The position numbers and the translations under genes are program-made. From positions 112,189 to 176,188 of the forward strand of contig NZ_LJGU01000113.1 of NCBI RefSeq assembly GCF_001751245.1: a stretch of DNA of 64,000 nt. Direction: 5' to 3'. This document shows, one piece after another, positions 1 to 64,000 of this stretch. Under the pieces are notes generated by a model. It made no database searches and was not told the DNA's origin. It saw nothing but the letters and a program-made list of their open reading frames with translations. This DNA comes from Streptomyces oceani. GTDB taxonomy: Bacteria > Actinomycetota > Actinomycetes > Streptomycetales > Streptomycetaceae. Each line of letters opens with the position of its first letter. Position 1 is the first letter of the stretch.

Positions 1-65
1 GTGCCGCGTGCCGCGAGCCGCGAGCCGCGAGCCGCGAGCCGCGAGCCGCGAGCCGCGAGCCGCTG
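1..65. repeat. 7-bp tandem repeat (GCCGCGA)n
   Basis: Seven perfect head-to-tail copies of GCCGCGA run from 10 to 58, with degenerate copies at 3-9 and 59-65. The array ends about 20 bp before the TTG start of the first gene and contains its upstream in-frame stop (TGA at 64-66). It may continue left of the window. Function unknown; simple slippage repeats of this kind vary between strains. Confidence 0.9.
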
Positions 66-84
66 ACCGGCTGGGGGGTCGGGT

Positions 85-1821
85 TTGTTAGAGGCGACGG
101 CTGTGTTCGGTAGCCAGTCGCTTCGCGTGCCCGTGGGGCGTGACGCCCGCCGCTGGAGCACGTTCCACGGGGATCGCACCCTGGTCGTCGCCGCCCGTAC
201 GGTCACCTCGACCGTGCGCGTCCTCGAGACCCTCCCGTCGCTTCTGCGCGGCGACAGCCGTGTGACGGTCGTCTTCGCCCACGACCCCACGTCCGCCTTC
301 AACGCCGATGTCCTCGACCTCCTGCGCACCGCGGGGTGTCGCGTCATGCCCTGGCAGCAGTTGGAGCACATCGACCCTGATCTCATCCTCTCCGCCAGCG
401 AGAACATCGACGTACCAGAAGGCGACTGTCCGGTGCTGGTGCTCCCGCACGGCGTCGGTTTCCAGAAACTCGTTCCGGATTCACGGAGTTCGCGTGCCAG
501 GCTCTCCGGGGTCGTGCCGGAGTCCCTGTTGGAGTCCGGGCGCGCCTGGCTGGCTGTCTCGCATCCCGCCCAGGAGGCGCAGTTGCTCGCCGCCCACCCG
601 AAGGCGGCCGGACACACGCTGCTGGTCGGCGACCCGTGCTTCGACGAGATCGCGGTCAGCCGGCCACTCAGGAACGCCTACCGGGAGGCGTTGGGTGTCT
701 CCGAAGATCAACGCCTGGTCGTCGTCAGCTCCACTTGGGGACCGACCTCGACCCTGGGCAGACACCCGGACCTGCCGCAGCGTCTCCTCGCCCAACTGCC
801 GTACGACGACTACCGGGTCAGCGCGATCATCCACCCCAACGTGTGGTCGGCACACGGCGCCTGGCAGATCCGCACCCTGCAAGCCGCCGCCCTGGACGCC
901 GGATTGCTGCTGATGCCGGCCGTCCACGCCTGGCGGCCCGCGCTCGTCGCCGCCGACGTGGTCGTGGGCGACCACGGATCGGTCACGTTGTACGGCGCCT
1001 CAGCTGGTACGCCGCTGCTGCTCGCCTCGTTCGGAGAGGACGCGGTGCCCGGGACGGCCGTCCACGACCTGGCGGCCGTCGCACCGCGGCTCGACACCGG
1101 CGGGGACATGCTCCAGCAGGTGGCGGACGTCGTACACGAGCACAGGCCCGACCGGTACGCCGCGATCGCCGCTCGGGCGTTCGCCGAACCGGGGCGGTCG
1201 CTCGCCCGGCTCCGCACCGCTCTCTACCGTCTGTTGAGGCTCCCGGAACCGTCCTCCCCGCCGCCCTCGCCGCTGGCGCTGCCGGTACCGGATTCGCCCG
1301 CCTCGCCGGTCTCCTCCTGGCACACGACCAGCAGTGTCACCGGAGACCGCGCCGCGCCGACGGTCGAGGTGTGCCGCTTCCCCGCGGCCGCCTTCGCGTA
1401 CGACCGGGCACTCCCGGACTCCGCCACCTCGTTCTCCCACCTCGCCTGCGCGGACGACGAGCGTGACCACCGGCTCACCGAGAGCGCCTCCGTACTCGTA
1501 CGGCGTCAACCGGCGTCGACCTCGGTCGAGGCTCTGCGCTGGATCGCTGACACGCTGACCCGGCTGCCGGGGAGCCTCCTCTCGGCCTCGGCCGTACGCG
1601 GCGACTGCTGTCTGGTCGGGCTCAGGGACGGCCGGATCGTGGCGGCGGCGACCACCGGACCAGCAACGGACCCGGGACTGTCGGCCGCGGTCGTCTACGC
1701 CTGTCTGCGCGCGGGGCGTCCGCTGGACGACGCCCAGGTGACGCTGCGGGTCGGTGACAGGCGGGACGAGGACGTCCTCCTGCGCCTTCGTCCCACCGGG
1801 TCGGCCGGACAGCTGCCGTAG
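85..1821 (+). CDS. GT-B-like protein, distantly similar to CDP-glycerol glycerophosphotransferases
   Basis: 578 residues, soluble, no signal peptide. The first ~390 residues read like a two-Rossmann GT-B fold of the CDP-glycerol glycerophosphotransferase/UDP-GlcNAc epimerase type: a hydrophobic strand with LPHGVGFQKL (~residue 125), a VVVSSTWGP strand opening the second domain (~residue 215) and the late VVGDHGSVTLYGAS segment, which resembles the donor-binding region. A Pro/Ser-rich linker (~390-430) joins a C-terminal ~150-residue domain I do not recognise. TTG is chosen because an in-frame TGA lies at 64-66 and a GGGGGG ribosome site precedes it. It is convergent with the next gene, with only 33 bp between stops. 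Substrate unknown; enzymatic activity is inferred from fold-like patterns only. Confidence 0.6.
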   Translation: MLEATAVFGSQSLRVPVGRDARRWSTFHGDRTLVVAARTVTSTVRVLETLPSLLRGDSRVTVVFAHDPTSAFNADVLDLLRTAGCRVMPWQQLEHIDPDLILSASENIDVPEGDCPVLVLPHGVGFQKLVPDSRSSRARLSGVVPESLLESGRAWLAVSHPAQEAQLLAAHPKAAGHTLLVGDPCFDEIAVSRPLRNAYREALGVSEDQRLVVVSSTWGPTSTLGRHPDLPQRLLAQLPYDDYRVSAIIHPNVWSAHGAWQIRTLQAAALDAGLLLMPAVHAWRPALVAADVVVGDHGSVTLYGASAGTPLLLASFGEDAVPGTAVHDLAAVAPRLDTGGDMLQQVADVVHEHRPDRYAAIAARAFAEPGRSLARLRTALYRLLRLPEPSSPPPSPLALPVPDSPASPVSSWHTTSSVTGDRAAPTVEVCRFPAAAFAYDRALPDSATSFSHLACADDERDHRLTESASVLVRRQPASTSVEALRWIADTLTRLPGSLLSASAVRGDCCLVGLRDGRIVAAATTGPATDPGLSAAVVYACLRAGRPLDDAQVTLRVGDRRDEDVLLRLRPTGSAGQLP

Positions 1822-1854
1822 TGCCGGCCGGTTCCTGGGTCCTGGACACCGGCA

Positions 1855-4413
1855 TCAACGACCAAGAGCGTCCAACCGCCACCGCAGTCCCTCCACGAGG
1901 GGGCTGTCGGCCGCTTCGTGGATCTCGAGGGCCCGGTTCAGGCACTCGCGGACCAGGCCCTCCCGGCCGTTGGTCCGCCCGGCGACGTCAGCGAGTCGCA
2001 CCAGGGCCTGCGCCTCGTAGTGCGTCGCCTCCGCCTCGCCCAGGGCCTGTGCCCCGGCGCGCAGTTCACGGATCGCGTCCTCCGTCTCCCCGAGGTGATC
2101 GTGTACGACACCGATGGCGGCGGTCACCCGGGCCGCCATCCGCTGGTCAGGTTCCGTACGGGTCGCCAGGTCCTGCCGCGCCTGCCGCAGCGTGACCATG
2201 GCCGACAGGTGATCACCCTGGGCGTCCTGCGCGCACCCGAGGAAGAACGCGGCGATGGCCGCGCCACGGAACTCCTCGGCCCGCTCATTGAGTTCGCGGG
2301 AGAGCTGATACGCCTCGACGGCCCGGGACGGTTCGAACAGATCCCGATACCGTCCGAGGAACTCGTGTACGGAGGCGCGCAGCACGAGGTGACCGGACGC
2401 CTCGGCAAGGGCGGCCGCCTTGTCCAGTTCGCCTCCCGCGCGGTCGTTCTCGCCGAGGTCCAGCAGCGGGCGCGACAGCAGGCTGCGCAGTCGGCCCTCG
2501 GCCGCCGTGGCCTCCGCGATCTCCCCCGCCGTCTCCGCCGACGCCACGGCTGCCGCGGCTGCCTCGGCGCCCAACTCCAGCGACTCCCGCCACGCCCCGA
2601 GGTAACGGCGGTACAGGAACAGCGCCGTGAACGCCTCAGCCAACTGCCAGGCCAGTGTGTTCAGCCCGTGCCGGACCGCGGCCCGCAGCACTGCCAGGAC
2701 GGCGTGACGCTCGGTGTCCAACCACTCCAGCGCGGGCGGACCACCGGCCACGGCGAAGGGGTCGTCGGCGTCTCGTAGCAGGGCGGACAAGTCGGCGATC
2801 CGCAGCCGGTCGCGCCGGAGTGCCCGATCAGCGAAGGCGGTGAGGGCGAGATAGTGTGTGCCCACTCGTTCCGTCAGCGCCGCCCGCTCGCTCTCCCGCT
2901 CCTCCGCCGTCGCGCGCTCCCGGGCGTGCAGACGCACCAGATCGTGCATACGGTATCGGCCGTCCCCCACGGCCTCCACCAGACTCGCCTTCGCCAGGAC
3001 GCCCAGCAGGCGCTTCGCGCTCCTCGCGTCGGTGCCGGTGCCGGTGCCGGTGCCGGTGCCGGTGCCGGAGTCAGTGTCAACGGCGACGGCGACCGCGGCC
3101 ACCCCGGCGTCGAAGACGCCGTACGGCAGCCATCCAAGCAGCCGGTAGAGCCGAGCCGCGTCAGGCGGCAGCAGCCGGTAGGAGGAACCCAGAACCGCGG
3201 ACACCAGGGACTCCTCTCCGTCCAGTGCCATACCGGCCAGTCTCCCGGCCTCGTCGTCCAGTTCGGCGGCGAGTTCCGCCATGCTCAGGGTGTCGTCGGT
3301 GACCAGTCGCGCCGCCACGACCTGCAGGGCCACGGGCAGCCCGCCGCACAGTCCCACCAGACGCTCCGCGGCCTCCCGCTCGGCCTCGACCACCTCCTCG
3401 CCGCACCGGTCGCTCAGCAGTGTCAGCCCACCGCGCGCGTCCAGCGGTTTCAGGGAGATCAACCGCGCCCCGTCCATGGCCAGTTCACCCAGCCTGCGCT
3501 GGCTCGTGACCAGCACCGCGCTACCCGGTCCCTTGGGGATCAGCGCACGCACCTGGGCGGGCTGGTCCACATCGTCGAGTACGAGCAGTAAGCGCAGGTT
3601 GGCCGAGCGCGACCGGAACAGGTTGCTTCGCTCGGCGAGTGAACCCGGGATGCCGTCGTCGCCTCCCGGCAGCGACCTCAGGCACATCGCGAGAGCCTCG
3701 GAGACGTCCCCACCAGCGGCGGTCACCGATGCGGACTGGTCACGCAGGGCCGCGAAATCCACGTACAACTGTCCGTCCGGGAAGAGACCCCGGTACATCG
3801 CGGCCCACTGCCAGGCCGTCGTCGTCTTGCCGACGCCGGCAAGCCCGTCCAGTACGCCGACCTCCACGGCGAGGGAACCCGCCGGTCGCGCTCCGAGTGC
3901 TTCGTCCAGAGCGGCGAGTTCGGCCGTACGGTTACTGAACGGCGCCGTCAGGGGAGGGACCTGATCAGGCCGGTCCGACGAACCCGCGCCGGACACGGGC
4001 ACTGACCCCACGTTGAAGGTGATGCCTCCGTGCACCTGCGTCCCGTGGAAGACCGGGCCGTGGTTCACCACTGCACCAGCGAGCTGCACGAACGTGCGCG
4101 AGGTGTCAGGCGCCAGCTCGGACAGCAACCGGGCCAACTCCGCTGCCGCGCCGGGGTCTTCCTGGAACATGTCCGCGAGTCGCCGCCGCCACCGGTCCTG
4201 GAGGTCCGCCTGGGCTCCGACATCGCCCGCCGCCCGGGCACTGTCCAACTCCTCACTCGCGGCCTGGAGTTCCTCCTCGGAGTCGTCGTCCGAACCACGC
4301 CGTCCGAAGAAGCGCGCCAAGCCACCCTTCGCGCTCTCCCATGAGTCCGAAACCATCACTCCGACCAGGGACGTCGCCCCCGTCGCCGCGAGAGCGGCCA
4401 ACTCGGCTTCCAC
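1855..4413 (-). CDS. STAND regulator: NB-ARC ATPase with C-terminal TPR-like repeats
   Basis: About 852 residues from GTG 4413, which is preceded by an AGGGGGAA ribosome site; a longer reading frame to 4524 is open but lacks a site. The N-terminus (EAELAALAATGATSLVG) is typical of Streptomyces NB-ARC proteins. The P-loop GLAGVGKTT lies near residue 190, Walker B LLLVLDDVD near 275, and GLPVAL, a typical NB-ARC motif, near 360. A winged-helix-like part with MHDLVRLHA follows near 490, then helical TPR-like repeats to the end. STAND proteins use nucleotide-gated oligomerisation for signalling, transcription control or phage defence; no DNA-binding or nuclease domain is evident, so the output is unknown. 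A Gly-Thr linker is encoded by a hexamer repeat at 3031-3066. Confidence 0.85.
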   Translation of the reverse strand: MEAELAALAATGATSLVGVMVSDSWESAKGGLARFFGRRGSDDDSEEELQAASEELDSARAAGDVGAQADLQDRWRRRLADMFQEDPGAAAELARLLSELAPDTSRTFVQLAGAVVNHGPVFHGTQVHGGITFNVGSVPVSGAGSSDRPDQVPPLTAPFSNRTAELAALDEALGARPAGSLAVEVGVLDGLAGVGKTTTAWQWAAMYRGLFPDGQLYVDFAALRDQSASVTAAGGDVSEALAMCLRSLPGGDDGIPGSLAERSNLFRSRSANLRLLLVLDDVDQPAQVRALIPKGPGSAVLVTSQRRLGELAMDGARLISLKPLDARGGLTLLSDRCGEEVVEAEREAAERLVGLCGGLPVALQVVAARLVTDDTLSMAELAAELDDEAGRLAGMALDGEESLVSAVLGSSYRLLPPDAARLYRLLGWLPYGVFDAGVAAVAVAVDTDSGTGTGTGTGTGTDARSAKRLLGVLAKASLVEAVGDGRYRMHDLVRLHARERATAEERESERAALTERVGTHYLALTAFADRALRRDRLRIADLSALLRDADDPFAVAGGPPALEWLDTERHAVLAVLRAAVRHGLNTLAWQLAEAFTALFLYRRYLGAWRESLELGAEAAAAAVASAETAGEIAEATAAEGRLRSLLSRPLLDLGENDRAGGELDKAAALAEASGHLVLRASVHEFLGRYRDLFEPSRAVEAYQLSRELNERAEEFRGAAIAAFFLGCAQDAQGDHLSAMVTLRQARQDLATRTEPDQRMAARVTAAIGVVHDHLGETEDAIRELRAGAQALGEAEATHYEAQALVRLADVAGRTNGREGLVRECLNRALEIHEAADSPLVEGLRWRLDALGR
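3031..3066. repeat. In-gene hexamer repeat (GGTGCC)6
   Basis: Six exact copies of GGTGCC lie inside the NB-ARC gene and encode alternating Gly-Thr on the minus strand, just after the ATPase module. Copy-number change by slippage would stay in frame and only change linker length. Confidence 0.9.
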
Positions 4414-4875
4414 ACTTCCCCCTTCGCCCAGTACGACCACGCAGGCCAGCGGACTCCACGGTAGAGAGGTCTCGGGGACTTGGACAGCCCGGCACGCTGG
4501 GGCGCCCGCGCCCGTGGCGAACAAGCCTGCTCGGGGCCTCCCGGCACCCTGGCGGCCCGCCGCCCGCTTGCGGTGTGCGGAAAGCCTGGAACCGCACCAC
4601 TCGGTCGCTGGACGAGCGCGGCCGAACCGGAACGCTACGAGTCTCCTGGTGCCTGAAGAACGCCGTCAGGCCGCCTGTGCGAGCTGCTGCTGACCACCGA
4701 GCGTGACGATAGCTGGTGGAACCATCCGACCTCGGGGTCCAGGTGGCAGGGCACGCTGACGAGAATCACGTTGGAAGTTGGGTACCCGACCCGAAGGCAG
4801 GGTTTCGCCGCGTGCGCATCCGTGCGCCCGGCTCGGGAGCCAAGCAGCTCGGACAGAAACGGAGAGGAGAGCACC
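4414..4875. other. 462-bp stretch without a supported gene
   Basis: This region lies between the divergent NB-ARC gene and the small gene at 4876. No reading frame here has both good codon use and a ribosome site. A GGGTAC hexamer at 4780-4785, about 90 bp before the next gene, resembles the -10 box of Streptomyces SigB-type stress promoters, but no convincing -35 (GNTT) is placed 14-16 bp upstream. A minus-strand frame ending near 4666 (tail GGQQQLAQAA) could be a gene remnant; unproven. Confidence 0.5.
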
Positions 4876-5205
4876 ATGCCTGCGGGCTCGAACAAGAAGC
4901 GTGAACGGCAGTACGAGCACATCAAAGCGGGCCAGAAGGAACGGGGCACCTCTGAGCAGCGGGCGGAGGAGATCGCCTCCCGCACCGTCAACAAGGAACG
5001 CGCACAGACCGGCGAGGCAGGACGGGCCAGCCGTACCTCCACACAGGACAAGTCAGCGTCGCGTCGCGGTGGCGAACGCTCCGGCAACCGCAAGGGCCCG
5101 ATCAGCCCCACCCGCGACCAGCTGTACAACGAGGCAAGGCAGAAGGGCATCGACGGGCGCTCCAAGATGAACAAGGAGCAGCTCTCCCGCGCCGTCGGCC
5201 GGTGA
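4876..5205 (+). CDS. Small basic protein with SAP/Rho-N-like C-terminus (plasmid-stabilisation-type)
   Basis: 109 residues, very hydrophilic, rich in Lys, Arg and Glu. ATG 4876 follows a GGAGAGGAG ribosome site. The last ~30 residues (DQLYNEARQKGIDGRSKMNK and on) look like the short helix-extended-helix DNA-binding motif found in Rho N-terminal and SAP domains. Similar Streptomyces proteins are annotated as plasmid stabilisation proteins on weak grounds. The C-terminal motif closely resembles the tail of the Ku protein encoded at 13.1 kb (QLYQRASELDVSGRSRMNRA). DNA binding is therefore a reasonable inference; the biological role is unknown. Confidence 0.8.
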   Translation: MPAGSNKKRERQYEHIKAGQKERGTSEQRAEEIASRTVNKERAQTGEAGRASRTSTQDKSASRRGGERSGNRKGPISPTRDQLYNEARQKGIDGRSKMNKEQLSRAVGR

Positions 5206-5339
5206 TCCGGAGCGCGGGCGGGCGAGAAGGCCACTGGGAGGCTCGTGTGGTCAGCACGACTGACCTCCGACCGGAGGCGGATGGAGGATCTGGGTCTCGA
5301 TTCCTCGTACGGCGAACACCCCGACGCGGCTCCGCGGAA

Positions 5340-5726
5340 GCCCTGGCCACGGTGAACGTGATGTCCCTGTTCGGACTGCATCGTGCCTGGCGGGGTGCTC
5401 TCGTGGGCCACTTCGCCGTCCCGGAGACGACGTCGTCCCCGGCGCGCGACGCTTGGCTCGGGCGATGCGCCGCGCGGGGGCCGGGACCGCCGGCCCAGCA
5501 CTTCTACGACGAGCACGTGGAAGCGGACGCGGTCCATGAGCAGGTCGTCCGTCGCGACGTGCTCGGAGGGCTGCTGCTCGAGGACGAGCCGCAGCTCGCT
5601 CCGGACGTCGCCTTCGCAATCCAGGCGACCACTCATCTGGAGGACCGGCTCGCCGAAGCGCTCCTCTCGGCCTGGCGGGAGGAGCGCACAGCGCTGCGCG
5701 CGTGGGAACGCCGGCGCGGTGCATGA
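5340..5726 (+). pseudogene. 5'-truncated remnant of a heme-oxygenase-like iron-containing redox enzyme
   Basis: The translated frame from about 5340 reads as the C-terminal third of heme-oxygenase-fold proteins of the iron-containing redox enzyme family: an MSLFGLHRAWRGALVGHF helix, then FYDEHVEADAVHEQVV with the metal-ligand-type His/Glu pattern, then a final helix pair. Intact members are about 330-350 residues; only ~130 are recognisable here. Upstream in-frame sequence (5202-5339) is Arg/Gly-rich, unlike the family, and no ribosome site fits. The N-terminal metal-binding helices are missing, so this is most likely a decayed gene. A short active derivative cannot be excluded. Confidence 0.65.
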
Positions 5727-5869
5727 ACGCACCGGCCTCGGAAACACGGCCGGTGAAACGCGGAGCCGACGATGCCGCTGGAGTGCTCCCCACGCCAGGA
5801 CATGGAGTGTGGCCGCCGTGCCGTGGACGACCGCGCGGATCGCCTGTACAGGGCGGGGAATGGCTAGCT

Positions 5870-7156
5870 ATGAGGCCAAACAAGGAAAAGGCCGACAACA
5901 TCTTCGTGATCGGAATGGATGAGCGTAATCGGGAGCTTCTGAGTAATCTACCCCACCTCGCCGCCTACCGCTTCCACACGCTCCTGCGCAAGGAAGAGCT
6001 CATGGAGCGGGAAACGGTGTCGTTGCGGGATCTGCTGGACAAGGCGGAGAGCAGGCTGGCGGACTTCGACGGGCAGGTCGACGCCATCGTCGGCTACTGG
6101 GACTTTCCCGTGAGTTCGATGGTGCCGATCCTGTGCGCGCGCCACGGTCTGCCTTCCGCACCTCTGGAGGCCGTCGTCAAGTGTGAGGACAAGTACTGGA
6201 GCCGGCTGGAGCAGCAGAAGGTCTGTGACGCCCACCCGCCGTTCGCACTCGTCGACCTCGCCGACCCGAGGCCGCCCCCGACGCTTTCCTTCCCGATGTG
6301 GCTGAAACCCGTGAAGTCTCGCTCCTCCGAGCTGGCGTTCAAGGTCGAGGGGCCTGGGGAACTCGTCGACGCGGCAGCTCGGATCCGGGAGGGCATCGGC
6401 CGGATCGGGGAGGCGTTCGACGTCGCTCTCTCGATGCTCGACCTTCCGGAGGAGGTGGCACGGGCCGGTGGCCAGGCGTGTCTGGCCGAGGAGGAGATCT
6501 CGGGGCAGGAGGTCACGGTGGAGGGCTACTGCCTCAACGGCGAGGTCGAGATCTACGGGGTGATCGACTCCGTGCTGTATCCGGGGACCTCGAGCTTCCT
6601 GCGGTACCAGTACCCGACCTCGCTGCCCGAGGACCTGGTCCAGCGGCTGACCGACACTTCCCGGCGGGTCGTACGGCAGCTCGGGCTGGACTATTCCACT
6701 TTCAACATCGAGTACTTCGTGGACCAGGAGCGGGACCGGATCGACATCGTGGAGGTCAACCCGAGGTTGTCGCAGTCCCACGCCCCGCTCTTCGAGTACG
6801 TCGACGGAGCGCCCAACCACGAGTGCATGATCAGCCTGGCTCTGGGCCGCGCCCCCTGTCTGCCCCGTCGCCAGGGCCCGTACGGCGTCGCCGCGAAGTG
6901 GTTCCTCAGGGCCTTCTCCGACGCCCACGTACGCAGTGTGCCGACCAAGGACGAGATCGCCCGGGTCGAGCGGGAGGTGCCGGGCGCGACCGTCGACATC
7001 GTCGCCGAGGAGGGACGGTGGCTGTCCGAACTGCCGATGCAGGACAGTTACAGCTACGAACTAGCGGCCCTCTACATCGGAGCCGCCGACGAGACGGACC
7101 TCCAGGAGAAGTACGAGCACTGTCTGGCGCTCCTGCCCTTCGCCTTCGACGACTAG
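5870..7156 (+). CDS. ATP-grasp ligase family protein
   Basis: 428 residues from ATG 5870; the frame is open further upstream, but that part is Arg/Pro-rich and non-coding in character. The N-terminal ~110 residues form a preATP-grasp-like domain (VDAIVGYWDFPVSSMVPILC). The ATP-grasp core follows: FPMWLKPVKSRSS (lysine contacting ATP, ~residue 145), the acidic EEEISGQEVTVEG region (~210) and the metal-binding end FNIEYFVDQ...DIVEVNPRLSQS (~275-305), where the Glu and Asn are the expected Mg ligands. Such enzymes join a carboxylate to an amine or thiol through an acyl-phosphate. Its stop lies 10 bp before the CocE-type gene, so the two are probably one operon. Substrates are unknown. Confidence 0.85.
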   Translation: MRPNKEKADNIFVIGMDERNRELLSNLPHLAAYRFHTLLRKEELMERETVSLRDLLDKAESRLADFDGQVDAIVGYWDFPVSSMVPILCARHGLPSAPLEAVVKCEDKYWSRLEQQKVCDAHPPFALVDLADPRPPPTLSFPMWLKPVKSRSSELAFKVEGPGELVDAAARIREGIGRIGEAFDVALSMLDLPEEVARAGGQACLAEEEISGQEVTVEGYCLNGEVEIYGVIDSVLYPGTSSFLRYQYPTSLPEDLVQRLTDTSRRVVRQLGLDYSTFNIEYFVDQERDRIDIVEVNPRLSQSHAPLFEYVDGAPNHECMISLALGRAPCLPRRQGPYGVAAKWFLRAFSDAHVRSVPTKDEIARVEREVPGATVDIVAEEGRWLSELPMQDSYSYELAALYIGAADETDLQEKYEHCLALLPFAFDD

Positions 7157-7165
7157 GAGGATCGT

Positions 7166-9202
7166 ATGGCGGCCTCGAAACTGAGGGAAGTCAACCCCGG
7201 ACCCCTCCCGATCCAGGAGGAGGAACACGTGTGGGTCCCCACGCGGGACGGGGCACGGCTGGCCGCACGCATCTGGCGTCCGATCGCCTCCGACACCGAA
7301 CCGGTGCCGGGAATCCTGGAGTTCATCCCCTACCGCAAGCGTGACCTCACCGCCCTGCGGGACTCCATCCACCACCCCTACCTGGCCGGCCACGGTTACG
7401 CCGGTGTGCGGGCCGACCTGCGGGGCAGCGGGGACTCCGAAGGGGTGCTCGTCGACGAGTACGTGGAACAGGAGTTCCGAGACGCCGAGGACGTACTCGC
7501 CTGGGTCGCCAAGCAGCCGTGGTGCAGTGGCCGCACCGGGATGATGGGCATTTCCTGGGGCGGCTTCAACGCCCTCCAACTCGCGGCCCGCCGGCCCGAG
7601 AGCCTCGGCGCGATCGCCGCCCTCAGCTTCAGTGACGACCGCTACGCCGACGACGTGCACTACATGGGAGGGTGCCTGCTCAGCGACAACCTCTCGTGGG
7701 CGTCCACGATGTTCGCGTACACCTCGTGCCCGCCCGACCCGCAGGTGGTCGGCTCCCGCTGGCGGGAGATGTGGCACGAACGGCTCGACGCGATGGAACC
7801 CTGGATCGCCGAGTGGCTGCGGCACCAGCGGCGGGACGCCTACTGGCGACGCGGCTCGGTGTGCGAGGACTACTCCGACGTCGGCTGCCCGGTGCTCGCC
7901 GTCAGTGGCTGGGCCGACGGCTACTCCAACGCCGTCTTCCGGCTGATGCAGCAGCTCACCGTGCCCCGCCGTGGCCTCATCGGCCCTTGGTCGCACAAGT
8001 ACCCGCATCTTGGACAGCCCGGGCCCGCCATCGGCTTCCTGCAGGCCCTCGTGCGCTGGTGGGACCACTGGCTCAAGGACGAGGACAACGGCGCCATGGA
8101 CGGACCGATGCTGTGCACCTGGATGCAGGAGAGCATGCCGCCCTCCACCGCCTACGACGAACGCCCGGGCCGCTGGGTGGGCGAACCGGGCTGGCAGTCG
8201 CCCCACGTGGAACGCGTCCGGTACCCGTTGGGCGATCACCGGATCGGCCAGCCCGGGGAGCAGCTCGACGCTCCCCCGTTGAGCGTGGAATCCCCGCTGT
8301 CCGTGGGCCAGTTCGCCGGCAAATGGTGCTCGTACAACGCGCCTCCGGACCTGCCGTACGACCAGCGGGAGGAGGACGGCGGCTCGCTGGTCTTCGAGAG
8401 CGCGCCCCTGACGGGCAGGTGCGAGATCCTGGGCGGGCCGGTACTCCACGCCACGCTCGAGGTGGACCGGCCGGCCGCGATGGTGGCCGTGCGACTGTCG
8501 GACGTGGCACCGGACGGACGCGCGACGCGGGCGACGTACGGGCTGCTCAACCTCACACACCGGCGTGATCACGCCGAGCCGGAGGCGCTCGAGCCCGGCG
8601 AACGCTATCGCGTGCGCGTTCAACTCAACGGTGTGGCACAGGCGTTCCCGGCGGGCCACCGTATCCGGATCGCGTTGTCGACCTCGTACTGGCCCTTGGC
8701 GTGGCCGCCGCCGGAACCGGTGCGGCTGGTGGTGCATCCCCAGGACAGCGAACTGGAACTGCCGGTCCGCTCGTCGGCGGCGGACGGGGTGCCCGCCCCG
8801 GTCTTCGAGGAGCCTGAGGGAGCTCCGGCGTTGACGAGCACCATGATTCGGCCGGGTGAGCAGCGTTGGACGCTGTCCCGCGATCTCGTCGAATACCGCT
8901 CGGCTCTCGAGGTCGTCAAGGACCTCGGTGTCGTACGCATGGACGACACCGACCTGGAACTGACCCGACGGGCCGTTGAGCGGTACAGCTGGATCGGTGA
9001 CGACTTCGCGTCCGTGCGCGGCGAGATCGAGTGGGTGATGGGCTTCGCCCGCGGCGACTGGGACGTACACACCACGACGCGCACCGTGTTGACGTCCGAT
9101 GCCGCGAACTTCCTCGTGCACGCCACGATGGACGCGTACGAGAACAACCGCCGGGTGCGCTCCCGCAACTGGGAGTGGACCATCCCACGAGATCACGTCT
9201 GA
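7166..9202 (+). CDS. CocE/NonD-family alpha/beta hydrolase (X-Pro dipeptidyl-peptidase S15 type)
   Basis: 678 residues. ATG 7166 follows an AGGAGG site that overlaps the preceding stop region. The N-terminal alpha/beta-hydrolase domain carries the nucleophile elbow GISWGG (~residue 130), an acid-type loop at SGWADGYSN (~255) and the histidine at GPWSHKYPH (~275). A C-terminal jelly-roll-like domain (~residues 360-570) is typical of CocE and acylase relatives. These enzymes hydrolyse or transfer acyl groups from esters and amides. Cotranscription with an ATP-grasp ligase suggests a shared small-molecule pathway, with this protein acting as amidase, esterase or acyltransferase; that is inference. 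The final ~110 residues are an extra segment I do not recognise. Confidence 0.85.
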   Translation: MAASKLREVNPGPLPIQEEEHVWVPTRDGARLAARIWRPIASDTEPVPGILEFIPYRKRDLTALRDSIHHPYLAGHGYAGVRADLRGSGDSEGVLVDEYVEQEFRDAEDVLAWVAKQPWCSGRTGMMGISWGGFNALQLAARRPESLGAIAALSFSDDRYADDVHYMGGCLLSDNLSWASTMFAYTSCPPDPQVVGSRWREMWHERLDAMEPWIAEWLRHQRRDAYWRRGSVCEDYSDVGCPVLAVSGWADGYSNAVFRLMQQLTVPRRGLIGPWSHKYPHLGQPGPAIGFLQALVRWWDHWLKDEDNGAMDGPMLCTWMQESMPPSTAYDERPGRWVGEPGWQSPHVERVRYPLGDHRIGQPGEQLDAPPLSVESPLSVGQFAGKWCSYNAPPDLPYDQREEDGGSLVFESAPLTGRCEILGGPVLHATLEVDRPAAMVAVRLSDVAPDGRATRATYGLLNLTHRRDHAEPEALEPGERYRVRVQLNGVAQAFPAGHRIRIALSTSYWPLAWPPPEPVRLVVHPQDSELELPVRSSAADGVPAPVFEEPEGAPALTSTMIRPGEQRWTLSRDLVEYRSALEVVKDLGVVRMDDTDLELTRRAVERYSWIGDDFASVRGEIEWVMGFARGDWDVHTTTRTVLTSDAANFLVHATMDAYENNRRVRSRNWEWTIPRDHV

Positions 9203-9215
9203 GGCCGGGGACGCC

Positions 9216-9234
9216 GGCGGGCCGTGGGCCCGCC
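9216..9234. terminator. Short GC hairpin between convergent genes
   Basis: An 8-bp perfect stem GGCGGGCC/GGCCCGCC with a 3-nt loop sits just after the CocE gene stop and before the decarboxylase gene end. Its position suits a bidirectional terminator; there is no U-run, as is common in Streptomyces. Confidence 0.5.
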
Positions 9235-9270
9235 TCGCGACGGCGGTCTCCGAGCCCGGTCCCGCGCCGG

Positions 9271-10692
9271 TCAGGAGCATGCGTCGCGGAAGCGACGGAT
9301 GATCTCCTCGGCGCTGCGGTCGATGTCCCCGGGCGTGGTGAGCCAGGAGCATACCGACACCCTCATCACCCTCCGGCCCGCGAAGTGCGAGCCGCTCAAC
9401 CAGCAGACGCCGTCCTGCTGGACCCGCCGGATCACCTCCTTCGTGAGCGCGTCCCGGGCACGGTGCGGCGCCTCGAAGCGTACGAGGACCTGGTTGAGGA
9501 CGACGTCGTTGACGATCTCGACGCCCGGTTCCGCCGCGAGGCGAGCCGCCATCCGCCGGGCGAGTTCGACGTTACGGTCGACCAGGCGGCTCACGCCCGA
9601 CCTGCCCAGCGTACGCAGCGCCGCGTACACCGGAACGGAGCGCGCCCTTCGCGACCAGTCGGGCACTGTGTTGATCTGGTCCCGCTGCTCGGACGCCTCG
9701 AGATAGTCGGCCGCGACACCCACGGCGGCTCGGTGCGCGGCGGGGTGCGCCACGAGGACGATGCCGCAGTCGAAGGGGGTGTTCAGCCACTTGTGCGCGT
9801 CGGTCGTCAGGGAGTCGGCGAGGTGTGCCCCCTCCAGCTGACGACGATGCTGGTCGCTGGCCAGTGCCCACAGGCCGATGGCCCCGTCCACGTGGACCCA
9901 GCCGTCTCGGGCGTGGACACGTTCACACACTTCCGCGAGGGGGTCGACGGCACCCGTGTTGATGTTCCCCGCCTGTACGCACACGATCGGCGGGCCTTCG
10001 ACCGACTCCAGCGCGGCGGCGAGAGCGGGGAGTTCGACGGCGCCCTCGGCGTCACACGCGAGCGTGTGCACGCTTGTCCCCATGCCCAGGAAACGCAGGG
10101 CGCGGTCGATCGAGGCGTGCCGCTGCTCACTCACGATCACCGGGATACGAGGCGCCTGCCACAGTCCGTCCGTCTCGACGTCCCAGCCAGCGGCGGCGAG
10201 CAGCTGATGCCGGGCCGCCGCGAGGCCGGTGAAGGCCGCCATCTGCGTGCCGGTGGTGAACCCGACGGACGTGTGACCGTGAAGCCCGAGCAGGTCGACC
10301 AGCCACTCCGCGCAGATGTCCTCGAGGACGGCGACGGCCGGGCCGCACGAATAGAGGGTCGTGTTCTGGTCCCAGGCCGTGACCAGCCAGTCCGCTGCCG
10401 CCGCCACGGGAAGGGAGGAACCGATGACATAGCCGAAGTAGCGTGGGCCCGCGCTGCCCGTCGCCCCGAGCTCACCGGCTCGCGCGAGGGCGTCAAGGGT
10501 CTCGGACGCGTCCTCACCGTCCTCGGACAGGCCCCCGGCCCCGAGGACTCCACGCAGTTGGTCGGGTGTGACAGACGGGAAGACGGGACGCCGCGCCACG
10601 GACGCGCGCCAGTCCAACGCGTGCTCGTACGCCCGGTGCAGCAACGCGGGGAACCCGTCTTCCGTGGTCTCCCCGGGTCCGTGAGCGTCCAT
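9271..10692 (-). CDS. PLP-dependent decarboxylase (group II, aromatic-amino-acid type)
   Basis: 473 residues. Fold-type I PLP enzyme of the DOPA/glutamate decarboxylase family: glycine-rich GFTTGTQMA segment binding the cofactor phosphate (~residue 135), HVDGAIGLWA with the Asp contacting the pyridine nitrogen (~255) and the Schiff-base lysine in TTDAHKWLN (~290). ATG 10692 is used; an in-frame TTG six bases earlier sits closer to the GGAGGA site and is an equally possible start. It is convergent with the ATP-grasp/CocE pair. The substrate cannot be read from sequence; Streptomyces relatives act on aromatic or other L-amino acids. In length it matches the family. Confidence 0.85.
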   Translation of the reverse strand: MDAHGPGETTEDGFPALLHRAYEHALDWRASVARRPVFPSVTPDQLRGVLGAGGLSEDGEDASETLDALARAGELGATGSAGPRYFGYVIGSSLPVAAAADWLVTAWDQNTTLYSCGPAVAVLEDICAEWLVDLLGLHGHTSVGFTTGTQMAAFTGLAAARHQLLAAAGWDVETDGLWQAPRIPVIVSEQRHASIDRALRFLGMGTSVHTLACDAEGAVELPALAAALESVEGPPIVCVQAGNINTGAVDPLAEVCERVHARDGWVHVDGAIGLWALASDQHRRQLEGAHLADSLTTDAHKWLNTPFDCGIVLVAHPAAHRAAVGVAADYLEASEQRDQINTVPDWSRRARSVPVYAALRTLGRSGVSRLVDRNVELARRMAARLAAEPGVEIVNDVVLNQVLVRFEAPHRARDALTKEVIRRVQQDGVCWLSGSHFAGRRVMRVSVCSWLTTPGDIDRSAEEIIRRFRDACS

Positions 10693-10859
10693 GTCCAACG
10701 TTCCTCCACCGTACGGCTGTCGCGTTCGGCGCCCGATCCGCGTTCTTCAGGCCGTGCCATCCTGTCCGGGTACGGGGTGCGAAGCCCGGCGGAAATCGGA
10801 CGACACGGTCTGTTCGCCGGGCGACGGGGAGAGGAAGACGGAGACTCGTCCCGAACGGC

Positions 10860-12056
10860 TCAGGAGGAAGAGGCTGCCGGTTTCAGCAGGGTCTTGATCA
10901 TCCCGTCCTCCTTGCGCTGGAAGGTGCCGTAGGCTTCGGCGGCGTTCTCCAGCGGGAGCATGTGGGTGGCGAAGGCGTCCACGTCCAACGGATCGTCATC
11001 GGTCAGCAGGGGCATGATGTCGTTCACCCAGTGCCGTACGTTCGCCTGACCCATCCGCAACTGGATCTGCTTGTCGAACATCTGAAGCATCGGCAGTGGG
11101 TCGACGGCCCCGCCGTAGACGCCGGAGACGGAGACGGTGCCACCGCGCCGCACCACGTCGAAGGCCGTGTGCAGCGCTGAGAGCCGGTCAACTCCCGCGC
11201 TCTGCATCATCTTCCGGCCCACGGGCTTGGGCAGTGAGCCGACCATCCGGTGCGCGGCCTGGGCCAGTGGCGCGCCGTGGGCTTCCATGCCGACGGCGTC
11301 GATGACCGCGTCCGTGCCCCTGCCCCGGGTCAACTCCCGTACGGCTTCGCCGAGGTCCCGGTACTCGCGGGTGTCCAAGGCGTGCACACCACGCGCGCGG
11401 GCCCGCTCCAGCCGCTCGGCGATCAGGTCGACGCCGATGACCAGCCCGGCGCCCTGGTGCATGGCGATACGACAGGCCATGTCGCCGATCGGGCCGAGGC
11501 CCAGCACGGTGACGCTGCCGCCGGCGGGGATGTCGGCGTATGCCACGGCCTGCCAGGCGGTCGGCAGCACGTCGGAGAGGTAGACGAAGCGTTCGTCCGG
11601 TGGTCCGTCGGGCACCCGGACGGGCAACTCGTTGCCGAACGGCACCCGCAGGTACTCGGCCTGGCCCCCGGGCACCTGTCCGTAGAGTTTGCTGTAGCCG
11701 AACAGCGCCGCTCCGGTCCCGTGTGCGCGTACCTGCGTGGTCTCGCACTGCGAATGGAGGCCCTGGCCGCACATCCAACAGGTCCCGCAGCTCACGTTGA
11801 ACGGCATCACGACCCGGTCGCCCGGGGCGATCTCGGTGACTCCGGGGCCGATCTCCTCAACCACCCCCATCGCCTCGTGTCCGAGCACGTCCCCCTGGTC
11901 GAGAAACGGGCCCAACACCTCGTACAGGTGCAGGTCGGAACCGCAGACCCCGGTCGTGGTGACACGGACGAGCGCGTCGTCCGGCTCGATGATCTCCGGG
12001 TCCGGCACGGTCTCGACACTGACGTTGTGCTTGCCCTGGTAGGTGAGTGCCCTCAT
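10860..12056 (-). CDS. Zinc-dependent alcohol dehydrogenase, formaldehyde-dehydrogenase-like
   Basis: 398 residues from ATG 12056, preceded by a clear GAGGAGGAGAA ribosome site. Medium-chain dehydrogenase: catalytic zinc ligands in GVCGSDLHLY (~residue 38) and GHEAMG (~62), structural-zinc cysteines in CGTCWMCGQGLHSQC (~92-106), and the NAD-binding VLGLGPIGDMAC turn (~185). The extended middle region (RMVGSLPKPVGRKMMQ) is characteristic of the larger FDH-like subgroup, which includes glutathione-independent formaldehyde dehydrogenases and related enzymes. It stands alone, with a 168-bp gap to the decarboxylase gene downstream. Reaction: NAD(P)-linked alcohol/aldehyde oxidation; the substrate is unknown. 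Confidence 0.88.
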   Translation of the reverse strand: MRALTYQGKHNVSVETVPDPEIIEPDDALVRVTTTGVCGSDLHLYEVLGPFLDQGDVLGHEAMGVVEEIGPGVTEIAPGDRVVMPFNVSCGTCWMCGQGLHSQCETTQVRAHGTGAALFGYSKLYGQVPGGQAEYLRVPFGNELPVRVPDGPPDERFVYLSDVLPTAWQAVAYADIPAGGSVTVLGLGPIGDMACRIAMHQGAGLVIGVDLIAERLERARARGVHALDTREYRDLGEAVRELTRGRGTDAVIDAVGMEAHGAPLAQAAHRMVGSLPKPVGRKMMQSAGVDRLSALHTAFDVVRRGGTVSVSGVYGGAVDPLPMLQMFDKQIQLRMGQANVRHWVNDIMPLLTDDDPLDVDAFATHMLPLENAAEAYGTFQRKEDGMIKTLLKPAASSS

Positions 12057-12265
12057 CGTGTTCTCCTCCTCGTCGAAGCGAGTCGGGACGTCCGTGCTGG
12101 TTCCCGTCGCGCGGCCGGGCTCAGGCTCTGGCTCCGGGCGCCACCGCGCCCTGACGGGAAGCGGACGTCGAGCTGACCGAGCCAGCACAGCCGCGGTAGC
12201 CACGGTGCGGTCTGGTAAACCTGCCGCGGTCAGCCGGCCGCGTACCGACCACCCCCCGGGCGCCC

Positions 12266-12430
12266 TCAGCCACGCCCCTCGATCCGCTCGGCGGCGCGCC
12301 GTATCGCCTCGTGGTCGGCGACGTCCGCCGACACCGCGAGTCCGACCGCCAGTTCCCGCACCGTCGCCCGACCGACCACGGATGAGCCACCGGTCACCAC
12401 CACGACGGGTGCCCGCGGTCCTGGCGCCAT
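12266..12430 (-). pseudogene. SDR gene remnant with internal deletion
   Basis: A 54-residue frame from ATG 12430 with a retained AGGGAG ribosome site. It begins as a normal short-chain dehydrogenase (VVVVTGGSSVVGRATVRELA, with the dinucleotide-binding glycine pattern) but jumps directly to ADVADHEAIRRAAERIEGR, the segment normally ~30 residues further on, and then stops. The catalytic Ser-Tyr-Lys part is absent. This looks like a gene that lost beta2-alphaB in an in-frame deletion and all of its 3' part. The region 12057-12265 downstream of it holds nothing I can assign. Confidence 0.65.
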
Positions 12431-12503
12431 CGCCATCTCCCTGGTTCGTCTGGGGCCTTCGGGTCAGCGGTGGGCCGACCACGCGTGGACGCGCGCCGTC
12501 CCG

Positions 12504-12764
12504 TCACGCCCCGCTCACCCTCGCCCGGGGACGCCGTGTGGACCACGTACGGGCACGGTCGGCGGCGTGCGCGGCGGTCAGTTGGCGCTCGGCGGCGCGA
12601 AGGGCGGTGTCGATGTCGCTGGTGCCGGTGGAGACGCACAGGGTGTAGGCGACGTCGTCCATCCGCTGCCGCGCTTCCCGGGTGCCTCGTTCGGCATAGA
12701 GGGCTTGCACGGCCTCGTACCGAGCGAGCAGGTTCTGGAGGATGGCGGGACGGGCCAGCAGCAT
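12504..12764 (-). CDS. DUF5133 family small protein
   Basis: 86 residues from ATG 12764, with a GAAGGAG site 8-9 bases upstream. The pattern PAILQNLLARYEAVQALYAE, then TREARQRMDDVAYTLCVSTGT and DIDTALRAAERQL, is that of the DUF5133 family, which is common in Streptomyces and of unknown function. Mostly helical, soluble, no motifs for catalysis. It is monocistronic as far as can be seen and divergent from the ku gene across 314 bp. Confidence 0.8.
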   Translation of the reverse strand: MLLARPAILQNLLARYEAVQALYAERGTREARQRMDDVAYTLCVSTGTSDIDTALRAAERQLTAAHAADRARTWSTRRPRARVSGA

Positions 12765-13078
12765 GGTGGAGGGCTCCTTCACAGGGCAGGGGGGTCCGCG
12801 GGGCGACGGCGCACTCGCGCACGGGTGGCGCGGGCGCGCGCCGCGGGGTGAACTGCGGGCGAACACGTCTCAGGGGACGCCGCCTCCCGGAGAAGCGACC
12901 TCCAGGAAGCTCGCCCGCGTGTGCGGCGAGGTCCGTCGTACGGCTCGCACGCTCTCCTGCGGGTCTCCCCGGCGGATCGTACGAAACATGCCCGCTCGGA
13001 AAATCCGCGCGTGCCGAGTCACCGGGAGGCGGCGAGAATGGAACACGAACCCACCGTCCGCTTTCCGAGGAGCGAACC
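12765..13078. other. 314-bp divergent intergenic region ahead of ku
   Basis: The region must carry the promoters of the DUF5133 gene and of ku. I see no recognisable -35/-10 pair, repeat or small gene; the ribosome site of ku (CGAGGAGCG) is the only clear signal. Confidence 0.5.
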
Positions 13079-14047
13079 ATGGCACGTGCGGTGTGGTCGG
13101 GATCGTTGACCTTCGGGCTGGTCAGCCTGCCGGTGCAGCTCGCGACGGCCACCAGCTCGCACACGGTCGGCTTCCGACAGGTGGAGCGCGGCACCTCCGA
13201 CCGGGTGCGCAGCCGGCGCGTCAACGAACGAACCGGCGAGGAAGTCCCGTACGACAAGATCGTCAAGGGGTACGAAACCGGCGAGGGCGCATACGTGATC
13301 GTCGAGCCGGAGGAGGTCGACGAGATCACCCCGGGACGCTCGAAGAACATCGAGATCTCCGGTTTCGTCGACCTGGACACCATCGACCCGATCTTCTTCG
13401 ACACGACGTACTTCCTCCAGCCGCGCAAGGAGCACACCAAGACGTACGGCCTGTTGCGGGACGCCCTCGCCGAGACCAACCGCGCGGGCATCGCCACGAT
13501 GAGCATGCGCCAGAAGGAGTACCTCGTCGCCGTACACGAGGAGGACGGGGTGCTGGTCATGCAGACCCTGCACTGGGCGGACGAGGTACGGGACCCGCAC
13601 GAGACGCTCGACAACCTGCCCTCCGACTCCGCGGTCGGCGCCAAGGAACTCCGGATGGCCACCCAGCTGATCGAGACCATGGCCATGGAGTGGGACCCGG
13701 AGGAGTTCCACGACCGCACCCACGAACGGATTCAGGAGCTGATCGCGGCCAAGCGCTCCGGTGAGTCGGTGACCAAGGCAACCGCTCCGCCGGAGTCGAC
13801 GAACGTGGTGGACCTGATGTCGGCCCTGGAACAGTCCGTGGACAAGGCTCGGCAGGGCCGCTCCGCCAAGCGCTCGGGACGGGCCGGCGGGCGTACGAGC
13901 GGCGGAGCCGACGACGCGGCACTGGACGAGTGGACGAAGGAGCAGTTGTACCAGCGGGCGTCCGAACTCGACGTGAGCGGACGCTCCCGTATGAACCGCG
14001 CCGAACTGCGTGAGTCCGTCGCGAACGCCTCCCGACCCGCGGCCTGA
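13079..14047 (+). CDS. ku: Ku domain protein, non-homologous end joining
   Basis: 322 residues from ATG 13079 after a CGAGGAG site. The bacterial Ku core spans ~1-255: ARAVWSGSLTFGLVSLPVQL start, GYETGEGAYVIVEPEEVDEI, KTYGLLRDAL and the MATQLIETMAMEW helix. The homodimeric ring threads onto double-strand DNA ends and recruits ligase D. After a Ser/Lys/Arg-rich linker (~255-285) comes a short C-terminal SAP-like motif (EQLYQRASELDVSGRSRMNR), which in Streptomyces Ku proteins aids DNA binding. No ligD is in the window. The same C-terminal motif occurs in the 109-residue protein at 4.9 kb. Confidence 0.95.
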   Translation: MARAVWSGSLTFGLVSLPVQLATATSSHTVGFRQVERGTSDRVRSRRVNERTGEEVPYDKIVKGYETGEGAYVIVEPEEVDEITPGRSKNIEISGFVDLDTIDPIFFDTTYFLQPRKEHTKTYGLLRDALAETNRAGIATMSMRQKEYLVAVHEEDGVLVMQTLHWADEVRDPHETLDNLPSDSAVGAKELRMATQLIETMAMEWDPEEFHDRTHERIQELIAAKRSGESVTKATAPPESTNVVDLMSALEQSVDKARQGRSAKRSGRAGGRTSGGADDAALDEWTKEQLYQRASELDVSGRSRMNRAELRESVANASRPAA

Positions 14048-14194
14048 CCGGCCCGGACGCACGTGCCGCCGGGTGCCGGTCGGCGGTGCGAGGCGCGGGG
14101 TACGCGGTCGGATGGCCGTGCGTGGGCGTGTGGTCGTACGCACGCGTGGCACCCGTGCGGCGGCGAACAGGACCGTACGAGAGGAGGCGCCCGC

Positions 14195-14317
14195 GTGCAG
14201 GGGCACGGCGACGAGGAGCCGGAGAGGTCCGAGGACGGGCACAGCGGCGAGGCGGGCGACGCACTGCGGCCGAACGAGAAGCGCCAGGAGTGGGCACACG
14301 GCGAGCCGCCCGAGTGA
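14195..14317 (+). CDS. Small acidic hypothetical protein
   Basis: A 40-residue hydrophilic frame rich in Glu, Gly and Asp, starting at GTG 14195 behind an unusually good GAGAGGAGG ribosome site. The sequence has no recognisable domain and low complexity, so coding is supported by the ribosome site and lack of alternatives rather than by homology. It lies between ku and the TerC gene, same strand as both. Confidence 0.4.
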   Translation: MQGHGDEEPERSEDGHSGEAGDALRPNEKRQEWAHGEPPE

Positions 14318-14430
14318 GCGGAACACCCGGACCAGTGGCGGAACTTCGCGGGGGGCTCGTTGCGGATGACGCCTGTGCGGATCGAACGCACGGCACCCGC
14401 CTCGGCACGGTCAAGGGCTACGACGGCTCT

Positions 14431-14458
14431 CCGCCGCGAGCGCCGGCGCTCGCGGCGG
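14431..14458. promoter_or_regulatory. 28-bp perfect palindrome upstream of terC
   Basis: Two 14-bp arms, CCGCCGCGAGCGCC and its exact complement, meet with no spacer. In RNA this would need a few bases as loop, so it could act as a terminator for the upstream genes; as DNA it could be an operator. It lies about 140 bp before the terC start codon. Confidence 0.6.
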
Positions 14459-14530
14459 CGCCGTGGAACACGCGCTGACGTACCGCAAGACGCCTGACGT
14501 CCCCTCACGAGTCGCGCACAACCAGGACGC

Positions 14531-14572
14531 AAAAGATTTCTTTACCTTCCTTTGGCCATTCTTGTACTTTGG
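14531..14572 (+). promoter_or_regulatory. AT-rich leader/promoter segment of terC
   Basis: About 40 bp that are roughly 60% A+T in a >70% G+C context, ending 28 bp before the GTG start of the TerC gene. Such a dip usually marks a promoter or an unstructured mRNA leader. Other TerC genes are often under Mn-sensing yybP-ykoY riboswitches; I cannot recognise that fold here. Confidence 0.4.
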
Positions 14573-14600
14573 GCCTCCATACCGCAGGGAGGGGTGCAGG

Positions 14601-15632
14601 GTGGACGTCTCAATGACCATGTGGGTACTCACGGTTGTAGGACTGTGCGTGCTGATCTCGGTCGACTTCTTCATCGGTGGCCGCAAGCCACACGAGGTCT
14701 CGATGAAGGAGGCGGGCACCTGGTCGATCGTCTGGATCGTCCTCGCGGCGCTCTTCGGCGTCGGCCTGTTGGTCTGGGGTAACGGACAGGCGTCGGGCGA
14801 GTTCTTCGCGGGCTACATCACCGAGAAGTCGCTCAGTGTCGACAACCTCTTCGTCTTCGTGCTGATCATGGCGAAGTTCGCCGTCCCGTCGATCTACCAG
14901 CAGCGGGTGCTGATGATCGGTGTGCTGATCGCGCTTGTGCTGCGCGCGGTCTTCATCGGCGTGGGTGCCGCCGCGATCGCCGCCTTCGCCTGGGTCTTCT
15001 ACATCTTCGGCGCCTTCCTCATCTGGACCGCCTGGAAGTTCGTGCAGGAGGCGCGTGCCGAGGAAGAGGAGGACTGGGAGGAAGGCCGCCTGCTGAAGGC
15101 GATCCAGCGGCGCGTGCCCTCCACCGACAAGTGGCACGGCACCAAGATGGTCATCCGCGAGAACGGCAAACGGCTGGTCACGCCGATGCTGATCGTCATG
15201 GTGGCGATCGGCCTCACGGACGTGCTCTTCGCGGTGGACTCGATCCCGGCGATCTTCGGCCTGACCCAGGACCCGTACATCGTCTTCACCGCCAACGCGT
15301 TCGCGCTGATGGGCCTGCGGCAGCTGTACTTCCTCATCGTCGGCCTGCTGAAGAAGCTGGTCCACCTGTCGTACGGCCTCTCGGCGATCCTCGCCTTCAT
15401 CGGTGTGAAGCTGGTGCTGCACGGCGTCCACGAGACGACGAGCCTGCACGTGCCGGAGATCTCCATCCCGGTCTCGCTGGGCGTCATCTGCGGCGTGCTG
15501 GCCATCACGACCGTCACCAGCCTGATGGCGACGAAGAAGGCGGAGAGGGAAGCGGTACAGAACGCCGGGGACGACCCGGCGGAGCCGAACGAGAAGGCGG
15601 ACGCCGAGAGCAAGGCGGACTCCCAGGGCTGA
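14601..15632 (+). CDS. TerC family integral membrane protein
   Basis: 343 residues with about eight or nine hydrophobic segments. GTG 14601 follows an AGGGAGGGG site. TerC/Alx hallmarks are present: EKSLSVDNLFVFVLI (~residue 75), with the Asp and Asn placed as metal ligands, and the repeat of that motif in GLTDVLFAVDSIPAIFG (~215). Family members are implicated in tellurium resistance and in manganese export or metallation of secreted enzymes. A cytoplasmic acidic loop (EARAEEEEDWEEG) and a charged C-terminal tail are typical of actinobacterial members. It is followed by a strong hairpin terminator. No other ter genes are nearby, so a metal homeostasis role is more likely than a tellurite operon. 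Confidence 0.93.
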   Translation: MDVSMTMWVLTVVGLCVLISVDFFIGGRKPHEVSMKEAGTWSIVWIVLAALFGVGLLVWGNGQASGEFFAGYITEKSLSVDNLFVFVLIMAKFAVPSIYQQRVLMIGVLIALVLRAVFIGVGAAAIAAFAWVFYIFGAFLIWTAWKFVQEARAEEEEDWEEGRLLKAIQRRVPSTDKWHGTKMVIRENGKRLVTPMLIVMVAIGLTDVLFAVDSIPAIFGLTQDPYIVFTANAFALMGLRQLYFLIVGLLKKLVHLSYGLSAILAFIGVKLVLHGVHETTSLHVPEISIPVSLGVICGVLAITTVTSLMATKKAEREAVQNAGDDPAEPNEKADAESKADSQG

Positions 15633-15669
15633 GGCCGTGTCGTCTGGATCTCAGGGCCCTCCCGGACGA

Positions 15670-15704
15670 GCGGTCGCCCCCGGCGCTGAACCGGGGGCGA
15701 CCGC
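15670..15704. terminator. Strong bidirectional hairpin terminator
   Basis: A perfect 14-bp stem (GCGGTCGCCCCCGG and complement) with a 7-nt loop lies between the convergent terC and oxidoreductase genes, 38 bp after the terC stop. Confidence 0.85.
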
Positions 15705-15779
15705 CCGTCCGAACGCGACCGCTCACAGCGAGCACGTCGCGGTGCTCCAGCGACCGTGCGGGAGCCGGTGGGGCGCGGT

Positions 15780-16748
15780 TCAGCCTTCCGCGGTCAACGC
15801 GCGGAGGGGCGCGTCGAGTTCGCGCTCGTAGAAGTCGAAGAAGCCGTCCACCTCGGGGCCGACGTTCATCATGACCAGCCGGTCGAAGCCCGCCGTGGCG
15901 AAGTCGCGGGCGGTGGCCAGGGCGCGGTCCGGGTCAGGTCCGCAGGCGAACCGCTCGAGGATGTCCTCCTCTCGGACGGTGCTGGTGGCGGCGTCGAAGT
16001 TGACGGGATTGGGAAGCTCGCTCATCACCTTCCAGCCGGTCAGCGCCCAGCGCGAGGTGTCCAACGCGGCCCGCGCCGCGGTACGTTCGTCCGCCGCCCA
16101 GGCCAGGGGCACCTCCGCGTAACGCGGTCCCGAGCCACCGAAGTCCCGGTAGCGGCGGACGAGGGCGGGGTCCTCCTCGGTCGCGAACAGCGCGTCTCCG
16201 AGCTCCGCCGCGATGCGTGCCGAGTCCGCGCCGCTGGCGGCCACGGCGATCAACGGCGCCTCCGCCGGCAGGTCGAAGACCCGGGCGTCCTCCAGCCGCA
16301 GGTGCCGGCCCTCGTACGAGCGGTAGCCGCCCTCCCAGAGCAGCCGGATGATCTCCAGCGCCTCACGCAGAAGCTCGTGACGTTGGCGAACGGCGGGGAA
16401 CCCGCGCCCGACGACGTGTTCGTTCAACCGCTCACCGGAGCCGACGCCCAGGACGAAGCGGCCCCCGGACACCAGCGCGAGCGTGGCGGCGGCCTGCGCG
16501 ATGATCGCCGGGTGGTAGCGGACGGTCGGACAGGTCACGCCGGTCACCAGCCCGACGCGGTCCGTACGTGCCGCGATGGCACCGAGCACGGTCCACACGA
16601 AGGGCGAGTGGCCCTGGTTGTCCAGCCAAGGGTGGAAGTGGTCGCTGATCTCCACGAAGTCGAAACCGGCCGTCTCGGCGCGCGTCGCCTGCCGGATCAG
16701 TTCCTCGGGGCCGAACGCCTCGGACGCCAGCTTGTAGCCGATCTGCAT
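15780..16748 (-). CDS. F420-dependent LLM-class oxidoreductase (glucose-6-phosphate dehydrogenase-like subgroup)
   Basis: 322 residues from ATG 16748, which has a GCGAGGAGAGC site; an ATG 24 bases earlier is in frame but poorer. Luciferase-like TIM barrel: KLASEAFGPEELIRQATRAETAGFDFVEISDHFHPW at the N-terminus, VTCPTVRYHPAIIAQAAATL and GRFVLGVGSGERLNEHVVG in the middle. This sequence pattern is that of the TIGR03557-type subgroup related to F420-dependent glucose-6-phosphate dehydrogenase. The cofactor F420 and the substrate are inferred. It is just left of the steroid island and has no island operator at its promoter, so membership is uncertain. Confidence 0.85.
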   Translation of the reverse strand: MQIGYKLASEAFGPEELIRQATRAETAGFDFVEISDHFHPWLDNQGHSPFVWTVLGAIAARTDRVGLVTGVTCPTVRYHPAIIAQAAATLALVSGGRFVLGVGSGERLNEHVVGRGFPAVRQRHELLREALEIIRLLWEGGYRSYEGRHLRLEDARVFDLPAEAPLIAVAASGADSARIAAELGDALFATEEDPALVRRYRDFGGSGPRYAEVPLAWAADERTAARAALDTSRWALTGWKVMSELPNPVNFDAATSTVREEDILERFACGPDPDRALATARDFATAGFDRLVMMNVGPEVDGFFDFYERELDAPLRALTAEG

Positions 16749-16921
16749 GCTCTCCTCGCTCCCTGCGGTCATCGGTCCCGCCTCCGGGAACCCTGGCAGG
16801 CATCCGTGCGGGGCGAGGGAAGCCAGGCCGGTGCCCCGCGTCGTACCCCCTGGACAGCGGAGGCGGTCGGGGACGGCGTGGGGCGCGCCCGCGCTGGTCC
16901 TCCCGACCGCCGCGCAATCGG

Positions 16922-17674
16922 CTAAGCAGCGGGTGGGAGGCGGTAGACGGAGACGTGGGAACGGGATTCCGGGGTGAACTCGGTCCCGCTCCAGTCGGCG
17001 TGCCGGCTCTCCCGCTCGAACCCCGCCAGCTGGGCCATGAGGTCCAGTTCGGCCGGCCAGACGTAGCGGTGCGGGCTGCGGAAGACCCGCGCCTCCGGAC
17101 CGTCGCCGAACGAGAAGTGGTGCGAGACGACCCGCTGACGCGACACGTCAAAGGTGTCCAGGCCGATGTATCCGGGTTCGGACCGCCAGACCACGGCCTG
17201 CTGCCCGGGCGGGAGCCGCCCCGTATCGGGGACCCACAGCTCGATGGCCAACCGGCCGCCTGGTACGAGGTGCCGCGCCGCGTTGCGGAGGCACGCGACC
17301 TGCTCTTCCTGGGTGAGCAGGTTGGAGAGGGCGTTGTAGACGAGGTAGACGAGCTGGAAGGTCCCCGGGACACGGCCGGTCGCCATGTCTTCGACGACCA
17401 CCGGGATCGTGGCGTCGTCCGCCTTCGTACGCAACTGGTCCAGCATCGGCCGCGAGAGCTCGATGCCGGCGACCGGTACACCGCGCCGGGCGAGCGGCAC
17501 GGCCACTCGACCGGTCCCGACGGCGAACTCCAGCGCCCGTCCGCCGTCGGCCAGTGCGGCGAGGCGGTTCACCGTCGGCCCCAGCACCTCCGGCTCGAAC
17601 ATGCCGAGGCCCGGCGTGTCATAGCTCCGCGCGGTTTCCGCGTCCCAGACCTCGCCCTGCCGCATGCCGTCCAC
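16922..17674 (-). CDS. Class I SAM-dependent methyltransferase
   Basis: 250 residues from GTG 17674; an ATG three codons later is an alternative and neither has a strong ribosome site. SAM-binding motif I is ALEFAVGTGRVAVPLARRG (~residue 48), the acidic motif II is AGIELSRPML (~68), and motif III-like LVPGGRLAIELW follows at ~145. The substrate is not predictable. It lies 173 bp upstream of the oxidoreductase gene on the same strand, with no terminator recognised between them. It marks the left shoulder of the steroid island. Confidence 0.85.
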   Translation of the reverse strand: MDGMRQGEVWDAETARSYDTPGLGMFEPEVLGPTVNRLAALADGGRALEFAVGTGRVAVPLARRGVPVAGIELSRPMLDQLRTKADDATIPVVVEDMATGRVPGTFQLVYLVYNALSNLLTQEEQVACLRNAARHLVPGGRLAIELWVPDTGRLPPGQQAVVWRSEPGYIGLDTFDVSRQRVVSHHFSFGDGPEARVFRSPHRYVWPAELDLMAQLAGFERESRHADWSGTEFTPESRSHVSVYRLPPAA

Positions 17675-17761
17675 GGTTCACCGAACATGCGACGGGTGTC
17701 GACGGGTTTTCGGGGCTTCAGGCGTGCCGGCCGTCGCTGCGAACCGCGAACCGCGTACGGC

Positions 17762-18517
17762 TCAGCGGAGTTTGATCGCGCCACCGTCCGCCATCAGGGT
17801 CTGACCGGTCATGTACCGCGAGTCATCGCTGGCGAGGAAGGCCACGATGGGCGCGACGTCCTCGTCCGGGTCGCCGAACCGCCCGAGCGGGACCTTGGCG
17901 GCCGACTGCGCGTACTGCTCGGGGCGCGCCTCGGCCCACTGGGCCACTCCGGCGGTGAGCGCCATGGGGCACACCACGTTGACCCGTATGTCGTGCTGGG
18001 CCCACTCGTTGGCCACGACCCGGCTGAGGCCCCGGATGGCCTCCTTCGTCGCGGCGTACGACGCCTGGTTGGGCTGGCCGTCCAAGCCCGCGCCGGAACC
18101 GAAGTTGATCACCGAGCCCGCCCCGGAGGCACGCAGTTCCGGCAGCGCCGCGAGCATGAAGTTGCGGGTGGCGTACAGGCTCGTGTCCATGGCGAGGTCC
18201 CAGTCCTCCGCCGTCTGCTCCTCGAAGGGTCGCTGCCGGGACACGCTCGCGTTGTTCACCAGGACGTCGAGCCCTCCGAAGCGCTCGGCGGCGGTCGCGA
18301 CGGCCGTGTCGGCGACGGCCCGGTCGGACACGTCCCCGCGCAGGAACACCATGGCGTCGCCGAGCTGGCGGGCGAGCGCCTCCCCGGCCTCCTCCTGTAG
18401 GTCCACGACGACGACCCGGGCGCCACGGTCGACGAACAGCTTCGTGACGGCACCGCCGATGCCCGAGGCCCCTCCGGTGACGAGGGCGGTCCTGCCTGCC
18501 AAGCTGGGAGTACTCAT
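17762..18517 (-). CDS. Short-chain dehydrogenase/reductase (SDR), probable steroid-island member
   Basis: 251 residues, classical SDR. ATG 18517 follows GAGGAAACG. The cofactor loop GGASGIGG (~residue 16), NNAS (~88), catalytic Ser in NFGSGAG (~138) and SYAATK (Tyr and Lys, ~153-157) are all present. Asp in the VVVVDLQ strand end favours NAD(H). Its promoter region carries a KstR-like motif at 18562-18578, 44 bp before the start codon, which ties it to the steroid genes. Likely an oxidoreductase of a hydroxyl group on a steroid or on a CoA intermediate; the position is unknown. Confidence 0.88.
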   Translation of the reverse strand: MSTPSLAGRTALVTGGASGIGGAVTKLFVDRGARVVVVDLQEEAGEALARQLGDAMVFLRGDVSDRAVADTAVATAAERFGGLDVLVNNASVSRQRPFEEQTAEDWDLAMDTSLYATRNFMLAALPELRASGAGSVINFGSGAGLDGQPNQASYAATKEAIRGLSRVVANEWAQHDIRVNVVCPMALTAGVAQWAEARPEQYAQSAAKVPLGRFGDPDEDVAPIVAFLASDDSRYMTGQTLMADGGAIKLR

Positions 18518-18561
18518 GCGTCGTTTCCTCGCGTCTCGCCCGGGTGCAGTGCTTCCAGGGC

Positions 18562-18578
18562 AACTGTAATGAATTCTA
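18562..18578. promoter_or_regulatory. KstR-like operator (motif B, site 1)
   Basis: AACTGTAATGAATTCTA; reverse complement TAGAATTCATTACAGTT. One half-site (AGAAT) is perfect, the other degenerate. Centre is about 53 bp before the SDR start codon, so it probably overlaps the promoter. Confidence 0.55.
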
Positions 18579-18701
18579 TTTTCCTCCCCGTCCAGCCGGC
18601 GCGTGACACCGGCCACGCGCTCTCGCAGGATAGGTACGGCCACACCGAGCGGCGAGCGGAAGCCCGCCGCGCGTCACTACCGGAGCCGTCGGGGAGCGTG
18701 C

Positions 18702-19037
18702 TCAGCCGTCCGCCGGCAGCTCTTCCCGCACGGGGATCTCCCCCGCGGCCGCCGCCTCCCGGATCGTCGCCGCGAGCGCCCGGCATCCTCGGAACCCCGG
18801 CCCGCCGGGATCCGGACCGCTGATACCCGAACCGCTGGAACCCGGTCCGCCAACGCCCGACCGCGAGCCGGACGGCAGCAGCCGGCGCTCGGCGCAGGCG
18901 CTCAGCGCCTCGGAGTCCCACTGGACGCTGGTCTGCTCCCAACTGCTCTTGCGCGCCGCCACCCGGGCGCCGCACGCCCGGCATACGACGGGCCGCATCG
19001 GGGAGTCGAGCAACCGGTTGTCGGTCCGTGGAGCCAT
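18702..19037 (-). CDS. Small cysteine-containing protein translationally coupled to kshA
   Basis: 111 residues of unknown family. The ATG at 19037 shares its A with the kshA stop (TGATG), so translation is coupled. An N-terminal segment VVCRACGARV (C-x2-C, ~residue 19) and conserved-looking SSWEQTSVQWDSEALSAC precede a Gly/Ser/Pro-rich low-complexity stretch (~55-80). A C-terminal helix, FRGCRALAATIREAAAAGEIPV, follows. Four cysteines (C-x2-C plus two) could bind zinc or an iron-sulfur cluster. The tight link to the Rieske oxygenase suggests a helper for KshA (assembly, electron transfer or regulation); this is inference. The low-complexity part looks like an insertion. Confidence 0.7.
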   Translation of the reverse strand: MAPRTDNRLLDSPMRPVVCRACGARVAARKSSWEQTSVQWDSEALSACAERRLLPSGSRSGVGGPGSSGSGISGPDPGGPGFRGCRALAATIREAAAAGEIPVREELPADG

Positions 19038-20191
19038 CAGACCGGCTGGCTCTCTGTCGAGACGTCGGCCTGTCTCGCGAGGTTCTCCGCGACCTCGGCC
19101 TGCCACGCCTCGTTGGGCCGCGTCGTGTCGATCTCGAACTCGAAGCGGTCGGTCATCTCCGGGCTCACCTCGGCGACGTCCACGTAGAACTGCTCGTACC
19201 AGCGGCGCAGCTGGTAGACCGGGCCGTCCTCCTCGCACAGAAGCGGGTTGTCGATCCGCGCCTTGTGCTGCCAGATCTCGACGTCCTGCTCAAAGCCGAT
19301 CTTGATGAACTCGGCCATCTTCCCGGCCAGTTCCTCCGCCGAGCCGCCGAGGTGCTCGGCCTTCCGCACCACGACGCCGTACTGCAACATGAACGAGTCC
19401 GAGCTCACCGGATAGTGGCAGTTGATCAGCACCGACTCCACGTCGCCGTCGCTGTAGTGATAGGTCAGCTCGTCGGTCATGAACGACGGACCGTGGTAGG
19501 TGGCCACCGAGGTCTGGCCCTGCACCTTGGGAGCGCCGCTCCCCTCGGCCTGTGGCCGGCGCACGTCCTCCCGCGCGACGCCCTCCATGACCTGGGTCGC
19601 GGTGTGACCCTCGAAGATGTTCTTGAAGTACGTGGGGAAGGAGTAGTGCACGTAGAAGAAGTGCGCCATGTCCACCACGTTGTCGATGATCTCGCGGCAG
19701 TTCGAGCCCTCGATCAGGACCGAGTACCAGGTCCAGTCCGTCCACTCGTCGCTCGTCGCGCCCTCGATGCGCGGCACCGTCACGTCCTCGGGCGGCGCCT
19801 TGCCCTCCGGGTCGTGCCACACGAACAGCAGGCCGTCCTGTTGCAGCGTCGGGAACGCCGCCGTACGGGCCCGCATCGGCGCCCGGCGGGCGTAGGGCAC
19901 GCCGGTGCAGCGTCCGTCGCCGCCCCACCGCCAGGAATGGAAGGGGCAGGCGACGTCGTCACCGATCACCGTGCCGCGGGACAGGTCTCCGCCCATGTGC
20001 CGGCAGTAGGCGTCGAGCACGTTCAGCGTGCCGTCCGAGGAGGCCCACACGACCAGCTTCTGCCCGAAGGCGTGGATCGTGTGCGGCTTCCCGTCCGCGA
20101 AGTCCCGGGCCAGTCCCAGACAGTGCCAGCCACGGGCGAAGCGTGTCGGCACAGCGTCCGCCTCGATGCTGCGAACCTCGTCCGTGGTCAT
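19037..20191 (-). CDS. kshA: 3-ketosteroid 9-alpha-hydroxylase oxygenase KshA
   Basis: 384 residues, the usual KshA length. The Rieske [2Fe-2S] ligands are Cys63-x-His65 and Cys82-x2-His85 (YCRHMGGDL and CPFHSW). The mononuclear iron site follows the DNVVDMAHFFYVHY pattern (Asn/Asp, two His), and a later Asp lies near GFEQDVEIW. With its reductase KshB it hydroxylates C9 of 3-keto-steroids (androstadienedione or the CoA-thioester side-chain form), which opens ring B together with KstD. It heads a two-gene unit with the 111-residue protein and has a motif A site 85 bp before its start. Confidence is high because length, motifs and neighbours all agree. Confidence 0.92.
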   Translation of the reverse strand: MTTDEVRSIEADAVPTRFARGWHCLGLARDFADGKPHTIHAFGQKLVVWASSDGTLNVLDAYCRHMGGDLSRGTVIGDDVACPFHSWRWGGDGRCTGVPYARRAPMRARTAAFPTLQQDGLLFVWHDPEGKAPPEDVTVPRIEGATSDEWTDWTWYSVLIEGSNCREIIDNVVDMAHFFYVHYSFPTYFKNIFEGHTATQVMEGVAREDVRRPQAEGSGAPKVQGQTSVATYHGPSFMTDELTYHYSDGDVESVLINCHYPVSSDSFMLQYGVVVRKAEHLGGSAEELAGKMAEFIKIGFEQDVEIWQHKARIDNPLLCEEDGPVYQLRRWYEQFYVDVAEVSPEMTDRFEFEIDTTRPNEAWQAEVAENLARQADVSTESQPV

Positions 20192-20276
20192 GTGAGTCCT
20201 ACCTTTCAGCGTGGGTGCTCATCACCGGCAGCGTCCCCGTCAACGTAGGAGCGGTGCCGGGTGGTCGGTGCCGCGA

Positions 20277-20291
20277 TCCCACTGAGCGGTA
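20277..20291. promoter_or_regulatory. Motif A palindrome, site 1 (kshA)
   Basis: TCCCACTGAGCGGTA, ending 85 bp from the kshA start codon; 15-mer with a single central base between partly matched arms. Confidence 0.7.
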
Positions 20292-20368
20292 CCGGCCGAG
20301 CCGTACGCGCGACCGCACGCCGCCTCGTACACACGCCGGACCCGCACGGCCGCCGGACGACCCGTCGC

Positions 20369-21877
20369 TCAGCCGGCCATGTCCTTGGCGGCCAGCGCCC
20401 CGAAGACCATCGCGGTGCCGATCGGGATACCGGGGCCGGGGTAGCAGTCCCCCGTGAAGGACGCGCTGGTGTTGCCGGCGGCGTACAGGCCGGCGATCGG
20501 CGAGCCGTCCTCCCGCAACGCCCGTCCGCGCACGTCCGTGACGAGGCCGCCCTTCGTACCCAGGTCCGCGAGTACGAGCCGCGCGGCGAAGTAGGGAGGT
20601 TCGCGGACGGCGCGCAGCACGGGGTCGCCGAACCAGTGGCCGAACTCGTCCCGTTCGCGGCCGAAGTCCGCGTCCCGACCGGCGTCGACGAAGCCGTTGA
20701 ACCGGTCGACGGTCGCGGTCAGGGCCTCGGCCGGGACGCCGATCCGTACGGCCAGCTCCTCCAGGGTGTCGGCCCTGCTCCACGTTCCCGCGGCCAGGTG
20801 CTCGGACGGGTCACCCGGCGGCATCGCGATGCCGGGGAACCGGCCGCCGGCCGCACTGTCGAAGATCACCTGGGAGGGCGTGCGAGCCGGGTCGGCCGCC
20901 ATCTCGCGTCCGAAGCGGTCGTACGGCAGCGACTCGTTGGCATACCGGGAGCCGTGCGCGTCGACGACGAGTCCGCCGGTGAACCCGGGCACGAAGCCGG
21001 CCCGGCCATCCGGCATGGCGACGCCAGGGCACCACCATGCCTCGTGCATCAGCGCGGTCACCGCCCCGATCGCGGTGGCGGCGCGGACGGGTTCGCCGGT
21101 GTTGGTGCCGAGCGGCGCCATCGCCCGGTCGGCGTGGCCGGGGACCCGATGGGCACGACGCAGGTCGGCGTTGCGCTCGAACCCGCCCCCGGCGAGGAGC
21201 ACCCCCCTCCGCGCGCCCAGCCGGACGACCCTGCCCTCCCGGACGGCGACGACCCCGGTCACCCGGTCTTCGTTGGTCACCAGCTCCTCCACACACGTCC
21301 CTAGGCGGAGGACGCCGTGGCCGGTGCGGTGGTACGCGAGCAGCAGCCGGCCGATCAGCGCGCGCCCGGCGCTCAGTGGGCCGGGGGCATGGCCCTCGCC
21401 GGCCCGGTTGCGTTCCACCGACGGACGGATCAGGGGCGCCAGATCGCCCAGCTCGGCCGCGTCGATGTCGAGCGGCACGAAGGACCGGCCACCCGGCACC
21501 CGGCCCGGCCGGTCGTAGTAGTCGGGGAAGACCCGGAACCGGAACTCGATGGCCGGGTCCGCCTCCAACTCCCCCACGAGCACGGGCGCCTCCCGAAGGA
21601 ACGCCTCCTGCTTCCCGGTGTCGTCGGCGCCCAACAGCGCGCGGAGGTACGTACGGGCCGCCTCGGTCGAGTCCCCGACCCCGTCCCGTGCCTGCACCTG
21701 CGAGCCGGGCAGCCACAGCGCGGCGCCGGAGTAGGCCGAGGTCCCGCCCAGCAGTGCGGTCTTCTCCACCACCGCGGTCGCCAGGCCCGCACTGGCGGCC
21801 GTGTACGCGCCGGTCAGCGCGCCGCCTCCCGATCCCACGACGACGACGTCGTACTCCTCGTCCCAGTTCCCCGCCAC
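20369..21877 (-). CDS. kstD: 3-ketosteroid dehydrogenase (KstD family), first copy
   Basis: 502 residues from GTG 21877 behind GGGAGG. FAD-binding Rossmann start VVVVGSGGGALTGAYTAASAG (~residue 11), then GGTSAYSGAALWLP. The catalytic end is GNTSASFTGDCYPGPGIPIG (~470-490); the Tyr and the second Gly of YPGPG match Tyr487 and Gly491 of the Rhodococcus Delta1-dehydrogenase. The family introduces a double bond into ring A (C1-C2, or C4-C5 in the Delta4 subgroup) with FAD. The GIPIGTAMVFG ending differs from the classical ATIGP and may mark the Delta4 or another subgroup. Single gene with its own motif A site 75 bp upstream. Confidence 0.88.
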   Translation of the reverse strand: MAGNWDEEYDVVVVGSGGGALTGAYTAASAGLATAVVEKTALLGGTSAYSGAALWLPGSQVQARDGVGDSTEAARTYLRALLGADDTGKQEAFLREAPVLVGELEADPAIEFRFRVFPDYYDRPGRVPGGRSFVPLDIDAAELGDLAPLIRPSVERNRAGEGHAPGPLSAGRALIGRLLLAYHRTGHGVLRLGTCVEELVTNEDRVTGVVAVREGRVVRLGARRGVLLAGGGFERNADLRRAHRVPGHADRAMAPLGTNTGEPVRAATAIGAVTALMHEAWWCPGVAMPDGRAGFVPGFTGGLVVDAHGSRYANESLPYDRFGREMAADPARTPSQVIFDSAAGGRFPGIAMPPGDPSEHLAAGTWSRADTLEELAVRIGVPAEALTATVDRFNGFVDAGRDADFGRERDEFGHWFGDPVLRAVREPPYFAARLVLADLGTKGGLVTDVRGRALREDGSPIAGLYAAGNTSASFTGDCYPGPGIPIGTAMVFGALAAKDMAG

Positions 21878-21952
21878 GCGCCGACCTCCCTGGTCGCTGA
21901 TCTCACCGTGTCACCGAGGAAACCCATGACGTCCGCGCGCGCCGGGCGTCGA

Positions 21953-21967
21953 TCCCACTCAGCGGTA
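21953..21967. promoter_or_regulatory. Motif A palindrome, site 2 (kstD)
   Basis: TCCCACTCAGCGGTA, 75 bp before the kstD start codon, in the divergent region shared with the TetR gene (204 bp from that start). Confidence 0.7.
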
Positions 21968-22171
21968 CGCCGGATGTCCCCGCCGGTGGTCCGTACCGGA
22001 TGCTGGGGCCTCTCGCGTTCGCCAAGCCCGCGCGACCGACCGCGCTTCCGCCGGCACTGGTGCCGCGTCCTCACGCAGCGGGCGCTGTGCCGAGCGTCGC
22101 GACGGGGCTCACCTTGGCTGACGCGGCACTAGCATGGGGTTTGCCAGCGAAGGTCACGAGGGGGAGGAACC

Positions 22172-22789
22172 GTGCCGAGAATCGCCGCAGACCGCCCGGC
22201 CGCGGAGCCGCAGTCGCCGGGACAGCGAGCCCGGCACGAGCGCATTCTGGACGCGGCGGCCCGCCTCGGCGCGGAACACGGGCTCGACCACGTGCAGATG
22301 CACGACGTGGCGAAGGAGGCCGGCGTCGCCATCGCGACGCTGTACCGCTACTTCCCCTCCAAGACGCACCTGTTCACGGCGATCATGGCCGGACAGGTCG
22401 AGCGGATGGGCGAGAGCTCGCCCGAGATCGACGCCGCGGCCGACCCCGTGGAAGCGGTGGCCGAGACGCTCCTGCGCTCCACCCGGCACATGCTGCGCAC
22501 TCCGCGGCTGGCGAGCGCGATGATGCAGAGCACCTACGCCGCGCACGTCGCCACGGTCAGCGAGGCCGCCGCGACCGAGGCCAAGGTGCACGACACCGTC
22601 CTCGGGCTGCTCGGCCTGGTGGAACCGACCGACCAGGACAACCGTCTCGTACGGCTGCTGATGAAGAGCTGGCACGGCGTGCTCATCTCCGCGATCTACG
22701 CGCACTCGACGCTCTCCGAGGCGGAGACCGAGGTCCGGCTCGCGTGCGAGGTGCTGCTCGCGGCCCGCTCCAACGCTCCTGGCCGCTGA
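22172..22789 (+). CDS. TetR-family regulator, KstR-like
   Basis: 205 residues from GTG 22172 after GGGGGAGGAAC. The N-terminal helix-turn-helix (RHERILDAAARLGAEHG... VAIATLYRYFPSKTHLF, ~residues 20-68) resembles the mycobacterial cholesterol repressor KstR, including VQM between helices 1 and 2. The end (LVRLLMKSWHGVLISAIYAHSTLSEAETEVRLACEVLLA) also follows KstR. KstR represses steroid genes until a steroid-CoA binds. It sits inside the island, divergent from kstD. Motif B sites in the window have KstR-type architecture and are its most likely targets; direct evidence is lacking. Confidence 0.82.
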   Translation: MPRIAADRPAAEPQSPGQRARHERILDAAARLGAEHGLDHVQMHDVAKEAGVAIATLYRYFPSKTHLFTAIMAGQVERMGESSPEIDAAADPVEAVAETLLRSTRHMLRTPRLASAMMQSTYAAHVATVSEAAATEAKVHDTVLGLLGLVEPTDQDNRLVRLLMKSWHGVLISAIYAHSTLSEAETEVRLACEVLLAARSNAPGR

Positions 22790-22863
22790 GCCACCGGGGC
22801 CGCTGAGCCACTGAGCCGCTGGCCGCCGGGGCGCTGTTCCGCGCGAACGCCCCGCCGCTCCGC

Positions 22864-22878
22864 TCCCGTTCACCGGGA
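22864..22878. promoter_or_regulatory. Motif A palindrome, site 3 (SDR at 23059)
   Basis: TCCCGTTCACCGGGA between the TetR gene stop and the SDR gene, 180 bp before the SDR start; farther than most sites. Confidence 0.6.
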
Positions 22879-23058
22879 CACCGCGCACCTCCGCGCGCCG
22901 AGGGGCTACGTTCGCCGGAACGCGAACGGGCCGGGCCGTACGACGTCGCTGACCTGACTGACCCCGGCCCCGCCGTGTCCGAGTACCGCACGGCGCCGGT
23001 CGCTCGACAGCACCCACCGAACCGCGAGAGCCGCCGGGACGGCGGCGGGGGGCGAGAC

Positions 23059-23844
23059 ATGGACATCAGCAATCCGGTGGACTTCACCGGGCACTGCGTC
23101 GTCGTGACCGGCGGCACCAAGGGCATCGGCGCCGCCATCGCCGAGGCGTTCCTCCTCACCGGAGCGGACGTCGTGGTCTGTGGTCGCGGTGAACCGCCAG
23201 AGCTGCCGAGCGCGGACGGGCGTCGCGCGGTGTTCCTGGCCGCCGACGTACGGGAGGCCGAGGCGGCGACCACCCTGGTCGATGAGACCGTGGCACGCTT
23301 CGGACGCCTGGACGTGCTGGTCAACAACGCCGGCGGCTCCCCCAGCGCGGACGCGGCCGAGGTGTCGCCGCGCTTCGTCGACAAGATCGTCGCGCTCAAC
23401 CTGCTCGCGCCGTTCTACGCGGCGCAGGCGGCGAACCGGGTCATGCGCTCCCAACCCACGGGGGGCTCGATCATCAACATCGGGAGCGTCTCCGCGCACC
23501 AACCCCAGCCCGGCACGGCCGCGTACTCCGCCGCCAAGGCCGGTCTGCTGTCACTCACCCGGGCACTGGCCCTGGAGTGGGCGCCGGCCGTACGGGTCAA
23601 CCACATCACCACCGGCCTCATCCGCACCGAGAACGCCGCGGCCGTGTACGGCGAGGACGGCGGAGCCGCCGTGTCCGAGGTGATCCCGATGGAACGGATG
23701 GCCGTGCCCGAGGATGTGGCCCGCGGCTGTCTCTACCTCGCGAGTGGTCTGGCGTCCTACGTCAACGGCGCGGACCTAGCCGTGCACGGCGGCGGCGAGT
23801 TCCCCGCCCGGTATCTCGCGGCCCGGTCCAGCGGGGCTTCCTGA
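23059..23844 (+). CDS. SDR family oxidoreductase
   Basis: 261 residues from ATG 23059 behind a GGGGGGCGAG stretch. Classical SDR: TGGTKGIGAA (~residue 17), NNAGG (~90), Ser in INIGSVSA (~142), YSAAK (Tyr and Lys, ~157-161). The overall pattern recalls the SDRs Rv3548c/Rv3549c of the mycobacterial cholesterol regulon, but assignment within SDRs by eye is weak. The Arg after the second strand (VVVCGRGEP) suggests NADP(H). It is the only steroid-island SDR on the plus strand in this section and is followed by a hairpin terminator. Confidence 0.87.
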   Translation: MDISNPVDFTGHCVVVTGGTKGIGAAIAEAFLLTGADVVVCGRGEPPELPSADGRRAVFLAADVREAEAATTLVDETVARFGRLDVLVNNAGGSPSADAAEVSPRFVDKIVALNLLAPFYAAQAANRVMRSQPTGGSIINIGSVSAHQPQPGTAAYSAAKAGLLSLTRALALEWAPAVRVNHITTGLIRTENAAAVYGEDGGAAVSEVIPMERMAVPEDVARGCLYLASGLASYVNGADLAVHGGGEFPARYLAARSSGAS

Positions 23845-23849
23845 CCCGC

Positions 23850-23877
23850 CGGGCGTCCCGGTCCTCCGGGGCGCCCG
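23850..23877. terminator. Hairpin terminator between convergent SDR and hsaA2 genes
   Basis: A 12-bp stem (CGGGCGTCCCGG with CCGGGGCGCCCG, one G-U pair) and a TCCT loop start 5 bp after the SDR stop. Confidence 0.7.
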
Positions 23878-23924
23878 GGACCGCAGCCCGAACCGGAGCC
23901 CGGGAGCTCGGCCGAGGCCGGGCC

Positions 23925-25091
23925 TCAGACCAGGTTGTCCTCGACTGTCAGCCCGAACGCGCCCCGGCCGTACAGGGCGAGGGTCCGCTCCACGTCGTTG
24001 GCCACGTGCACGCTACCCGCGTGGGCGTCCCGCCAGGCTCGTTCGATCGGGTTGCCGCGCCGCAGCGAGTTGCCGCCCGCCGTCTTGAACAGCAGGTCGA
24101 TCGCGTGGACCGCGCGCTCCGTCCCCCGCACCTGGTCCCGCCGGGTGCGCAGCCGCAGCTCCATGGGGATGTCCCGGCGCGCGGTGGCGTGCTCGGTCAA
24201 CTCGCGGATGTTCCGGTCCAGTTGCAGCACGGCCGCGTCGATCTCCGAGCCCGCCCGGGCGATGGCGACCTGCGCGTACGGGTCCTCCGCGAACTGACCG
24301 CCGCCGAGGCTCAGCCGGACCCGCTCCGTCATGCGGGAGAGATACGACTCGTAGCAGCCCACCGCCGCGCCGATGACCGGAGAGGTGATCGCGCTGGTGA
24401 ACACCGCCGCGAACGGAAGCCGGTACAACGGCCCGGAGTTGACCCGCTGCCCCGGGCCCCTGAGCTGAGCCTGCTCGTAGTTCCTCAGGACCCGGTGGGC
24501 CGGCACGAACGCCTTGTCGACGAGGATGTCGTTGCTGGCCGTGCCCCGCAGCCCCACGACGTCCCAGACCTCCTCGATCCGGTAGTCCGACCGGGGCACG
24601 AGCACCGTCAGGAAGTCCGTCGGCCGGCCCTGTGCCCCGACGACCAGCGCCCCGAGCAGGACCCATCGGCCGTACTCACAGCCGGAGGAGAAGCTCCAGT
24701 GGCCGCTGAGCTGGTAGCCGCCGTCGACCGCGGTGAGCCGGCCCGCGGGCGCGTACGCGGAGGAGACCAGGGTGTCGCCGTCGCTCCCCCAGACCTCCTG
24801 CTGGGCACGCTTGGGGAAGAGGCCCAGTTGCCAGGGGTGCACGCCCAGCACCGCGGTGACCCAGCCCGTGGAGCAGCAGACGGCGGAGAGGGCCCGCACC
24901 ACCTCGTAGAACTCGACCGGTTCGCGCTCCTGCCCGCCGTACGGGCTGGGCTGCAGCATCCGGAAGACGCCGGCGTCGACGAGTTCCCGGACCGTCGTCT
25001 CCGGGACGCGTCCCTCCTCGTCGGCGGCCCGCGCGCGCTCGGCTATGCCGGGCAGCAGGGCGCGTACCGACTCCAGTGCGGTGTTGGCCAT
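23925..25091 (-). CDS. hsaA: HsaA-like flavin-dependent 3-HSA hydroxylase, second copy
   Basis: 388 residues from ATG 25091 (GGAGGAC site). Acyl-CoA-dehydrogenase-fold oxygenase of the HsaA type: GVFRMLQPSPYGG (~residue 45), STGWVTAVLGVHPWQLGLF (~88-105), YQLSGHWSFSSGCEYGRWVLLGA (~145) and YAPAGR. HsaA uses reduced flavin from HsaB to hydroxylate 3-HSA, the phenolic product of ring B cleavage, to the catechol. A second HsaA lies in the hsaG-F-A unit at 53-54 kb. Two copies with one hsaB suggest different substrates, for example steroids with or without extra hydroxyls. It is last in the hsd4A-SDR-fadD3-hsaA unit, 86 bp after fadD3. Confidence 0.88.
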   Translation of the reverse strand: MANTALESVRALLPGIAERARAADEEGRVPETTVRELVDAGVFRMLQPSPYGGQEREPVEFYEVVRALSAVCCSTGWVTAVLGVHPWQLGLFPKRAQQEVWGSDGDTLVSSAYAPAGRLTAVDGGYQLSGHWSFSSGCEYGRWVLLGALVVGAQGRPTDFLTVLVPRSDYRIEEVWDVVGLRGTASNDILVDKAFVPAHRVLRNYEQAQLRGPGQRVNSGPLYRLPFAAVFTSAITSPVIGAAVGCYESYLSRMTERVRLSLGGGQFAEDPYAQVAIARAGSEIDAAVLQLDRNIRELTEHATARRDIPMELRLRTRRDQVRGTERAVHAIDLLFKTAGGNSLRRGNPIERAWRDAHAGSVHVANDVERTLALYGRGAFGLTVEDNLV

Positions 25092-25177
25092 CGTGGTGTC
25101 CTCCGTGTCGCTGCGTTCGAGGGCCCGCCGCCGGGTACGAGGCGAGCCCGAGGCCCCGCGACCGGCGCCATGACCGG

Positions 25178-26779
25178 TCAACGGGATGTCCCGCGCAGGT
25201 CGTCCTTACGGATCTTGCCGGCGGCGTTGCGCGGCAACGTCTCGAGGACGGTCACCTCCCGGGGGGCCTTGAAGTTCGCGAGCAACTCACGGCAGTGGTC
25301 GACGAGTTCCGTGGGGGTCGTCACCGCCCCCGGACGCAGCGTCACGTACGCGTGCCCGATCTCCCCCATCCGGTGGTCGGGGACACCGATCACCGCGGCC
25401 TCCGCGACGGCGTCGTGCCGGGCGAGGGTCTGCTCGACCTCCGCCGGGGAGACGTTGAAGCCCCCGACGACGAACATCTCCTTCGACCGGCCGGTGAGGG
25501 TCAACCTGCCGTCCTCGTCGAGGTGCCCGATGTCGCCGGTGTCCAGCCAGCCCTCCGGATCGACGGCCTCCGCGGTGGCCTCCGGGTCGTCCAGGTAGCC
25601 GCGCATGACGTTGTGGCCCCGGACCAGGACGACGCCGTCCCGCCCGGCGGGCAGCCCCTCCCCCTGAGCGTCGACGACCCGGACGCGGACGCCCTCGATG
25701 GGGCGGCCGGCCGTACGGGCGACGGCCTCGTCGGGGTCCCGCGCGGTGCACGCGCTCACCGTCCCGCAGGACTCCGTGAGGCCGTACGCGGTCAGCACCG
25801 TCGGGAACAACTCCGCCCGGATCCGCCGGACCAGGGCGACCGGCACGGTGGCGGCTCCCGTCACGGCCAGCCGCAGGGAGGACAGGTCGTAGTCCTCCCG
25901 GCCCGGCGCGTCCAGGAGGGAGGTGTAGATCGTCGGTGGGCCCGGCAGCACGGTGACGGACTCTGTCTGCACGAGCCGCATGGTCTCGGCGACGTCGAAG
26001 ACCAGTTGCAGCACCATCGTGGCGCCGCGCAGCAGACAGGCCAGCACCCCGGCCTTGTATCCGAAGGAGTGGAACATCGGATTGATGATCAGGTAGCGGT
26101 CGCCGCGCACCAGGCCGGTGCGGTCGCACCAGGCCCGGTACGTCCGTACGTTCTGCCCGTGCGTGGTCAGCACGCCCTTGGGGCGGCCGGTCGTGCCGGA
26201 AGTGAACAGCACGTCCGACACGTCGTCCGCTCGTACGGACACGGCCCGGGCGACGGCCTCGTCGGTCGGGACCCGGTCGCCGTCACGCAGGAAGGATTCC
26301 CAGGACGTCGCCCCCGCCCGCTGGCCCTGGTCGAGGGTGACCACCTCGGCGAGGTCGGTCAGATCCGGGACCGGACGGTCCGGTGCGGTCCGGTCCGACT
26401 CGCCCTGGACACCGAGCAGCGCCAGATAGTCATTGCCGAGGAAGCCGTCCTCGACGAACAGCAGTCGGGCCCCGCTACGGCGCAGCACGTCGCGCGCCTC
26501 CTCGCCCTTGTAGCGGGTGTTGACCGGGACGAGCACCGCCCCGGCGCTCAGCACCCCGAGCGCCGCGGTGATCCAGCGGGTGCTGTTCGGGGCCCACAGC
26601 GCGATTCGGTCGCCCCGTGCGGTCCCCCGGGCGAGCAGCGACCGGGTGACCGCCAGGGCCTCGTCCCGCAGCTGCCGGTAGCTCAGACGCAGCTCGCCGT
26701 CCACCACCGCCTCCACGTCCGGGGCGGCGGTCGCGGCGAGCGTGAGGGCGCCGGGGATCGTGGTCTCCTCGGGCGGCAT
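25178..26779 (-). CDS. fadD3: HIP-CoA ligase, FadD3-like
   Basis: 533 residues, AMP-forming acyl-CoA synthetase. The ATP loop LFTSGTTGRPKG (~residue 190), YGLTES (~338), the adenylate motif GWLDTGDIGHLDEDG (~415) and the C-terminal NAAGKIRKDDLR lysine are all present. Stretches such as INPMFHSFGYKAGVLACLL, VTVLPGPPTIYTSLLD and LRLAVTGAATVPVALV match mycobacterial FadD3 (Rv3561) closely as I remember it. FadD3 activates HIP, the C/D-ring propionate released by HsaD, opening degradation of the last two rings. ATG 26779 is 5 bp after the preceding SDR stop. Confidence 0.88.
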   Translation of the reverse strand: MPPEETTIPGALTLAATAAPDVEAVVDGELRLSYRQLRDEALAVTRSLLARGTARGDRIALWAPNSTRWITAALGVLSAGAVLVPVNTRYKGEEARDVLRRSGARLLFVEDGFLGNDYLALLGVQGESDRTAPDRPVPDLTDLAEVVTLDQGQRAGATSWESFLRDGDRVPTDEAVARAVSVRADDVSDVLFTSGTTGRPKGVLTTHGQNVRTYRAWCDRTGLVRGDRYLIINPMFHSFGYKAGVLACLLRGATMVLQLVFDVAETMRLVQTESVTVLPGPPTIYTSLLDAPGREDYDLSSLRLAVTGAATVPVALVRRIRAELFPTVLTAYGLTESCGTVSACTARDPDEAVARTAGRPIEGVRVRVVDAQGEGLPAGRDGVVLVRGHNVMRGYLDDPEATAEAVDPEGWLDTGDIGHLDEDGRLTLTGRSKEMFVVGGFNVSPAEVEQTLARHDAVAEAAVIGVPDHRMGEIGHAYVTLRPGAVTTPTELVDHCRELLANFKAPREVTVLETLPRNAAGKIRKDDLRGTSR

Positions 26780-26784
26780 CCCGC

Positions 26785-27579
26785 TCACTCCTTGGGGAGC
26801 ATGCGCTGGGACGCCTCGTGGGCCCCGGTGACGAGTGCCGCGCGGTCCCCGATGTCGTTGCGCTTCTCCGCCGTCGCGTCGTTCCCGCCGGCGATCCACA
26901 CCGGCCCGTCGGCAAGGTGCGCCAGCCCCTCGCGCGCGACATCGTCCGGTTCGGCGACGTTCAGGCCTGGGAGGTCCATCCGCAGGCCCGCCCGCTCCAT
27001 GGACGGCGTGCGGGTCACCCCCAGCACCAGCTCCAGCACGTGTACGCCGTGCGGTTTCAGCTCCAGCCACAGCCCCTCGGCGAAGATCCTGCCGAACGCC
27101 TTCACTCCGGAGTACACGCTGATCTGCGCCTGCCCCATGTAGCCGGACAGCGAGCCGACCAGCATGATGCCGCCACGCCCCCGCTCCTTCATCCGCGCGC
27201 CGAAGTGGTGGGCGAGCGCCAACTGGGCGGTGATGTTGAGGTCGATCACCTCTCGGACGCGCTCGAGGTCACCGGTGACGAACTCGTGACCGTAGCTGTT
27301 CGCCCCCGCGTTGAAGATCAGCAGGCCGACGTCGAGATCCTCGGTCGCCGCGCGGATCGCTCGCGGTGCCGCGCTGTCCAACAGGTCGAGCGGGAGGGTG
27401 CGTACCTCCACACCGGTGGCCCGGATCTCCTCGGCGGTCTGCTCGAGTGGACCCGGCTTGCGGGCGATGAGCACCAGGTTGACGCCCGCCTCGGCGAGTT
27501 GGTGGGCGAACGAGGCGCCGACGCCCTCGGAGCCTCCGGCGATGACGGCCCACGGTCCGTACGTGTCCTTGTCGATCAT
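26785..27579 (-). CDS. SDR family oxidoreductase in the fadD3 operon
   Basis: 264 residues; ATG 27579 overlaps the stop of the upstream SDR gene (ATGA). Cofactor loop AGGSEGVGASFA (~residue 15), NAGAN in place of NNAG (~90), Ser in VGSLSG (~143) and SVYSGVKAF (Tyr and Lys, ~157-161). The Arg in LIARKPG suggests NADP(H). It is adjacent to fadD3, so a role on HIP-type ring C/D keto groups is plausible (as for IpdF), but I cannot identify it as IpdF from sequence. The C-terminal ~45 residues after YxxxK are longer than usual and helical. Confidence 0.85.
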   Translation of the reverse strand: MIDKDTYGPWAVIAGGSEGVGASFAHQLAEAGVNLVLIARKPGPLEQTAEEIRATGVEVRTLPLDLLDSAAPRAIRAATEDLDVGLLIFNAGANSYGHEFVTGDLERVREVIDLNITAQLALAHHFGARMKERGRGGIMLVGSLSGYMGQAQISVYSGVKAFGRIFAEGLWLELKPHGVHVLELVLGVTRTPSMERAGLRMDLPGLNVAEPDDVAREGLAHLADGPVWIAGGNDATAEKRNDIGDRAALVTGAHEASQRMLPKE

Positions 27580-28517
27580 CGATTCGTCTCCATGGTGTCG
27601 AAGGACGGGTCGAGCCGGGCGATGTCGTAGGCAGCGAACGTCTGGTGCGGGTCGCGGTCGGCGAAGTACGCGCCCAGCTGGGACTCGAACTCCTCCGTGC
27701 TGAAGGCGCCGTCCGCCGCGGTGAACTTCCGTTCCACGGTGGGCGGGGCCAGCAGGGCGACCATGTCGCCGTAGACCACGAACACCTGGCCGCTGATCCC
27801 GTCCGAGGCGGGCGAGGCGAGATAGCTCACGAACGTGCCGACCCGCTCGGGAGCGAGTGGGTCCAGGCCGTCTCCGGCGCCGTCCTCGGCGGCGTCGGTG
27901 GCGAAGGCGTCGGCGGTCATGCCCGTACGGGCGCGCGGGCAGATGGCGTTGGCGCGTACGCCGTACCGGGCGAGACCCTGCGCCGTCGCCAGGGTCAGCG
28001 CGACGATGCCGGCCTTGGCCGCCGAGTAGTTCGGCTGGCCCGGGGCGCCGAAGAGGAACGCCTCGGACGCGGTGTTGACGACCCGTCCGTACACCGGACC
28101 GCCGGCGGTCTTGCTGGCGGCCCGCCAGTGCGCCGCTGCCGCGCGGGAGACGGCGGCGTGCCCCTTGAGATGGACGTGGACCACGTCGTCCCAGTCGGGC
28201 TCGCTGAGGTTGAACAGCATCCTGTCGCGCAGGACGCCCGCGTTGTTGACGAGGACGTCCAGGCTGCCGAACCGCTCCACCGCGGTCCGCACCAGGCGGT
28301 CACCCATGGACCAGTCGCCGACGTCACCGGTGACCGCGACCGCCGTGCCGCCCAGGTCCCGGATCTCGGTGACGACCTCCTCGGCACCCGGGCCCATGTC
28401 GTTCACCACCACGTTCGCCCCGTCGGCCGCCAGCGCCAACGCCTCGCTCCTGCCCAGGCCCGCACCGGCGCCGGTGACGACGGCGGTGCGCCCTTCCAGG
28501 CTGCTCCTCGAGCTCAT
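27576..28517 (-). CDS. SDR of the Hsd4A type (17-beta-HSD / 3-hydroxyacyl-CoA dehydrogenase)
   Basis: 313 residues from ATG 28517. GRTAVVTGAGAGLGRSEALALAADGANVVVNDMG at the N-terminus is the pattern of the dehydrogenase domain of peroxisomal multifunctional enzyme 2 and of mycobacterial Hsd4A (Rv3502c). NNAGVLRDRMLFNLSEPDWD (~95) and YSAAKAG (~165) complete the active site. Hsd4A oxidises the 22-hydroxy-CoA side-chain intermediate and 17-beta-hydroxyls. The ~60-residue C-terminal extension past the SDR core fits this family. It is first of four genes and its promoter region carries both a motif B and a motif A site. Exact substrate is inferred. Confidence 0.85.
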   Translation of the reverse strand: MSSRSSLEGRTAVVTGAGAGLGRSEALALAADGANVVVNDMGPGAEEVVTEIRDLGGTAVAVTGDVGDWSMGDRLVRTAVERFGSLDVLVNNAGVLRDRMLFNLSEPDWDDVVHVHLKGHAAVSRAAAAHWRAASKTAGGPVYGRVVNTASEAFLFGAPGQPNYSAAKAGIVALTLATAQGLARYGVRANAICPRARTGMTADAFATDAAEDGAGDGLDPLAPERVGTFVSYLASPASDGISGQVFVVYGDMVALLAPPTVERKFTAADGAFSTEEFESQLGAYFADRDPHQTFAAYDIARLDPSFDTMETNR

Positions 28518-28560
28518 CCTGTCTCTTTCTCCTCGTGCGTGGCGGATACGGCGAGGCCGA

Positions 28561-28577
28561 AACTAGTACGAATTCTG
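28561..28577. promoter_or_regulatory. KstR-like operator (motif B, site 2)
   Basis: AACTAGTACGAATTCTG, 43 bp before the Hsd4A-type start codon. Reverse complement carries AGAATTCGTACT. Confidence 0.55.
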
Positions 28578-28595
28578 GTTCCGCCCGTGGGCCTG

Positions 28596-28610
28596 TCCCG
28601 CTGAGTGGGT
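28596..28610. promoter_or_regulatory. Motif A palindrome, site 4 (Hsd4A operon)
   Basis: TCCCGCTGAGTGGGT, 78 bp before the Hsd4A-type start and 18 bp upstream of motif B site 2. Confidence 0.7.
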
Positions 28611-28688
28611 CGAGCGCGCCCCAGGCCCGACGGCACGCGCCAGATCCCGACACGCGCAGGTCCCGGAACGCCTCAGGTCCCGGAACGC

Positions 28689-29474
28689 TCAAACGAAGCG
28701 GGCGGACACCGAGCCCAGGCCCTCGAACTCGGCGCGGAACTCGTCGCCGGGCCGCGCGTCGACCGCCCGCGTGCACGACCCCGGCAGCACCAGCTGACCG
28801 GCCTCCAGCCGCACCCCGAAACCGGCGACCTTGCGGGCCAACCACGCCACCGCCACCGTCGGGTCCCCCAGTACCGCGCTGGTGTCGCCGCGCGCGATCT
28901 CCTCCCCGCCCTGGTACAGCACGGCGCCAACGCCCGCCAGATCCAGGTCCGTTGGCGCGACACGGCCGCTCCCCAGCAGCACCCCGGCCGAGGACGCGTT
29001 GTCCGCGATGGTGTCCTCCAGCGCGATCCGCCAGTCCGCGATCCTGCTGTCGATCAGTTCGATGCCGGGGACGACGTACTCGGTCGCGGCGATGACGTCC
29101 GCCTCGGTGCACTCCTCGCCGGGCAGGCTCTCGCCGAGGACGTAGCCGATCTCCACCTCGATACGCGGCTGACAGTAACGGGCCGTGTCGACCGGAACAT
29201 CCTCGGACAGCACCATGTCGGAGAGCAGATGGCCGTAGTCGGGCTCGTCCACGCCCATCATCCGCTGCATGACCTCGGAGGACAGCCCCACCTTGTGGCC
29301 GCGCACCGACACGCCGCCCGCCCGCCGCCGTTCGATGTTCCGCAGCTGGATCTCGTACGCGTCGACGACGTCGATCCCGGGGAAGGTGTCGGTCAGCGGC
29401 TCGACGGGAGCCCGGTCCCGCTCCGCGTCCCGCAACAGCTCAGCGGCCTTGGCGCGCCGCGGGGTATCCAGCAT
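28689..29474 (-). CDS. hsaE: 2-hydroxypentadienoate (2-hydroxyhexadienoate) hydratase HsaE
   Basis: 261 residues, typical of the MhpD/HsaE hydratase family. VRGHKVGLSSEVMQRMMGVDEPDYGHL (~residue 58-84) and PRIEVEIGYVL (~103) hold the acidic metal-binding residues; ALEDTIADNASSAGVLLG (~150) is the family signature. HsaE hydrates the C6 dienoate released from ring A by HsaD to 4-hydroxy-2-oxohexanoate, the substrate of HsaF. The gene overlaps the preceding MaoC gene by 35 bp and is last in a nine-gene unit, away from hsaF/hsaG at 54-56 kb; in Mycobacterium the three are adjacent. Confidence 0.9.
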   Translation of the reverse strand: MLDTPRRAKAAELLRDAERDRAPVEPLTDTFPGIDVVDAYEIQLRNIERRRAGGVSVRGHKVGLSSEVMQRMMGVDEPDYGHLLSDMVLSEDVPVDTARYCQPRIEVEIGYVLGESLPGEECTEADVIAATEYVVPGIELIDSRIADWRIALEDTIADNASSAGVLLGSGRVAPTDLDLAGVGAVLYQGGEEIARGDTSAVLGDPTVAVAWLARKVAGFGVRLEAGQLVLPGSCTRAVDARPGDEFRAEFEGLGSVSARFV

Positions 29475-30321
29475 CGGTGTCTTCCTTCCGTGTTCGGGTG
29501 CCGTCCGTCACGTCGCGGGCCGGCCGGAACCGGGCACGTCCCCCGGAGTGGGCCGTACGCTCGGGCGCAGAGGTCTCGAACCGCAGCCCGGCCGCGTCGT
29601 CGTCTCCCCAACCCCGCACCTCGAGCGGGTCACCCGGGAAAACCGGAGCCGCGAAGCGGCCCTCGAGCTCGACCAGGTCGGCGGGGTGCGCGTGCACGGC
29701 CCTGGCGATCGGCAGGGTCACCGCCGCGAGCGTGCACAGACCGTGCAGGAACGGACGAGGCATGCCGGCCGCGACCGCCGCGGCCGGATCGATGTGCATG
29801 TGGTGCCGGTCCCCCAGCAGCCGGTAGAGCGCGGCCTGTTCCGGCCCGGTGGCCAGCGACAGCCGGTGCTCGGCGGGCTTCTTGGGTGGTCGGGGCGCGG
29901 AGGGCCCGCGCTCCCCGCCGGAGCCGCCACCGCCCGGGGCGAACAGCGACCAGGTCGCCACGAAGTAGTCGCTGACCACCTCGACCTCGAAGACCGCGGC
30001 CCGTCCCTTGTCCCACACCTCGGCCACCCGCGCGGCCATCCGTACGGCGCCGGACCGCGGCAACGGCCGGCGTACGGTCAGCCGCTGCGCCCCGTGCACG
30101 GCGGTCGTCGGGTCGAAGGCGCCCAGGCCGCCGAGGGCGTCCGGAGCCCACTGGGCGAGCGTCAGGGCGAAGGTCGGGAGCACCCGCAGGCGCTCCTCGA
30201 AGACCAGGTCGAGGTCGGTCGCCCGGGCGCCCACCGCGAGCGCGTAGAGGATCGCGTCCCGTTCCGTGTAGGGGACGCTTCGGCTGCCGAGGTCGTGGCC
30301 ACGCCACGGGGAGACGGTCAA
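29440..30321 (-). CDS. MaoC-type enoyl-CoA hydratase (Hsd4B/ChsH3-like)
   Basis: 293 residues, double hot-dog. TTG 30321 overlaps the ltp2 stop (TTGA) and follows GGGGGTGG. The C-terminal hot dog holds LYRLLGDRHHMHIDPAAAVAAG (~190-212) with the catalytic Asp and His of R-specific hydratase 2, then FLHGLCT. The more usual GD.NPLH has become GDRHHMH, with the key residues kept. Length and order resemble mycobacterial Rv3538-type hydratases acting on steroid side-chain enoyl-CoAs. Between the domains is a Gly/Pro/Lys-rich linker (~145-175). The C-terminal ~35 residues are unstructured and overlap hsaE. Confidence 0.85.
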   Translation of the reverse strand: MTVSPWRGHDLGSRSVPYTERDAILYALAVGARATDLDLVFEERLRVLPTFALTLAQWAPDALGGLGAFDPTTAVHGAQRLTVRRPLPRSGAVRMAARVAEVWDKGRAAVFEVEVVSDYFVATWSLFAPGGGGSGGERGPSAPRPPKKPAEHRLSLATGPEQAALYRLLGDRHHMHIDPAAAVAAGMPRPFLHGLCTLAAVTLPIARAVHAHPADLVELEGRFAAPVFPGDPLEVRGWGDDDAAGLRFETSAPERTAHSGGRARFRPARDVTDGTRTRKEDTDAGYPAARQGR

Positions 30322-31499
30322 TGGTCCACCCCCAGGAGGACGGCGCTGGTCGGTACGCCGGTGCCCGCGGTGACCAGCGCGTGCCGTACGTCCGCGGGCT
30401 GGTTCACCGAGGTGCCGCGGATCAGTCGGACGCCCTCGGCGACGCCGTTCATGCCGTGCAGATACGCCTCGCCGAGCTGACCGCCGTGGGTGTTCGTCGG
30501 CAGCCGGCCGCCGACCTCCAGGTGCCCGTCGGCGATGAAGTCCCGGGCCTCGCCGGTGGCGCAGAAGCCGAGTTCCTCAAGCTGCGGCAGTACGAGCGGG
30601 GTGAAGTGGTCGTAGAGCACCGCGGCGTCCACCTCTCCGGGCCCGAGGCCGCTCTGGGCGTACAACTGCCTGCCGACCAGGCCCATCTCGGGGATGCCGC
30701 TGATGCTCGGGCGGTAGTAGCTGGTCATCATGTGCTGGTCGGTCCCCGAGCCCTGGGCGGCGCCGCGGATCACGGCCGGCGGGTGCGGCAGGTCGCGGGC
30801 GCGTTCCGCCGACACGATCACCAGCGCCTGCCCGCCGTCGGTCTCCTGGCAGCAGTCCAGCAGGCGCAGCGGCTCGGCGATCCAGCGGGACTCGCGGTGG
30901 TCCTCCAGGGTGATGGGGCGCCCGTGGAACCAGGCGGCCGGGTTGTTCGCGGCGTGCTTGCGGTCGACGACCGCGACCCGGCCGAAGTCCTCGGTGCTCG
31001 CGCCGTGCTCGTGCATGTAGCGGCGGGCGAACATGGCCACCCACTGGGCGGGCGTGTTCAGGCCGTACGGGGTCATCCAGGCGTACGCGGCCCGGTCGGC
31101 GCTGACGTCCATCGGCCGGTCGGCCTGCCCGAGGCCGTAGCGTTCCCCGGAACGCTCGTTGAAGGCGCGGTAGCAGACGACCACCTCCGCCGCGCCGGTG
31201 GCGACGGCCATGGCGGCCTGCTGGACGGTGCCGCCACCCGCGCCGCCGCCGTAGCCGACCCGGGAGAAGAACGTCAGCTCGCCCATCCCGGTGTTGCGGG
31301 CCACATGGATCTCGGAGCTGGTCTCCGCGGTGAAGGTGACCAGACCGTCCACGTCGGAGGGCCGGAGGCCGGCGTCGGCGACGGCCTTGAGCACCGCCTC
31401 GCAGGCGAGTTGGAGTTCGCTGCGGCCGGACGCCTTGGAGAACTCCGTCGCGCCGATGCCCGCGATGGCGGCGTGCCCGCTGAGGGCGCCTACGGTCAT
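30318..31499 (-). CDS. ltp2: Steroid side-chain aldolase Ltp2
   Basis: 393 residues, thiolase-like fold of the SCP-x/lipid-transfer type. IAGIGATEFSKASGRSELQLACEAV start, GYGGGAGGGTVQQAAMAVATGAAEVVVCYRAFNERSG (~85-120), and C-terminal LPTNTHGGQLGEAYLHGMNG (~345). No classical thiolase nucleophile cysteine is seen in the usual place. Mycobacterial Ltp2 (Rv3540c), bound to the DUF35 domain of ChsH2, cleaves the 17-hydroxy-3-oxo-pregnene-carboxyl-CoA to androstenedione and propionyl-CoA in a retro-aldol step. Gene order chsH1-ltp2 with a 4-bp ATGA overlap is as in the igr operon. Confidence 0.92.
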   Translation of the reverse strand: MTVGALSGHAAIAGIGATEFSKASGRSELQLACEAVLKAVADAGLRPSDVDGLVTFTAETSSEIHVARNTGMGELTFFSRVGYGGGAGGGTVQQAAMAVATGAAEVVVCYRAFNERSGERYGLGQADRPMDVSADRAAYAWMTPYGLNTPAQWVAMFARRYMHEHGASTEDFGRVAVVDRKHAANNPAAWFHGRPITLEDHRESRWIAEPLRLLDCCQETDGGQALVIVSAERARDLPHPPAVIRGAAQGSGTDQHMMTSYYRPSISGIPEMGLVGRQLYAQSGLGPGEVDAAVLYDHFTPLVLPQLEELGFCATGEARDFIADGHLEVGGRLPTNTHGGQLGEAYLHGMNGVAEGVRLIRGTSVNQPADVRHALVTAGTGVPTSAVLLGVDH

Positions 31500-31984
31500 G
31501 ACGCGCCCGCTTCCCTCGGCAGCCGCACCTCGGCCGTACCGCTGAGGTGGGTGCCCAGGCCGTTGGTGCCCCGCACCGCGATCTCGACCCGCCGCTCCTC
31601 GTCCGTACGGCCCGTGACCGTGCCGCTGAGCACCATCGTGTCGCCCGGGTGGTTGGGCGCGCCGAGCCGAAGCCGGATCGCCTGGACGACCGCGGCGGGG
31701 CCGGCCCACTCGGTGAGGTAGCGGTCGACCAGGGCGTTGCTGGTCAGGATGTTCATGAAGATGTCCTTCGAACCGCGCTCGCGCGCGAGGTCCGGGTCGT
31801 GGTGCACGTCCTGGTAGTCGCGGCTCGCGAGGGCCGTGGCGACGATGAACGTGCGGGTCAGGGGGATCGCCAGCTCCGGGAGCGGTTCGCCGACGGCCAC
31901 CTCCTCGTACGTACGGGTGCGGGGCACCGTCGAGGAGGTCGTGGCGGCGTGCGAGGAGGGCTCGGTCGCCCGGGTCCGTGTCAC
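31496..31984 (-). CDS. chsH1: MaoC-like hydratase subunit ChsH1
   Basis: 162 residues from GTG 31984 (GTGA overlap with the gene upstream). A single hot dog with SRDYQDVHHDPDLARERG (~55-72), holding the catalytic Asp and His, and the FMNILTSNALVDRY helix. With ChsH2 it hydrates the C17-C20 enoyl-CoA made by ChsE1/ChsE2. The N-terminal ~22 residues are Thr/Ser-rich and probably disordered. As in Mycobacterium, the catalytic residues are in this small subunit and not in ChsH2. Confidence 0.9.
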   Translation of the reverse strand: MTRTRATEPSSHAATTSSTVPRTRTYEEVAVGEPLPELAIPLTRTFIVATALASRDYQDVHHDPDLARERGSKDIFMNILTSNALVDRYLTEWAGPAAVVQAIRLRLGAPNHPGDTMVLSGTVTGRTDEERRVEIAVRGTNGLGTHLSGTAEVRLPREAGAS

Positions 31985-33165
31985 GGGGCGGCCTCCCCAC
32001 CGGCCAGGACCGCCCCGAGCCGAGCGAGGTCGGCACCGGACCCGCCCAGGGTGGTGGAGATCTGCTTGCCCCACAGGAAGTGGCGGTGCACCGGATAGTC
32101 GAGGTCCACGCCCATGCCGCCGTGCACGTGCTGGACCCGGTGGACCACGTCCAAGCCGCCTTCGGTGGCCCACCACTTGGCCACCAGCGCGGCCCGCTGA
32201 CCGTCGGCCGCGCTGTCCGGGGCGTCCGGGGCGTCCGGGGCGTCCGGGACACCCGTGGCACTCGTGTCCGTGTCGCCGGTGTCGGCGTCTGCCAGCGCCG
32301 TCACCGCCTGCCACAGCGTCACCCGCATCGCCTCGATGTCGATGTAGCAGTCGGCGAGTTGGTGCTGCACGGCCTGGAAGGTGGCCAGCGGTCGCCCGAA
32401 CTGCTCGCGTTCGCCGAGGTAGTCGGCGGCGTGCCGCAGCGCCCCCTCCGCCACCCCGAGCTGTACGGCCGCCAGCGCCACGCCGGCCCGGGCGACGAGC
32501 CACTCCACCACTCCGCTGCCCGGGGCACCGACCGCCTCGGCGGGGGCGTCCGTCAGCGTCAGCTGGGCGCTCAGCTCGTGGCTGGTGGTGTCGGCCCGCT
32601 CCCAGTCGGTGCCGGTGGCGTCCGGGGCGAGCAGGAAGAGGCCGGTGCCGGCCTCGGTGTCCGCCGTGACGAGCACCCGGCCGGCTCCGGACGGCGAGGG
32701 CACCACGGCCTTGGTGCCGCTGAGCGACCAGCCCCGCGGACCCGCGGTGGCCCGGGTGCCCGGGGCGAGCGGATCGCCGGGGGCGAACTCCTCCAGCGCC
32801 AGGGTGAGTCGGGCACTACCCTCGGCCGCGGCCGGCAACAGGCCCGTACGCTGCTCCGCCGTGCCGTGCGTGGCGACCGCCAGCGCGCCGAGGACGGCCG
32901 GCCAGACCGGCACGGGGGCCACCCGCCGGCCCTGCTCCTCCAGCAGTACGCACAGCGCGGCCATGCCGAGTCCGGCGCCTCCGACCCCCTCAGGCAGGGC
33001 GGTGCCGAGCAGCTCGGCGCGGGCCAGATCGTGCCAGAGCCGCTCGTCGAACCGGGTGTCGGAGGTCTCGACCTCCCGCAGCCGCTCGGGGGTGGCACGG
33101 TCGGTGAAGATCGTCCGCGCCAGGTCGCGTACCGCCTCCAGCTCCTCTCCCAGCGAGAAATCCAT
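31981..33165 (-). CDS. chsE1: Acyl-CoA dehydrogenase subunit ChsE1 (FadE28-like)
   Basis: 394 residues from ATG 33165, which shares a base with the chsH2 stop (TAATG). An acyl-CoA dehydrogenase with the divergent sequence typical of the non-catalytic partner: MDFSLGEELEAVRDLARTIFTD start, LLEEQGRRVAPVPVWPAVLGALAV (~90), ADYLGEREQFGRPLATFQAVQHQLADCYIDIEAM (~260-295) and VHRVQHVHGGMGVD near the C-terminus. An insert rich in Ala/Asp/Pro repeats (DAPDAPDAPDSA) is encoded by a short GC repeat near 32.2 kb. Mycobacterial ChsE1-ChsE2 forms an alpha2-beta2 enzyme that desaturates the three-carbon side-chain CoA. It is separated from chsE2 by chsH2. Confidence 0.85.
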   Translation of the reverse strand: MDFSLGEELEAVRDLARTIFTDRATPERLREVETSDTRFDERLWHDLARAELLGTALPEGVGGAGLGMAALCVLLEEQGRRVAPVPVWPAVLGALAVATHGTAEQRTGLLPAAAEGSARLTLALEEFAPGDPLAPGTRATAGPRGWSLSGTKAVVPSPSGAGRVLVTADTEAGTGLFLLAPDATGTDWERADTTSHELSAQLTLTDAPAEAVGAPGSGVVEWLVARAGVALAAVQLGVAEGALRHAADYLGEREQFGRPLATFQAVQHQLADCYIDIEAMRVTLWQAVTALADADTGDTDTSATGVPDAPDAPDAPDSAADGQRAALVAKWWATEGGLDVVHRVQHVHGGMGVDLDYPVHRHFLWGKQISTTLGGSGADLARLGAVLAGGEAAP

Positions 33166-34193
33166 TACGGGTGCACCTCCGTCACGGCGGTCCGGAAGAC
33201 CGGCAGCGACAAGTCGGGGTCGGCGTCGAGCCAATCCAGGACGACGGGCATGTCGATCTCGACGTCCTCGGGCGCGACGTCGAGCAGGTTGGTCAGCAGC
33301 CTGGTTCCCTCGGCCAGTTCGACGAGGGCGACGACCAGCGGGTAGGGGAACGCCGGGTGCTTCGGGTGGTGGTTCACCACGAAGCTGTACACCCGGCCGT
33401 GCCCTGACGCCTCGACGGTGTCCCAGCTGAGGCTGCCGCATTCCGGGCAACAGGGGCCCGGGGGGTGGCGCAGCCGTTCGCAGGTCGTGCAGCGTTGGAT
33501 ACGCAGGCTGTGCTCCTTCGCCGCCTCAAACCAGAAGGTGTTGTCCTGGTTGATGGCGGGCCGGGGGCGTAGCGGCGGCGGCTTGGCCTCGGTGTCGGTA
33601 CCCGTACCGGTGTCGGCCGCCGGCTCCGACCGCGCGGGCCGGAAGCGCAGGGTGCGCCAGCGCTGGGTGGCGACGACCTCCCCCCGCTGATCGCGGTAGG
33701 TCTTCAGGGTGGTGACGAACCGTCCGGCACCGAGCCCGGTCTTCTTCTCCGCGGAGATCTCCTCCACGACCTCCCGCACCAGGACCTCGTCGCCGGGCGC
33801 GAGTTCCCGCTGGAACTCCAGCTCCGAGTCGGTCGCCACGACCGAGGTGTAGCCGCCCTCGTCGAGGAGACCCACGAGTTCGTCGAATCCGCGCCGGGCG
33901 GACGGGGAGGCTCCGCTGGCGGCGGCGTATCCGCGCATGGTCCACGCCTGCACCATGGAGGCCGGTGCCACCACTCCGGGCCGTCCCGTGGCACGGGCCG
34001 CCTCCTGGTCGACGTACACCGGGTTCTCGTCGCCCATGGCCTCTACCCAGTGCCGGATCATCGGCTGGTTCACCGGGTCCGGGCCGGGCGTCGACGCGGT
34101 CAGCTCACCTCCGACGAAGGCACGCAGCCGCGCTTCGTAGTCGTCGTGGCCGCCGTGTTCTCCGTGGTCGTCGTGCCCTTGGTGCCCGCTCAC
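33165..34193 (-). CDS. chsH2: ChsH2: MaoC-like plus DUF35 zinc/OB-fold fusion
   Basis: 342 residues; ATG 34193 overlaps the chsE2 stop (ATGA). The N-terminus is His/Asp-rich (~1-18). A MaoC-like hot dog spans ~20-185, without the Asp-His pair. The C-terminal DUF35 has the rubredoxin-like zinc knuckle CTTCERLRHPPGPCCPECG (~235-253) and an OB fold (GRVYSFVVNHHPKHPAFPYPLVVALVELAEGTRLLTNL). In Mycobacterium the first domain pairs with ChsH1 and the DUF35 domain recruits Ltp2, channelling the hydrated CoA to the aldolase. A Thr/Gly/Pro linker (~190-210) joins the two parts. Confidence 0.93.
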   Translation of the reverse strand: MSGHQGHDDHGEHGGHDDYEARLRAFVGGELTASTPGPDPVNQPMIRHWVEAMGDENPVYVDQEAARATGRPGVVAPASMVQAWTMRGYAAASGASPSARRGFDELVGLLDEGGYTSVVATDSELEFQRELAPGDEVLVREVVEEISAEKKTGLGAGRFVTTLKTYRDQRGEVVATQRWRTLRFRPARSEPAADTGTGTDTEAKPPPLRPRPAINQDNTFWFEAAKEHSLRIQRCTTCERLRHPPGPCCPECGSLSWDTVEASGHGRVYSFVVNHHPKHPAFPYPLVVALVELAEGTRLLTNLLDVAPEDVEIDMPVVLDWLDADPDLSLPVFRTAVTEVHP

Positions 34194-35356
34194 GCGCCAC
34201 GCCCCTTACGGGGGAGGCCGAGGCCCTGGGTGGCCACCATGTCCCGGAGGATCTCGTTGACGCCGCCGCCGAAGGTGTTCACGATGCCCTGGCGGGAGAG
34301 CTGTTCGACCTGTCCGGCCAGGGCGGCGCCCGGTGACTCCGGCCGGACGCGTCCGGCGGCGCCGAGGATCTGGGTCAGGCTCCGCTGCACGTCGATATGC
34401 GTCTCGGTGCCGTACGCCTTGGCCGCGCCGGCGTCGGCGCCGGTCAGTTCGCCCCGCCCGACGGCGTCGGTCATCTTCCAGTTCAGCAGCCGCATCGCCT
34501 CGAGCCGGGCGTGAGTGCGGGCGAACTCCCGCCGCACCCAGGGAAGGTCGATGGTGCCATTGTCCCTGGCCCAGTCCAGGACGTGCTCCCAGAGCTGGAT
34601 CATCCGTCCGCCGAGGGCGGCCAGGCCGACCCGCTCGTGGTTCAGTTGCGAGGTGATGAGCCGCCAGCCGCCGTTCACCTCTCCCACCACGTCGGTCTCC
34701 GGCACCCGGATACCGCTGTAGTAGGTGGCGGTGACGGTCAGCCCGCCCACGGTCCGGATCGGGCTCCAGGAGAAGCCCTCGGCGCTGGTGGGGACGGTCA
34801 GGATGGAGATGCCCCGGTGCTTGGGCGCGTCCGGGTCGGTACGGGCCGCCAGCCAGATCTGGTCCGCGGTGTTCGCGCCGCTGGTGAAGACCTTGCTGCC
34901 GTCGACGACGAAGTGCTCGCCGCTGCGTACCGCGCGGGTCGAGAGCGACGCCAGGTCGGTACCCGCGCCGGCCTCGGTGTAGCCGATGGCGAAGACGATG
35001 TCACCGGAGAGGATGCCGGGCAGGAAGCGCTTCTTCTGCTCCTGAGTGCCGTACTCCATGAGCGTGGGGCCGACCGTGTTCACGGTCACGAACGGGAAAG
35101 GGAGACCGGCTCGTTGGACCTCGTCGAAGAAGACGTACTGTTCCTCGACGGATCGGCCCTGACCGCCGTACTCCGTGGGCCAGCCGATGCCGAGCCAGCC
35201 GTCCGCGCCCAGCCGCGCCACGACCTCGCGGAAGCGGTCCCCGCCGACGCCCTGCTCGCCGACGCGCCGCCGTTCGTCCTCGGGCAACAGGCCCGAGAAG
35301 TACGCCCGCAGCTCCCGGCGCAGCTCACGGTGCGCGACACTCTCGCGCAGTTGCAT
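34190..35356 (-). CDS. chsE2: Acyl-CoA dehydrogenase subunit ChsE2 (FadE29-like)
   Basis: 388 residues from ATG 35356, as FadE29 (387). Family landmarks: WLGIGWPTEYGGQGRS (~55), FAIGYTEAGAGTDLASLSTRA (~120), VDGSKVFTSGANTADQIWLAARTDPDAPKHRGISI (~145-180) and the C-terminal FGGGVNEILRDMVATQGLGLPR. The FGGGVNE ending is characteristic of the FadE29 side of the ChsE1-ChsE2 pair. It oxidises the 3-oxo-pregnene-20-carboxyl-CoA to its 17(20)-ene. Order here is chsE2-chsH2-chsE1-chsH1-ltp2, whereas in Mycobacterium the two dehydrogenase genes are adjacent. Confidence 0.9.
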   Translation of the reverse strand: MQLRESVAHRELRRELRAYFSGLLPEDERRRVGEQGVGGDRFREVVARLGADGWLGIGWPTEYGGQGRSVEEQYVFFDEVQRAGLPFPFVTVNTVGPTLMEYGTQEQKKRFLPGILSGDIVFAIGYTEAGAGTDLASLSTRAVRSGEHFVVDGSKVFTSGANTADQIWLAARTDPDAPKHRGISILTVPTSAEGFSWSPIRTVGGLTVTATYYSGIRVPETDVVGEVNGGWRLITSQLNHERVGLAALGGRMIQLWEHVLDWARDNGTIDLPWVRREFARTHARLEAMRLLNWKMTDAVGRGELTGADAGAAKAYGTETHIDVQRSLTQILGAAGRVRPESPGAALAGQVEQLSRQGIVNTFGGGVNEILRDMVATQGLGLPRKGRGA

Positions 35357-35409
35357 GTGGTTCTCCCGTTCTGTTCGTGTCGCCGCTGCCGCGCGCTCCG
35401 GAAGCGCGG

Positions 35410-37065
35410 TCAGGGGAGGAAGCGCCCGCGCCCGTTGGCGAGGAACTCGTCCCGCAGCGCCGCCTTGTCGTCCTCGGTCATCGGGACGTAGTCGGGCTCG
35501 CCGCGTCCGACCCAGCGGTAGACCGGGTCGTCGGTGCGCCAGCCCGCCAGCCGCATCTCCTTCTTGCGCAGCTTGTTGGAGCCGGTGGTGGGCAGGGCGT
35601 GCGAGACCCGTACGAAGCGCGGTGCGCCCTTGGTGCCGAGATCCTCCTGCGCTTCGAGGAACTCCGGCAGCCCCAGGTCCTCGAAGCGGGTCCCGTGCGG
35701 GATCTCCACGGCGGCCATCACCTGGTCCCCGGAGCGGGGATCGGACACGCCGAAGACTCCGGCGGCGACCACGGCCGGGTGCCGGCGCAGAATGCGTTCG
35801 ACCAGCAGCGCGGAGGTGTTCTCCCCGTCGACCCGAATCCAGTCGCCGGACCGGCCGGCGAAGTAGAAGTAGCCGGCCTCGTCGACGTATCCGAGGTCGC
35901 CGGTCCAGTACCAACCATGGTGCACGCGCTCGGCGTTGGCGGCGTCGTTCTTGTAGTAGCCCTCGAACCGGGCGGCGCCCTCGGTGTCGATGATCTCCCC
36001 GATGGCCTCCTCCGGGTTCCGCACCCGACCGTGCTCGTCCAAAGCGGCGGGCGGGCAGCTCTCCCGGGTGGCGGGGTGGACGATCCGCACGCTGTCCCGG
36101 GCGGGCACGCCGAGCACCCCGAGCGGGGCGTCGGGCGCCTGCCTGAGCATGCCGGCGCCCTCGCTGGAGCCGTAGCCCTCGATGAGCCGGCAACCGAACC
36201 GGCGCAGGAAGGTGGCCCGGTCCTCGGGCGAGGCTTCGGTGCCGAAGGCGTGCGTGAGGGGGTTCTCGGCGTCGTCGTCGCGTTCCGGTTGCGCCAGGAC
36301 GTACGCCACGGCCTTCCCCACGTACGTGAAGAAGGTGGCGCCGAAGTGCCGTACGTCCGGCAGGAAGCCGGAGGCGGAGAACTTCGGGGTGAGCGCGAGG
36401 GTGGCGCCCGCGGTCAGCGCCGGGGCCCACAGCGCCATCAGCGCGTTGCCGTGGAAGAGCGGCATCGGGCAGTAGCAGACGTCGTCCGGCCCGACCTCGT
36501 ACTTCGCGGCGTTGGAGTGGCCGAGTCCGGCCAGCCGGCCCTGCGAGCAGATCGCCGCCTTGGAGGCGCCCGTCGTGCCCGAGGTGAACAGCAGCAGCAT
36601 CCTCGTGTCGGCGGTGACGTCCGAAGCCCGGGCCGGCTCGGCGGCGCGCCGGGCCAACAGTTCGGCGTATCCGGGGTCGTCCACGAGCAGGAACCGTTCG
36701 GGCCGTACGCCCACGTCGAGGCCGTCCAGGCGGGCCCGTCCGGCCTTGTCGGTGATGATCAGCTGGCAGTCGGTGTGGCGTACCTCCTGCTCCAGGTACG
36801 TGCCGCCGCGGGTGGGGTTGATGCCGACGACCGTCGCTCCGCTGAGGGCGGCGGCGCCGAGCCAGAAGACGTACTCCGGGACGTTGTCCAGCAGCACCCC
36901 GATGTGGAAGGGGCCCTCGGCACGCAGCTTCCCGGCCAGCGACGCGCGGGCCGCGCTCTCCCGTACGACCTCGGCCCAGGTCCAGCTCTCCGCGCGGGTC
37001 CGCAGACCCAGGCGCTCGTCGGCACCGCGGGCGAGCAGCAGGTCGGCGATGGTGTCGTGACGCAC
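35410..37065 (-). CDS. Acyl-CoA synthetase for steroid side-chain acids (FadD17/FadD19-type)
   Basis: 551 residues from GTG 37065 (AGAGGGGGC site). AMP-binding signatures: LLFTSGTTGASKAAICSQGR (~residue 178), YGSSEGAGML (~300), GWYWTGDLGYVDEAGYFYFAGR (~390) and a C-terminal GSNKLRKKEM lysine motif. The GYKAG-type FadD3 pattern is absent; CPMPLFHGNALMALW and DWIRVDGENTSA resemble the FATP-like ligases FadD17/FadD19, which act on C5 and C8 sterol side chains. Position at the head of the igr-type genes suggests activation of a C22 or C24 steroid carboxylate. Choice between those is not possible by eye. Confidence 0.85.
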   Translation of the reverse strand: MRHDTIADLLLARGADERLGLRTRAESWTWAEVVRESAARASLAGKLRAEGPFHIGVLLDNVPEYVFWLGAAALSGATVVGINPTRGGTYLEQEVRHTDCQLIITDKAGRARLDGLDVGVRPERFLLVDDPGYAELLARRAAEPARASDVTADTRMLLLFTSGTTGASKAAICSQGRLAGLGHSNAAKYEVGPDDVCYCPMPLFHGNALMALWAPALTAGATLALTPKFSASGFLPDVRHFGATFFTYVGKAVAYVLAQPERDDDAENPLTHAFGTEASPEDRATFLRRFGCRLIEGYGSSEGAGMLRQAPDAPLGVLGVPARDSVRIVHPATRESCPPAALDEHGRVRNPEEAIGEIIDTEGAARFEGYYKNDAANAERVHHGWYWTGDLGYVDEAGYFYFAGRSGDWIRVDGENTSALLVERILRRHPAVVAAGVFGVSDPRSGDQVMAAVEIPHGTRFEDLGLPEFLEAQEDLGTKGAPRFVRVSHALPTTGSNKLRKKEMRLAGWRTDDPVYRWVGRGEPDYVPMTEDDKAALRDEFLANGRGRFLP

Positions 37066-37077
37066 GTCCGCCCCCTC

Positions 37078-38304
37078 TCACCCGGTGATCGGGGCGCTGG
37101 TGCGGACGCCGATCGTGTCGACGAGCACGCAGCGGGTGCCGCCGTAGATGGTGACCATGCACTTGTTGCAGTGGATGCACAGTGACGGGGTGGCCTCGTC
37201 CGCTCGGATGCGGTTGACCAGGTCCGGTTCGCGCAGCAGCGCGCGGGCCATGCCGACGTACTCGAAACCCTCCCGCATCGCCAGGTCCATGCTCGAGCGG
37301 TCGGTGATGCCACCGAGGAGGACCAGCGGCAGGTCGACGGCCGCGCGGATCTGCCGTGCCTGCTCGAGCAGATAGGCGTCCCGGTAGGGATACTCGCGCA
37401 GGACACGGTTCCCGACGAGCTTGACCCCGGTCCGTACCGGCTCGGGCATCACGGAGGCGAACTCCCGCAGCGGGACGTCGCCCTTGAAGAGGTACATGGG
37501 GTTCAACAACGAACTGCCGACCGTCAGTTCCAGGGCGTCGAGCGACCCGTCCGCCTCCAGCCACTGGGCGACCGGGATGGCCTCGTCCAGCCAGAAGCCG
37601 CCCGGGACACCGTCGTCCATGTTCAGCTTGGCCAGCACGGCGACCTCTTGGCCGACCTCGGCACGTACGGCCCGGGCGATCTCCCGAGCGAGGCGGGCGC
37701 GGTTCTCCAGGCTGCCGCCGTACTCGTCCTTACGGCGGTTGACCCGCGGGCTGAGGAACGAACTGGCGAGATAGTTGTGCCCCAGGTGGATCTCCACCGC
37801 GTCGAAGCCCGCGTCCACGGCCATGCGCGCGCCCTCCGCGTGCTGCCGGACGATGCGCCGCAGGTCGGCGCGCGTCGCCTCACGCGCGAAACTGAGGGTC
37901 GTCTTGTGGAAGTGCCGACTGGGGGCCAGGGCCGGGAGGCCGTTGGACTTCGGGTTGGCGACCGGGCCGGCGTGTCCGATCTGCGCGGAGACGGCCGCCC
38001 CTTCGGCGTGTACGGCCTCGGTCAGCCTACGCAGCCCCGGCAACGCCTCGGTCCGCCACAGCACCTGGTGCCGGTCGGTCCGGCCCTCCGGCGCGACCGC
38101 GCAGTAGGCGACGGTGGTCATGCCCACTCCGCCGGCCGCGTGCCGTACGTGGAAGTCGATCAGCTCCTGGGTGACAAGGCTGTCACGGCTCAGCCCCTCG
38201 TACGTCGCCGCCTTGATCGTGCGGTTCCGCAGGGTGAGGGGGCCGAGCTCCGCGGGGGCCAGCACGTCCGGGACTCCGGACGTCTGGTGCGCGTTCTGGG
38301 TCAA
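37078..38304 (-). CDS. Old Yellow Enzyme-type NADH:flavin oxidoreductase, short form with Fe-S cysteines
   Basis: 408 residues from TTG 38304 (GGAGG 8 bases upstream). FMN TIM barrel of the 2,4-dienoyl-CoA reductase/BaiCD type: LGPLTLRNRTIKAATYEGLS (~22), AQIGHAG (~110), AVEIHLGHNYLASSFLSPRVNRRKDEYGGSLENR (~180-215). The barrel is followed by CIHCNKCMVTIYGGTRC, four cysteines fit for a [4Fe-4S] cluster, and then the protein ends ~15 residues on. Full-length relatives continue with ~250 residues of FAD/NAD domain. It may take electrons from another protein. In bile-acid bacteria such enzymes reduce 4,5- or 4,6-enoyl groups. It heads the nine-gene unit. Confidence 0.85.
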   Translation of the reverse strand: MTQNAHQTSGVPDVLAPAELGPLTLRNRTIKAATYEGLSRDSLVTQELIDFHVRHAAGGVGMTTVAYCAVAPEGRTDRHQVLWRTEALPGLRRLTEAVHAEGAAVSAQIGHAGPVANPKSNGLPALAPSRHFHKTTLSFAREATRADLRRIVRQHAEGARMAVDAGFDAVEIHLGHNYLASSFLSPRVNRRKDEYGGSLENRARLAREIARAVRAEVGQEVAVLAKLNMDDGVPGGFWLDEAIPVAQWLEADGSLDALELTVGSSLLNPMYLFKGDVPLREFASVMPEPVRTGVKLVGNRVLREYPYRDAYLLEQARQIRAAVDLPLVLLGGITDRSSMDLAMREGFEYVGMARALLREPDLVNRIRADEATPSLCIHCNKCMVTIYGGTRCVLVDTIGVRTSAPITG

Positions 38305-38383
38305 GATGATGCCTCCGTCCGCACACCTGTCAGGGTGGGCGGTCGCGACGTTAGCCACCGGATGACCGGCGCGGCCGGGTCGA

Positions 38384-38398
38384 TCCCGCTGACCGGGA
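38384..38398. promoter_or_regulatory. Motif A palindrome, site 5 (igr-type operon)
   Basis: TCCCGCTGACCGGGA, 79 bp before the TTG start of the OYE-type gene and just 15 bp after the end of the next SDR gene upstream. Confidence 0.75.
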
Positions 38399-38413
38399 GA
38401 TGCCGCTCGGGTG

Positions 38414-39178
38414 TCAGTCGAAGTTGGCCTGTCCGCCGTCCAACGGCACCGTCGCACCGGTGAGGTAGCGGGCGTCCGGTCCGCAGAGCATCGCCACCGC
38501 ACGCCCGATGTCCTGCTCGCAGTCCCCGACGCGGCGCAGCGGGATGGTCTCCGAGAAGGCCGCCGCCTCCTCCGGGTTGGCCCGCTCCCACCGCAGGTAT
38601 CCGGGTGAGGCGGCGTGCGGGGCGATCGCGTTCACCCGGATACCGTCCGGCCCCCACTCGTTCGCGGCCGTGCGGGTCAGCGAGCGGATGGCGGTCTTCG
38701 CGGCGGCGTACGCGCCGTAGGTGCTCAGGTCCCAGCGGACCATGGCGGCGGTCACCAGGTTGATGATCACGCCGTCGCCGCCGCGCCGCAGGTGCGGATG
38801 GCACGCCTTCATGAACGCGAGGGCGGCGAACGGCCCGCTGTGGAAGCCGCGCTGGAAGTCCGTGTCACTGAGTGAGAGCAGCGGACCGTACTTCCCGCTG
38901 TACGCGTTGTTGACCAGGATATCGAGGGCGCCGAAGCCCTCGGCGACCTCCTCCACCACCGCCGGAATCCGCTCGGTCTCCAGCACGTCGCAGGGAAACG
39001 CCTCGGCTCGTGCCCCCCGTTCCCGTAGCAGTTCACAGGTCGTCTCCAGCTTCCCGGGCGTGCGCCCGAGCACCGCCACCGACGCCCCCCGCTCGGCGAG
39101 CGCGAGGGCGATTCCCTGGCCTACGCCCTGTCCCGCCCCCGTGACGACCGCGACCTTGCCGTCCAGATGTCCCACGGT
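38414..39178 (-). CDS. SDR family oxidoreductase
   Basis: 254 residues from GTG 39178 behind a GAGGAGGAA site. SDR motifs: TGAGQGVGQGIA (~residue 13), NNAYSG in place of NNAG (~90), LVTAAMV with Ala/Thr around the usual Ser position (~140), and YAAAKTA (Tyr and Lys, ~157-161). The LGRTPGK turn suggests NADP(H). In the catalytic Ser segment (INLVTAAMVRWD) Ser appears replaced by Thr, which is rare but can be functional. It is transcribed alone from the divergent region shared with the ligase gene at 39.6 kb. Confidence 0.85.
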   Translation of the reverse strand, partial: TVGHLDGKVAVVTGAGQGVGQGIALALAERGASVAVLGRTPGKLETTCELLRERGARAEAFPCDVLETERIPAVVEEVAEGFGALDILVNNAYSGKYGPLLSLSDTDFQRGFHSGPFAALAFMKACHPHLRRGGDGVIINLVTAAMVRWDLSTYGAYAAAKTAIRSLTRTAANEWGPDGIRVNAIAPHAASPGYLRWERANPEEAAAFSETIPLRRVGDCEQDIGRAVAMLCGPDARYLTGATVPLDGGQANFD

Positions 39179-39250
39179 TCCTCCTCGCTTGACGCGGCAC
39201 CACTGCCCCCGGCGATCCTCTGGACGCCGCACCTCGCGTGCGATCCCGGG

Positions 39251-39265
39251 TCCCGCTGAGTGGTA
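39251..39265. promoter_or_regulatory. Motif A palindrome, site 6 (SDR at 38.4-39.2 kb)
   Basis: TCCCGCTGAGTGGTA, 72 bp before the GTG start of the SDR gene. Confidence 0.75.
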
Positions 39266-39375
39266 CGGGCTCGCGGCGCCAGCAGTCGTACGGCCCACCA
39301 CCCGTTCCTTCCGGTGACCCCGGCGGGCGGGAGCGTGCGTACGCGTGCGGAGGACGTGCCCGCTCCCGCTCCTGG

Positions 39376-39390
39376 TCCCGGTCACCGGGA
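39376..39390. promoter_or_regulatory. Motif A palindrome, site 7 (acyl-CoA ligase)
   Basis: TCCCGGTCACCGGGA, a perfect palindrome apart from the centre, 166 bp before the ligase ATG. Together with site 6 it gives each of the two divergent genes its own site. Confidence 0.7.
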
Positions 39391-39556
39391 GCCGGCTTTC
39401 CCCGGAGAGGCGGAGGAGAAGAATGGCGCCCGTCTTGAACCCAGAGCGTCTCGCGGTAGGTGGGTGGGAGCGGGAGCGCGCCGGGCATCGGCGTACAGCC
39501 CGAACAGGGTGCCGCTCACCCACCGCCGGACGCTCCTACTCGCGAGGGGGTCGCCC

Positions 39557-41200
39557 ATGAGCGCGACGACGGACCACCGGGAAGCGGTGTCGGAGGTCGT
39601 GCGGCGGCTCACCGCTCCCGGTGGCGCCTTCGAGTTGGCGCACGAGGACGTACTCGGCGCACGCATGCGGGTGTTCGCCCACCGCCGTACCTCACTCACC
39701 GAGGTGCTGTCCGACTCCGTACGGCACGGCGAGCGCGACTACCTCGTCACCGAGCGGGAACGGATCTCCTTCGCGGAACACGCGCGCCGGGTCGCGTCGC
39801 TGGCGCGGGTGCTGCACGAGGGGTACGGCGTCCGTAAGGGCGACCGGGTGACGATCCTCGCGCAGAACACGCCCGGGTGGATCGTCGCGTTCTGGGCGAC
39901 GGTGTCGCTCGGCGCGATCGCGGTGGGCGGCAACTCCTGGTGGTCGGCCCGGGAGATCGAGTACTCCCTCGGCCATACCGGCCCCAAGCTGGTCATCGCC
40001 GACGCCAAACGGGCCGCGCTCGTCGACACCTCCCAGGTGCGTCTGCTGACGCTCGAGGAGGACATCGAGGAACTCTCCCGCCGGCACCCGGACGCGCCGC
40101 TGCCGACGCCGGAGATCGACGAGGACGACCCGGCGGTCATCGTGTACACCAGCGGCACGTCGGGCCGCCCGAAGGGCGCGGTGCACTCGCATCGCAATCT
40201 GCTGGCCGTCATCGACTACCACCGGCTCAACGGCGCCGTCGCCACGGAGATGGGCGACCCCCTGCGGCCCGCGGACCGCCGCCACCTGCTGGCGCTGCCG
40301 CTGTTCCACATCGCGACGCTGCACAATCTCGCCGTCCCCCGGATCGCCGACGGGGGCACCGTCGTCCTGCACCTGGGCCGGTTCGAGGTGGACCGGGTGC
40401 TGCGGCTCGTCGAACGCGAGCGGGTCACCAACTGGGGCGCCGTACCGACCATGGCCCACCGTCTGCTCGAACACGGTGACCTGAGCCGGTACGACCTGTC
40501 TTCCCTGACCGCGTTCTCCCTCGCCTCGGCGCCGTCCTCACCGGCATTCCACCGGCGGCTGCGCGCGGCGCTCCCGGTCGCCGGGCGGGCGCTCGCCAAC
40601 AGTTACGGGCTGACCGAGTCCTCCACCGGCGCGGCCGTGGCGACCGCGGCCGACCTCGCGGAGTCGCCGGACTCCCTGGGGCGTCCGGTCGTCACCGTGG
40701 AGGTCGAGGTCCGCGACCCCGCGGGACTGCCGCTCCCCGAGGGGGAAGAGGGCGAGATCTGCCTGCGCAGCCCGTTCGTGATGCTCGGGTACTGGCAGGA
40801 CACGGCCGCCACCGAGCAGGCCATCCGGGCGGACCGCTGGCTGCACACCGGCGACATCGGGGTGTTCGAGGGCGGCCGGCTACGGCTCACCAGCCGGCGG
40901 TCCGACCTGATCCTGCGCGCGGGTGAGAACGTCTACCCCGCGGAGGTCGAGGACGTGCTCGCGGAGTGCCCGGGAGTTCGGGAGTGCGTGGTGGTCGGAG
41001 TGCCGCATCCGGACCTGGGGCAGGAGGTGGCGGCCGTGGTGGTGACCGACGGACGCACCGCGCTCGACGAGTCCGAGCTGGTGGAGTTCACGCGGGAGCG
41101 GCTGGCGCGCTACAAGGTACCGTCCCGGTGGCGGCTCACCGAGGAGGGCCTGCCCCGGAACGCGACCGGGAAGGTGTTGCGCCGTGAGGTGACCACCTGA
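39557..41200 (+). CDS. AMP-forming acyl-CoA synthetase
   Basis: 547 residues from ATG 39557 (GCGAGGGGG site). ATP loop [17 protein letters not shown] (~residue 197), YGLTESS (~350), [15 protein letters not shown] (~430), [11 protein letters not shown] and the terminal NATGKVLRR lysine. An N-terminal extension of ~40 residues precedes the AMP-binding domain ([18 protein letters not shown]). General fatty/aryl-acid ligase pattern; I cannot tie it to FadD3, FadD17 or FadD19. In this context it may activate the C24 acid (as CasG does in cholate degraders) or a ring fragment. It has its own motif A site and is followed by a strong terminator, so it is monocistronic. Confidence 0.87.
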
Positions 41201-41220
41201 CCCGGAGGACCGGAGGGGAA

Positions 41221-41256
41221 CGCGGAGAGGCCGGCCTACCAGCCGGCCTCTCCGCG
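41221..41256. terminator. Strong hairpin terminator between convergent genes
   Basis: A perfect 15-bp stem (CGCGGAGAGGCCGGC and complement) with loop CTACCA and a following GTTT, starting 20 bp after the ligase stop. Confidence 0.88.
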
Positions 41257-41328
41257 GTTTGGGGGAACTCGGGGGAAGGCGCCCGGCGGCCCGGGGCCGG
41301 AGGTCGGAGTGCCCGGGCCGCCGAACGC

Positions 41329-42033
41329 TCAGCGTGGGCGGGGCAGGTGTTTGGCGATGAACAGCCCCTCCGCGGTCACGCAGTCCCGCCCGCCCGCCGC
41401 GATCCCGCCGACCGTACGGATCTTCGCGCCGTCCACGGAGATCTGCCGGCCGGTGATCGTCAACGGTTCGAACAGCGGCGAGGGACGCCGGTAGCGCAGC
41501 GTGAGTTCCGCGGTCATCCCGGAGAGGCCGGCCCAGTGGTTGGCGACCCCGAAGGTGTGGTCCAGCAGCAGTGCCGAAACGCCACCGTGCACGCACCCGG
41601 GCGGACCCTGGTAGGCGATGCCCAGCGTGACGGTGCCCTCGACGGAGCCGTCCGCCCTGCCCGTCAGTCGCAACGGGGGCGCCAGGGCGTTCTCCGGACC
41701 GGTCACCGGGTCGTGCCGGGTGATGCCGTCGCCCCGCCACATGTTCACCAGCCGGGTCTCCCGGGCCGGGGCGTGCTCCTCCAACTGGTCCGCGACCGCG
41801 TGGAGTTGCTTGGCCATTCCGGCCATGTCGGCGGCGGTGTCGTCACCGGTACGCAGGAGGGCGGAGATCACCCGGCGGGCGGCGGCGGCTGCCCCGTCCA
41901 CGCCGTCCTCGTGTGCCTCCGCGACGAGTCCGTCGGGACGTACGGCGGACCCGCCGGCCCCGGCGGACCCGGCGAACCCGGCGAACCCGGGGGCCTCGGG
42001 GGTCCCGCCGGTCTCGGGACCTTCGGCACTCAC
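41329..42033 (-). CDS. Hot-dog (PaaI/4HBT) acyl-CoA thioesterase
   Basis: 234 residues from GTG 42033, overlapping the MaoC stop (GTGA). The first ~35 residues are Gly/Ala/Pro-rich (GFAGFAGSAGAGG) from a short GC repeat. The hot-dog domain is in the second half, with YQGPPGCVHGGVSALLLDHTFG (~150-172): the HGG motif and acidic residue of the 4HBT/PaaI group. Located last in the fadA5 operon, it probably releases CoA from stalled steroid-CoA or side-chain intermediates; the substrate is inferred only. A CoA-recycling role is common for such genes in degradation operons. Confidence 0.83.
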   Translation of the reverse strand: MSAEGPETGGTPEAPGFAGFAGSAGAGGSAVRPDGLVAEAHEDGVDGAAAAARRVISALLRTGDDTAADMAGMAKQLHAVADQLEEHAPARETRLVNMWRGDGITRHDPVTGPENALAPPLRLTGRADGSVEGTVTLGIAYQGPPGCVHGGVSALLLDHTFGVANHWAGLSGMTAELTLRYRRPSPLFEPLTITGRQISVDGAKIRTVGGIAAGGRDCVTAEGLFIAKHLPRPR

Positions 42034-42920
42034 GCGACCACCGTCGCCTTCGCGTGGGTGAGCACCGGCGCGTCGTCCCGCTCGGGACAGGTGGCGTGCA
42101 GCGTCAGTTCCTCGCCCGCGCGCCACACCCGCGTCCGGATCGTCTCCCCAGGGCACAGGGAGCCCGCGAAGCGCACGGACAGGTCCGTCAGCCGCGTCAC
42201 GTCACCGTCCAACAGGCCGTCCGCCAGCGCCTTGCAGACCAGTCCGTACGACGCGAGCCCGTGCAGGATCGGCCGTTCGAAGCCGGCCCGCCGCGCCACC
42301 CCCGGGTCGGCGTGCAGCGGGTTCAGATCGCCGTTCAGCCGGTAGAGCAGGGCCTGTTGCGGGGTCGTGGGCGTGTCGAGTACGACATCCGCCGGGCGGT
42401 CCGGGGCCGACCAGGGGGTCGCGGGAGCCGGATCACCGCCGAAGCCTCCCTCGCCACGGGCCCAGAGCCGCATCGTGGCGGTCCACAGCGGCTCGCCTCG
42501 TGGATCGACCGCGGCGGACTCCCGTACGATCAGCGCGGCCTTCCCCTTGTCCCACAGTTCGGTGACGCGTGAGCTGACCGTGGCCTCCCCGGCGGGCGGC
42601 AGCGGCCGATGGACCCGAAGTCCCTGTCCCGCGTGCAGGATCGAGCGGAGATCGATGTCGACACCCGGCGTGTCCAGGGACGCCCCCGGCGCCGAGGCCC
42701 CGGAGGCCGATCCCGCGGAGGCCGAGATCCCACTCCCGGCGACCATGGCGAAGGTCGGCAGCACCGTGAGGTCCCGTTCGTAGGTGAGGTGCAGCTCCGG
42801 GTCGGCGTCGTCCCCGCCGGCCCCGAGACTGAGGTGGTAGAGCAGCACGTCCCGGGTGGTCCAGCTGATCTCCTGCACCGAGGGGGGTGCGCTCAGCGCC
42901 GTGTCGCGGTCGATGGCCAT
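42030..42920 (-). CDS. MaoC-type enoyl-CoA hydratase for steroid side chain
   Basis: 296 residues from ATG 42920 (AGGAAGG site). Double hot dog as in Hsd4B/ChsH3. The C-terminal half carries YRLNGDLNPLHADPGVARRAGFERPILHGLASYG (~190-225), with the complete R-hydratase Asp and His pattern. The N-terminal half (QEISWTTRDVLLYHLSLGAGGDD) is typical of the family. Encoded between a FadE34-type dehydrogenase and a thioesterase, it most likely hydrates the C24 enoyl-CoA (22-ene) in the first side-chain cycle. Compared with the paralogue at 29.4 kb it keeps the standard GD.NPLH motif. A Gly/Ala/Ser repeat insert lies at ~65-80. Confidence 0.88.
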   Translation of the reverse strand: MAIDRDTALSAPPSVQEISWTTRDVLLYHLSLGAGGDDADPELHLTYERDLTVLPTFAMVAGSGISASAGSASGASAPGASLDTPGVDIDLRSILHAGQGLRVHRPLPPAGEATVSSRVTELWDKGKAALIVRESAAVDPRGEPLWTATMRLWARGEGGFGGDPAPATPWSAPDRPADVVLDTPTTPQQALLYRLNGDLNPLHADPGVARRAGFERPILHGLASYGLVCKALADGLLDGDVTRLTDLSVRFAGSLCPGETIRTRVWRAGEELTLHATCPERDDAPVLTHAKATVVA

Positions 42921-42935
42921 GTCCAGCCTTCCTGT

Positions 42936-45143
42936 TCAGCCGTGCTTCGGGGCGGGTGCGGGGTCGCGTGGCAGGCGTAGCAGCCGCTCGCCGATGATGT
43001 TCAACTGCACCTCGGTCGTGCCGCCCGCGATCGACATGCAGCGGGAGTTGAGGAACATCCAGGTGGCGTCCTGCCGCGGTCCCTCGCCGGTCAGTGCCGC
43101 GCTGCCCCGCCAGTCCACGGCCGTCTCCCAGACCTGTTGCAGGTGCTCCACGCCGAGCAGTTTCGCGATGCTGGCCTCCGGGCCCGGTTGCTTCCCGGAG
43201 ACGGAACGCAGCGTCGTACGCAGTCCCAGCAGCCCCACCGACTGCGCGTCGCACAGGACGTGGCCGAGGTGCGCGTACCGTTCGTCGTCCATGTCCCCCG
43301 GCTCGTTGGTGGCGAGCTCCAGCAGCGCCTCGCCGCCCGAGCCGAGCGCGGAGTCGTGGGACAGCGCGACCCGCTCGTTGACCAGCGTGGTGCGGGCGAG
43401 CTTCCAACCGTCCCCCGGCTGGGCTACGAGCATCTCGTCCGGGACGAACACCTCGTCGAGGAACACCTCGTTGAACTCCGCCTCGCCGGTGATCTGCCGC
43501 AGCGGGCGGATCTCGATGCCCGGGACCCGCATGTCCAGCAGGAAGTACGACAGGCCCTTGTGCTTGGGCGCTTCGGGGTCCGTACGGGCGAGCAGGATGC
43601 CCCAGTCCGCCTCGCGGGCACCGGAGGTCCACACCTTCTGCCCGGTGAGTCGCCAGCCGCCGTCGACCCGCTCCGCGCGGGTGCTCAGCGCGGCGAGGTC
43701 GGAACCGGCACCGGGCTCGCTGAACAGCTGGCACCACACGATGTCCCCGCGCAGGCTCGGCCCGAGGAACCTCTCCTGCTGCGCGGTGTCCCCGTGCTCG
43801 ATGAGCGTCGGCACCACCCAGCCGCCGATGACCATGTCCACCGCGGTCAGTTCCGCCGCCCGCAGCTCCTCGGCGATGACGAGCTGCGCGAGGGCGTCCG
43901 CGCCCTTTCCCCAGGGAGCGGGCAGATGCGGAGCGGTGTATCCGTGGTCCGCGAGGTAGGTGAGGCGTTCCCGCTCCGCCATGGCGGTCGCCGCCCGGAG
44001 TTCGGCCCGCACCTCGGCGCGTACGGTCTCCGCCTCGGGCGGAAGCTCGACGCCGAGGCTCCGCCGCGCGCCGTCCAGGGTGAGCCGGCAGACCCTACGG
44101 CGCCAGCGGGCCGTCGGTCCGAGGGCGACGCGCAGGGTCTGGGCACGACGCAGATAGAGGTGGGCGTCGTGTTCCCAGGTGAAGCCGATCCCACCGAGGA
44201 CCTGGATGCAGTCCTTGGCGACGTCGAAGGCCGCCGCCACGCTGGTCGCGCCGGCGACGGCAGCCGCGAGTGACGCCTCACGCGGGTCCTCCACGGCGCC
44301 GGGGTCGCCGGCTCGGGCGGCGTCCCAGGCACAGGCGCGGGCCTGCTCGGCCTGCGCGAGCATGCGCGCGCACCGGTGCTTGACACCCTGGAACTGGCCG
44401 ACGGGCCGGCCGAACTGCTCCCGTACGGTGGCGTACTCGGCGGCGGTGGCGACCGCCCAGTCGGCGAGGCCCGAGGACTCCGCGGCGAAGAGCGTCGCGG
44501 CCAGGTCGAGGGGCAGCCGCGGGTCCACCGACAGCTGGTCGTCGGCCGGCACCGGCACGTCGGGACGCGGGCGCACCCGCGAGGACCGGCGGGTGAGGTC
44601 GTGGCTGCGGTGGTCGGTGGTCTCCACCGAGGTGCGCGGCAGCACCAGCCAGGTGGTGTCCTCGCCGTCCCGGACCGGCAGCACGAAGAGGTCGGCCGTA
44701 TGCCCGCCGATGACGAGCGGGCACTCGCCGGTGAGCGTCGTCGCGCCGTCCCGGGCGCGGGAGAGCGTCAGCGTGCCCGGCTCCAGCCCCACGGCTCCGA
44801 TCGTGCTGCCCTCGGCCAGGCCGGGCAGCCACTGCCGGTGGCCGGCGCGGTCCAGGATCGCGGCGGCGAGCGTGGTGGGGAGGAAGGGGCCCGGGGCCAT
44901 GGCTCGGCCCAGTTCCTCGACGACGACGGCGAGTTCCACGAGCCCGTAACCGCTGCCGCCCGACTCCTCGGGCAGGTGCAGGCCGAGGAGGCCCTGCGCG
45001 GTGAGGGTCGGCCAGTAGGGCGGCGGGCTCTCGTACTCGGCGTCCGTCACCGCGCGGACGACGTCCTGGGTGATGTGCCGGGTGGCGAACGCGCGTACGG
45101 AGTCGCGCAGATCGCGGTGTTCTTCGGTCAGCCCGATCGTCAT
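42936..45143 (-). CDS. Fused double acyl-CoA dehydrogenase, FadE34/ChsE3-like
   Basis: 735 residues, two acyl-CoA dehydrogenase units in one chain. The first (~1-350) has LLGLHLPEESGGSGYGLVELAVVVEELGRAM and IQVLGGIGFTWEHDAHLYLRRA; the second (~365-735) has LFSEPGAGSDLAALSTRAERVDGGWRLTGQKVWTSGAREADWGILLARTDPEAPKHKG and SRCMSIAGGTTEVQLNIIGERLL. Mycobacterial FadE34 (ChsE3, ~710 residues) has this architecture and oxidises 3-oxo-chol-4-en-24-oyl-CoA, the C5 side chain. The fusion therefore points to C24 steroid acids. It sits 7 bp downstream of fadA5. Which half is catalytic cannot be settled here. Confidence 0.9.
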   Translation of the reverse strand: MTIGLTEEHRDLRDSVRAFATRHITQDVVRAVTDAEYESPPPYWPTLTAQGLLGLHLPEESGGSGYGLVELAVVVEELGRAMAPGPFLPTTLAAAILDRAGHRQWLPGLAEGSTIGAVGLEPGTLTLSRARDGATTLTGECPLVIGGHTADLFVLPVRDGEDTTWLVLPRTSVETTDHRSHDLTRRSSRVRPRPDVPVPADDQLSVDPRLPLDLAATLFAAESSGLADWAVATAAEYATVREQFGRPVGQFQGVKHRCARMLAQAEQARACAWDAARAGDPGAVEDPREASLAAAVAGATSVAAAFDVAKDCIQVLGGIGFTWEHDAHLYLRRAQTLRVALGPTARWRRRVCRLTLDGARRSLGVELPPEAETVRAEVRAELRAATAMAERERLTYLADHGYTAPHLPAPWGKGADALAQLVIAEELRAAELTAVDMVIGGWVVPTLIEHGDTAQQERFLGPSLRGDIVWCQLFSEPGAGSDLAALSTRAERVDGGWRLTGQKVWTSGAREADWGILLARTDPEAPKHKGLSYFLLDMRVPGIEIRPLRQITGEAEFNEVFLDEVFVPDEMLVAQPGDGWKLARTTLVNERVALSHDSALGSGGEALLELATNEPGDMDDERYAHLGHVLCDAQSVGLLGLRTTLRSVSGKQPGPEASIAKLLGVEHLQQVWETAVDWRGSAALTGEGPRQDATWMFLNSRCMSIAGGTTEVQLNIIGERLLRLPRDPAPAPKHG

Positions 45144-45150
45144 GGTGTTC

Positions 45151-46338
<1,188 letters not shown>

Positions 46339-46373
46339 TCAGTTGGGGCCGGGTCGGTTCTGCCAGGAACCAG

Positions 46374-46390
46374 AACTAGAATTCATTCTG
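46374..46390. promoter_or_regulatory. KstR-like operator (motif B, site 3)
   Basis: AACTAGAATTCATTCTG, containing the perfect AGAAT-TC-ATTCT palindrome; the most symmetric of the four sites. 62 bp before the fadA5 start, with a second GAATTC 5 bp further on. Confidence 0.65.
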
Positions 46391-46408
46391 GAATTCCGCA
46401 AACCGGAG

Positions 46409-46423
46409 TCCCACTGAGTGGCC
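46409..46423. promoter_or_regulatory. Motif A palindrome, site 8 (fadA5 operon)
   Basis: TCCCACTGAGTGGCC, the least symmetric copy (last two bases off consensus), 97 bp before the fadA5 start and 18 bp from motif B site 3. Confidence 0.6.
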
Positions 46424-46449
46424 AGCGGCCGCCGCCCCGCCGCCTCGGG

Positions 46450-47226
46450 TCAGAAGACCTCGGGCCCCCGCAGGGTCGCCTCGGCTCCCCCGTCGACGTA
46501 CAACACCTGGCCTGTCACCTGGGAGTTCTCCGGGCTGATCAGCCACCGCAGCGCGGCGGCGATCGTCCCCGCCTCCGAATGGCCACCGAGCGGCATCGGC
46601 ACCGCCTCGTCCATGACCTTCTGCTGCTCGGGAGTGAGGGAGTGGGCCGCGGACATCGGAGTACGCACCACCCCGGGGGCGACCGCGTTCAACGGAATCC
46701 CCGCGCCCGCCCACTCGTCCGTCACGCAGACCGAGCGCAGCCACCGAGCCAGGGCCGCCTTGGAGGAGGGATAGAGCTTTCGGCCCTCCCCTCGCTCGGC
46801 CACCGTGGCCGCCGCCGCGAGCGCCGCCGTCTCGTCGCCGGCGAGGCAGGCGTCGATGATGTCCGGTGAGTTCGGCTGGGTGCCGCTGATGGAGCCGACG
46901 ACGGCCGCCCTCGGCAGCGAAGCCGCCATCAAGGCCGGTCGCAGGCCGCGCAACAGTTCGGTGGCGCCGAAGTAGTTCACCGCCACGGTGCCCTGCGTCG
47001 TCCCCGAGACGCCGGCGCAGGCGACCACCGCGTCCACGACTCCCCCGGTCGTACGGGCCACCTCCTCCACCGCCTCCCGCCGCCCGGTCGGGCTGCCGAG
47101 GTCCGCACAGACCTCTGCGTCCCGCAGATCGATGCCGGTGACCTCGTCTCCCCTGGCACGCAACTGCCCGGTGAGTTCCCTGCCGATGCCGGAAGCCGCT
47201 CCGCTGACTACCACCTGTCGTGCCAT
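46450..47226 (-). CDS. hsdA: 3-alpha-hydroxysteroid dehydrogenase (HsdA type)
   Basis: 258 residues from ATG 47226. SDR core: VSGAASGIGRELTG (~residue 7), VACAGVSG (~70), VVGSISG (Ser, ~112), KLYPSSKAAL (Tyr and Lys, ~153-157). GIDLRDAEVCADLGSPTGRREA, VAVNYFGATELLRGLRPAL, LNAVAPGVVRTPM and the end VDGGAEATLRGPEVF parallel the Comamonas testosteroni 3-alpha-HSD/carbonyl reductase very closely. That enzyme oxidises 3-alpha-hydroxyls of androsterone and bile acids with NAD. The match indicates that the pathway accepts 3-alpha-hydroxy steroids. It lacks its own recognised motif A site. Confidence 0.88.
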   Translation of the reverse strand: MARQVVVSGAASGIGRELTGQLRARGDEVTGIDLRDAEVCADLGSPTGRREAVEEVARTTGGVVDAVVACAGVSGTTQGTVAVNYFGATELLRGLRPALMAASLPRAAVVGSISGTQPNSPDIIDACLAGDETAALAAAATVAERGEGRKLYPSSKAALARWLRSVCVTDEWAGAGIPLNAVAPGVVRTPMSAAHSLTPEQQKVMDEAVPMPLGGHSEAGTIAAALRWLISPENSQVTGQVLYVDGGAEATLRGPEVF

Positions 47227-47686
47227 TACTGATACCTGCTTCCTGCTCCTGGCGATGAGTTGGGCTTCGGGTCCTGGTGACTCGACTTTGTCGGACAACC
47301 GACGGGTACGGGAGCCCTGGGCCGGCAGCGGTCCGTACCAATCATGATGGGCCAACCGCCTTCGCATGGCCGGGTCTTGGTGCCCGCACAAACGATCCCG
47401 TCGCCTTCTGGGTTCGCTCGCCTCCCAGTTCTGAGCTCGGCGGCCGCAGCTCCCGACCAAGCAGCGCGGTCGCGCTCGGGGCAACCATCTCTCCCTGCCC
47501 GCCGTTCTGTGGGTACGGCGAGTGAGCCGAAGAGCGCGCCGGTGTGGAAAGTGACGAGACCAAGTGAGCGAGCAGTGGGGTCTCCCCAGGCCGTAGGCCG
47601 AGGGGAGGAGCGAGTGCAGTGTCGAGGAGCGTCGACACCGGGTTCGAGCGCTCGGAGGCGAACCGAGCGCGGAAGAAGCCCCCAGC
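47227..47686. other. 460-bp gap without a supported gene
   Basis: Separates the HsdA-type gene from the next SDR gene, both minus strand. No reading frame here has a ribosome site and family resemblance. It contains a hairpin at 47584-47605 and short GAGCGAG-like repeats around 47550-47660. The composition (less G+C at third positions in every frame) suggests non-coding or long-decayed DNA. No promoter for the HsdA-type gene was recognised, and no motif A or B is present. Confidence 0.5.
47584..47605. terminator. Hairpin downstream of the SDR gene (repeat pair)
   Basis: CCCCAGGCC-GTA-GGCC(G)AGGGG, about 80 bp after the SDR stop on the minus strand. Nearly the same sequence follows kshB at 56384-56404. 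Confidence 0.45.
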
Positions 47687-48445
47687 TCAGGTGTGGGAGC
47701 CACCGTCGACCCGGACCTCCGCTCCGGTGAGATAACCACCGTCCCTGGACGCCGCGAAGGCGAGGACTCCGGCGATCTGCTCGGGATCGGCCACGCCCCG
47801 GGGGGACCGGATGCGCTGGTAGTAGCTGGCGTCGAGCTCCGGTGGCAGCACGTCCGCACCCGTGAGGGGTGTGGCCACCGCTCCGGGTGACACGGGTACG
47901 ACGCGGATACCGCGATGCGCCACCTCCGACGCCAGGCACAGCGAGAACGCCAACACGGCCCCCTTGGAGGCGGAGTAGGCGCTCATGTACGGGTTCCCGT
48001 GGGTGGCCGAGGAAGAGGCGACATTGACGATCACGCCCGTGTCGTCCGGCAGGTGTGGCAGGGCCTCGCGGCAGAAGAGCGCCGTCCCCACCGCGTTGAC
48101 CGTGAACAGCCGCTGCATGTCGCTGACCGTCAGCCGGTCGATCGGGGTCGTCCGGTGGATGCCGGCCACGTTGATCAGGACGTCGATGCCGCCCAGTTCG
48201 CCCACGGCCGCGCTGATTGCGTCGATGACCGCCCGCTCGTCGGAGACGTCGGCGACGTGCGGCACGATTCGGCCCGCTGCTCCCGGTTCCGCTGTCGCGG
48301 CCTCGACGGTACGGCGGAGGCCGTCTTCCGACAGGTCGACGGCGAGGACCGTCCCACCCTCGGCCACGAGACGTACCGCCGTGGCCCGGCCGATGCCCGA
48401 ACCCGCTCCGGTGAGCAGGATGTTGACTCGCTCGAAACGGTTCAT
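47687..48445 (-). CDS. SDR family oxidoreductase
   Basis: 252 residues from ATG 48445 (GAAGGG site). LLTGAGSGIGRATA (~residue 10), INVAGIH in place of NNAG (~88), Ser in NVASSSATHG (~142) and AYSASKGA (Tyr and Lys, ~155-159). Asp at the end of the second strand (LAVDLSED) favours NAD(H). It is compatible with a 7-, 12- or 17-hydroxysteroid dehydrogenase, but nothing in the sequence fixes the position. Single gene with a motif A site 74 bp upstream and a hairpin behind it. Confidence 0.87.
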   Translation of the reverse strand: MNRFERVNILLTGAGSGIGRATAVRLVAEGGTVLAVDLSEDGLRRTVEAATAEPGAAGRIVPHVADVSDERAVIDAISAAVGELGGIDVLINVAGIHRTTPIDRLTVSDMQRLFTVNAVGTALFCREALPHLPDDTGVIVNVASSSATHGNPYMSAYSASKGAVLAFSLCLASEVAHRGIRVVPVSPGAVATPLTGADVLPPELDASYYQRIRSPRGVADPEQIAGVLAFAASRDGGYLTGAEVRVDGGSHT

Positions 48446-48519
48446 CGCGGCCCTTCGCCTCGCTGTCCACGTCCGGTCGAGGCACGGTACGCAGGCACCG
48501 GAGGCCGTACGGGACGCGT

Positions 48520-48534
48520 CCCGCTCACCGGAAG
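48520..48534. promoter_or_regulatory. Motif A palindrome, site 9 (SDR at 47.7-48.4 kb)
   Basis: TCCCGCTCACCGGAA, 74 bp before the SDR start codon. Confidence 0.7.
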
Positions 48535-48564
48535 GGCACCGGGGCGGCGGGGCTCCGTCGCCCC

Positions 48565-48601
48565 GGCTCGTCGACCCGAGTTGGTGCCGGGTCGACGAGC
48601 C
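48565..48601. promoter_or_regulatory. 13-bp inverted repeat at the promoter of the SnoaL-like gene
   Basis: Perfect arms GGCTCGTCGACCC and GGGTCGACGAGCC with an 11-nt spacer. The right arm ends 5 bp before a TATGAT -10-like box (48606-48611), 10 bp ahead of the ATG at 48621; a -35-like TTGGTG lies in the spacer, though 19 bp from the -10. The geometry fits an operator that would block RNA polymerase. Confidence 0.55.
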
Positions 48602-48620
48602 GGGTTATGATGTGTGAGTC

Positions 48621-49073
48621 ATGACACCCCATCATGACCCGCGTTCCACAGACTCCGCCCAGAGCGGCGCGACACATACCGCCCAGAGCGGCACCGATCC
48701 GATGGTCACCGAAGCCCTGGCCGAGCACGTCGCACGGTGGGCCGAGCTGTTCAGCAGCGGCGACGCCGCCGGACTCGACCAGCTCTACGAGGACGGCGGC
48801 GTGTTGGTCCCCGTCCCCGGTCATCCCGTCACCGGCCCGGAGAGGTCCGCGGCCAACACGTACCTGCTCAGTCACGGCGTGCCGATGGAGGCCCGCGTGC
48901 GCCGTTGCTACGCGGCCGGCGACATCGCCCTGCTCGTCGTGGACTGGTCACTCAAGGGCACTGGGCACGACGGCACCGAGATCGACATGTCCGGGACGGC
49001 GACCGACGTGCTCCGGCTCGGTGCGGACGGTCGGTGGCGGTACGTCATCGACAACCCCGCCGGCGTCGCGTAG
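48621..49073 (+). CDS. SnoaL/NTF2-like protein
   Basis: 150 residues from ATG 48621; a short leader with a likely -10 box just upstream suggests a leaderless or near-leaderless mRNA. NTF2-like fold: HVARWAELFSSGDAAGLDQLYEDGGVLVP (~35-65) is the typical helix-strand start with the pocket-lining Tyr and Asp, and WRYVIDNPAGVA ends the cone. Members are isomerases, cyclases, dehydratases or binding proteins; ketosteroid isomerase belongs to this fold. No Tyr-Asp-Asp triad of ketosteroid isomerase can be assigned with confidence. It faces the kstD-like gene convergently and lies inside the island, with its own promoter and a separate palindrome. Confidence 0.78.
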   Translation: MTPHHDPRSTDSAQSGATHTAQSGTDPMVTEALAEHVARWAELFSSGDAAGLDQLYEDGGVLVPVPGHPVTGPERSAANTYLLSHGVPMEARVRRCYAAGDIALLVVDWSLKGTGHDGTEIDMSGTATDVLRLGADGRWRYVIDNPAGVA

Positions 49074-49075
49074 GG

Positions 49076-49091
49076 CACCGGTCGGCCGGTG
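49076..49091. terminator. Short hairpin between convergent genes
   Basis: CACCGG-TCGG-CCGGTG immediately after the SnoaL-like stop, in the 55-bp gap to the convergent flavoprotein gene. Confidence 0.45.
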
Positions 49092-49128
49092 TGCGTGGCC
49101 CAATCGGGTCCCGCACGCCCGTGCCGCG

Positions 49129-50616
49129 TCAGCCGCCGGCCGCCGCCCGTCCCGCCCTACGCCCGAAGAAGGTGCCGTCACCCAGCGACGTACCGCTGAC
49201 ATAGCCCGCGCCGTGCAGGCCGGAGCTGGCCCGGCCGGCCGCGTACAGGCCCGGGAGGGGAGCGCCGGAGACGTCCAGCACGGCGCCGTCGACGGTCGTG
49301 CGGAGCCCGCCCAGGGTGAAGCCCGCCGCTCCCGTCCCGGCTCCGGCACTCCCCCGGCCGCCGGCATGGAAGCCACGGCGTGGGTCGATTGCGGCGAGGG
49401 GCGGCTTCAACGGCCGCAGCCAGTCGGCGTCCTTGTGGAAGTACGGGTCCCGCCCCCGCTCGGCGTGCTGGTTGTACGTGCCGACGGAGGACTCCAGCGC
49501 GCCCGCCGGCATCCCGAGCCGGTCCTCGAGCGCGGCCAACTCCTCCTCGACGAACTCCGGCAGCACGCCCCAGCGTTCCGCCTCAGGGACGCTCTCGAAG
49601 CCCTCCTCGTCGATGATCACCCAGTACGGGCCAGGCTGGGTCAGCACCGCCGCCGCGCTGAACAGGCCGGGATAGACGTCCTCGTTGACGAACCGCTGAC
49701 CGTGCCCGTTGACCAGCATGCCGCGTACGGCCAGGGCCGGCAGCACGGTCATGGCGACCTCGACCACGGACATCCGCCGGGTCGCCGCGCCGATCGCGGA
49801 CGCCATCCGGATGCCGCTGCCGTCGTCCAGGCCATCGCTGACCTTGCCGTGGCCCAGCAGCGCGGGCGCGTGGTCGGCCAGCATCTCCTCGTTGTCCACG
49901 AAGCCTCCGGTGGTCAGGACGACGGCCCGGCGGGCGCGGAAGGCGACGTCCTCGCCGTGCCGCCGGCCGGTGACCCCGACCACCCGTCCGGCGCCGTCCA
50001 CCACCAGCGCCGTGGCCAGGGTGTCCGGCTCGGTCGCGGCTCCCGCGCCCCGGGCGGCGGCGATCAGCTTCTCCATCAGGAGCCAGCCACCGTACGCCCC
50101 GGTGGCGGGCCGGTGCCCGCGGGGGACGGGCCGCGCCAGGGTGTTGTACGGCCAGGCGTTCTCGCCCAGCCACATCAGCCCGTCCGTCGAGGGCGGCATC
50201 CAGGTCGGGGACTCCCACAGGCTGTGCTCGAAGGTGACGCCCCGGTCGACGAACCACCGGAAGTGCTCGGTGCTCTCCTCGCAGTACACCCGCAGCTTCT
50301 CCGGGTCGGCGTGCGGCCCGAGAGCGGCCTCGAGGTAGCGGAACATGTCCTGTGTGGTGTCCTGGTAGCCGCACGCGTCCTGTACGGGCGTCCCGCCGCC
50401 GAGGTAGAGCTCGCCACCCGAGAGGGCCGAGGAGCCTCCCGGCCCGCCGGCCCGCTCCAGCACCCGTACGTCCGCGCCGGCCGAGGCGGCCTCGAAGGCG
50501 GCGGCGGCACCGGCGCAGCCGAAACCGACCACGAGGACGTCGCACTCGGCGTCGTAGCGGCCGACGGAGCCGGCCGGCACCGGGGTCGCCGGCGTCGCCG
50601 ACCGGGCCGGGCTCAT
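49129..50616 (-). CDS. KstD-like FAD-dependent dehydrogenase/reductase, atypical C-terminus
   Basis: 495 residues; ATG 50616 overlaps the hsaC stop (ATGA). VLVVGFGCAGAAAAFEAASAG (~residue 28) is the FAD loop with Phe-Gly-Cys in place of the usual Ser-Gly-Gly. GGSSALSGGELYLGGGTPVQ follows at ~65. The end is LHGAGYVSGTSLGDGTFFGRRAG, without the YPGPG signature seen in the other two copies, so it may not be a Delta1-dehydrogenase; Delta4(5-beta)-dehydrogenase or reductase activity is possible. Flavoproteins of this subtype are frequent in mycobacterial steroid clusters. It ends the hsaG-F-A-(IS)-C unit. Confidence 0.82.
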   Translation of the reverse strand: MSPARSATPATPVPAGSVGRYDAECDVLVVGFGCAGAAAAFEAASAGADVRVLERAGGPGGSSALSGGELYLGGGTPVQDACGYQDTTQDMFRYLEAALGPHADPEKLRVYCEESTEHFRWFVDRGVTFEHSLWESPTWMPPSTDGLMWLGENAWPYNTLARPVPRGHRPATGAYGGWLLMEKLIAAARGAGAATEPDTLATALVVDGAGRVVGVTGRRHGEDVAFRARRAVVLTTGGFVDNEEMLADHAPALLGHGKVSDGLDDGSGIRMASAIGAATRRMSVVEVAMTVLPALAVRGMLVNGHGQRFVNEDVYPGLFSAAAVLTQPGPYWVIIDEEGFESVPEAERWGVLPEFVEEELAALEDRLGMPAGALESSVGTYNQHAERGRDPYFHKDADWLRPLKPPLAAIDPRRGFHAGGRGSAGAGTGAAGFTLGGLRTTVDGAVLDVSGAPLPGLYAAGRASSGLHGAGYVSGTSLGDGTFFGRRAGRAAAGG

Positions 50617-51542
50617 CGACCGGAGCCGGGCGGCAGGAACGCCGCGAGCGGCTCCGAACCGGACCAGTCGTGGCCCCAGTAGCTGTCCGCGGTGATCTCC
50701 TCGGCCGTGTAGGACGACTCGTCGACGAGCATGCCCTCGGTGCCGTACTCCAGGTCCCAACCTCCGGGGGCGCGCACGTAGAAGGAGACCATCTGGTCGT
50801 TGGTGTGGCGACCCAGGGTGGAGGAGAGCGGGAAGCCCTGGCGTGCCACGTTGTCGAGCGCGCGCCCCACCGCGTCCAGGCTGTCCACCTCGACCATGAG
50901 GTGCACCAGGCCGGGTTCCGCGTCGTGCGGGGCCGGGCACAGGGCCAGGCTGTGGTGTCGCTGGTTGACTCCCATGAAGCGCACCCTCCGCACCGGGGCG
51001 TCCGCGTCCCGACCGCCGAGCCGGATGGCGCCGCGCGGCAGGAAGCCGAGCACCTCGGTGTAGAAGGTGACGGTCTCCTCCATCCGGATGGTGGGCAGGA
51101 CGACATGGCCCATGCCCTGGGCTCCGGTGACGAAGTCCTGCCCCAGGCCGGTCAGTACGGGGCTGTGGTCGAGGATCGGCCCGAAGAAGACCTCGACCGG
51201 GACGCCGGCGGGATCGTCGAAGGTGATGGCCTCCTCCACCCCGGCCTCGTCGGCCTCCTCCCGGGTCAGCGCCTTGACCGGGGTACCGCAGGACTCGACG
51301 TCGCGGGCGACGGCTGCCAACGCGAACTGGTCGCGTACCTCCCAACCCACGGCTCGGACCCGGTCGGTGTCCCCCGGCAGGACGGCGAGGCGCGCCCGGC
51401 GCTCGTCCATGCGCAGGTACAGGCCGTCCGGGTCGGGTCCCGAGCCCTCGGCGAAGCCGAGCGCGCCGACGGTGAGTTCGCGCCAGCGGGCGATGTCCCG
51501 CGTCTGAACCCGGAGATAGCCGAGTCCTCGGATCTGCGTCAT
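50613..51542 (-). CDS. hsaC: Extradiol catechol dioxygenase HsaC
   Basis: 309 residues from ATG 51542 with a GGAGGAGAT site. Type I extradiol dioxygenase of two vicinal-oxygen-chelate domains; the C-terminal one holds the Fe(II) ligands His in GMGHVVLPT (~residue 145), His in RHHSLALC (~210) and Glu in GWDLEYG (~258). HsaC cleaves the catechol DHSA in meta position, opening ring A of the secosteroid. An insertion element has landed 10-20 bp upstream of its ribosome site, so its promoter must lie inside or beyond the element unless read-through occurs. The gene itself is intact. Confidence 0.92.
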   Translation of the reverse strand: MTQIRGLGYLRVQTRDIARWRELTVGALGFAEGSGPDPDGLYLRMDERRARLAVLPGDTDRVRAVGWEVRDQFALAAVARDVESCGTPVKALTREEADEAGVEEAITFDDPAGVPVEVFFGPILDHSPVLTGLGQDFVTGAQGMGHVVLPTIRMEETVTFYTEVLGFLPRGAIRLGGRDADAPVRRVRFMGVNQRHHSLALCPAPHDAEPGLVHLMVEVDSLDAVGRALDNVARQGFPLSSTLGRHTNDQMVSFYVRAPGGWDLEYGTEGMLVDESSYTAEEITADSYWGHDWSGSEPLAAFLPPGSGR

Positions 51543-51561
51543 CTGATCTCCTCCGTGGATA

Positions 51562-51581
51562 CCCCGAGCTTTAGCTCGGGG
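51562..51581. repeat. Left-end subterminal palindrome of the IS element
   Basis: Perfect 9-bp stem CCCCGAGCT with a TT loop. The same AGCTCGGGGAG string recurs at the right end (about 52943-52953). Confidence 0.85.
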
Positions 51582-51697
51582 AGGAAACGGAGCCTCTGCG
51601 GAGCAGGGCAGGGAGCGGGGATGCACCGCCAGGGCGGAGCCTCGTATCCACCAATTTGCCGCAGTAGGCCACACATTGACGTGCTAATTTGTGAGTC

Positions 51698-52918
51698 ATG
51701 GCCACCCACGTGAAGCGGGCGTTTAAGTACCGCTTCTATCCGACGGATGCGCAGGCGGCAGAGCTGTCGCGCACTTTCGGATGCGTGCGAAAGGTCTACA
51801 ACCTCGCCCTCGCGGCTCGTACCGAAGCCTGGTACCAGCGCGGGGAGCGAGTGAACTACAACGCCACCTCGGCCATGCTGACAGCGTGGAAGAAGACCGA
51901 GGAACTGGCCTACCTCGCCGAGGTGTCGTCGGTGCCGTTGCAGCAGACGCTGCGGCACTTGCAGACCGGTTTCGTGAACTTCTTCGCCCAGCGGGCGAAG
52001 TACCCGCGCTTCAAGTCCCGGAAAAAGTCCCGGGCGTCGGCCGAGTACACGTCCTCGGCGTTCCGGTACAAGGACGGGAGGCTCACCCTGGCGAAGATGA
52101 CCGAACCACTGGGCATCGTGTGGTCCCGGCCACTTCCCGAGGGTGCGAAGCCGTCCACCGTGACGGTCTCCCGTGACGCCGCGGGGCGCTGGTTCGCCTC
52201 CGTGCTGTGCGACGATCCAGCGGTGAAGCCGTTGACCGCCACGGACACGGCGGTCGGGGTGGACGTCGGTCTCGACCACCTCCTGACGCTTTCCACGGGA
52301 GAGAAGATCGCCAACCCGAGGCACGAACGTCGTGACCGGGACCGTCTGGCGAAGGCCCAACAAAACCTCGCGAAGAAGGCCAAGGGCGACGGCGCCAACC
52401 GGGCCAAGGCCCGGCGCAAGGTCGCCCGTGTGCATGCGAGGATCGCCGACCGACGCCGCGATATGCTGCACAAAGTCACCACTCGGCTCGTCCATGAGAA
52501 CCAAGTGGTCGTGATCGAGGACCTGACCGTGCGGAACATGCTCAAGAACCACAGCCTCGCCCGAGCTATCTCGGACGCGGCCTGGCACGAGTTCCGGACG
52601 ATGCTCGAATACAAGGCGCAGTGGTACGGGCGGGAACTGGTGGTCCTCGACCGCTGGTTCCCCAGCTCGAAACTGTGCTCCACCTGCGGCACCCTGGCTG
52701 ACAAGCTGCCGCTCAACGTCCGCACCTGGACGTGTGACTGCGGGACGATCCACGACCGGGACGTGAACGCGGCCATCAACCTCAAGGCCGCCGGGCTGGC
52801 GGTTTCGGCCTGTGGAGCCGGTGTAAGACCCAGGCGGCGTAAGCCGGGCGGGCAGTCGGCGATGAAGCAGGAAGTCCCCCGGAGCGATCCGGGCCGCGCA
52901 AGCGGCGGACGACCGTAG
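51698..52918 (+). CDS. tnpB: TnpB, RNA-guided nuclease of IS200/IS605 family
   Basis: 406 residues from ATG 51698. N-terminal FKYRFYPTDAQAAELSRTFGCVRKVYNLAL is the TnpB helix-turn-helix start. The RuvC-like catalytic acids are in GVDVGLDHLLTLS (~190), VVVIEDLTVRN (~270) and DRDVNAAINLKAAG (~360). The zinc ribbon CSTCG...CDCG lies between them (~327-348). All catalytic positions are intact, so it could be an active guide-RNA nuclease of the Cas12-ancestor type. The frame continues ~45 residues past the catalytic Asp; that part overlaps the probable guide-RNA region. Transcription of the surrounding hsa operon would run antisense to it. Confidence 0.93.
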   Translation: MATHVKRAFKYRFYPTDAQAAELSRTFGCVRKVYNLALAARTEAWYQRGERVNYNATSAMLTAWKKTEELAYLAEVSSVPLQQTLRHLQTGFVNFFAQRAKYPRFKSRKKSRASAEYTSSAFRYKDGRLTLAKMTEPLGIVWSRPLPEGAKPSTVTVSRDAAGRWFASVLCDDPAVKPLTATDTAVGVDVGLDHLLTLSTGEKIANPRHERRDRDRLAKAQQNLAKKAKGDGANRAKARRKVARVHARIADRRRDMLHKVTTRLVHENQVVVIEDLTVRNMLKNHSLARAISDAAWHEFRTMLEYKAQWYGRELVVLDRWFPSSKLCSTCGTLADKLPLNVRTWTCDCGTIHDRDVNAAINLKAAGLAVSACGAGVRPRRRKPGGQSAMKQEVPRSDPGRASGGRP

Positions 52919-52960
52919 GCCGTCCCGGAATCCCCCTGCCTCAGCTCGGGGAGTAGTCAA
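52700..52960 (+). ncRNA. Probable reRNA/omegaRNA overlapping the tnpB 3' end
   Basis: In characterised TnpB elements the guide RNA spans the 3' end of tnpB and the right end, with the guide coming from the flanking DNA. Here the last part of tnpB and the following 40 bp are GC-rich and hairpin-prone. If the element ends at TCAA 52960, the guide would begin at GTCTTCCTCTCC. Boundaries are inferred. Confidence 0.35.
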
Positions 52961-53024
52961 GTCTTCCTCTCCTTCGTCTCCCTCGTCCGGACCGGGGCCC
53001 ATAACTGACGCGGCACCAGTGCCG

Positions 53025-54209
53025 CTAGATCATGGAGCGCATCGGCCCCTGCGGCGGCTCGACGCCGATCTCCGTCATCGCCGCCACATGGAAGACCGCG
53101 CCGGTCACGTGGATGGCGTGGGCGAGGCCGGTGTGCGCGTCGCGCCAGAACCGCTGGATGGGGTTGCTCATCCGCATGGCGTTGCCACCGGAGCGGGCCA
53201 CGATCTCGTCGACGGCCTGCACGGCCCGCCACGCGGCCCGCGTCTGGGTGCGCCGGCCGATCGCCCGCCGCTCGAAGCTGATCCGCTCGCCGGCCGCCAC
53301 CTGGTCGTGCAGTCGCGAGATGTTGTCGATCAGCGCCGATCGGGAGGCGGCGATCTCCGCGGCGGCCTCACTGACGGCGTAGAGGACGTACGGGTCGTCC
53401 CGGGAGGCCGTGCCGGTGATCTGGACGCGGTCGCGCTGGTAGGCCAGATGGTGGGCCAGGGCGCCCTCGCAGGCACCGATGACCGCTGCCGTGATGCCGA
53501 GTGGGAAGGCCGCGGAGAACGGCAGGTGGTACGTCGGGTTGGTCAGCCCGGCCTCCCGCGCCAGGCTGCCGTCGACGACCTTCGCGTAGTCGACGACCCG
53601 GTAGGAGGGCACGAAGGCGTCCTTGACCACCACGTCCTTGCTGCCCGTCCCGCGCAGGCCGACGACGTCCCAGGTGTCCTCGACGATCTCGTAGTCGGCC
53701 CGGGGCAGGATCACGTGCATCGACCGCGGCGGGGTGAGTCGTTCGCCCTCCGCGTCCGCGAGGAAGGCGCCGAGGAAGATCCAGTCGCAGTGGTCGGTGC
53801 CGGAGGAGAACTGCCAGCGGCCGTTGAAGACGTAGCCGCCGTCCACGGGACGCAGCACCCCCATGGGCGCGTACGGGGAGGCGATCCAGGTGTCCTGGTC
53901 CTCGCCCCAGATCTCCTCCTGCACCCGGGGATCGGCCATCGCCATCTCCCAGGGGTGGACGCCGACGACGCCGGCGACCCACCCCGTCGATCCGTCGCAG
54001 GCGGCGATCCGCATGACCGTCTCGGCGAACTCCCTCGGCTCCAGCTCCAGGCCGCCGTGGACCTCGGGCTGCAGCATCCGGATGGCGCCGGTTTCCCGCA
54101 GCACCTTGGCCGTCTGGTCGTCCAGCCGTCCCAGCGACTCGTTGGCGGGTCCCAGCTCGCGGATCTCGTCCGCGCGCTCGCTGATCGCGTCGAGTACGGG
54201 GTTGGGCAT
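53025..54209 (-). CDS. hsaA: 3-HSA hydroxylase oxygenase HsaA
   Basis: 394 residues from ATG 54209 (GTGAGGAC site). HsaA landmarks: GAIRMLQPEVHGGLELEPREFAETVMRIAACDGSTGWVAGVVGVHPWEMAMAD (~45-98), VFNGRWQFSSGTDHCDWIFLGAFL (~130-153), GLRGTGSKDVVVKDAFVP and GGNAMRMSNPIQRFWRDAHTGLAHAIHV at the end. This copy keeps the standard pattern of mycobacterial HsaA (~394 residues) more closely than the copy at 23.9 kb. It needs reduced flavin from HsaB. It follows hsaF by 8 bp, and the insertion element lies ~65 bp behind its stop. Confidence 0.92.
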   Translation of the reverse strand: MPNPVLDAISERADEIRELGPANESLGRLDDQTAKVLRETGAIRMLQPEVHGGLELEPREFAETVMRIAACDGSTGWVAGVVGVHPWEMAMADPRVQEEIWGEDQDTWIASPYAPMGVLRPVDGGYVFNGRWQFSSGTDHCDWIFLGAFLADAEGERLTPPRSMHVILPRADYEIVEDTWDVVGLRGTGSKDVVVKDAFVPSYRVVDYAKVVDGSLAREAGLTNPTYHLPFSAAFPLGITAAVIGACEGALAHHLAYQRDRVQITGTASRDDPYVLYAVSEAAAEIAASRSALIDNISRLHDQVAAGERISFERRAIGRRTQTRAAWRAVQAVDEIVARSGGNAMRMSNPIQRFWRDAHTGLAHAIHVTGAVFHVAAMTEIGVEPPQGPMRSMI

Positions 54210-54217
54210 GCTCGTCC

Positions 54218-55267
54218 TCACTTCCCTGCGGAGGCCGACTGGGCGGATGCCTTCTCCGCCAGGGCGACGGCGATTTCGATGAGTTGGTCCTCCTGGCCGC
54301 CGACGAGCTCGCGGCGGCCCGCCTCCAGGAGGATCTCGGCGCCGGAGACGCCGTACTTCGTGGCTTGGCGATCGGCGTGCTTGAGGAAGCTGGAGTAGAC
54401 ACCGGCGTAGCCCATCGTCAGGGACAGCCGGTCGAGCAGGCACTCGCCGTCCATGACCGGTCGGACCACGTCCTCGGCGGCGTCGATGATCTTCAGGGGG
54501 TCGACGCCGGTGCGGATCCCGAGCTTCTCCGCGACCGCGACGAAACCCTCGACGGGCGTGTTGCCCGCCCCGGCGCCGAACCGGCGGGTCGAGCCGTCGA
54601 TCTGGTGCGCTCCGGCCCGCACGGCGAGGACCGAGTTGGCGACGCCGAGCCCGAGGTTCTCGTGGCCGTGGAAGCCGACCTGGGCGTCCGCGCCCAGCTC
54701 CGCCACCAGCGCGGAGATCCGGTCGCTGGTCTCCTCCAGTACGAGCGCGCCGGCGGAGTCCACGACGTACACGCACTGGCATCCCGCGTCGGCCATGATC
54801 CGCGCCTGGCGCGCGAGCTCCTCCGGCGGCTGGCTGTGCGACATCATCAGGAACCCGACGGTCTCCAGCCCGAGTTCCCGGGCCAGCCCGAAGTGCTGCA
54901 CCGCGATGTCCGCCTCGGTGCAGTGGGTGGCGATCCGGCAGACGGCCGCGCCGTTGTCGGCGGCCTGCCGGATGTCGTCCCGCACTCCGAGCCCCGGAAG
55001 CATCAGGAAGGCGATCCGGGCCCGCTCGGCGGTGTCCACCGCGGCCTTGATCAGCTCCTGCTCGGGCGTGTGGCTGAATCCGTAGTTGAACGAGGAACCG
55101 CCGAGGCCGTCCCCGTGGGTCACCTCGATGACGGGGACTCCGGCGTCGTCGAGCGCGGCGACGATGGACCGCACGTGCTCGACGGTGAACTGGTGCTGTT
55201 TCGCGTGCGAACCGTCCCGCAGGGACGAGTCGGTGAGACGGATGTCGAGGTCCGCGCTGTACGGCAT
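54218..55267 (-). CDS. hsaF: 4-hydroxy-2-oxovalerate/hexanoate aldolase HsaF
   Basis: 349 residues from ATG 55267. DRE-TIM metallolyase fold: [15 protein letters not shown] (~residue 13) with catalytic Arg and metal-binding Asp, [16 protein letters not shown] (~48), and [14 protein letters not shown] (~205) with the two metal-ligand His. It splits 4-hydroxy-2-oxohexanoate into pyruvate and propanal, which channels to HsaG through the usual aldolase-dehydrogenase complex. 22 bp after hsaG, as expected for complex partners. Confidence 0.95.
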
Positions 55268-55289
55268 GGCAGGGGCACTCCTTGGAGGT

Positions 55290-56198
55290 TCAGGACGCGG
55301 CGCGCTGGGAGACGATCCGCTGGGCGAAGCCCTCGCCGACCCGGGTGGCGGCGGCGGTCATGATGTCGAGGTTCCCGGAGTACGGCGGCAGGAAGTCGCC
55401 CGCGCCCTCGACCTCGAGGAAGACCGCGACCCGCGCGAGTCCCCCGCTCACCGCGGTCGGTTCGTCGAACTGCGGCTCGGTACGCAGCCGGTAGCCGGGG
55501 ACGTACGCCGCGACGTCCGCGACGACCTCGTGGATCGACTCGGCGATCGCCGCGCGGTCGGCGTCGGCCGGGATGGCGCAGAAGACGGTGTCCCGCATCA
55601 GCATCGGCGGCTCGGCCGGGTTGAGGATGATGATGGCCTTGCCCCTGCGCGCGCCGCCGAGCGTCTCGATGCCGCGGCTGGTGGTGAGGGTGAACTCGTC
55701 GATGTTGGCGCGGGTCCCGGGCCCGGCGGAGGGCGAGGCCACGCTGGCGACGATCTCCGCGTACGCCACCTCCGTTACCCGGGAGACGGCGTGCACCATC
55801 GGGATGGTGGCCTGTCCGCCGCAGGTGATCAGGCTGACGTTGGGGGCCTCCAGCCGCTCGCCGAGGTTGACCGCGGGCACCACCGCCGGGCCGAGGGCGG
55901 CGGGGGTCAGGTCGACGGCCTGGATGCCCAGTTCCGCGTACCGGGGCGCGTTCTGCTTGTGCACGGCGGCCGAGGTCGCCTCGAAGACGAGGTCCGGGCG
56001 CTCCTCCTGGTCCAGCAGCGGGTCCACACCCTCGGCGCTGGCGCTCAGTCCCTCCTCCGCCGCGCGCTTGAGGCCCGGGCTCCGCGCGTCGACGCCGATC
56101 ATCCACCGGGGCTCGATGGCCTCGGACCGGAGGAGCTTGTACATCAGGTCGGTTCCGATGTTCCCGGAACCGACGATCGCGGCGGTCGCCTTGGTCAC
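55290..56198 (-). CDS. hsaG: Acylating propionaldehyde/acetaldehyde dehydrogenase HsaG
   Basis: 302 residues from GTG 56198 (GAGGTTC site). NAD-binding [18 protein letters not shown] (~residue 7), catalytic Cys in [16 protein letters not shown] (~128), [32 protein letters not shown] (~175-205). It converts propanal and CoA to propionyl-CoA. It heads the hsaG-hsaF-hsaA-(IS)-hsaC-flavoprotein unit. A motif A site lies 125 bp upstream, between it and the end of kshB. Confidence 0.95.
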
Positions 56199-56323
56199 TG
56201 TTCGAACCTCATCCGAATCGAGGGGCCTCGGTCGTGTCGGGTGGATCTGCGCGAGCCCGCGGCGATCCGGATGACACGGCCTGGGCCCAAGCTGTCAGCG
56301 CGGCGGTCGCACCGCCCCGGCTC

Positions 56324-56338
56324 TCCCGCTCAGCGGGA
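56324..56338. promoter_or_regulatory. Motif A palindrome, site 10 (hsaG operon)
   Basis: TCCCGCTCAGCGGGA, fully palindromic about its central base; matches the consensus exactly. 125 bp before the hsaG start. Confidence 0.78.
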
Positions 56339-56383
56339 GTGGGGTCCCGAGGGCGAAGCCGGCCAGAGCGGCCCGTGGGGCCT

Positions 56384-56404
56384 CCCCAGGCCGGAGGCCA
56401 GGGG
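56384..56404. terminator. Hairpin downstream of kshB (repeat pair)
   Basis: CCCCAGGCC-GGA-GGCCAGGGG with one A-A mismatch, 10 bp behind the kshB stop on the minus strand. Shares the core CTCCCCAGGCCGNAGGCC with 47584-47605. Confidence 0.5.
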
Positions 56405-56413
56405 ATGAGCGGC

Positions 56414-57448
56414 TCACCCGTCGTAGGTGATCCTGAGGTGCTCGCTGAGCGGCAGCGCCTGGCAGGCGAGGACGAATCCGTCGGCGAGGTCGCGCTCGTC
56501 CAGCACGTCGTTCCGCTCCATGGCCACCTCCCCCTCGACCAGTAGGCAGGTGCACGCGCTGCACCTGCCCTCCCGGCAGGAGTACGGCGCCTCCAGGCCG
56601 GCCGCCAGAAGCACGTCGAGCAGCTTGTTGCTCGACGGCCAACTGACCGTCCGTGCCGCTCCGTCGAGTTCGACCTCGACCGTGCTGGTGGGTCCGGTGG
56701 CGTCGATGACGGTCTCGGCCTCGGTGAACGGATCGGTGGTCAGTGACGAGAACCGTTCGACGTGCGTCCGGTCCCGGGGCACGCCGAGGCCGTCGAGCGT
56801 CGCGGTGGCCAGGTCCATGAAGGGCTCCGGGCCGCAGACGTACGCCTGCCGGCCGGCGTACGGCTGGATCAGCGCCGTCAGGCCCTCGGGGCCCGGCAGC
56901 CCCTGCACGGACTCCAGCCAGTGCACGACGGCGATCCGGGAGCCGTACTCGGCGGCCAGCGCGGTGAGTTCGTCCCGGAAGATCACGGAGTGCTCGTCCC
57001 GGTTGGCGTAGAGCAGGGTGACGGAGCCGGAGCCCCCGTGCAGGCAGGACTTGAGGATCGACATCACCGGAGTGATCCCGCTGCCGGCCGCGAGGAGCAG
57101 GAAGTCCTCGTCGAGCGAGTCCGGGGTGAACGTGCCCGACGGTGGCAGCACCTGGAGGGTGTCGCCCTCCACGACGTGGTCGCAGATCCAGTTCGAGGCG
57201 TACCCGTCGGCCGTACGCTTCACGGTGATCCGCGGCTTCTCGTCCCGCAGCGGGGAGCTGCACAGCGAGTAGCAGCGCGCGACCGCCCCGTCGTGTTCGG
57301 ACGGTATCCGGACGGTCAGGAACTGACCGGGCCGGTACTGGAACTCCTCGTGTGTCGCGTCCAGCGGTTCGAGCGCGAGCGAGTGCGCGTCGGCGGACTC
57401 GCGTACGACCTCGACGACACGAACGGTGATCGGGCTGGCTCGCCCCAT
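56414..57448 (-). CDS. kshB: 3-ketosteroid 9-alpha-hydroxylase reductase KshB
   Basis: 344 residues from ATG 57448 behind GCGGAGGAG. Ferredoxin-NADP reductase-like part: FLTVRIPSEHDGAVARCYSLCSSP (flavin motif RCYS, ~residue 60), LLLAAGSGITPVMSILKSCL (NADH/flavin contact, ~118), YVCGPEPFMD (~205). The C-terminal plant-type [2Fe-2S] cluster is bound by YSCREGRCSACTC (~290-302) plus a later Cys in VLACQALPL. It passes electrons from NADH to KshA, encoded 36 kb away. It is third in the hsaD-kstD-kshB unit. Confidence 0.92.
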   Translation of the reverse strand: MGRASPITVRVVEVVRESADAHSLALEPLDATHEEFQYRPGQFLTVRIPSEHDGAVARCYSLCSSPLRDEKPRITVKRTADGYASNWICDHVVEGDTLQVLPPSGTFTPDSLDEDFLLLAAGSGITPVMSILKSCLHGGSGSVTLLYANRDEHSVIFRDELTALAAEYGSRIAVVHWLESVQGLPGPEGLTALIQPYAGRQAYVCGPEPFMDLATATLDGLGVPRDRTHVERFSSLTTDPFTEAETVIDATGPTSTVEVELDGAARTVSWPSSNKLLDVLLAAGLEAPYSCREGRCSACTCLLVEGEVAMERNDVLDERDLADGFVLACQALPLSEHLRITYDG

Positions 57449-57523
57449 GGCTCCTCCGCTTTCCCGCTTCTGTCTTGCCCCCGGGCGCTCAGATCCCCGG
57501 AAACGCTCAAGCTCCGGAAACGC

Positions 57524-59266
57524 TCAGGCCGGATCGACGGCGGACCGGGCCGTGGCGCCGCTGTCGCCGGCGTCGCTGGTTCCGGCGGCGCTGGCCGCGG
57601 GGGCGGTCTGCCGGGCGGCCGCGTGCCGGGCGGCGACGTAGCCGAAGACGAGGGACGGGCCGATGGTCGCGCCGGGTCCGGCGTACTCGTTGCCCATCAC
57701 GGAAGCGGAGGTGTTCCCGGTCGCGTACAGGCCCGGGATGAGCGACCCGTCCTCCCGAAGCACCCGGCTGTGCTCGTCACAGACCAGCCCGCCCTTGGTG
57801 CCGAGGTCGCCGACCTCGATGCGTACGGCGTGGAAGGGCGGCTTGACGATCTCGTCCAGGTTGGGATTGGGCAGCGTCGGATCGCCGTAGTAGCGGTCGT
57901 ACGCGCTGTCGCCGCGGCCGAAGTCGGTGTCCTCGCCGGCGCGGGCCAGCTCGTTGAACCGTTCGACGGTCTGGGTCAACTGCTCCGGGGGCAGGCCGAC
58001 CCGGTCGGCCAGTTCGGCGATGGTGTCGGCTCGGTGCGCCAGACCGCTCGCGTAGAACTCCTCGGGGAACGGCATGCCGGGCAGGACCTGCGCGAACGGA
58101 TAGCGGGCGCGGGCCTTCGCGTCCATCACGAACCAGGCCGGGACGTGACCGCCCGCCAGTTGGTCGTGAACGAAGTTGACGTACGGCGCGGACTCGTTGG
58201 TGAACCGCCTGCCGTCGGCCGAGACGATCACGGACGGTGGGATGCACCGCTCGGACACCAGCGGGATCGTCGCTCCCGAGGGGTGCCGCACCGAGGGCAT
58301 CCACCACGCGTCGTCCATGAAGTCGAGCGCCGCGCCCAGGCCCCGGCCGGCCACGATGCCATCGCCCACGTTCTCCTGTGCCCCGGCGCTGAAGTCCGCC
58401 TGGCTGCCCACCGGCAGGTGCTCCTCGCGCATCTCCTGGTTGTGGTCGAAGCCGCCGGTCGCGAGGAGCACGCCGTGCCGTGCCCCGATCCGTACCTGAG
58501 TGCCGTCCGCCCGGCGGGCGACGAGGCCGGTCACCGTGCCGTCGGGGGCGGTGACGAGTTCGGTCATCGGCGTCCGCAGCCACACCGGGACGTCCGCGTC
58601 CTTGAGCGCCATCCGCAGCCGGGCCACGAGCGCGCGCCCGCCGGTCGCCATGTGCCGCCGGCGCACCACGTTGGACGACACCCGCCAGGCCGCGACGACG
58701 GAGGCCCACCGGCCCCGCCAGGTGCGCTTGACCATCGCGAGGTCCCGGTAGTCCTTGGCGGTGATCCACAGGCCGAGCGGTCCCTTGAGGCTGTTGGGCC
58801 GCTGGAACTCCTCGTCCGCGCCCAGCTTGCGGGTGTCGAACGGCAGCGCCTCGACGGACCGGCCCAGCGGCCGGCCGCCCTCGTACTCCGGGTGGTAGTC
58901 GGCGTACCCCTTGACCCAGAAGAAGCGCATCCAGCGGCTCCTACCGAGCAGCCGCATCGTCTCCGGGCCGTGCTCGACGTACGCGTCCAGCCTCGCCGCC
59001 GGGACCCGGCCCTCGGTGAGGTGGTCGAGGTAGCGGCGGACGGACCCGGGGCTGTCGTCATGACCCCTGGCGCGCAGCGTGGGGTTGTTGGGGATCCAGA
59101 TACCGCCGCCGGATATTCCGGTCGTACCGCCGAACATGCCGCCCTTCTCCAGCACGACGGTGGACAGCCCGCCGTCCGCGGCGGTCAGCGCGGCGGCCAT
59201 GCCGCCTCCGCCGCTGCCCACCACGACGAAGTCGAACTCGTGGTCCCAGGACGCCTCTGCGCTCAC
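57524..59266 (-). CDS. kstD: 3-ketosteroid Delta1-dehydrogenase (KstD)
   Basis: 580 residues; GTG 59266 overlaps the hsaD stop (GTGA) behind GGAAGGAG. FAD loop VVVGSGGGGMAAALTAADGG (~residue 14), GGTTGISGGGIWIPNNP (~47). The C-terminal GNTSASVMGNEYAGPGATIGPSLVFGY (~520-545) carries Tyr and Gly equivalent to Tyr487/Gly491 and the ATIGP ending of classical Delta1-dehydrogenases such as Rhodococcus KstD. The last ~35 residues are an Ala/Ser/Gly-rich tail. Of the three copies this is the best candidate for the true Delta1-desaturation that, with KshA/B, opens ring B. Confidence 0.9.
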   Translation of the reverse strand: MSAEASWDHEFDFVVVGSGGGGMAAALTAADGGLSTVVLEKGGMFGGTTGISGGGIWIPNNPTLRARGHDDSPGSVRRYLDHLTEGRVPAARLDAYVEHGPETMRLLGRSRWMRFFWVKGYADYHPEYEGGRPLGRSVEALPFDTRKLGADEEFQRPNSLKGPLGLWITAKDYRDLAMVKRTWRGRWASVVAAWRVSSNVVRRRHMATGGRALVARLRMALKDADVPVWLRTPMTELVTAPDGTVTGLVARRADGTQVRIGARHGVLLATGGFDHNQEMREEHLPVGSQADFSAGAQENVGDGIVAGRGLGAALDFMDDAWWMPSVRHPSGATIPLVSERCIPPSVIVSADGRRFTNESAPYVNFVHDQLAGGHVPAWFVMDAKARARYPFAQVLPGMPFPEEFYASGLAHRADTIAELADRVGLPPEQLTQTVERFNELARAGEDTDFGRGDSAYDRYYGDPTLPNPNLDEIVKPPFHAVRIEVGDLGTKGGLVCDEHSRVLREDGSLIPGLYATGNTSASVMGNEYAGPGATIGPSLVFGYVAARHAAARQTAPAASAAGTSDAGDSGATARSAVDPA

Positions 59267-60129
59267 GCCGACTCCTTCCGGGTCAGGAAGGCGAGTACGG
59301 CGCTCTCCCAGGCCGACTTCCGCTCGATCATCACCCAGTGCCCGCAGTTCGGGAACACGTGGAGTTCGACGTCGGGGATGGTGCGCATCGGCACGATGGA
59401 CATGTCCACGGGGCTGACCCGGTCGTCGCGGCCCCAGGTGATGAGGGTCTTCGCCCGCAGCTTGTGCAGCATCGCCCAGTACGGCGGCTCGTCGGACTTC
59501 GCCGCGGCGGCGGCGCGGGCCGCGAACGCGGCGCTGCCGTACACGCTCTGGGCGTTGGCGAGGGCCTGCGGGTCGGTGCCCAGCTGCCACCGCTCCTCGA
59601 CCAGCTCGTCGGTGACCAGGGCCGGGTCGTACACCATGGAGCGCAGCCAGCGGACCAGCCCGTCGCGGGTGGGGTTGTCGGTGAACTCCGTCAGCAGCCT
59701 GATCCCCTCGCCGGGTCCGGGGCTGTGGAGGTTCCTGCCGATCCCTCCGATGGTCACCAGCCGCCGTACGCGGTCCGGGTTCCGCAGGGCGAACTGGGTG
59801 CCGACGATGCCGCCCATCGAGTTGCCGACGACGTCGACCCGGCGCAGGTCCAGCGCGTCCAGGAAACGGCCGACGGTCGCCGGGGCGGTGACCATGGGGT
59901 GCCCGTCGAGCGGGTCGCTGACGCCGAACCCGGGAAGTTCCAGGACCAGGCAGCGGAAGTGCTTGGCGAAGGTGGCGAGATTGCCGCGGTAGTTCCGCCA
60001 TCCCGTGACGCCGGGCCCGGAGCCGTGCAGCATCAACAGCGGCGGACCGTCACCGGCCTCGTGGTAGCGCAACACGCCCTGATCGGTCACGAGCTCGCGT
60101 GCGGTGGACTCGTAGCTCAGTTCCGTCAT
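59263..60129 (-). CDS. hsaD: Meta-cleavage product hydrolase HsaD
   Basis: 288 residues from ATG 60129. Alpha/beta hydrolase: LLMLHGSGPGVTGWRNY oxyanion region (~residue 30), nucleophile in VGNSMGGIVG (~101), Asp in WGRDDRVSP (~235), His in NCGHWVMIE (~264). LPGFGVSDPLDGHP and the GSGPGVTGW motif are typical of MCP hydrolases (HsaD/BphD). It cuts 4,9-DSHA to HIP (the FadD3 substrate) and a C6 dienoate (the HsaE substrate). First of a three-gene unit. Confidence 0.95.
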   Translation of the reverse strand: MTELSYESTARELVTDQGVLRYHEAGDGPPLLMLHGSGPGVTGWRNYRGNLATFAKHFRCLVLELPGFGVSDPLDGHPMVTAPATVGRFLDALDLRRVDVVGNSMGGIVGTQFALRNPDRVRRLVTIGGIGRNLHSPGPGEGIRLLTEFTDNPTRDGLVRWLRSMVYDPALVTDELVEERWQLGTDPQALANAQSVYGSAAFAARAAAAAKSDEPPYWAMLHKLRAKTLITWGRDDRVSPVDMSIVPMRTIPDVELHVFPNCGHWVMIERKSAWESAVLAFLTRKESA

Positions 60130-60200
60130 CGTCCCTGCCCTCGGCTTCCCTGCGATCGGCTTGGAACGTAACGGGCGGCGAGCGAGCGACGCCGCGGTCA

Positions 60201-60215
60201 TCCCGATCAGCGGGA
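60201..60215. promoter_or_regulatory. Motif A palindrome, site 11 (hsaD operon)
   Basis: TCCCGATCAGCGGGA, 71 bp before the hsaD start codon. Confidence 0.75.
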
Positions 60216-60269
60216 CGCGTGCGGGCCGGACCGCGGAGACGGTACGAACCAGCCCGGCGCGCCCGCGTG

Positions 60270-60284
60270 TTCCACTCATCGGGA
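60270..60284. promoter_or_regulatory. Motif A palindrome, site 12 (hsaB)
   Basis: TTCCACTCATCGGGA, weaker copy, 111 bp before the hsaB start in the divergent hsaD-hsaB region. Confidence 0.6.
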
Positions 60285-60395
60285 GCGTGCCGTCCGCGCC
60301 CGGCGGCATGCCGCCTACCTTCTGTCCGTACACGCTCACCGGCACGCCCGTGCCCTCGACCAGCACTCACCGTGCGCAGCGTAGAGGTGAACCCG

Positions 60396-60968
60396 TTGAC
60401 AGCAGAGTCCGTGGCCGCACCCGAGACGGACGTGGCGGCCTCGCCCACCCCACCCCAGATGAGGCGGGCGATGGGGGCGTTCGCGACCGGCGTCACCGTC
60501 ATCACCGGCCTGGCCGTGGACCGCGAACCGGTGGGCTTCGCCTGCCAGTCCTTCGCGTCCGTCTCACTGGAACCGCCCCTCGTCCTCTTCTGCGCCGGGC
60601 ACAAGGGGCGTACCTGGCCGAGAATCCGCGCCTCCGGACGCTTCTGCGTGAACGTCCTGGCCGAGGACCAGACCGACCTGTGCACCAGGTTCGGATCCGG
60701 CGAGGGGCGGAAGTACGAGGGACTCGACTGGGACCTCTCCCGTTGGGACACCCCGAGCCTGCGTGGCGTACTGATGCGGGCGCACGCCGAGGTGTCCGAG
60801 GTTCACGTCGCCGGGGACCACGACGTGGTGATCGGCCGGGTGCTCCAGTTGGAGACGGCGGACGAGGAGCGGCCGATGCTCTTCTTCCGGGGACGCCTCG
60901 GCGTCCACGAGGAACCGGCCGCCGGCTCCGCTCCCCTCTCCTGGGGATGGGGGAACCACTGGGGTTGA
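60396..60968 (+). CDS. hsaB: Flavin reductase HsaB
   Basis: 190 residues from TTG 60396, placed 8 bases after GTAGAGGTG; an in-frame GTG at 60387 lacks a site. Flavin-reductase-like split barrel: MRRAMGAFATGVTVITGLAVDREPVGFACQSFASVSLEPPLVLFC (~20-65) and HAEVSEVHVAGDHDVVIGRVLQLE. Length matches mycobacterial HsaB (187). It supplies reduced FMN/FAD to HsaA. Only one copy exists for two HsaA genes. It faces the IclR gene convergently. Confidence 0.92.
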   Translation: MTAESVAAPETDVAASPTPPQMRRAMGAFATGVTVITGLAVDREPVGFACQSFASVSLEPPLVLFCAGHKGRTWPRIRASGRFCVNVLAEDQTDLCTRFGSGEGRKYEGLDWDLSRWDTPSLRGVLMRAHAEVSEVHVAGDHDVVIGRVLQLETADEERPMLFFRGRLGVHEEPAAGSAPLSWGWGNHWG

Positions 60969-61040
60969 CCCGCGCCGGACCCCCGGCGGCTGGGCCCGGC
61001 GCGGGACGGGGGGCGGACGACGCTCCTTTCACAACACTCC

Positions 61041-61931
61041 CTAGAGCCAGTCGCCGTTCTCGCAGGCGACCATCAGCCGGTCCATGGCCCGCGGGGACCA
61101 GGTCTCCTCCGGTGCGGCGGACGCGTGCCGTGTCCGCTCCCGGGCGCCCATCCCCGGGAACAACGCCAGGCCGACCTGCCGCGCGGCGTCCGCGACCAAC
61201 GGCGCGACCTTCTCCAGCGGGGCGCGCTCCTCGCCCGCCAGCGAGAGCGCCGCCACCGGACCCTCGGGGCCGCGTACGGCCATCGCCACACAGGAGATCT
61301 CGGGGGCGCACTCGCCACGCTCGAAGGACAGGCCGCGGCGACGCCGGATACGGTTGAGCTCTTGGTGGAGTGTCGGCAGGTCGGCGATCGTGCGACGGGT
61401 GAGCCGGCCGATGGTGTCGTCCATCAGCCGGTCGGCTTCCTCGGGTTCGAGCCAGGCCAGCATCGCCTTGCCGAGTGCCGTCGAGTGGGCCGGGGCCCGG
61501 CCGCCGACCCAGGAGGGGACGGAGTTGGCGAACCGGCCACCGAGCTTGTCGAGATAGCACACCTCGGGACCGTCGAGCACGGCCAGGTGGACCACCATGC
61601 CGGTGCGCATGTGGAGTTCGTGGATACGTCCGGCGGCGGCGGCACGGATCTCGGCGTGTGTGCCGTCGCCGCCGCCCAGACCGAGTGCCCGGCGACCGAG
61701 GCCGTAGCCGAACTCGGTGTGCTCCAGCCAGCGGAGGCGTACGAGCTGGTCGAGGATGCGGTGCGCCGTGGAGCGCGGCAGCCGGGTGCGGCGCGCGATG
61801 TCCTCCAGGGACAGTCGGGTGGTGCGCCCTTCAAAGGCGTCCATGATCAGTGTCATGCGCTCGACCATCGACGGCGGCAGCTCTCTGCGGGCCGGCGGGT
61901 CCGCAGTGGGCACAGCGTCTGTAACCGTCAT
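61041..61931 (-). CDS. IclR-family transcriptional regulator
   Basis: 296 residues from ATG 61931 (GGAGGG site). N-terminal winged helix: ERMTLIMDAFEGRTTRLSLEDIARRTRLPRSTAHRILDQLVRLRWLE (~25-70). The C-terminal effector domain has MVVHLAVLDGPEVCYLDKLGG (~110) and LPTLHQELNRIRRRRGLSFERGECAPEISCVAMAVRG (~205-240), as in IclR proteins that bind small carboxylates or aromatics. A ~40-residue tail (RERTRHASAAPEETWSPRAMDRL) is extra. A motif B site lies 18 bp before its ATG and a motif A site at 62063, so it belongs to the same network. It is the best candidate for the motif A binding protein, since 15-bp palindromes with one central base suit IclR dimers; this is inference. Confidence 0.9.
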   Translation of the reverse strand: MTVTDAVPTADPPARRELPPSMVERMTLIMDAFEGRTTRLSLEDIARRTRLPRSTAHRILDQLVRLRWLEHTEFGYGLGRRALGLGGGDGTHAEIRAAAAGRIHELHMRTGMVVHLAVLDGPEVCYLDKLGGRFANSVPSWVGGRAPAHSTALGKAMLAWLEPEEADRLMDDTIGRLTRRTIADLPTLHQELNRIRRRRGLSFERGECAPEISCVAMAVRGPEGPVAALSLAGEERAPLEKVAPLVADAARQVGLALFPGMGARERTRHASAAPEETWSPRAMDRLMVACENGDWL

Positions 61932-61949
61932 GGGGCTGCCCTCCAGACG

Positions 61950-61966
61950 AACTGAAATGAATTCTG
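61950..61966. promoter_or_regulatory. KstR-like operator (motif B, site 4)
   Basis: AACTGAAATGAATTCTG only 18 bp before the IclR start codon, so it would overlap the transcription start or leader: a repressor position. Confidence 0.6.
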
Positions 61967-62062
61967 TTTTTGGAATCTAGCAGCGGCCCGGGAGACGCGA
62001 AAGAGGTGCGCCCGAGTTCGCTGGTGCCGCGGCGGTGGCGTTTCCACGCACCCGCCCGGCTC

Positions 62063-62077
62063 TCCCGGTGAGCGGGA
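62063..62077. promoter_or_regulatory. Motif A palindrome, site 13 (LLM gene / IclR gene)
   Basis: TCCCGGTGAGCGGGA, 79 bp before the LLM start and 131 bp from the IclR start in the divergent region. Confidence 0.75.
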
Positions 62078-62156
62078 CCGTACGGACCGTGGGGAGCACG
62101 TGCGCTGTAGGAATCCCTCGGTCGACCGTGAGCGCGAGCAGAGATGAGGGACGCAC

Positions 62157-63011
62157 ATGCGGATCGGGATCACCTCACCCGTGGTGGTGCGGGTGCCGGG
62201 TGCCTCCTCCCCCTGGGAGGCGGACGCCGGCATCGACGACCTCGGCCGGATAGCCGAGACCGCCGACGAGTTGGGCTTCCACCACCTCACCTGCAGCGAG
62301 CACGTGGCCGTCCCCACCGAGGTCGCGCGGGTCCGCGGTGGCACCTACTGGGACCCCCTCGCCACCCTCGGCTACCTGGCCGCACGAACCCGCCGCATCC
62401 GACTGGCCACCCAGGTGCTGGTGCTCGGTTACCACCATCCCCTCGAGATCGCGAAGCGGTACGGCACCCTGGACCGGGTCAGTGGCGGCAGGCTCACCCT
62501 CGGGCTCGGCGTGGGCAGTCTCCGCGAGGAGTTCGACCTGCTCGGTGCCCCGTTCGAGGACCGGGGGGCACGGGCGGACGACGCGCTGCGCGCGCTCCGG
62601 GCGGCACTCTCCCGCCGGGAGCCGGAATACCACGGCGAGTTCTACGAGTTCGCGGACCTCCTGGTCGAACCGCACGCCGTCCAGGAGCACCTGCCGCTGT
62701 GGATCGGCGGACGTACGCCCCGGTCCCTGCGCAGGGCCGTGACGCTCGCCGACGGGTGGGTGCCCTTCGGCCTGCCGCCGGAGAAGCTGCGGGAGATGCT
62801 TGACCGGGCCGCGCCGCCCGCGGGCTTCGAGGTCGTCCTCAGCACCGGCCCGCCGGTCGATCCGACGGGGGCGCCGGAGGCGACGGTCCGCGCCCTGACA
62901 CGGCTGCGGGAGACCGGGGCCACCGTGGCCTCCACCTCCCTCAGCGCGCACTCCGCCATCCACTACCGCGAGCAGTTGACCGCTCTGCACGAGCTTGCCA
63001 AAGACCTGTGA
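62157..63011 (+). CDS. F420-type LLM-class oxidoreductase in the steroid regulon
   Basis: 284 residues from ATG 62157 (GAGGGACG site). Luciferase-like barrel: LGRIAETADELGFHHLTCSEHVAVP (~28), YLAARTRRIRLATQVLVLGYHHPLEIAKRYGTLDRVSGGRLTLGLGVGSLREEFDLLG (~75-130) and LPLWIGGRTPRSLRRAVTLADGW (~180). This is the TIGR03619-like F420-dependent pattern common in actinobacteria. Because its promoter has a motif A site, it probably acts on a steroid intermediate, for example reducing an enone. Cofactor and reaction are inferred. Cotranscribed with the next gene (21-bp gap). Confidence 0.87.
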   Translation: MRIGITSPVVVRVPGASSPWEADAGIDDLGRIAETADELGFHHLTCSEHVAVPTEVARVRGGTYWDPLATLGYLAARTRRIRLATQVLVLGYHHPLEIAKRYGTLDRVSGGRLTLGLGVGSLREEFDLLGAPFEDRGARADDALRALRAALSRREPEYHGEFYEFADLLVEPHAVQEHLPLWIGGRTPRSLRRAVTLADGWVPFGLPPEKLREMLDRAAPPAGFEVVLSTGPPVDPTGAPEATVRALTRLRETGATVASTSLSAHSAIHYREQLTALHELAKDL

Positions 63012-63032
63012 CCCGGAGGGGAGTCGACGTCC

Positions 63033-63560
63033 ATGACGGATACCGAGCGACGACTGGCCGAGGCCGAGGAGCGCCTCGCCCTGCTGGAGGGGCGGCTGGC
63101 CCGGCTCGAGGACGAGGCCGCCGTCACCGCGCTGATCCTGTCCTACGGCCCGCTCGTGGACAGCGGTCAGGCCGAGGCCGTGGCCGCGCTGTGGACGCCC
63201 GACGGGGTCTACGACGTGGACGAACTGCTGATGACGGGACGCGCGGAGATCGAGGCCATGGTCCGCTCCGGCAAGCACCAGCGCTGGATTCGCGAGGGCT
63301 GCGCACACGTCGTGGGCGCTCCCCGGGTACGCGTCACGGGGGACGAGGCCGTGGCCGTCTGCTACACCCTCATGATCGTACGGGCGCCGGAGGCCGGGGA
63401 GTTCACCCTGCGCCGAGCAACCGCGAACCACTGGAGGCTGCGCCGGGGCCCGCACGGCTGGCGGGTGACCGTACGGAGCAACCGGGTGCTGGACGGGCGG
63501 CCCGAGTCTCCCGAGTTGCTCGCGTCCGGCGTGGGCGCCGCGCCGGAGCGGGACGCCTGA
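63033..63560 (+). CDS. SnoaL-like (NTF2 fold) protein with N-terminal coiled coil
   Basis: 175 residues from ATG 63033, with GGAGGGGAG upstream. Residues ~1-32 form a heptad-like coiled coil (ERRLAEAEERLALLEGRLARLEDE). The SnoaL_4-type domain follows: AAVTALILSYGPLVDSGQAEAVAALWTPDGVYDVDELLMTGRAEIEAMV (~33-80), HVVGAPRVRVTGDEAVAVCYTLMI (~92) and NHWRLRRGPHGWRVTVRSNRVLDG. Such proteins serve as dehydratases or isomerases in steroid and polyketide pathways; bile-acid 7-alpha-dehydratase (BaiE) has the same fold. Residue-level match to BaiE cannot be claimed. In an operon with the LLM enzyme under motif A. Confidence 0.82.
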   Translation: MTDTERRLAEAEERLALLEGRLARLEDEAAVTALILSYGPLVDSGQAEAVAALWTPDGVYDVDELLMTGRAEIEAMVRSGKHQRWIREGCAHVVGAPRVRVTGDEAVAVCYTLMIVRAPEAGEFTLRRATANHWRLRRGPHGWRVTVRSNRVLDGRPESPELLASGVGAAPERDA

Positions 63561-63589
63561 GCGGGACGCCGGGGCAACTGAGCCCGCAT

Positions 63590-63624
63590 CCGGGCGGCCC
63601 GGGGACGGTCCCCGGGCCGCCCGG
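63590..63624. terminator. Very strong hairpin terminator
   Basis: A perfect 16-bp stem (CCGGGCGGCCCGGGGA and complement) with loop CGG, between the convergent SnoaL-like and MFS genes; marks the right boundary of the steroid island. Confidence 0.9.
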
Positions 63625-63628
63625 TGGT

Positions 63629-64000
63629 TCAGCTGGCCGACTCGGCGGGAGAGAGCCGCGGCTCGTCCTCGACCGACGGGACGTCGGGCTCGGCCAGGCC
63701 ACCCCGGGCGGGCTCGCGTCCGTGCCTCATGACCAGGGCGACCACCACCCCGACCACGCCCACCGCCGCGGCGTACGTATAACCGTTCACCAGGGCGTTG
63801 TCCGTGTACACCATGGTGTCGGAGCCCGGTTCGGCCGGCACCACGTCGTTCGACACGATGGCTCCGGTGATCGCCGTGGACACGCCCGCGGTCAGCAGCG
63901 CGGCCATGCCGCCGATCGAGTTGCCCACGCCGCTCTGCGAGTCGGGCAGCGCGTCCTGCACCAGGTTGGCGTTGGAGGAGTGCAGACAGCCCACCGCGCA
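63629..64000 (-). CDS. MFS transporter, C-terminal part (5' end outside window)
   Basis: 124 in-frame codons up to the window edge, open at the 5' side. LVQDALPDSQSGVGNSIGGMAALLTAGVSTAITGAIVS resembles the region around TM11-12 of drug/proton antiporter-type MFS proteins (DHA2), with a further helix NGYTYAAAVGVVGVVVALVM and a hydrophilic acidic tail. MFS proteins import cholate in Rhodococcus, but DHA2-type proteins usually export; the role here is open. A strong terminator separates it from the steroid genes. Confidence 0.7.
   Translation of the reverse strand, partial: CAVGCLHSSNANLVQDALPDSQSGVGNSIGGMAALLTAGVSTAITGAIVSNDVVPAEPGSDTMVYTDNALVNGYTYAAAVGVVGVVVALVMRHGREPARGGLAEPDVPSVEDEPRLSPAESAS

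What the first reader, a model, noticed from the sequence alone, without database searches (positions are those of the whole stretch)
18702..19037. Unrecognised 111-residue C-x2-C protein fused by overlap to kshA
Its start codon overlaps the kshA stop, so the two are made together. Four cysteines, the SSWEQTSVQW segment and a C-terminal helix look conserved in style, yet I know no named family. KshA is otherwise thought to need only KshB. A third component, metallochaperone or substrate-delivery protein would be new.
Basis: inference. Interest (0 to 1): 0.66.

Follow-up and report, generated by a model that had tools for sequence, protein, structure and literature searches.

The report
Conserved Cys4 partner of steroid hydroxylase KshA
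The small four-cysteine protein encoded in a one-base overlap with the steroid-opening enzyme KshA belongs to an unnamed but widespread family that sits directly behind kshA in most steroid-degrading actinobacteria examined, so this well-studied two-part enzyme probably has an overlooked accessory protein.

Summary
The ORF (18702..19037, minus) starts inside the kshA stop (TGATG) and encodes 111 residues with exactly four cysteines and no Pfam or NCBIfam family. It belongs to a conserved actinobacterial family: C-x2-C-x16-QW-x7-C-x(10-36)-C, then a helix. In 394 genomes of the class, full-strength kshA and this family occur in the same 54 genomes; 78 of 99 such kshA genes have a member within 600 bp downstream. 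In 13 of 66 loci, and on a Tsukamurella plasmid, it lies between kshA and a kshB-like gene. Of 297 mycobacterial genomes 16 lack it, and none of those has an intact full-strength kshA. The likely M. tuberculosis member is the "hypothetical" Rv3527. Distances track those of KshA, and selection is purifying. So it is very probably a KSH accessory protein. Metal binding, contact with KshA and a role in assembly or stability (as VdcD serves VdcC) are inferred. It is not absolutely required for catalysis: KshA plus KshB work in foreign hosts, one KshA clade lacks a neighbouring member, and two proteobacterial kshA loci have none. Metallochaperone and substrate-delivery readings stay open.

The parts
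18702..19037 (-). KshA-associated Cys4 protein (111 aa; C19, C22, C48, C85; conserved SSWEQTSVQW; a Gly/Ser/Pro-rich insert between C48 and C85)
19037..20191 (-). kshA, 3-ketosteroid 9alpha-hydroxylase oxygenase (384 aa), upstream partner; its TGA shares one base with the ATG of the small gene
20369..21877 (-). KstD-like FAD protein, next gene upstream on the same strand
   Evidence: FAD_binding_2 233 bits; best NCBIfam matches an FAD-binding protein model and 3-ketosteroid dehydrogenase models, those shown all below their cut-offs
17762..18523 (-). short-chain dehydrogenase, next gene downstream on the same strand
56414..57448 (-). KshB-like flavin/2Fe-2S reductase, the expected electron donor of KshA, elsewhere in the window
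   Evidence: 55% identity to the reductase encoded behind kshA and a member on a Tsukamurella plasmid

Best explanation
It is a small cytosolic accessory protein of the 3-ketosteroid 9alpha-hydroxylase (KSH). SHOWN: it belongs to a conserved actinobacterial family with a Cys4 core; it is encoded directly after kshA, commonly in stop/start overlap, in some lineages between kshA and a kshB-like gene; in the class sample it is found in the same genomes as kshA, and sampled mycobacteria without it have no intact full-strength kshA; its distances follow those of KshA. INFERRED: the four cysteines bind one metal ion, most likely a structural zinc; the protein is made at about the same rate as KshA, binds it as it folds or assembles, and helps it reach or keep its active form (trimer, Rieske cluster, active-site iron, or docking with KshB), much as the zinc-ribbon subunit VdcD supports the decarboxylase VdcC. 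It tunes or stabilises KshA in the cell but is not needed for the chemistry itself.
For: The same 54 of 394 class genomes hold strong kshA (over 240 bits to KshA_C) and the family, 340 hold neither (three marginal family hits left out); 78 of 99 strong kshA have a member under 600 bp downstream, 0 of 26 weaker KshA_C relatives do. Of 82 members, 78 are adjacent to an intact kshA, one to a kshA split over frames, and three lie about 4-11 kb from a kshA. Of 62 distinct members with kshA assigned upstream, 46 overlap its stop and 61 start no more than 11 bp behind it (start codons were chosen to favour short overlaps). A KshB-like gene was found in 14 of 66 loci, in 13 of them 17-153 bp behind the member; the same order on a Tsukamurella plasmid. 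281 of 297 Mycobacterium s.l. genomes hold the family; none of the 16 without it has an intact full-strength kshA (six of the 16 are under 90% complete). Distance correlation with KshA r = 0.86 in 60 pairs, 0 of 2000 permutations as high. Four Cys invariant in 66 rows, C-x2-C-x25-C in most. Published passages: KshA activity drops on purification or holds only with KshB present (PMC4064121); E. coli inclusion bodies without activity (PMC4967059).
Against: KshA plus KshB alone are active in B. subtilis, in E. coli and as purified proteins (PMC4064121, PMC4967059, passages). 21 of 99 strong kshA have no adjacent member; 14 of these form one KshA clade; the two proteobacterial kshA loci examined also lack it. 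Three members sit behind other steroid or flavin genes. The M. tuberculosis gene Rv3527 is not marked as specifically required on cholesterol in the compilation where kshA is (PMC6429209, table passages). I saw no metal, binding or activity data. Models are of low to middling confidence and match no fold. Genes linked in one operon show correlated distances even without contact.
Confidence: 0.5

Rival explanations
1. Metallochaperone: it carries iron (or guards zinc or iron) for the mononuclear site or Rieske cluster of KshA and leaves after loading.
For: Cys4 core; six of 66 members have at least 4 His within 12 residues, in the N-terminal extension of a long mycobacterial form or the C-terminal tail of L081; co-occurrence with KshA.
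Against: The His-rich stretches are absent from the window protein and the other 59 members; other Rieske oxygenases need no dedicated chaperone that I know of (recalled); KshA is loaded in foreign hosts.
Confidence: 0.15
2. Redox component: the protein is the second small iron-sulphur (or rubredoxin-like) protein of the three-component 9alpha-hydroxylase described from Nocardia in 1982, passing electrons between KshB and KshA.
For: Gene order kshA-member-kshB in 13 of 66 loci and a plasmid; [quoted passage not shown]
Against: Cys spacing fits no ferredoxin, Rieske or rubredoxin pattern known to me (patterns recalled; spacing); KshB already carries a plant-type iron-sulphur cluster from which KshA takes electrons (PMC4064121); two-component reconstitution works.
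Confidence: 0.12
3. Substrate handling: it binds steroid or steroid-CoA and hands it to KshA.
For: Three members stand behind KstD-like/SnoaL-type or old-yellow-enzyme-like genes rather than directly behind kshA (gene types partly my reading), as a general substrate carrier might.
Against: Small Cys4 core with no evident hydrophobic pocket; LysW hits are at E 3.9-7.6, probability 0.05-0.08, and do not recur with the better model.
Confidence: 0.08
4. Regulator: a small zinc-finger protein that senses metal, oxygen or steroid and tunes expression of the operon.
For: Weak zinc-ribbon-like profile matches (12 of 66 members to Zn_ribbon_RPAB4, best E 0.002; 12.7 bits against a cut-off of 24 for the window protein); Rv3527 is listed among hypoxia-repressed, reaeration-induced genes (PMC2905415, one passage).
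Against: No DNA-binding family match over cut-off; tight coupling to kshA itself is unusual for a regulator; in mycobacteria a KstR motif is already listed upstream of kshA (PMC1995591, passages).
Confidence: 0.08
5. No functional link: a conserved small gene that merely hitch-hikes behind kshA.
For: Operon neighbours are inherited together; one KshA clade lives without its own copy.
Against: Matching occurrence in 394 genomes, joint absence in 16 mycobacteria, adjacency in six families of the class, purifying selection.
Confidence: 0.03

Closest known systems
VdcD, zinc-ribbon small subunit of vanillate decarboxylase VdcCD (PMC8379154, passages)
   Same: Small (under about 10 kDa) Cys4 protein serving a large catabolic enzyme as a non-catalytic partner; the paper notes that several such small helpers have no sequence similarity to each other and unknown roles
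   Different: VdcD has two CXXC knuckles and is strictly required for activity; the KshA partner has one CXXC plus two spaced Cys and a C-terminal helix, and KshA works without it in foreign hosts. No homology was tested or shown.
KSH, the KshA/KshB 3-ketosteroid 9alpha-hydroxylase (PMC4064121, passages)
   Same: Gene neighbourhood, gene order kshA-member-kshB in some lineages, genome distribution
   Different: KSH is described as two-component; this gene is not part of the passages seen
Rv3527 of M. tuberculosis (hypothetical protein, gene number next to kshA Rv3526)
   Same: Probable ortholog: in a relative whose KshA matches 2ZYL over all 383 residues (884.6 bits) the gene directly behind kshA is a family member (2ZYL named as M. 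tuberculosis KshA in PMC6153880)
   Different: The Rv3527 sequence itself was not available here; the orthologous mycobacterial form has an N-terminal extension, partly His-rich
DmmA-like C-terminal domain (PF22289), dimethylamine monooxygenase subunit
   Same: A subunit of a multi-component monooxygenase; one family member (L074) matches 21 residues around its CXXC hairpin, E 0.0012
   Different: 19.2 bits against a cut-off of 27.4, and no match for the window protein

Membership tests
KshA-associated Cys4 family (defined here) | C-x2-C, QW 16 residues later, third Cys 7 further on in most members, fourth Cys before a C-terminal L...I..A...G helix | tested here: met
   window protein C19, C22, Q39-W40, C48, C85, L88, I92, A95, G99
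KshA-associated Cys4 family (defined here) | Gene directly downstream of kshA on the same strand | tested here: met
Zinc ribbon with two CXXC knuckles (VdcD type) | Two CXXC motifs binding one zinc | tested here: not met
   the window protein has a single CXXC; spacings 2, 25, 36. Motif definition from PMC8379154
Plant-type or Rieske ferredoxin | C-x4-C-x2-C-x(about 29)-C, or C-x-H...C-x2-H (recalled) | tested here: not met
   spacing; no ferredoxin-type or Rieske match for the window protein
DmmA-like_C (PF22289) | Score over Pfam cut-off 27.4 | tested here: not met
   1 of 66 members matches, at 19.2 bits; window protein no match
Zn_ribbon_RPAB4 (PF03604) | Score over Pfam cut-off 24 | tested here: not met
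   12.7 bits for the window protein
Metal-binding protein in general | Bound metal ion | not testable with these tools
   Inferred from four invariant Cys only
KSH subunit | Physical association with KshA or effect on its activity | not testable with these tools
   Only genomic evidence here
Any fold in the PDB | Structural match to a predicted model | tested here: inconclusive
   Models of mean pLDDT 61.2 and 76.9; Foldseek best E 3.9 and 0.84; VIA-align best Z 2.4

The most novel reading that the evidence does not exclude
In actinobacterial cells the 3-ketosteroid 9alpha-hydroxylase is a three-protein system: a small Cys4 protein, overlooked because KshA and KshB suffice when overexpressed, is a standing subunit or obligatory assembly or redox partner of KshA. 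It may even be the third component reported biochemically in 1982, and it could explain a published infection phenotype of the hypothetical Rv3527.
Probability: 0.3. Interest if true: 0.82.

Novelty: new variant of a known kind. Interest (0 to 1): 0.62.

Why it matters
[quoted passage not shown] tuberculosis (PMC4064121, passages). A conserved partner gene co-inherited with it could help explain poor solubility and activity loss of KshA in foreign hosts, offer a simple co-expression fix, suggest a function for a hypothetical protein listed as essential for survival in macrophages and mice (PMC6429209, table), and reopen the discrepancy between the three-component enzyme first purified and the two-component enzyme later cloned.

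Tried and rejected
Chance ORF: rejected (homologues, invariant residues, dN/dS). Known family: no Pfam or NCBIfam match over cut-off for the window protein. All 66 members were scanned and only weak matches listed (best E 0.0012 Pfam, 0.0056 NCBIfam; those tables give no cut-offs); Pfam cut-offs were seen for the window protein and 20 other members, and every match there was below them. Plasmid search with the single protein found nothing; the profile later found a member on a Tsukamurella plasmid. Fold searches gave no significant match (the models are modest, so absence shows nothing). No KstR-type box was found near kshA in the window: one match with one mismatch at 154, 2.6 expected, so I make no regulatory claim. 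The ORF behind a Sphingobium kshA (L129) looks by my own reading like a SnoaL/NTF2-type protein and is not a member. A phylum-wide sample of 193 gave the same 6 genomes with strong kshA and the family, all already in the class sample; the other 187, some of them also in the class sample, add only absences; one marginal family hit (G817, E 0.003) was discounted. Three marginal hits in the class sample (G147, G377, G393; E 0.001-0.008) were left out of the 54. Rows dropped before counts: L102 (identical to L101), L069 and L077 (truncated KshA) and L094 (broken kshA) are not in the KshA tree, nor L070 and L072 (no kshA in the stretch). Paper searches for a prior description: 'Rv3527' 3 papers; 'kshA' with 'downstream', 'hypothetical protein' and 'steroid' 7 papers; 'MSMEG_5926', 'MSMEG_5924' or 'Rv3526' 9 papers; phrases such as 'downstream of kshA' or 'between kshA and kshB' 0 papers. 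Find searches in PMC8228715 and PMC3182942 gave no passage. What I saw of these (listings and passages) does not describe this family; most subscription papers are not held, and Strijewski 1982 was seen only through the review. 'KshC' is already used in PMC6680482, titled as an oxygenation component (listing only), so I coin no gene name.

Full report
WHAT IS THERE. The ORF at 18702..19037 (minus) is as described: 111 residues, ATG sharing its A with the TGA of kshA. The upstream protein is a true KshA (KshA_C 303 bits, Rieske 74 bits; its PDB relatives at 1e-30 are three KshA sequences). Upstream of kshA lies a KstD-like FAD protein, downstream of the small gene a short-chain dehydrogenase; HsaA (626.8 bits, cut-off 450), a FadD3-type ligase (693.4 bits, cut-off 657) and a KstR-like TetR protein (103 bits, cut-off 280) are close by, and a KshB-like reductase is encoded at 56414..57448. 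So this is a steroid ring-degradation cluster.

IS IT A FAMILY? A profile of these and the window protein found 54 of 394 genomes of the class, with a second, more distant subfamily at about 38-65 bits. A combined alignment of 66 members has invariant C19, C22, Q39, W40, C48 and C85 and nearly invariant V26, K30, T36, L88, I92, A95, G99. Spacing is C-x2-C-x16-QW-x7-C-x(10-36)-C in most; the window protein has the longest last gap (36), filled by a Gly/Ser/Pro-rich stretch. Members are 77-158 residues long, 46 of 66 with exactly four Cys; the highest 19-residue hydropathy in any is 1.6, in the window protein 0.7, so a membrane helix is unlikely. In 27 pairs of 72-97% identity dN/dS is 0.11-0.44, median 0.22. 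No Pfam or NCBIfam family claims the window protein, and nothing convincing claims the others.

LINK TO KSHA. The same 394 genomes were searched with KshA_C and with the family profile. Taking KshA_C matches over 240 bits as KshA proper, 54 genomes have kshA and the same 54 have the family; 340 have neither, three marginal family hits left out. Fisher p is about 7e-68, but genomes are related; by genus it is 14 of 137 for kshA, 14 of 137 for the first family profile and 17 of 137 for the second with its three marginal hits. 78 of 99 strong kshA genes have a member within 600 bp downstream on the same strand; none of 26 weaker relatives (155-171 bits) does. Of 82 members, 78 are so placed; one (G418) follows a kshA whose matches are spread over several frames (L094); three (two in G105, one in G180) lie about 4-11 kb from a kshA, behind KstD-like plus SnoaL-type genes or between old-yellow-enzyme-like and alpha/beta-hydrolase genes (gene types there are my reading of the translations). 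Of 62 distinct members with kshA assigned upstream, 46 overlap the kshA stop and 61 start no more than 11 bp behind it; the script picked start codons near a 4-base overlap, so the overlap share is an upper estimate. A KshB-like gene was found in 14 of 66 loci: in 13 it follows 17-153 bp behind the member, in L008 it lies on the other strand at the locus end. An 18.7-kb Tsukamurella plasmid carries kstD-kshA-member-reductase, the member annotated 'hypothetical protein'. A Nocardioides simplex study lists kshA as KR76_14170 and kshB as KR76_14160 (PMC7593942, passages); a locus-tag step of five would leave room for one gene between them (my inference).

GAIN AND LOSS. 281 of 297 Mycobacterium s.l. 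genomes have the family. The 16 without it were searched for KshA_C: 11 had no match at 1e-10; of the other five, one had a partial 203-bit match with an in-frame stop plus two weaker ones, three had matches of the weaker 154-171-bit class, and one a 90-bit match with a stop. Six of the 16 genomes are under 90% complete. I did not search the 281 positives for kshA apart from those in the class sample. In a tree of 86 KshA proteins (61 with, 23 without an adjacent member, 2 proteobacterial) the label 'with' needs 8 changes against a shuffled mean of 21.9; 14 partner-less KshA form one clade. So having the neighbour is a lineage trait of KshA, and one lineage lives without its own copy, though the 14 genomes that hold it here have a member elsewhere. 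Member and KshA distances correlate at r = 0.86 over 60 pairs (0 of 2000 permutations as high). In six genomes with two or three such loci (8 comparisons) the members differ at 57-76% of positions and their KshAs at 35-45%, so members go with kshA type rather than with genome. Linkage alone can produce this.

NAMED RELATIVES. The M. tuberculosis genome was not identified in the set. In G557 the KshA matches PDB 2ZYL (M. tuberculosis KshA: PMC6153880, passage) over all 383 residues at 884.6 bits, and a member lies directly behind. Hence Rv3527, numbered next to kshA Rv3526, is the likely ortholog (inference). [quoted passage not shown] kshA carries both marks (PMC6429209, table passages). It also lists Rv3526 and Rv3527 as both missing from the leprosy bacilli. 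The main text of the transposon study behind the cholesterol mark names neither gene (PMC3182942, find search); its supplements were not seen. Rv3528c is by its name on the opposite strand, so a polar effect on further genes is unlikely (my inference).

HOW IT MAY WORK. Four invariant Cys in a small soluble protein argue for a bound metal, most simply zinc. The better model (78 residues, mean pLDDT 76.9) is a small helix, three strands and three further helices, with the fourth Cys just before the last one (residue numbers). No fold match. Coupled translation behind kshA and, in some lineages, placement before kshB fit a protein that meets KshA while it assembles. KshA is reported as fragile: the M. 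smegmatis enzyme lost most activity on purification, the R. rhodochrous one stayed active only together with KshB, and M. neoaurum KSH formed inactive inclusion bodies in E. coli (PMC4064121, PMC4967059, passages). All this fits a stabilising or assembly subunit, but also ordinary Fe-S fragility. The strongest counter-evidence is that KshA and KshB without it give active enzyme in B. subtilis and E. coli (same passages). I therefore put a KSH-linked role at about 0.93, the accessory/assembly-subunit reading at 0.5, metallochaperone 0.15, redox component 0.12, substrate handling 0.08, regulator 0.08.

COMPARISON. VdcD of vanillate decarboxylase is the best functional analogue: a small zinc-ribbon subunit that allosterically activates its enzyme (PMC8379154, passages). 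Membership in the two-knuckle zinc-ribbon, ferredoxin or DmmA-type families was tested and not met. The 1982 Nocardia system with two iron-sulphur proteins (PMC4064121) leaves a real historical gap this protein could fill, but its cysteine spacing does not look like a ferredoxin.

LIMITS. Distribution was judged in one class sample (394 genomes), one genus sample (297) and a phylum sample (193, all full positives already known). Proteobacterial kshA was examined at two loci only. I know of no experiment on it.

Noticed in passing
L069 5001-5273, L072 4962-5216, L070 4950-5207: Members not directly behind kshA: two follow KstD-like and SnoaL-type genes, one stands between old-yellow-enzyme-like and alpha/beta-hydrolase genes near a flavin monooxygenase; each has a partner-less kshA about 4-11 kb away, so the family may serve more than KshA.
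   Followed up: partly
L059, L062, L101, L113, L076 (N-terminal extension); L081 (C-terminus): His-rich stretches (4-5 His in 12 residues) in six of 66 members, absent from the window protein.
   Followed up: partly
L094 (G418) 4998-5267: Intact-looking family member next to a kshA whose matches are spread over several frames; the genome has another kshA with a member.
   Followed up: no
window 22172-22789: TetR protein resembling KstR (103 bits, far below the equivalog cut-off of 280), while no KstR-type box was found near kshA; the cluster may use another operator.
   Followed up: partly
window 56414-60001: KshB-like reductase and, by my reading of the translation, a second KstD-like protein, about 36 kb from kshA on the same strand.
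   Followed up: no
own genus: Of 60 same-genus genomes searched with the single protein none matched better than E 2.6e-4; in the class sample one other same-genus genome (G216) has kshA, a member of the distant subfamily and a KshB-like gene, so the cluster looks sporadic and perhaps acquired in this genus.
   Followed up: partly
L140-L143, L145, L147-L149, L151-L156: A KshA clade of 14 rows without an adjacent member, present as extra copies in Mycobacteriaceae-type genomes (family f6); its substrate and whether it uses the member in trans are unknown.
   Followed up: partly
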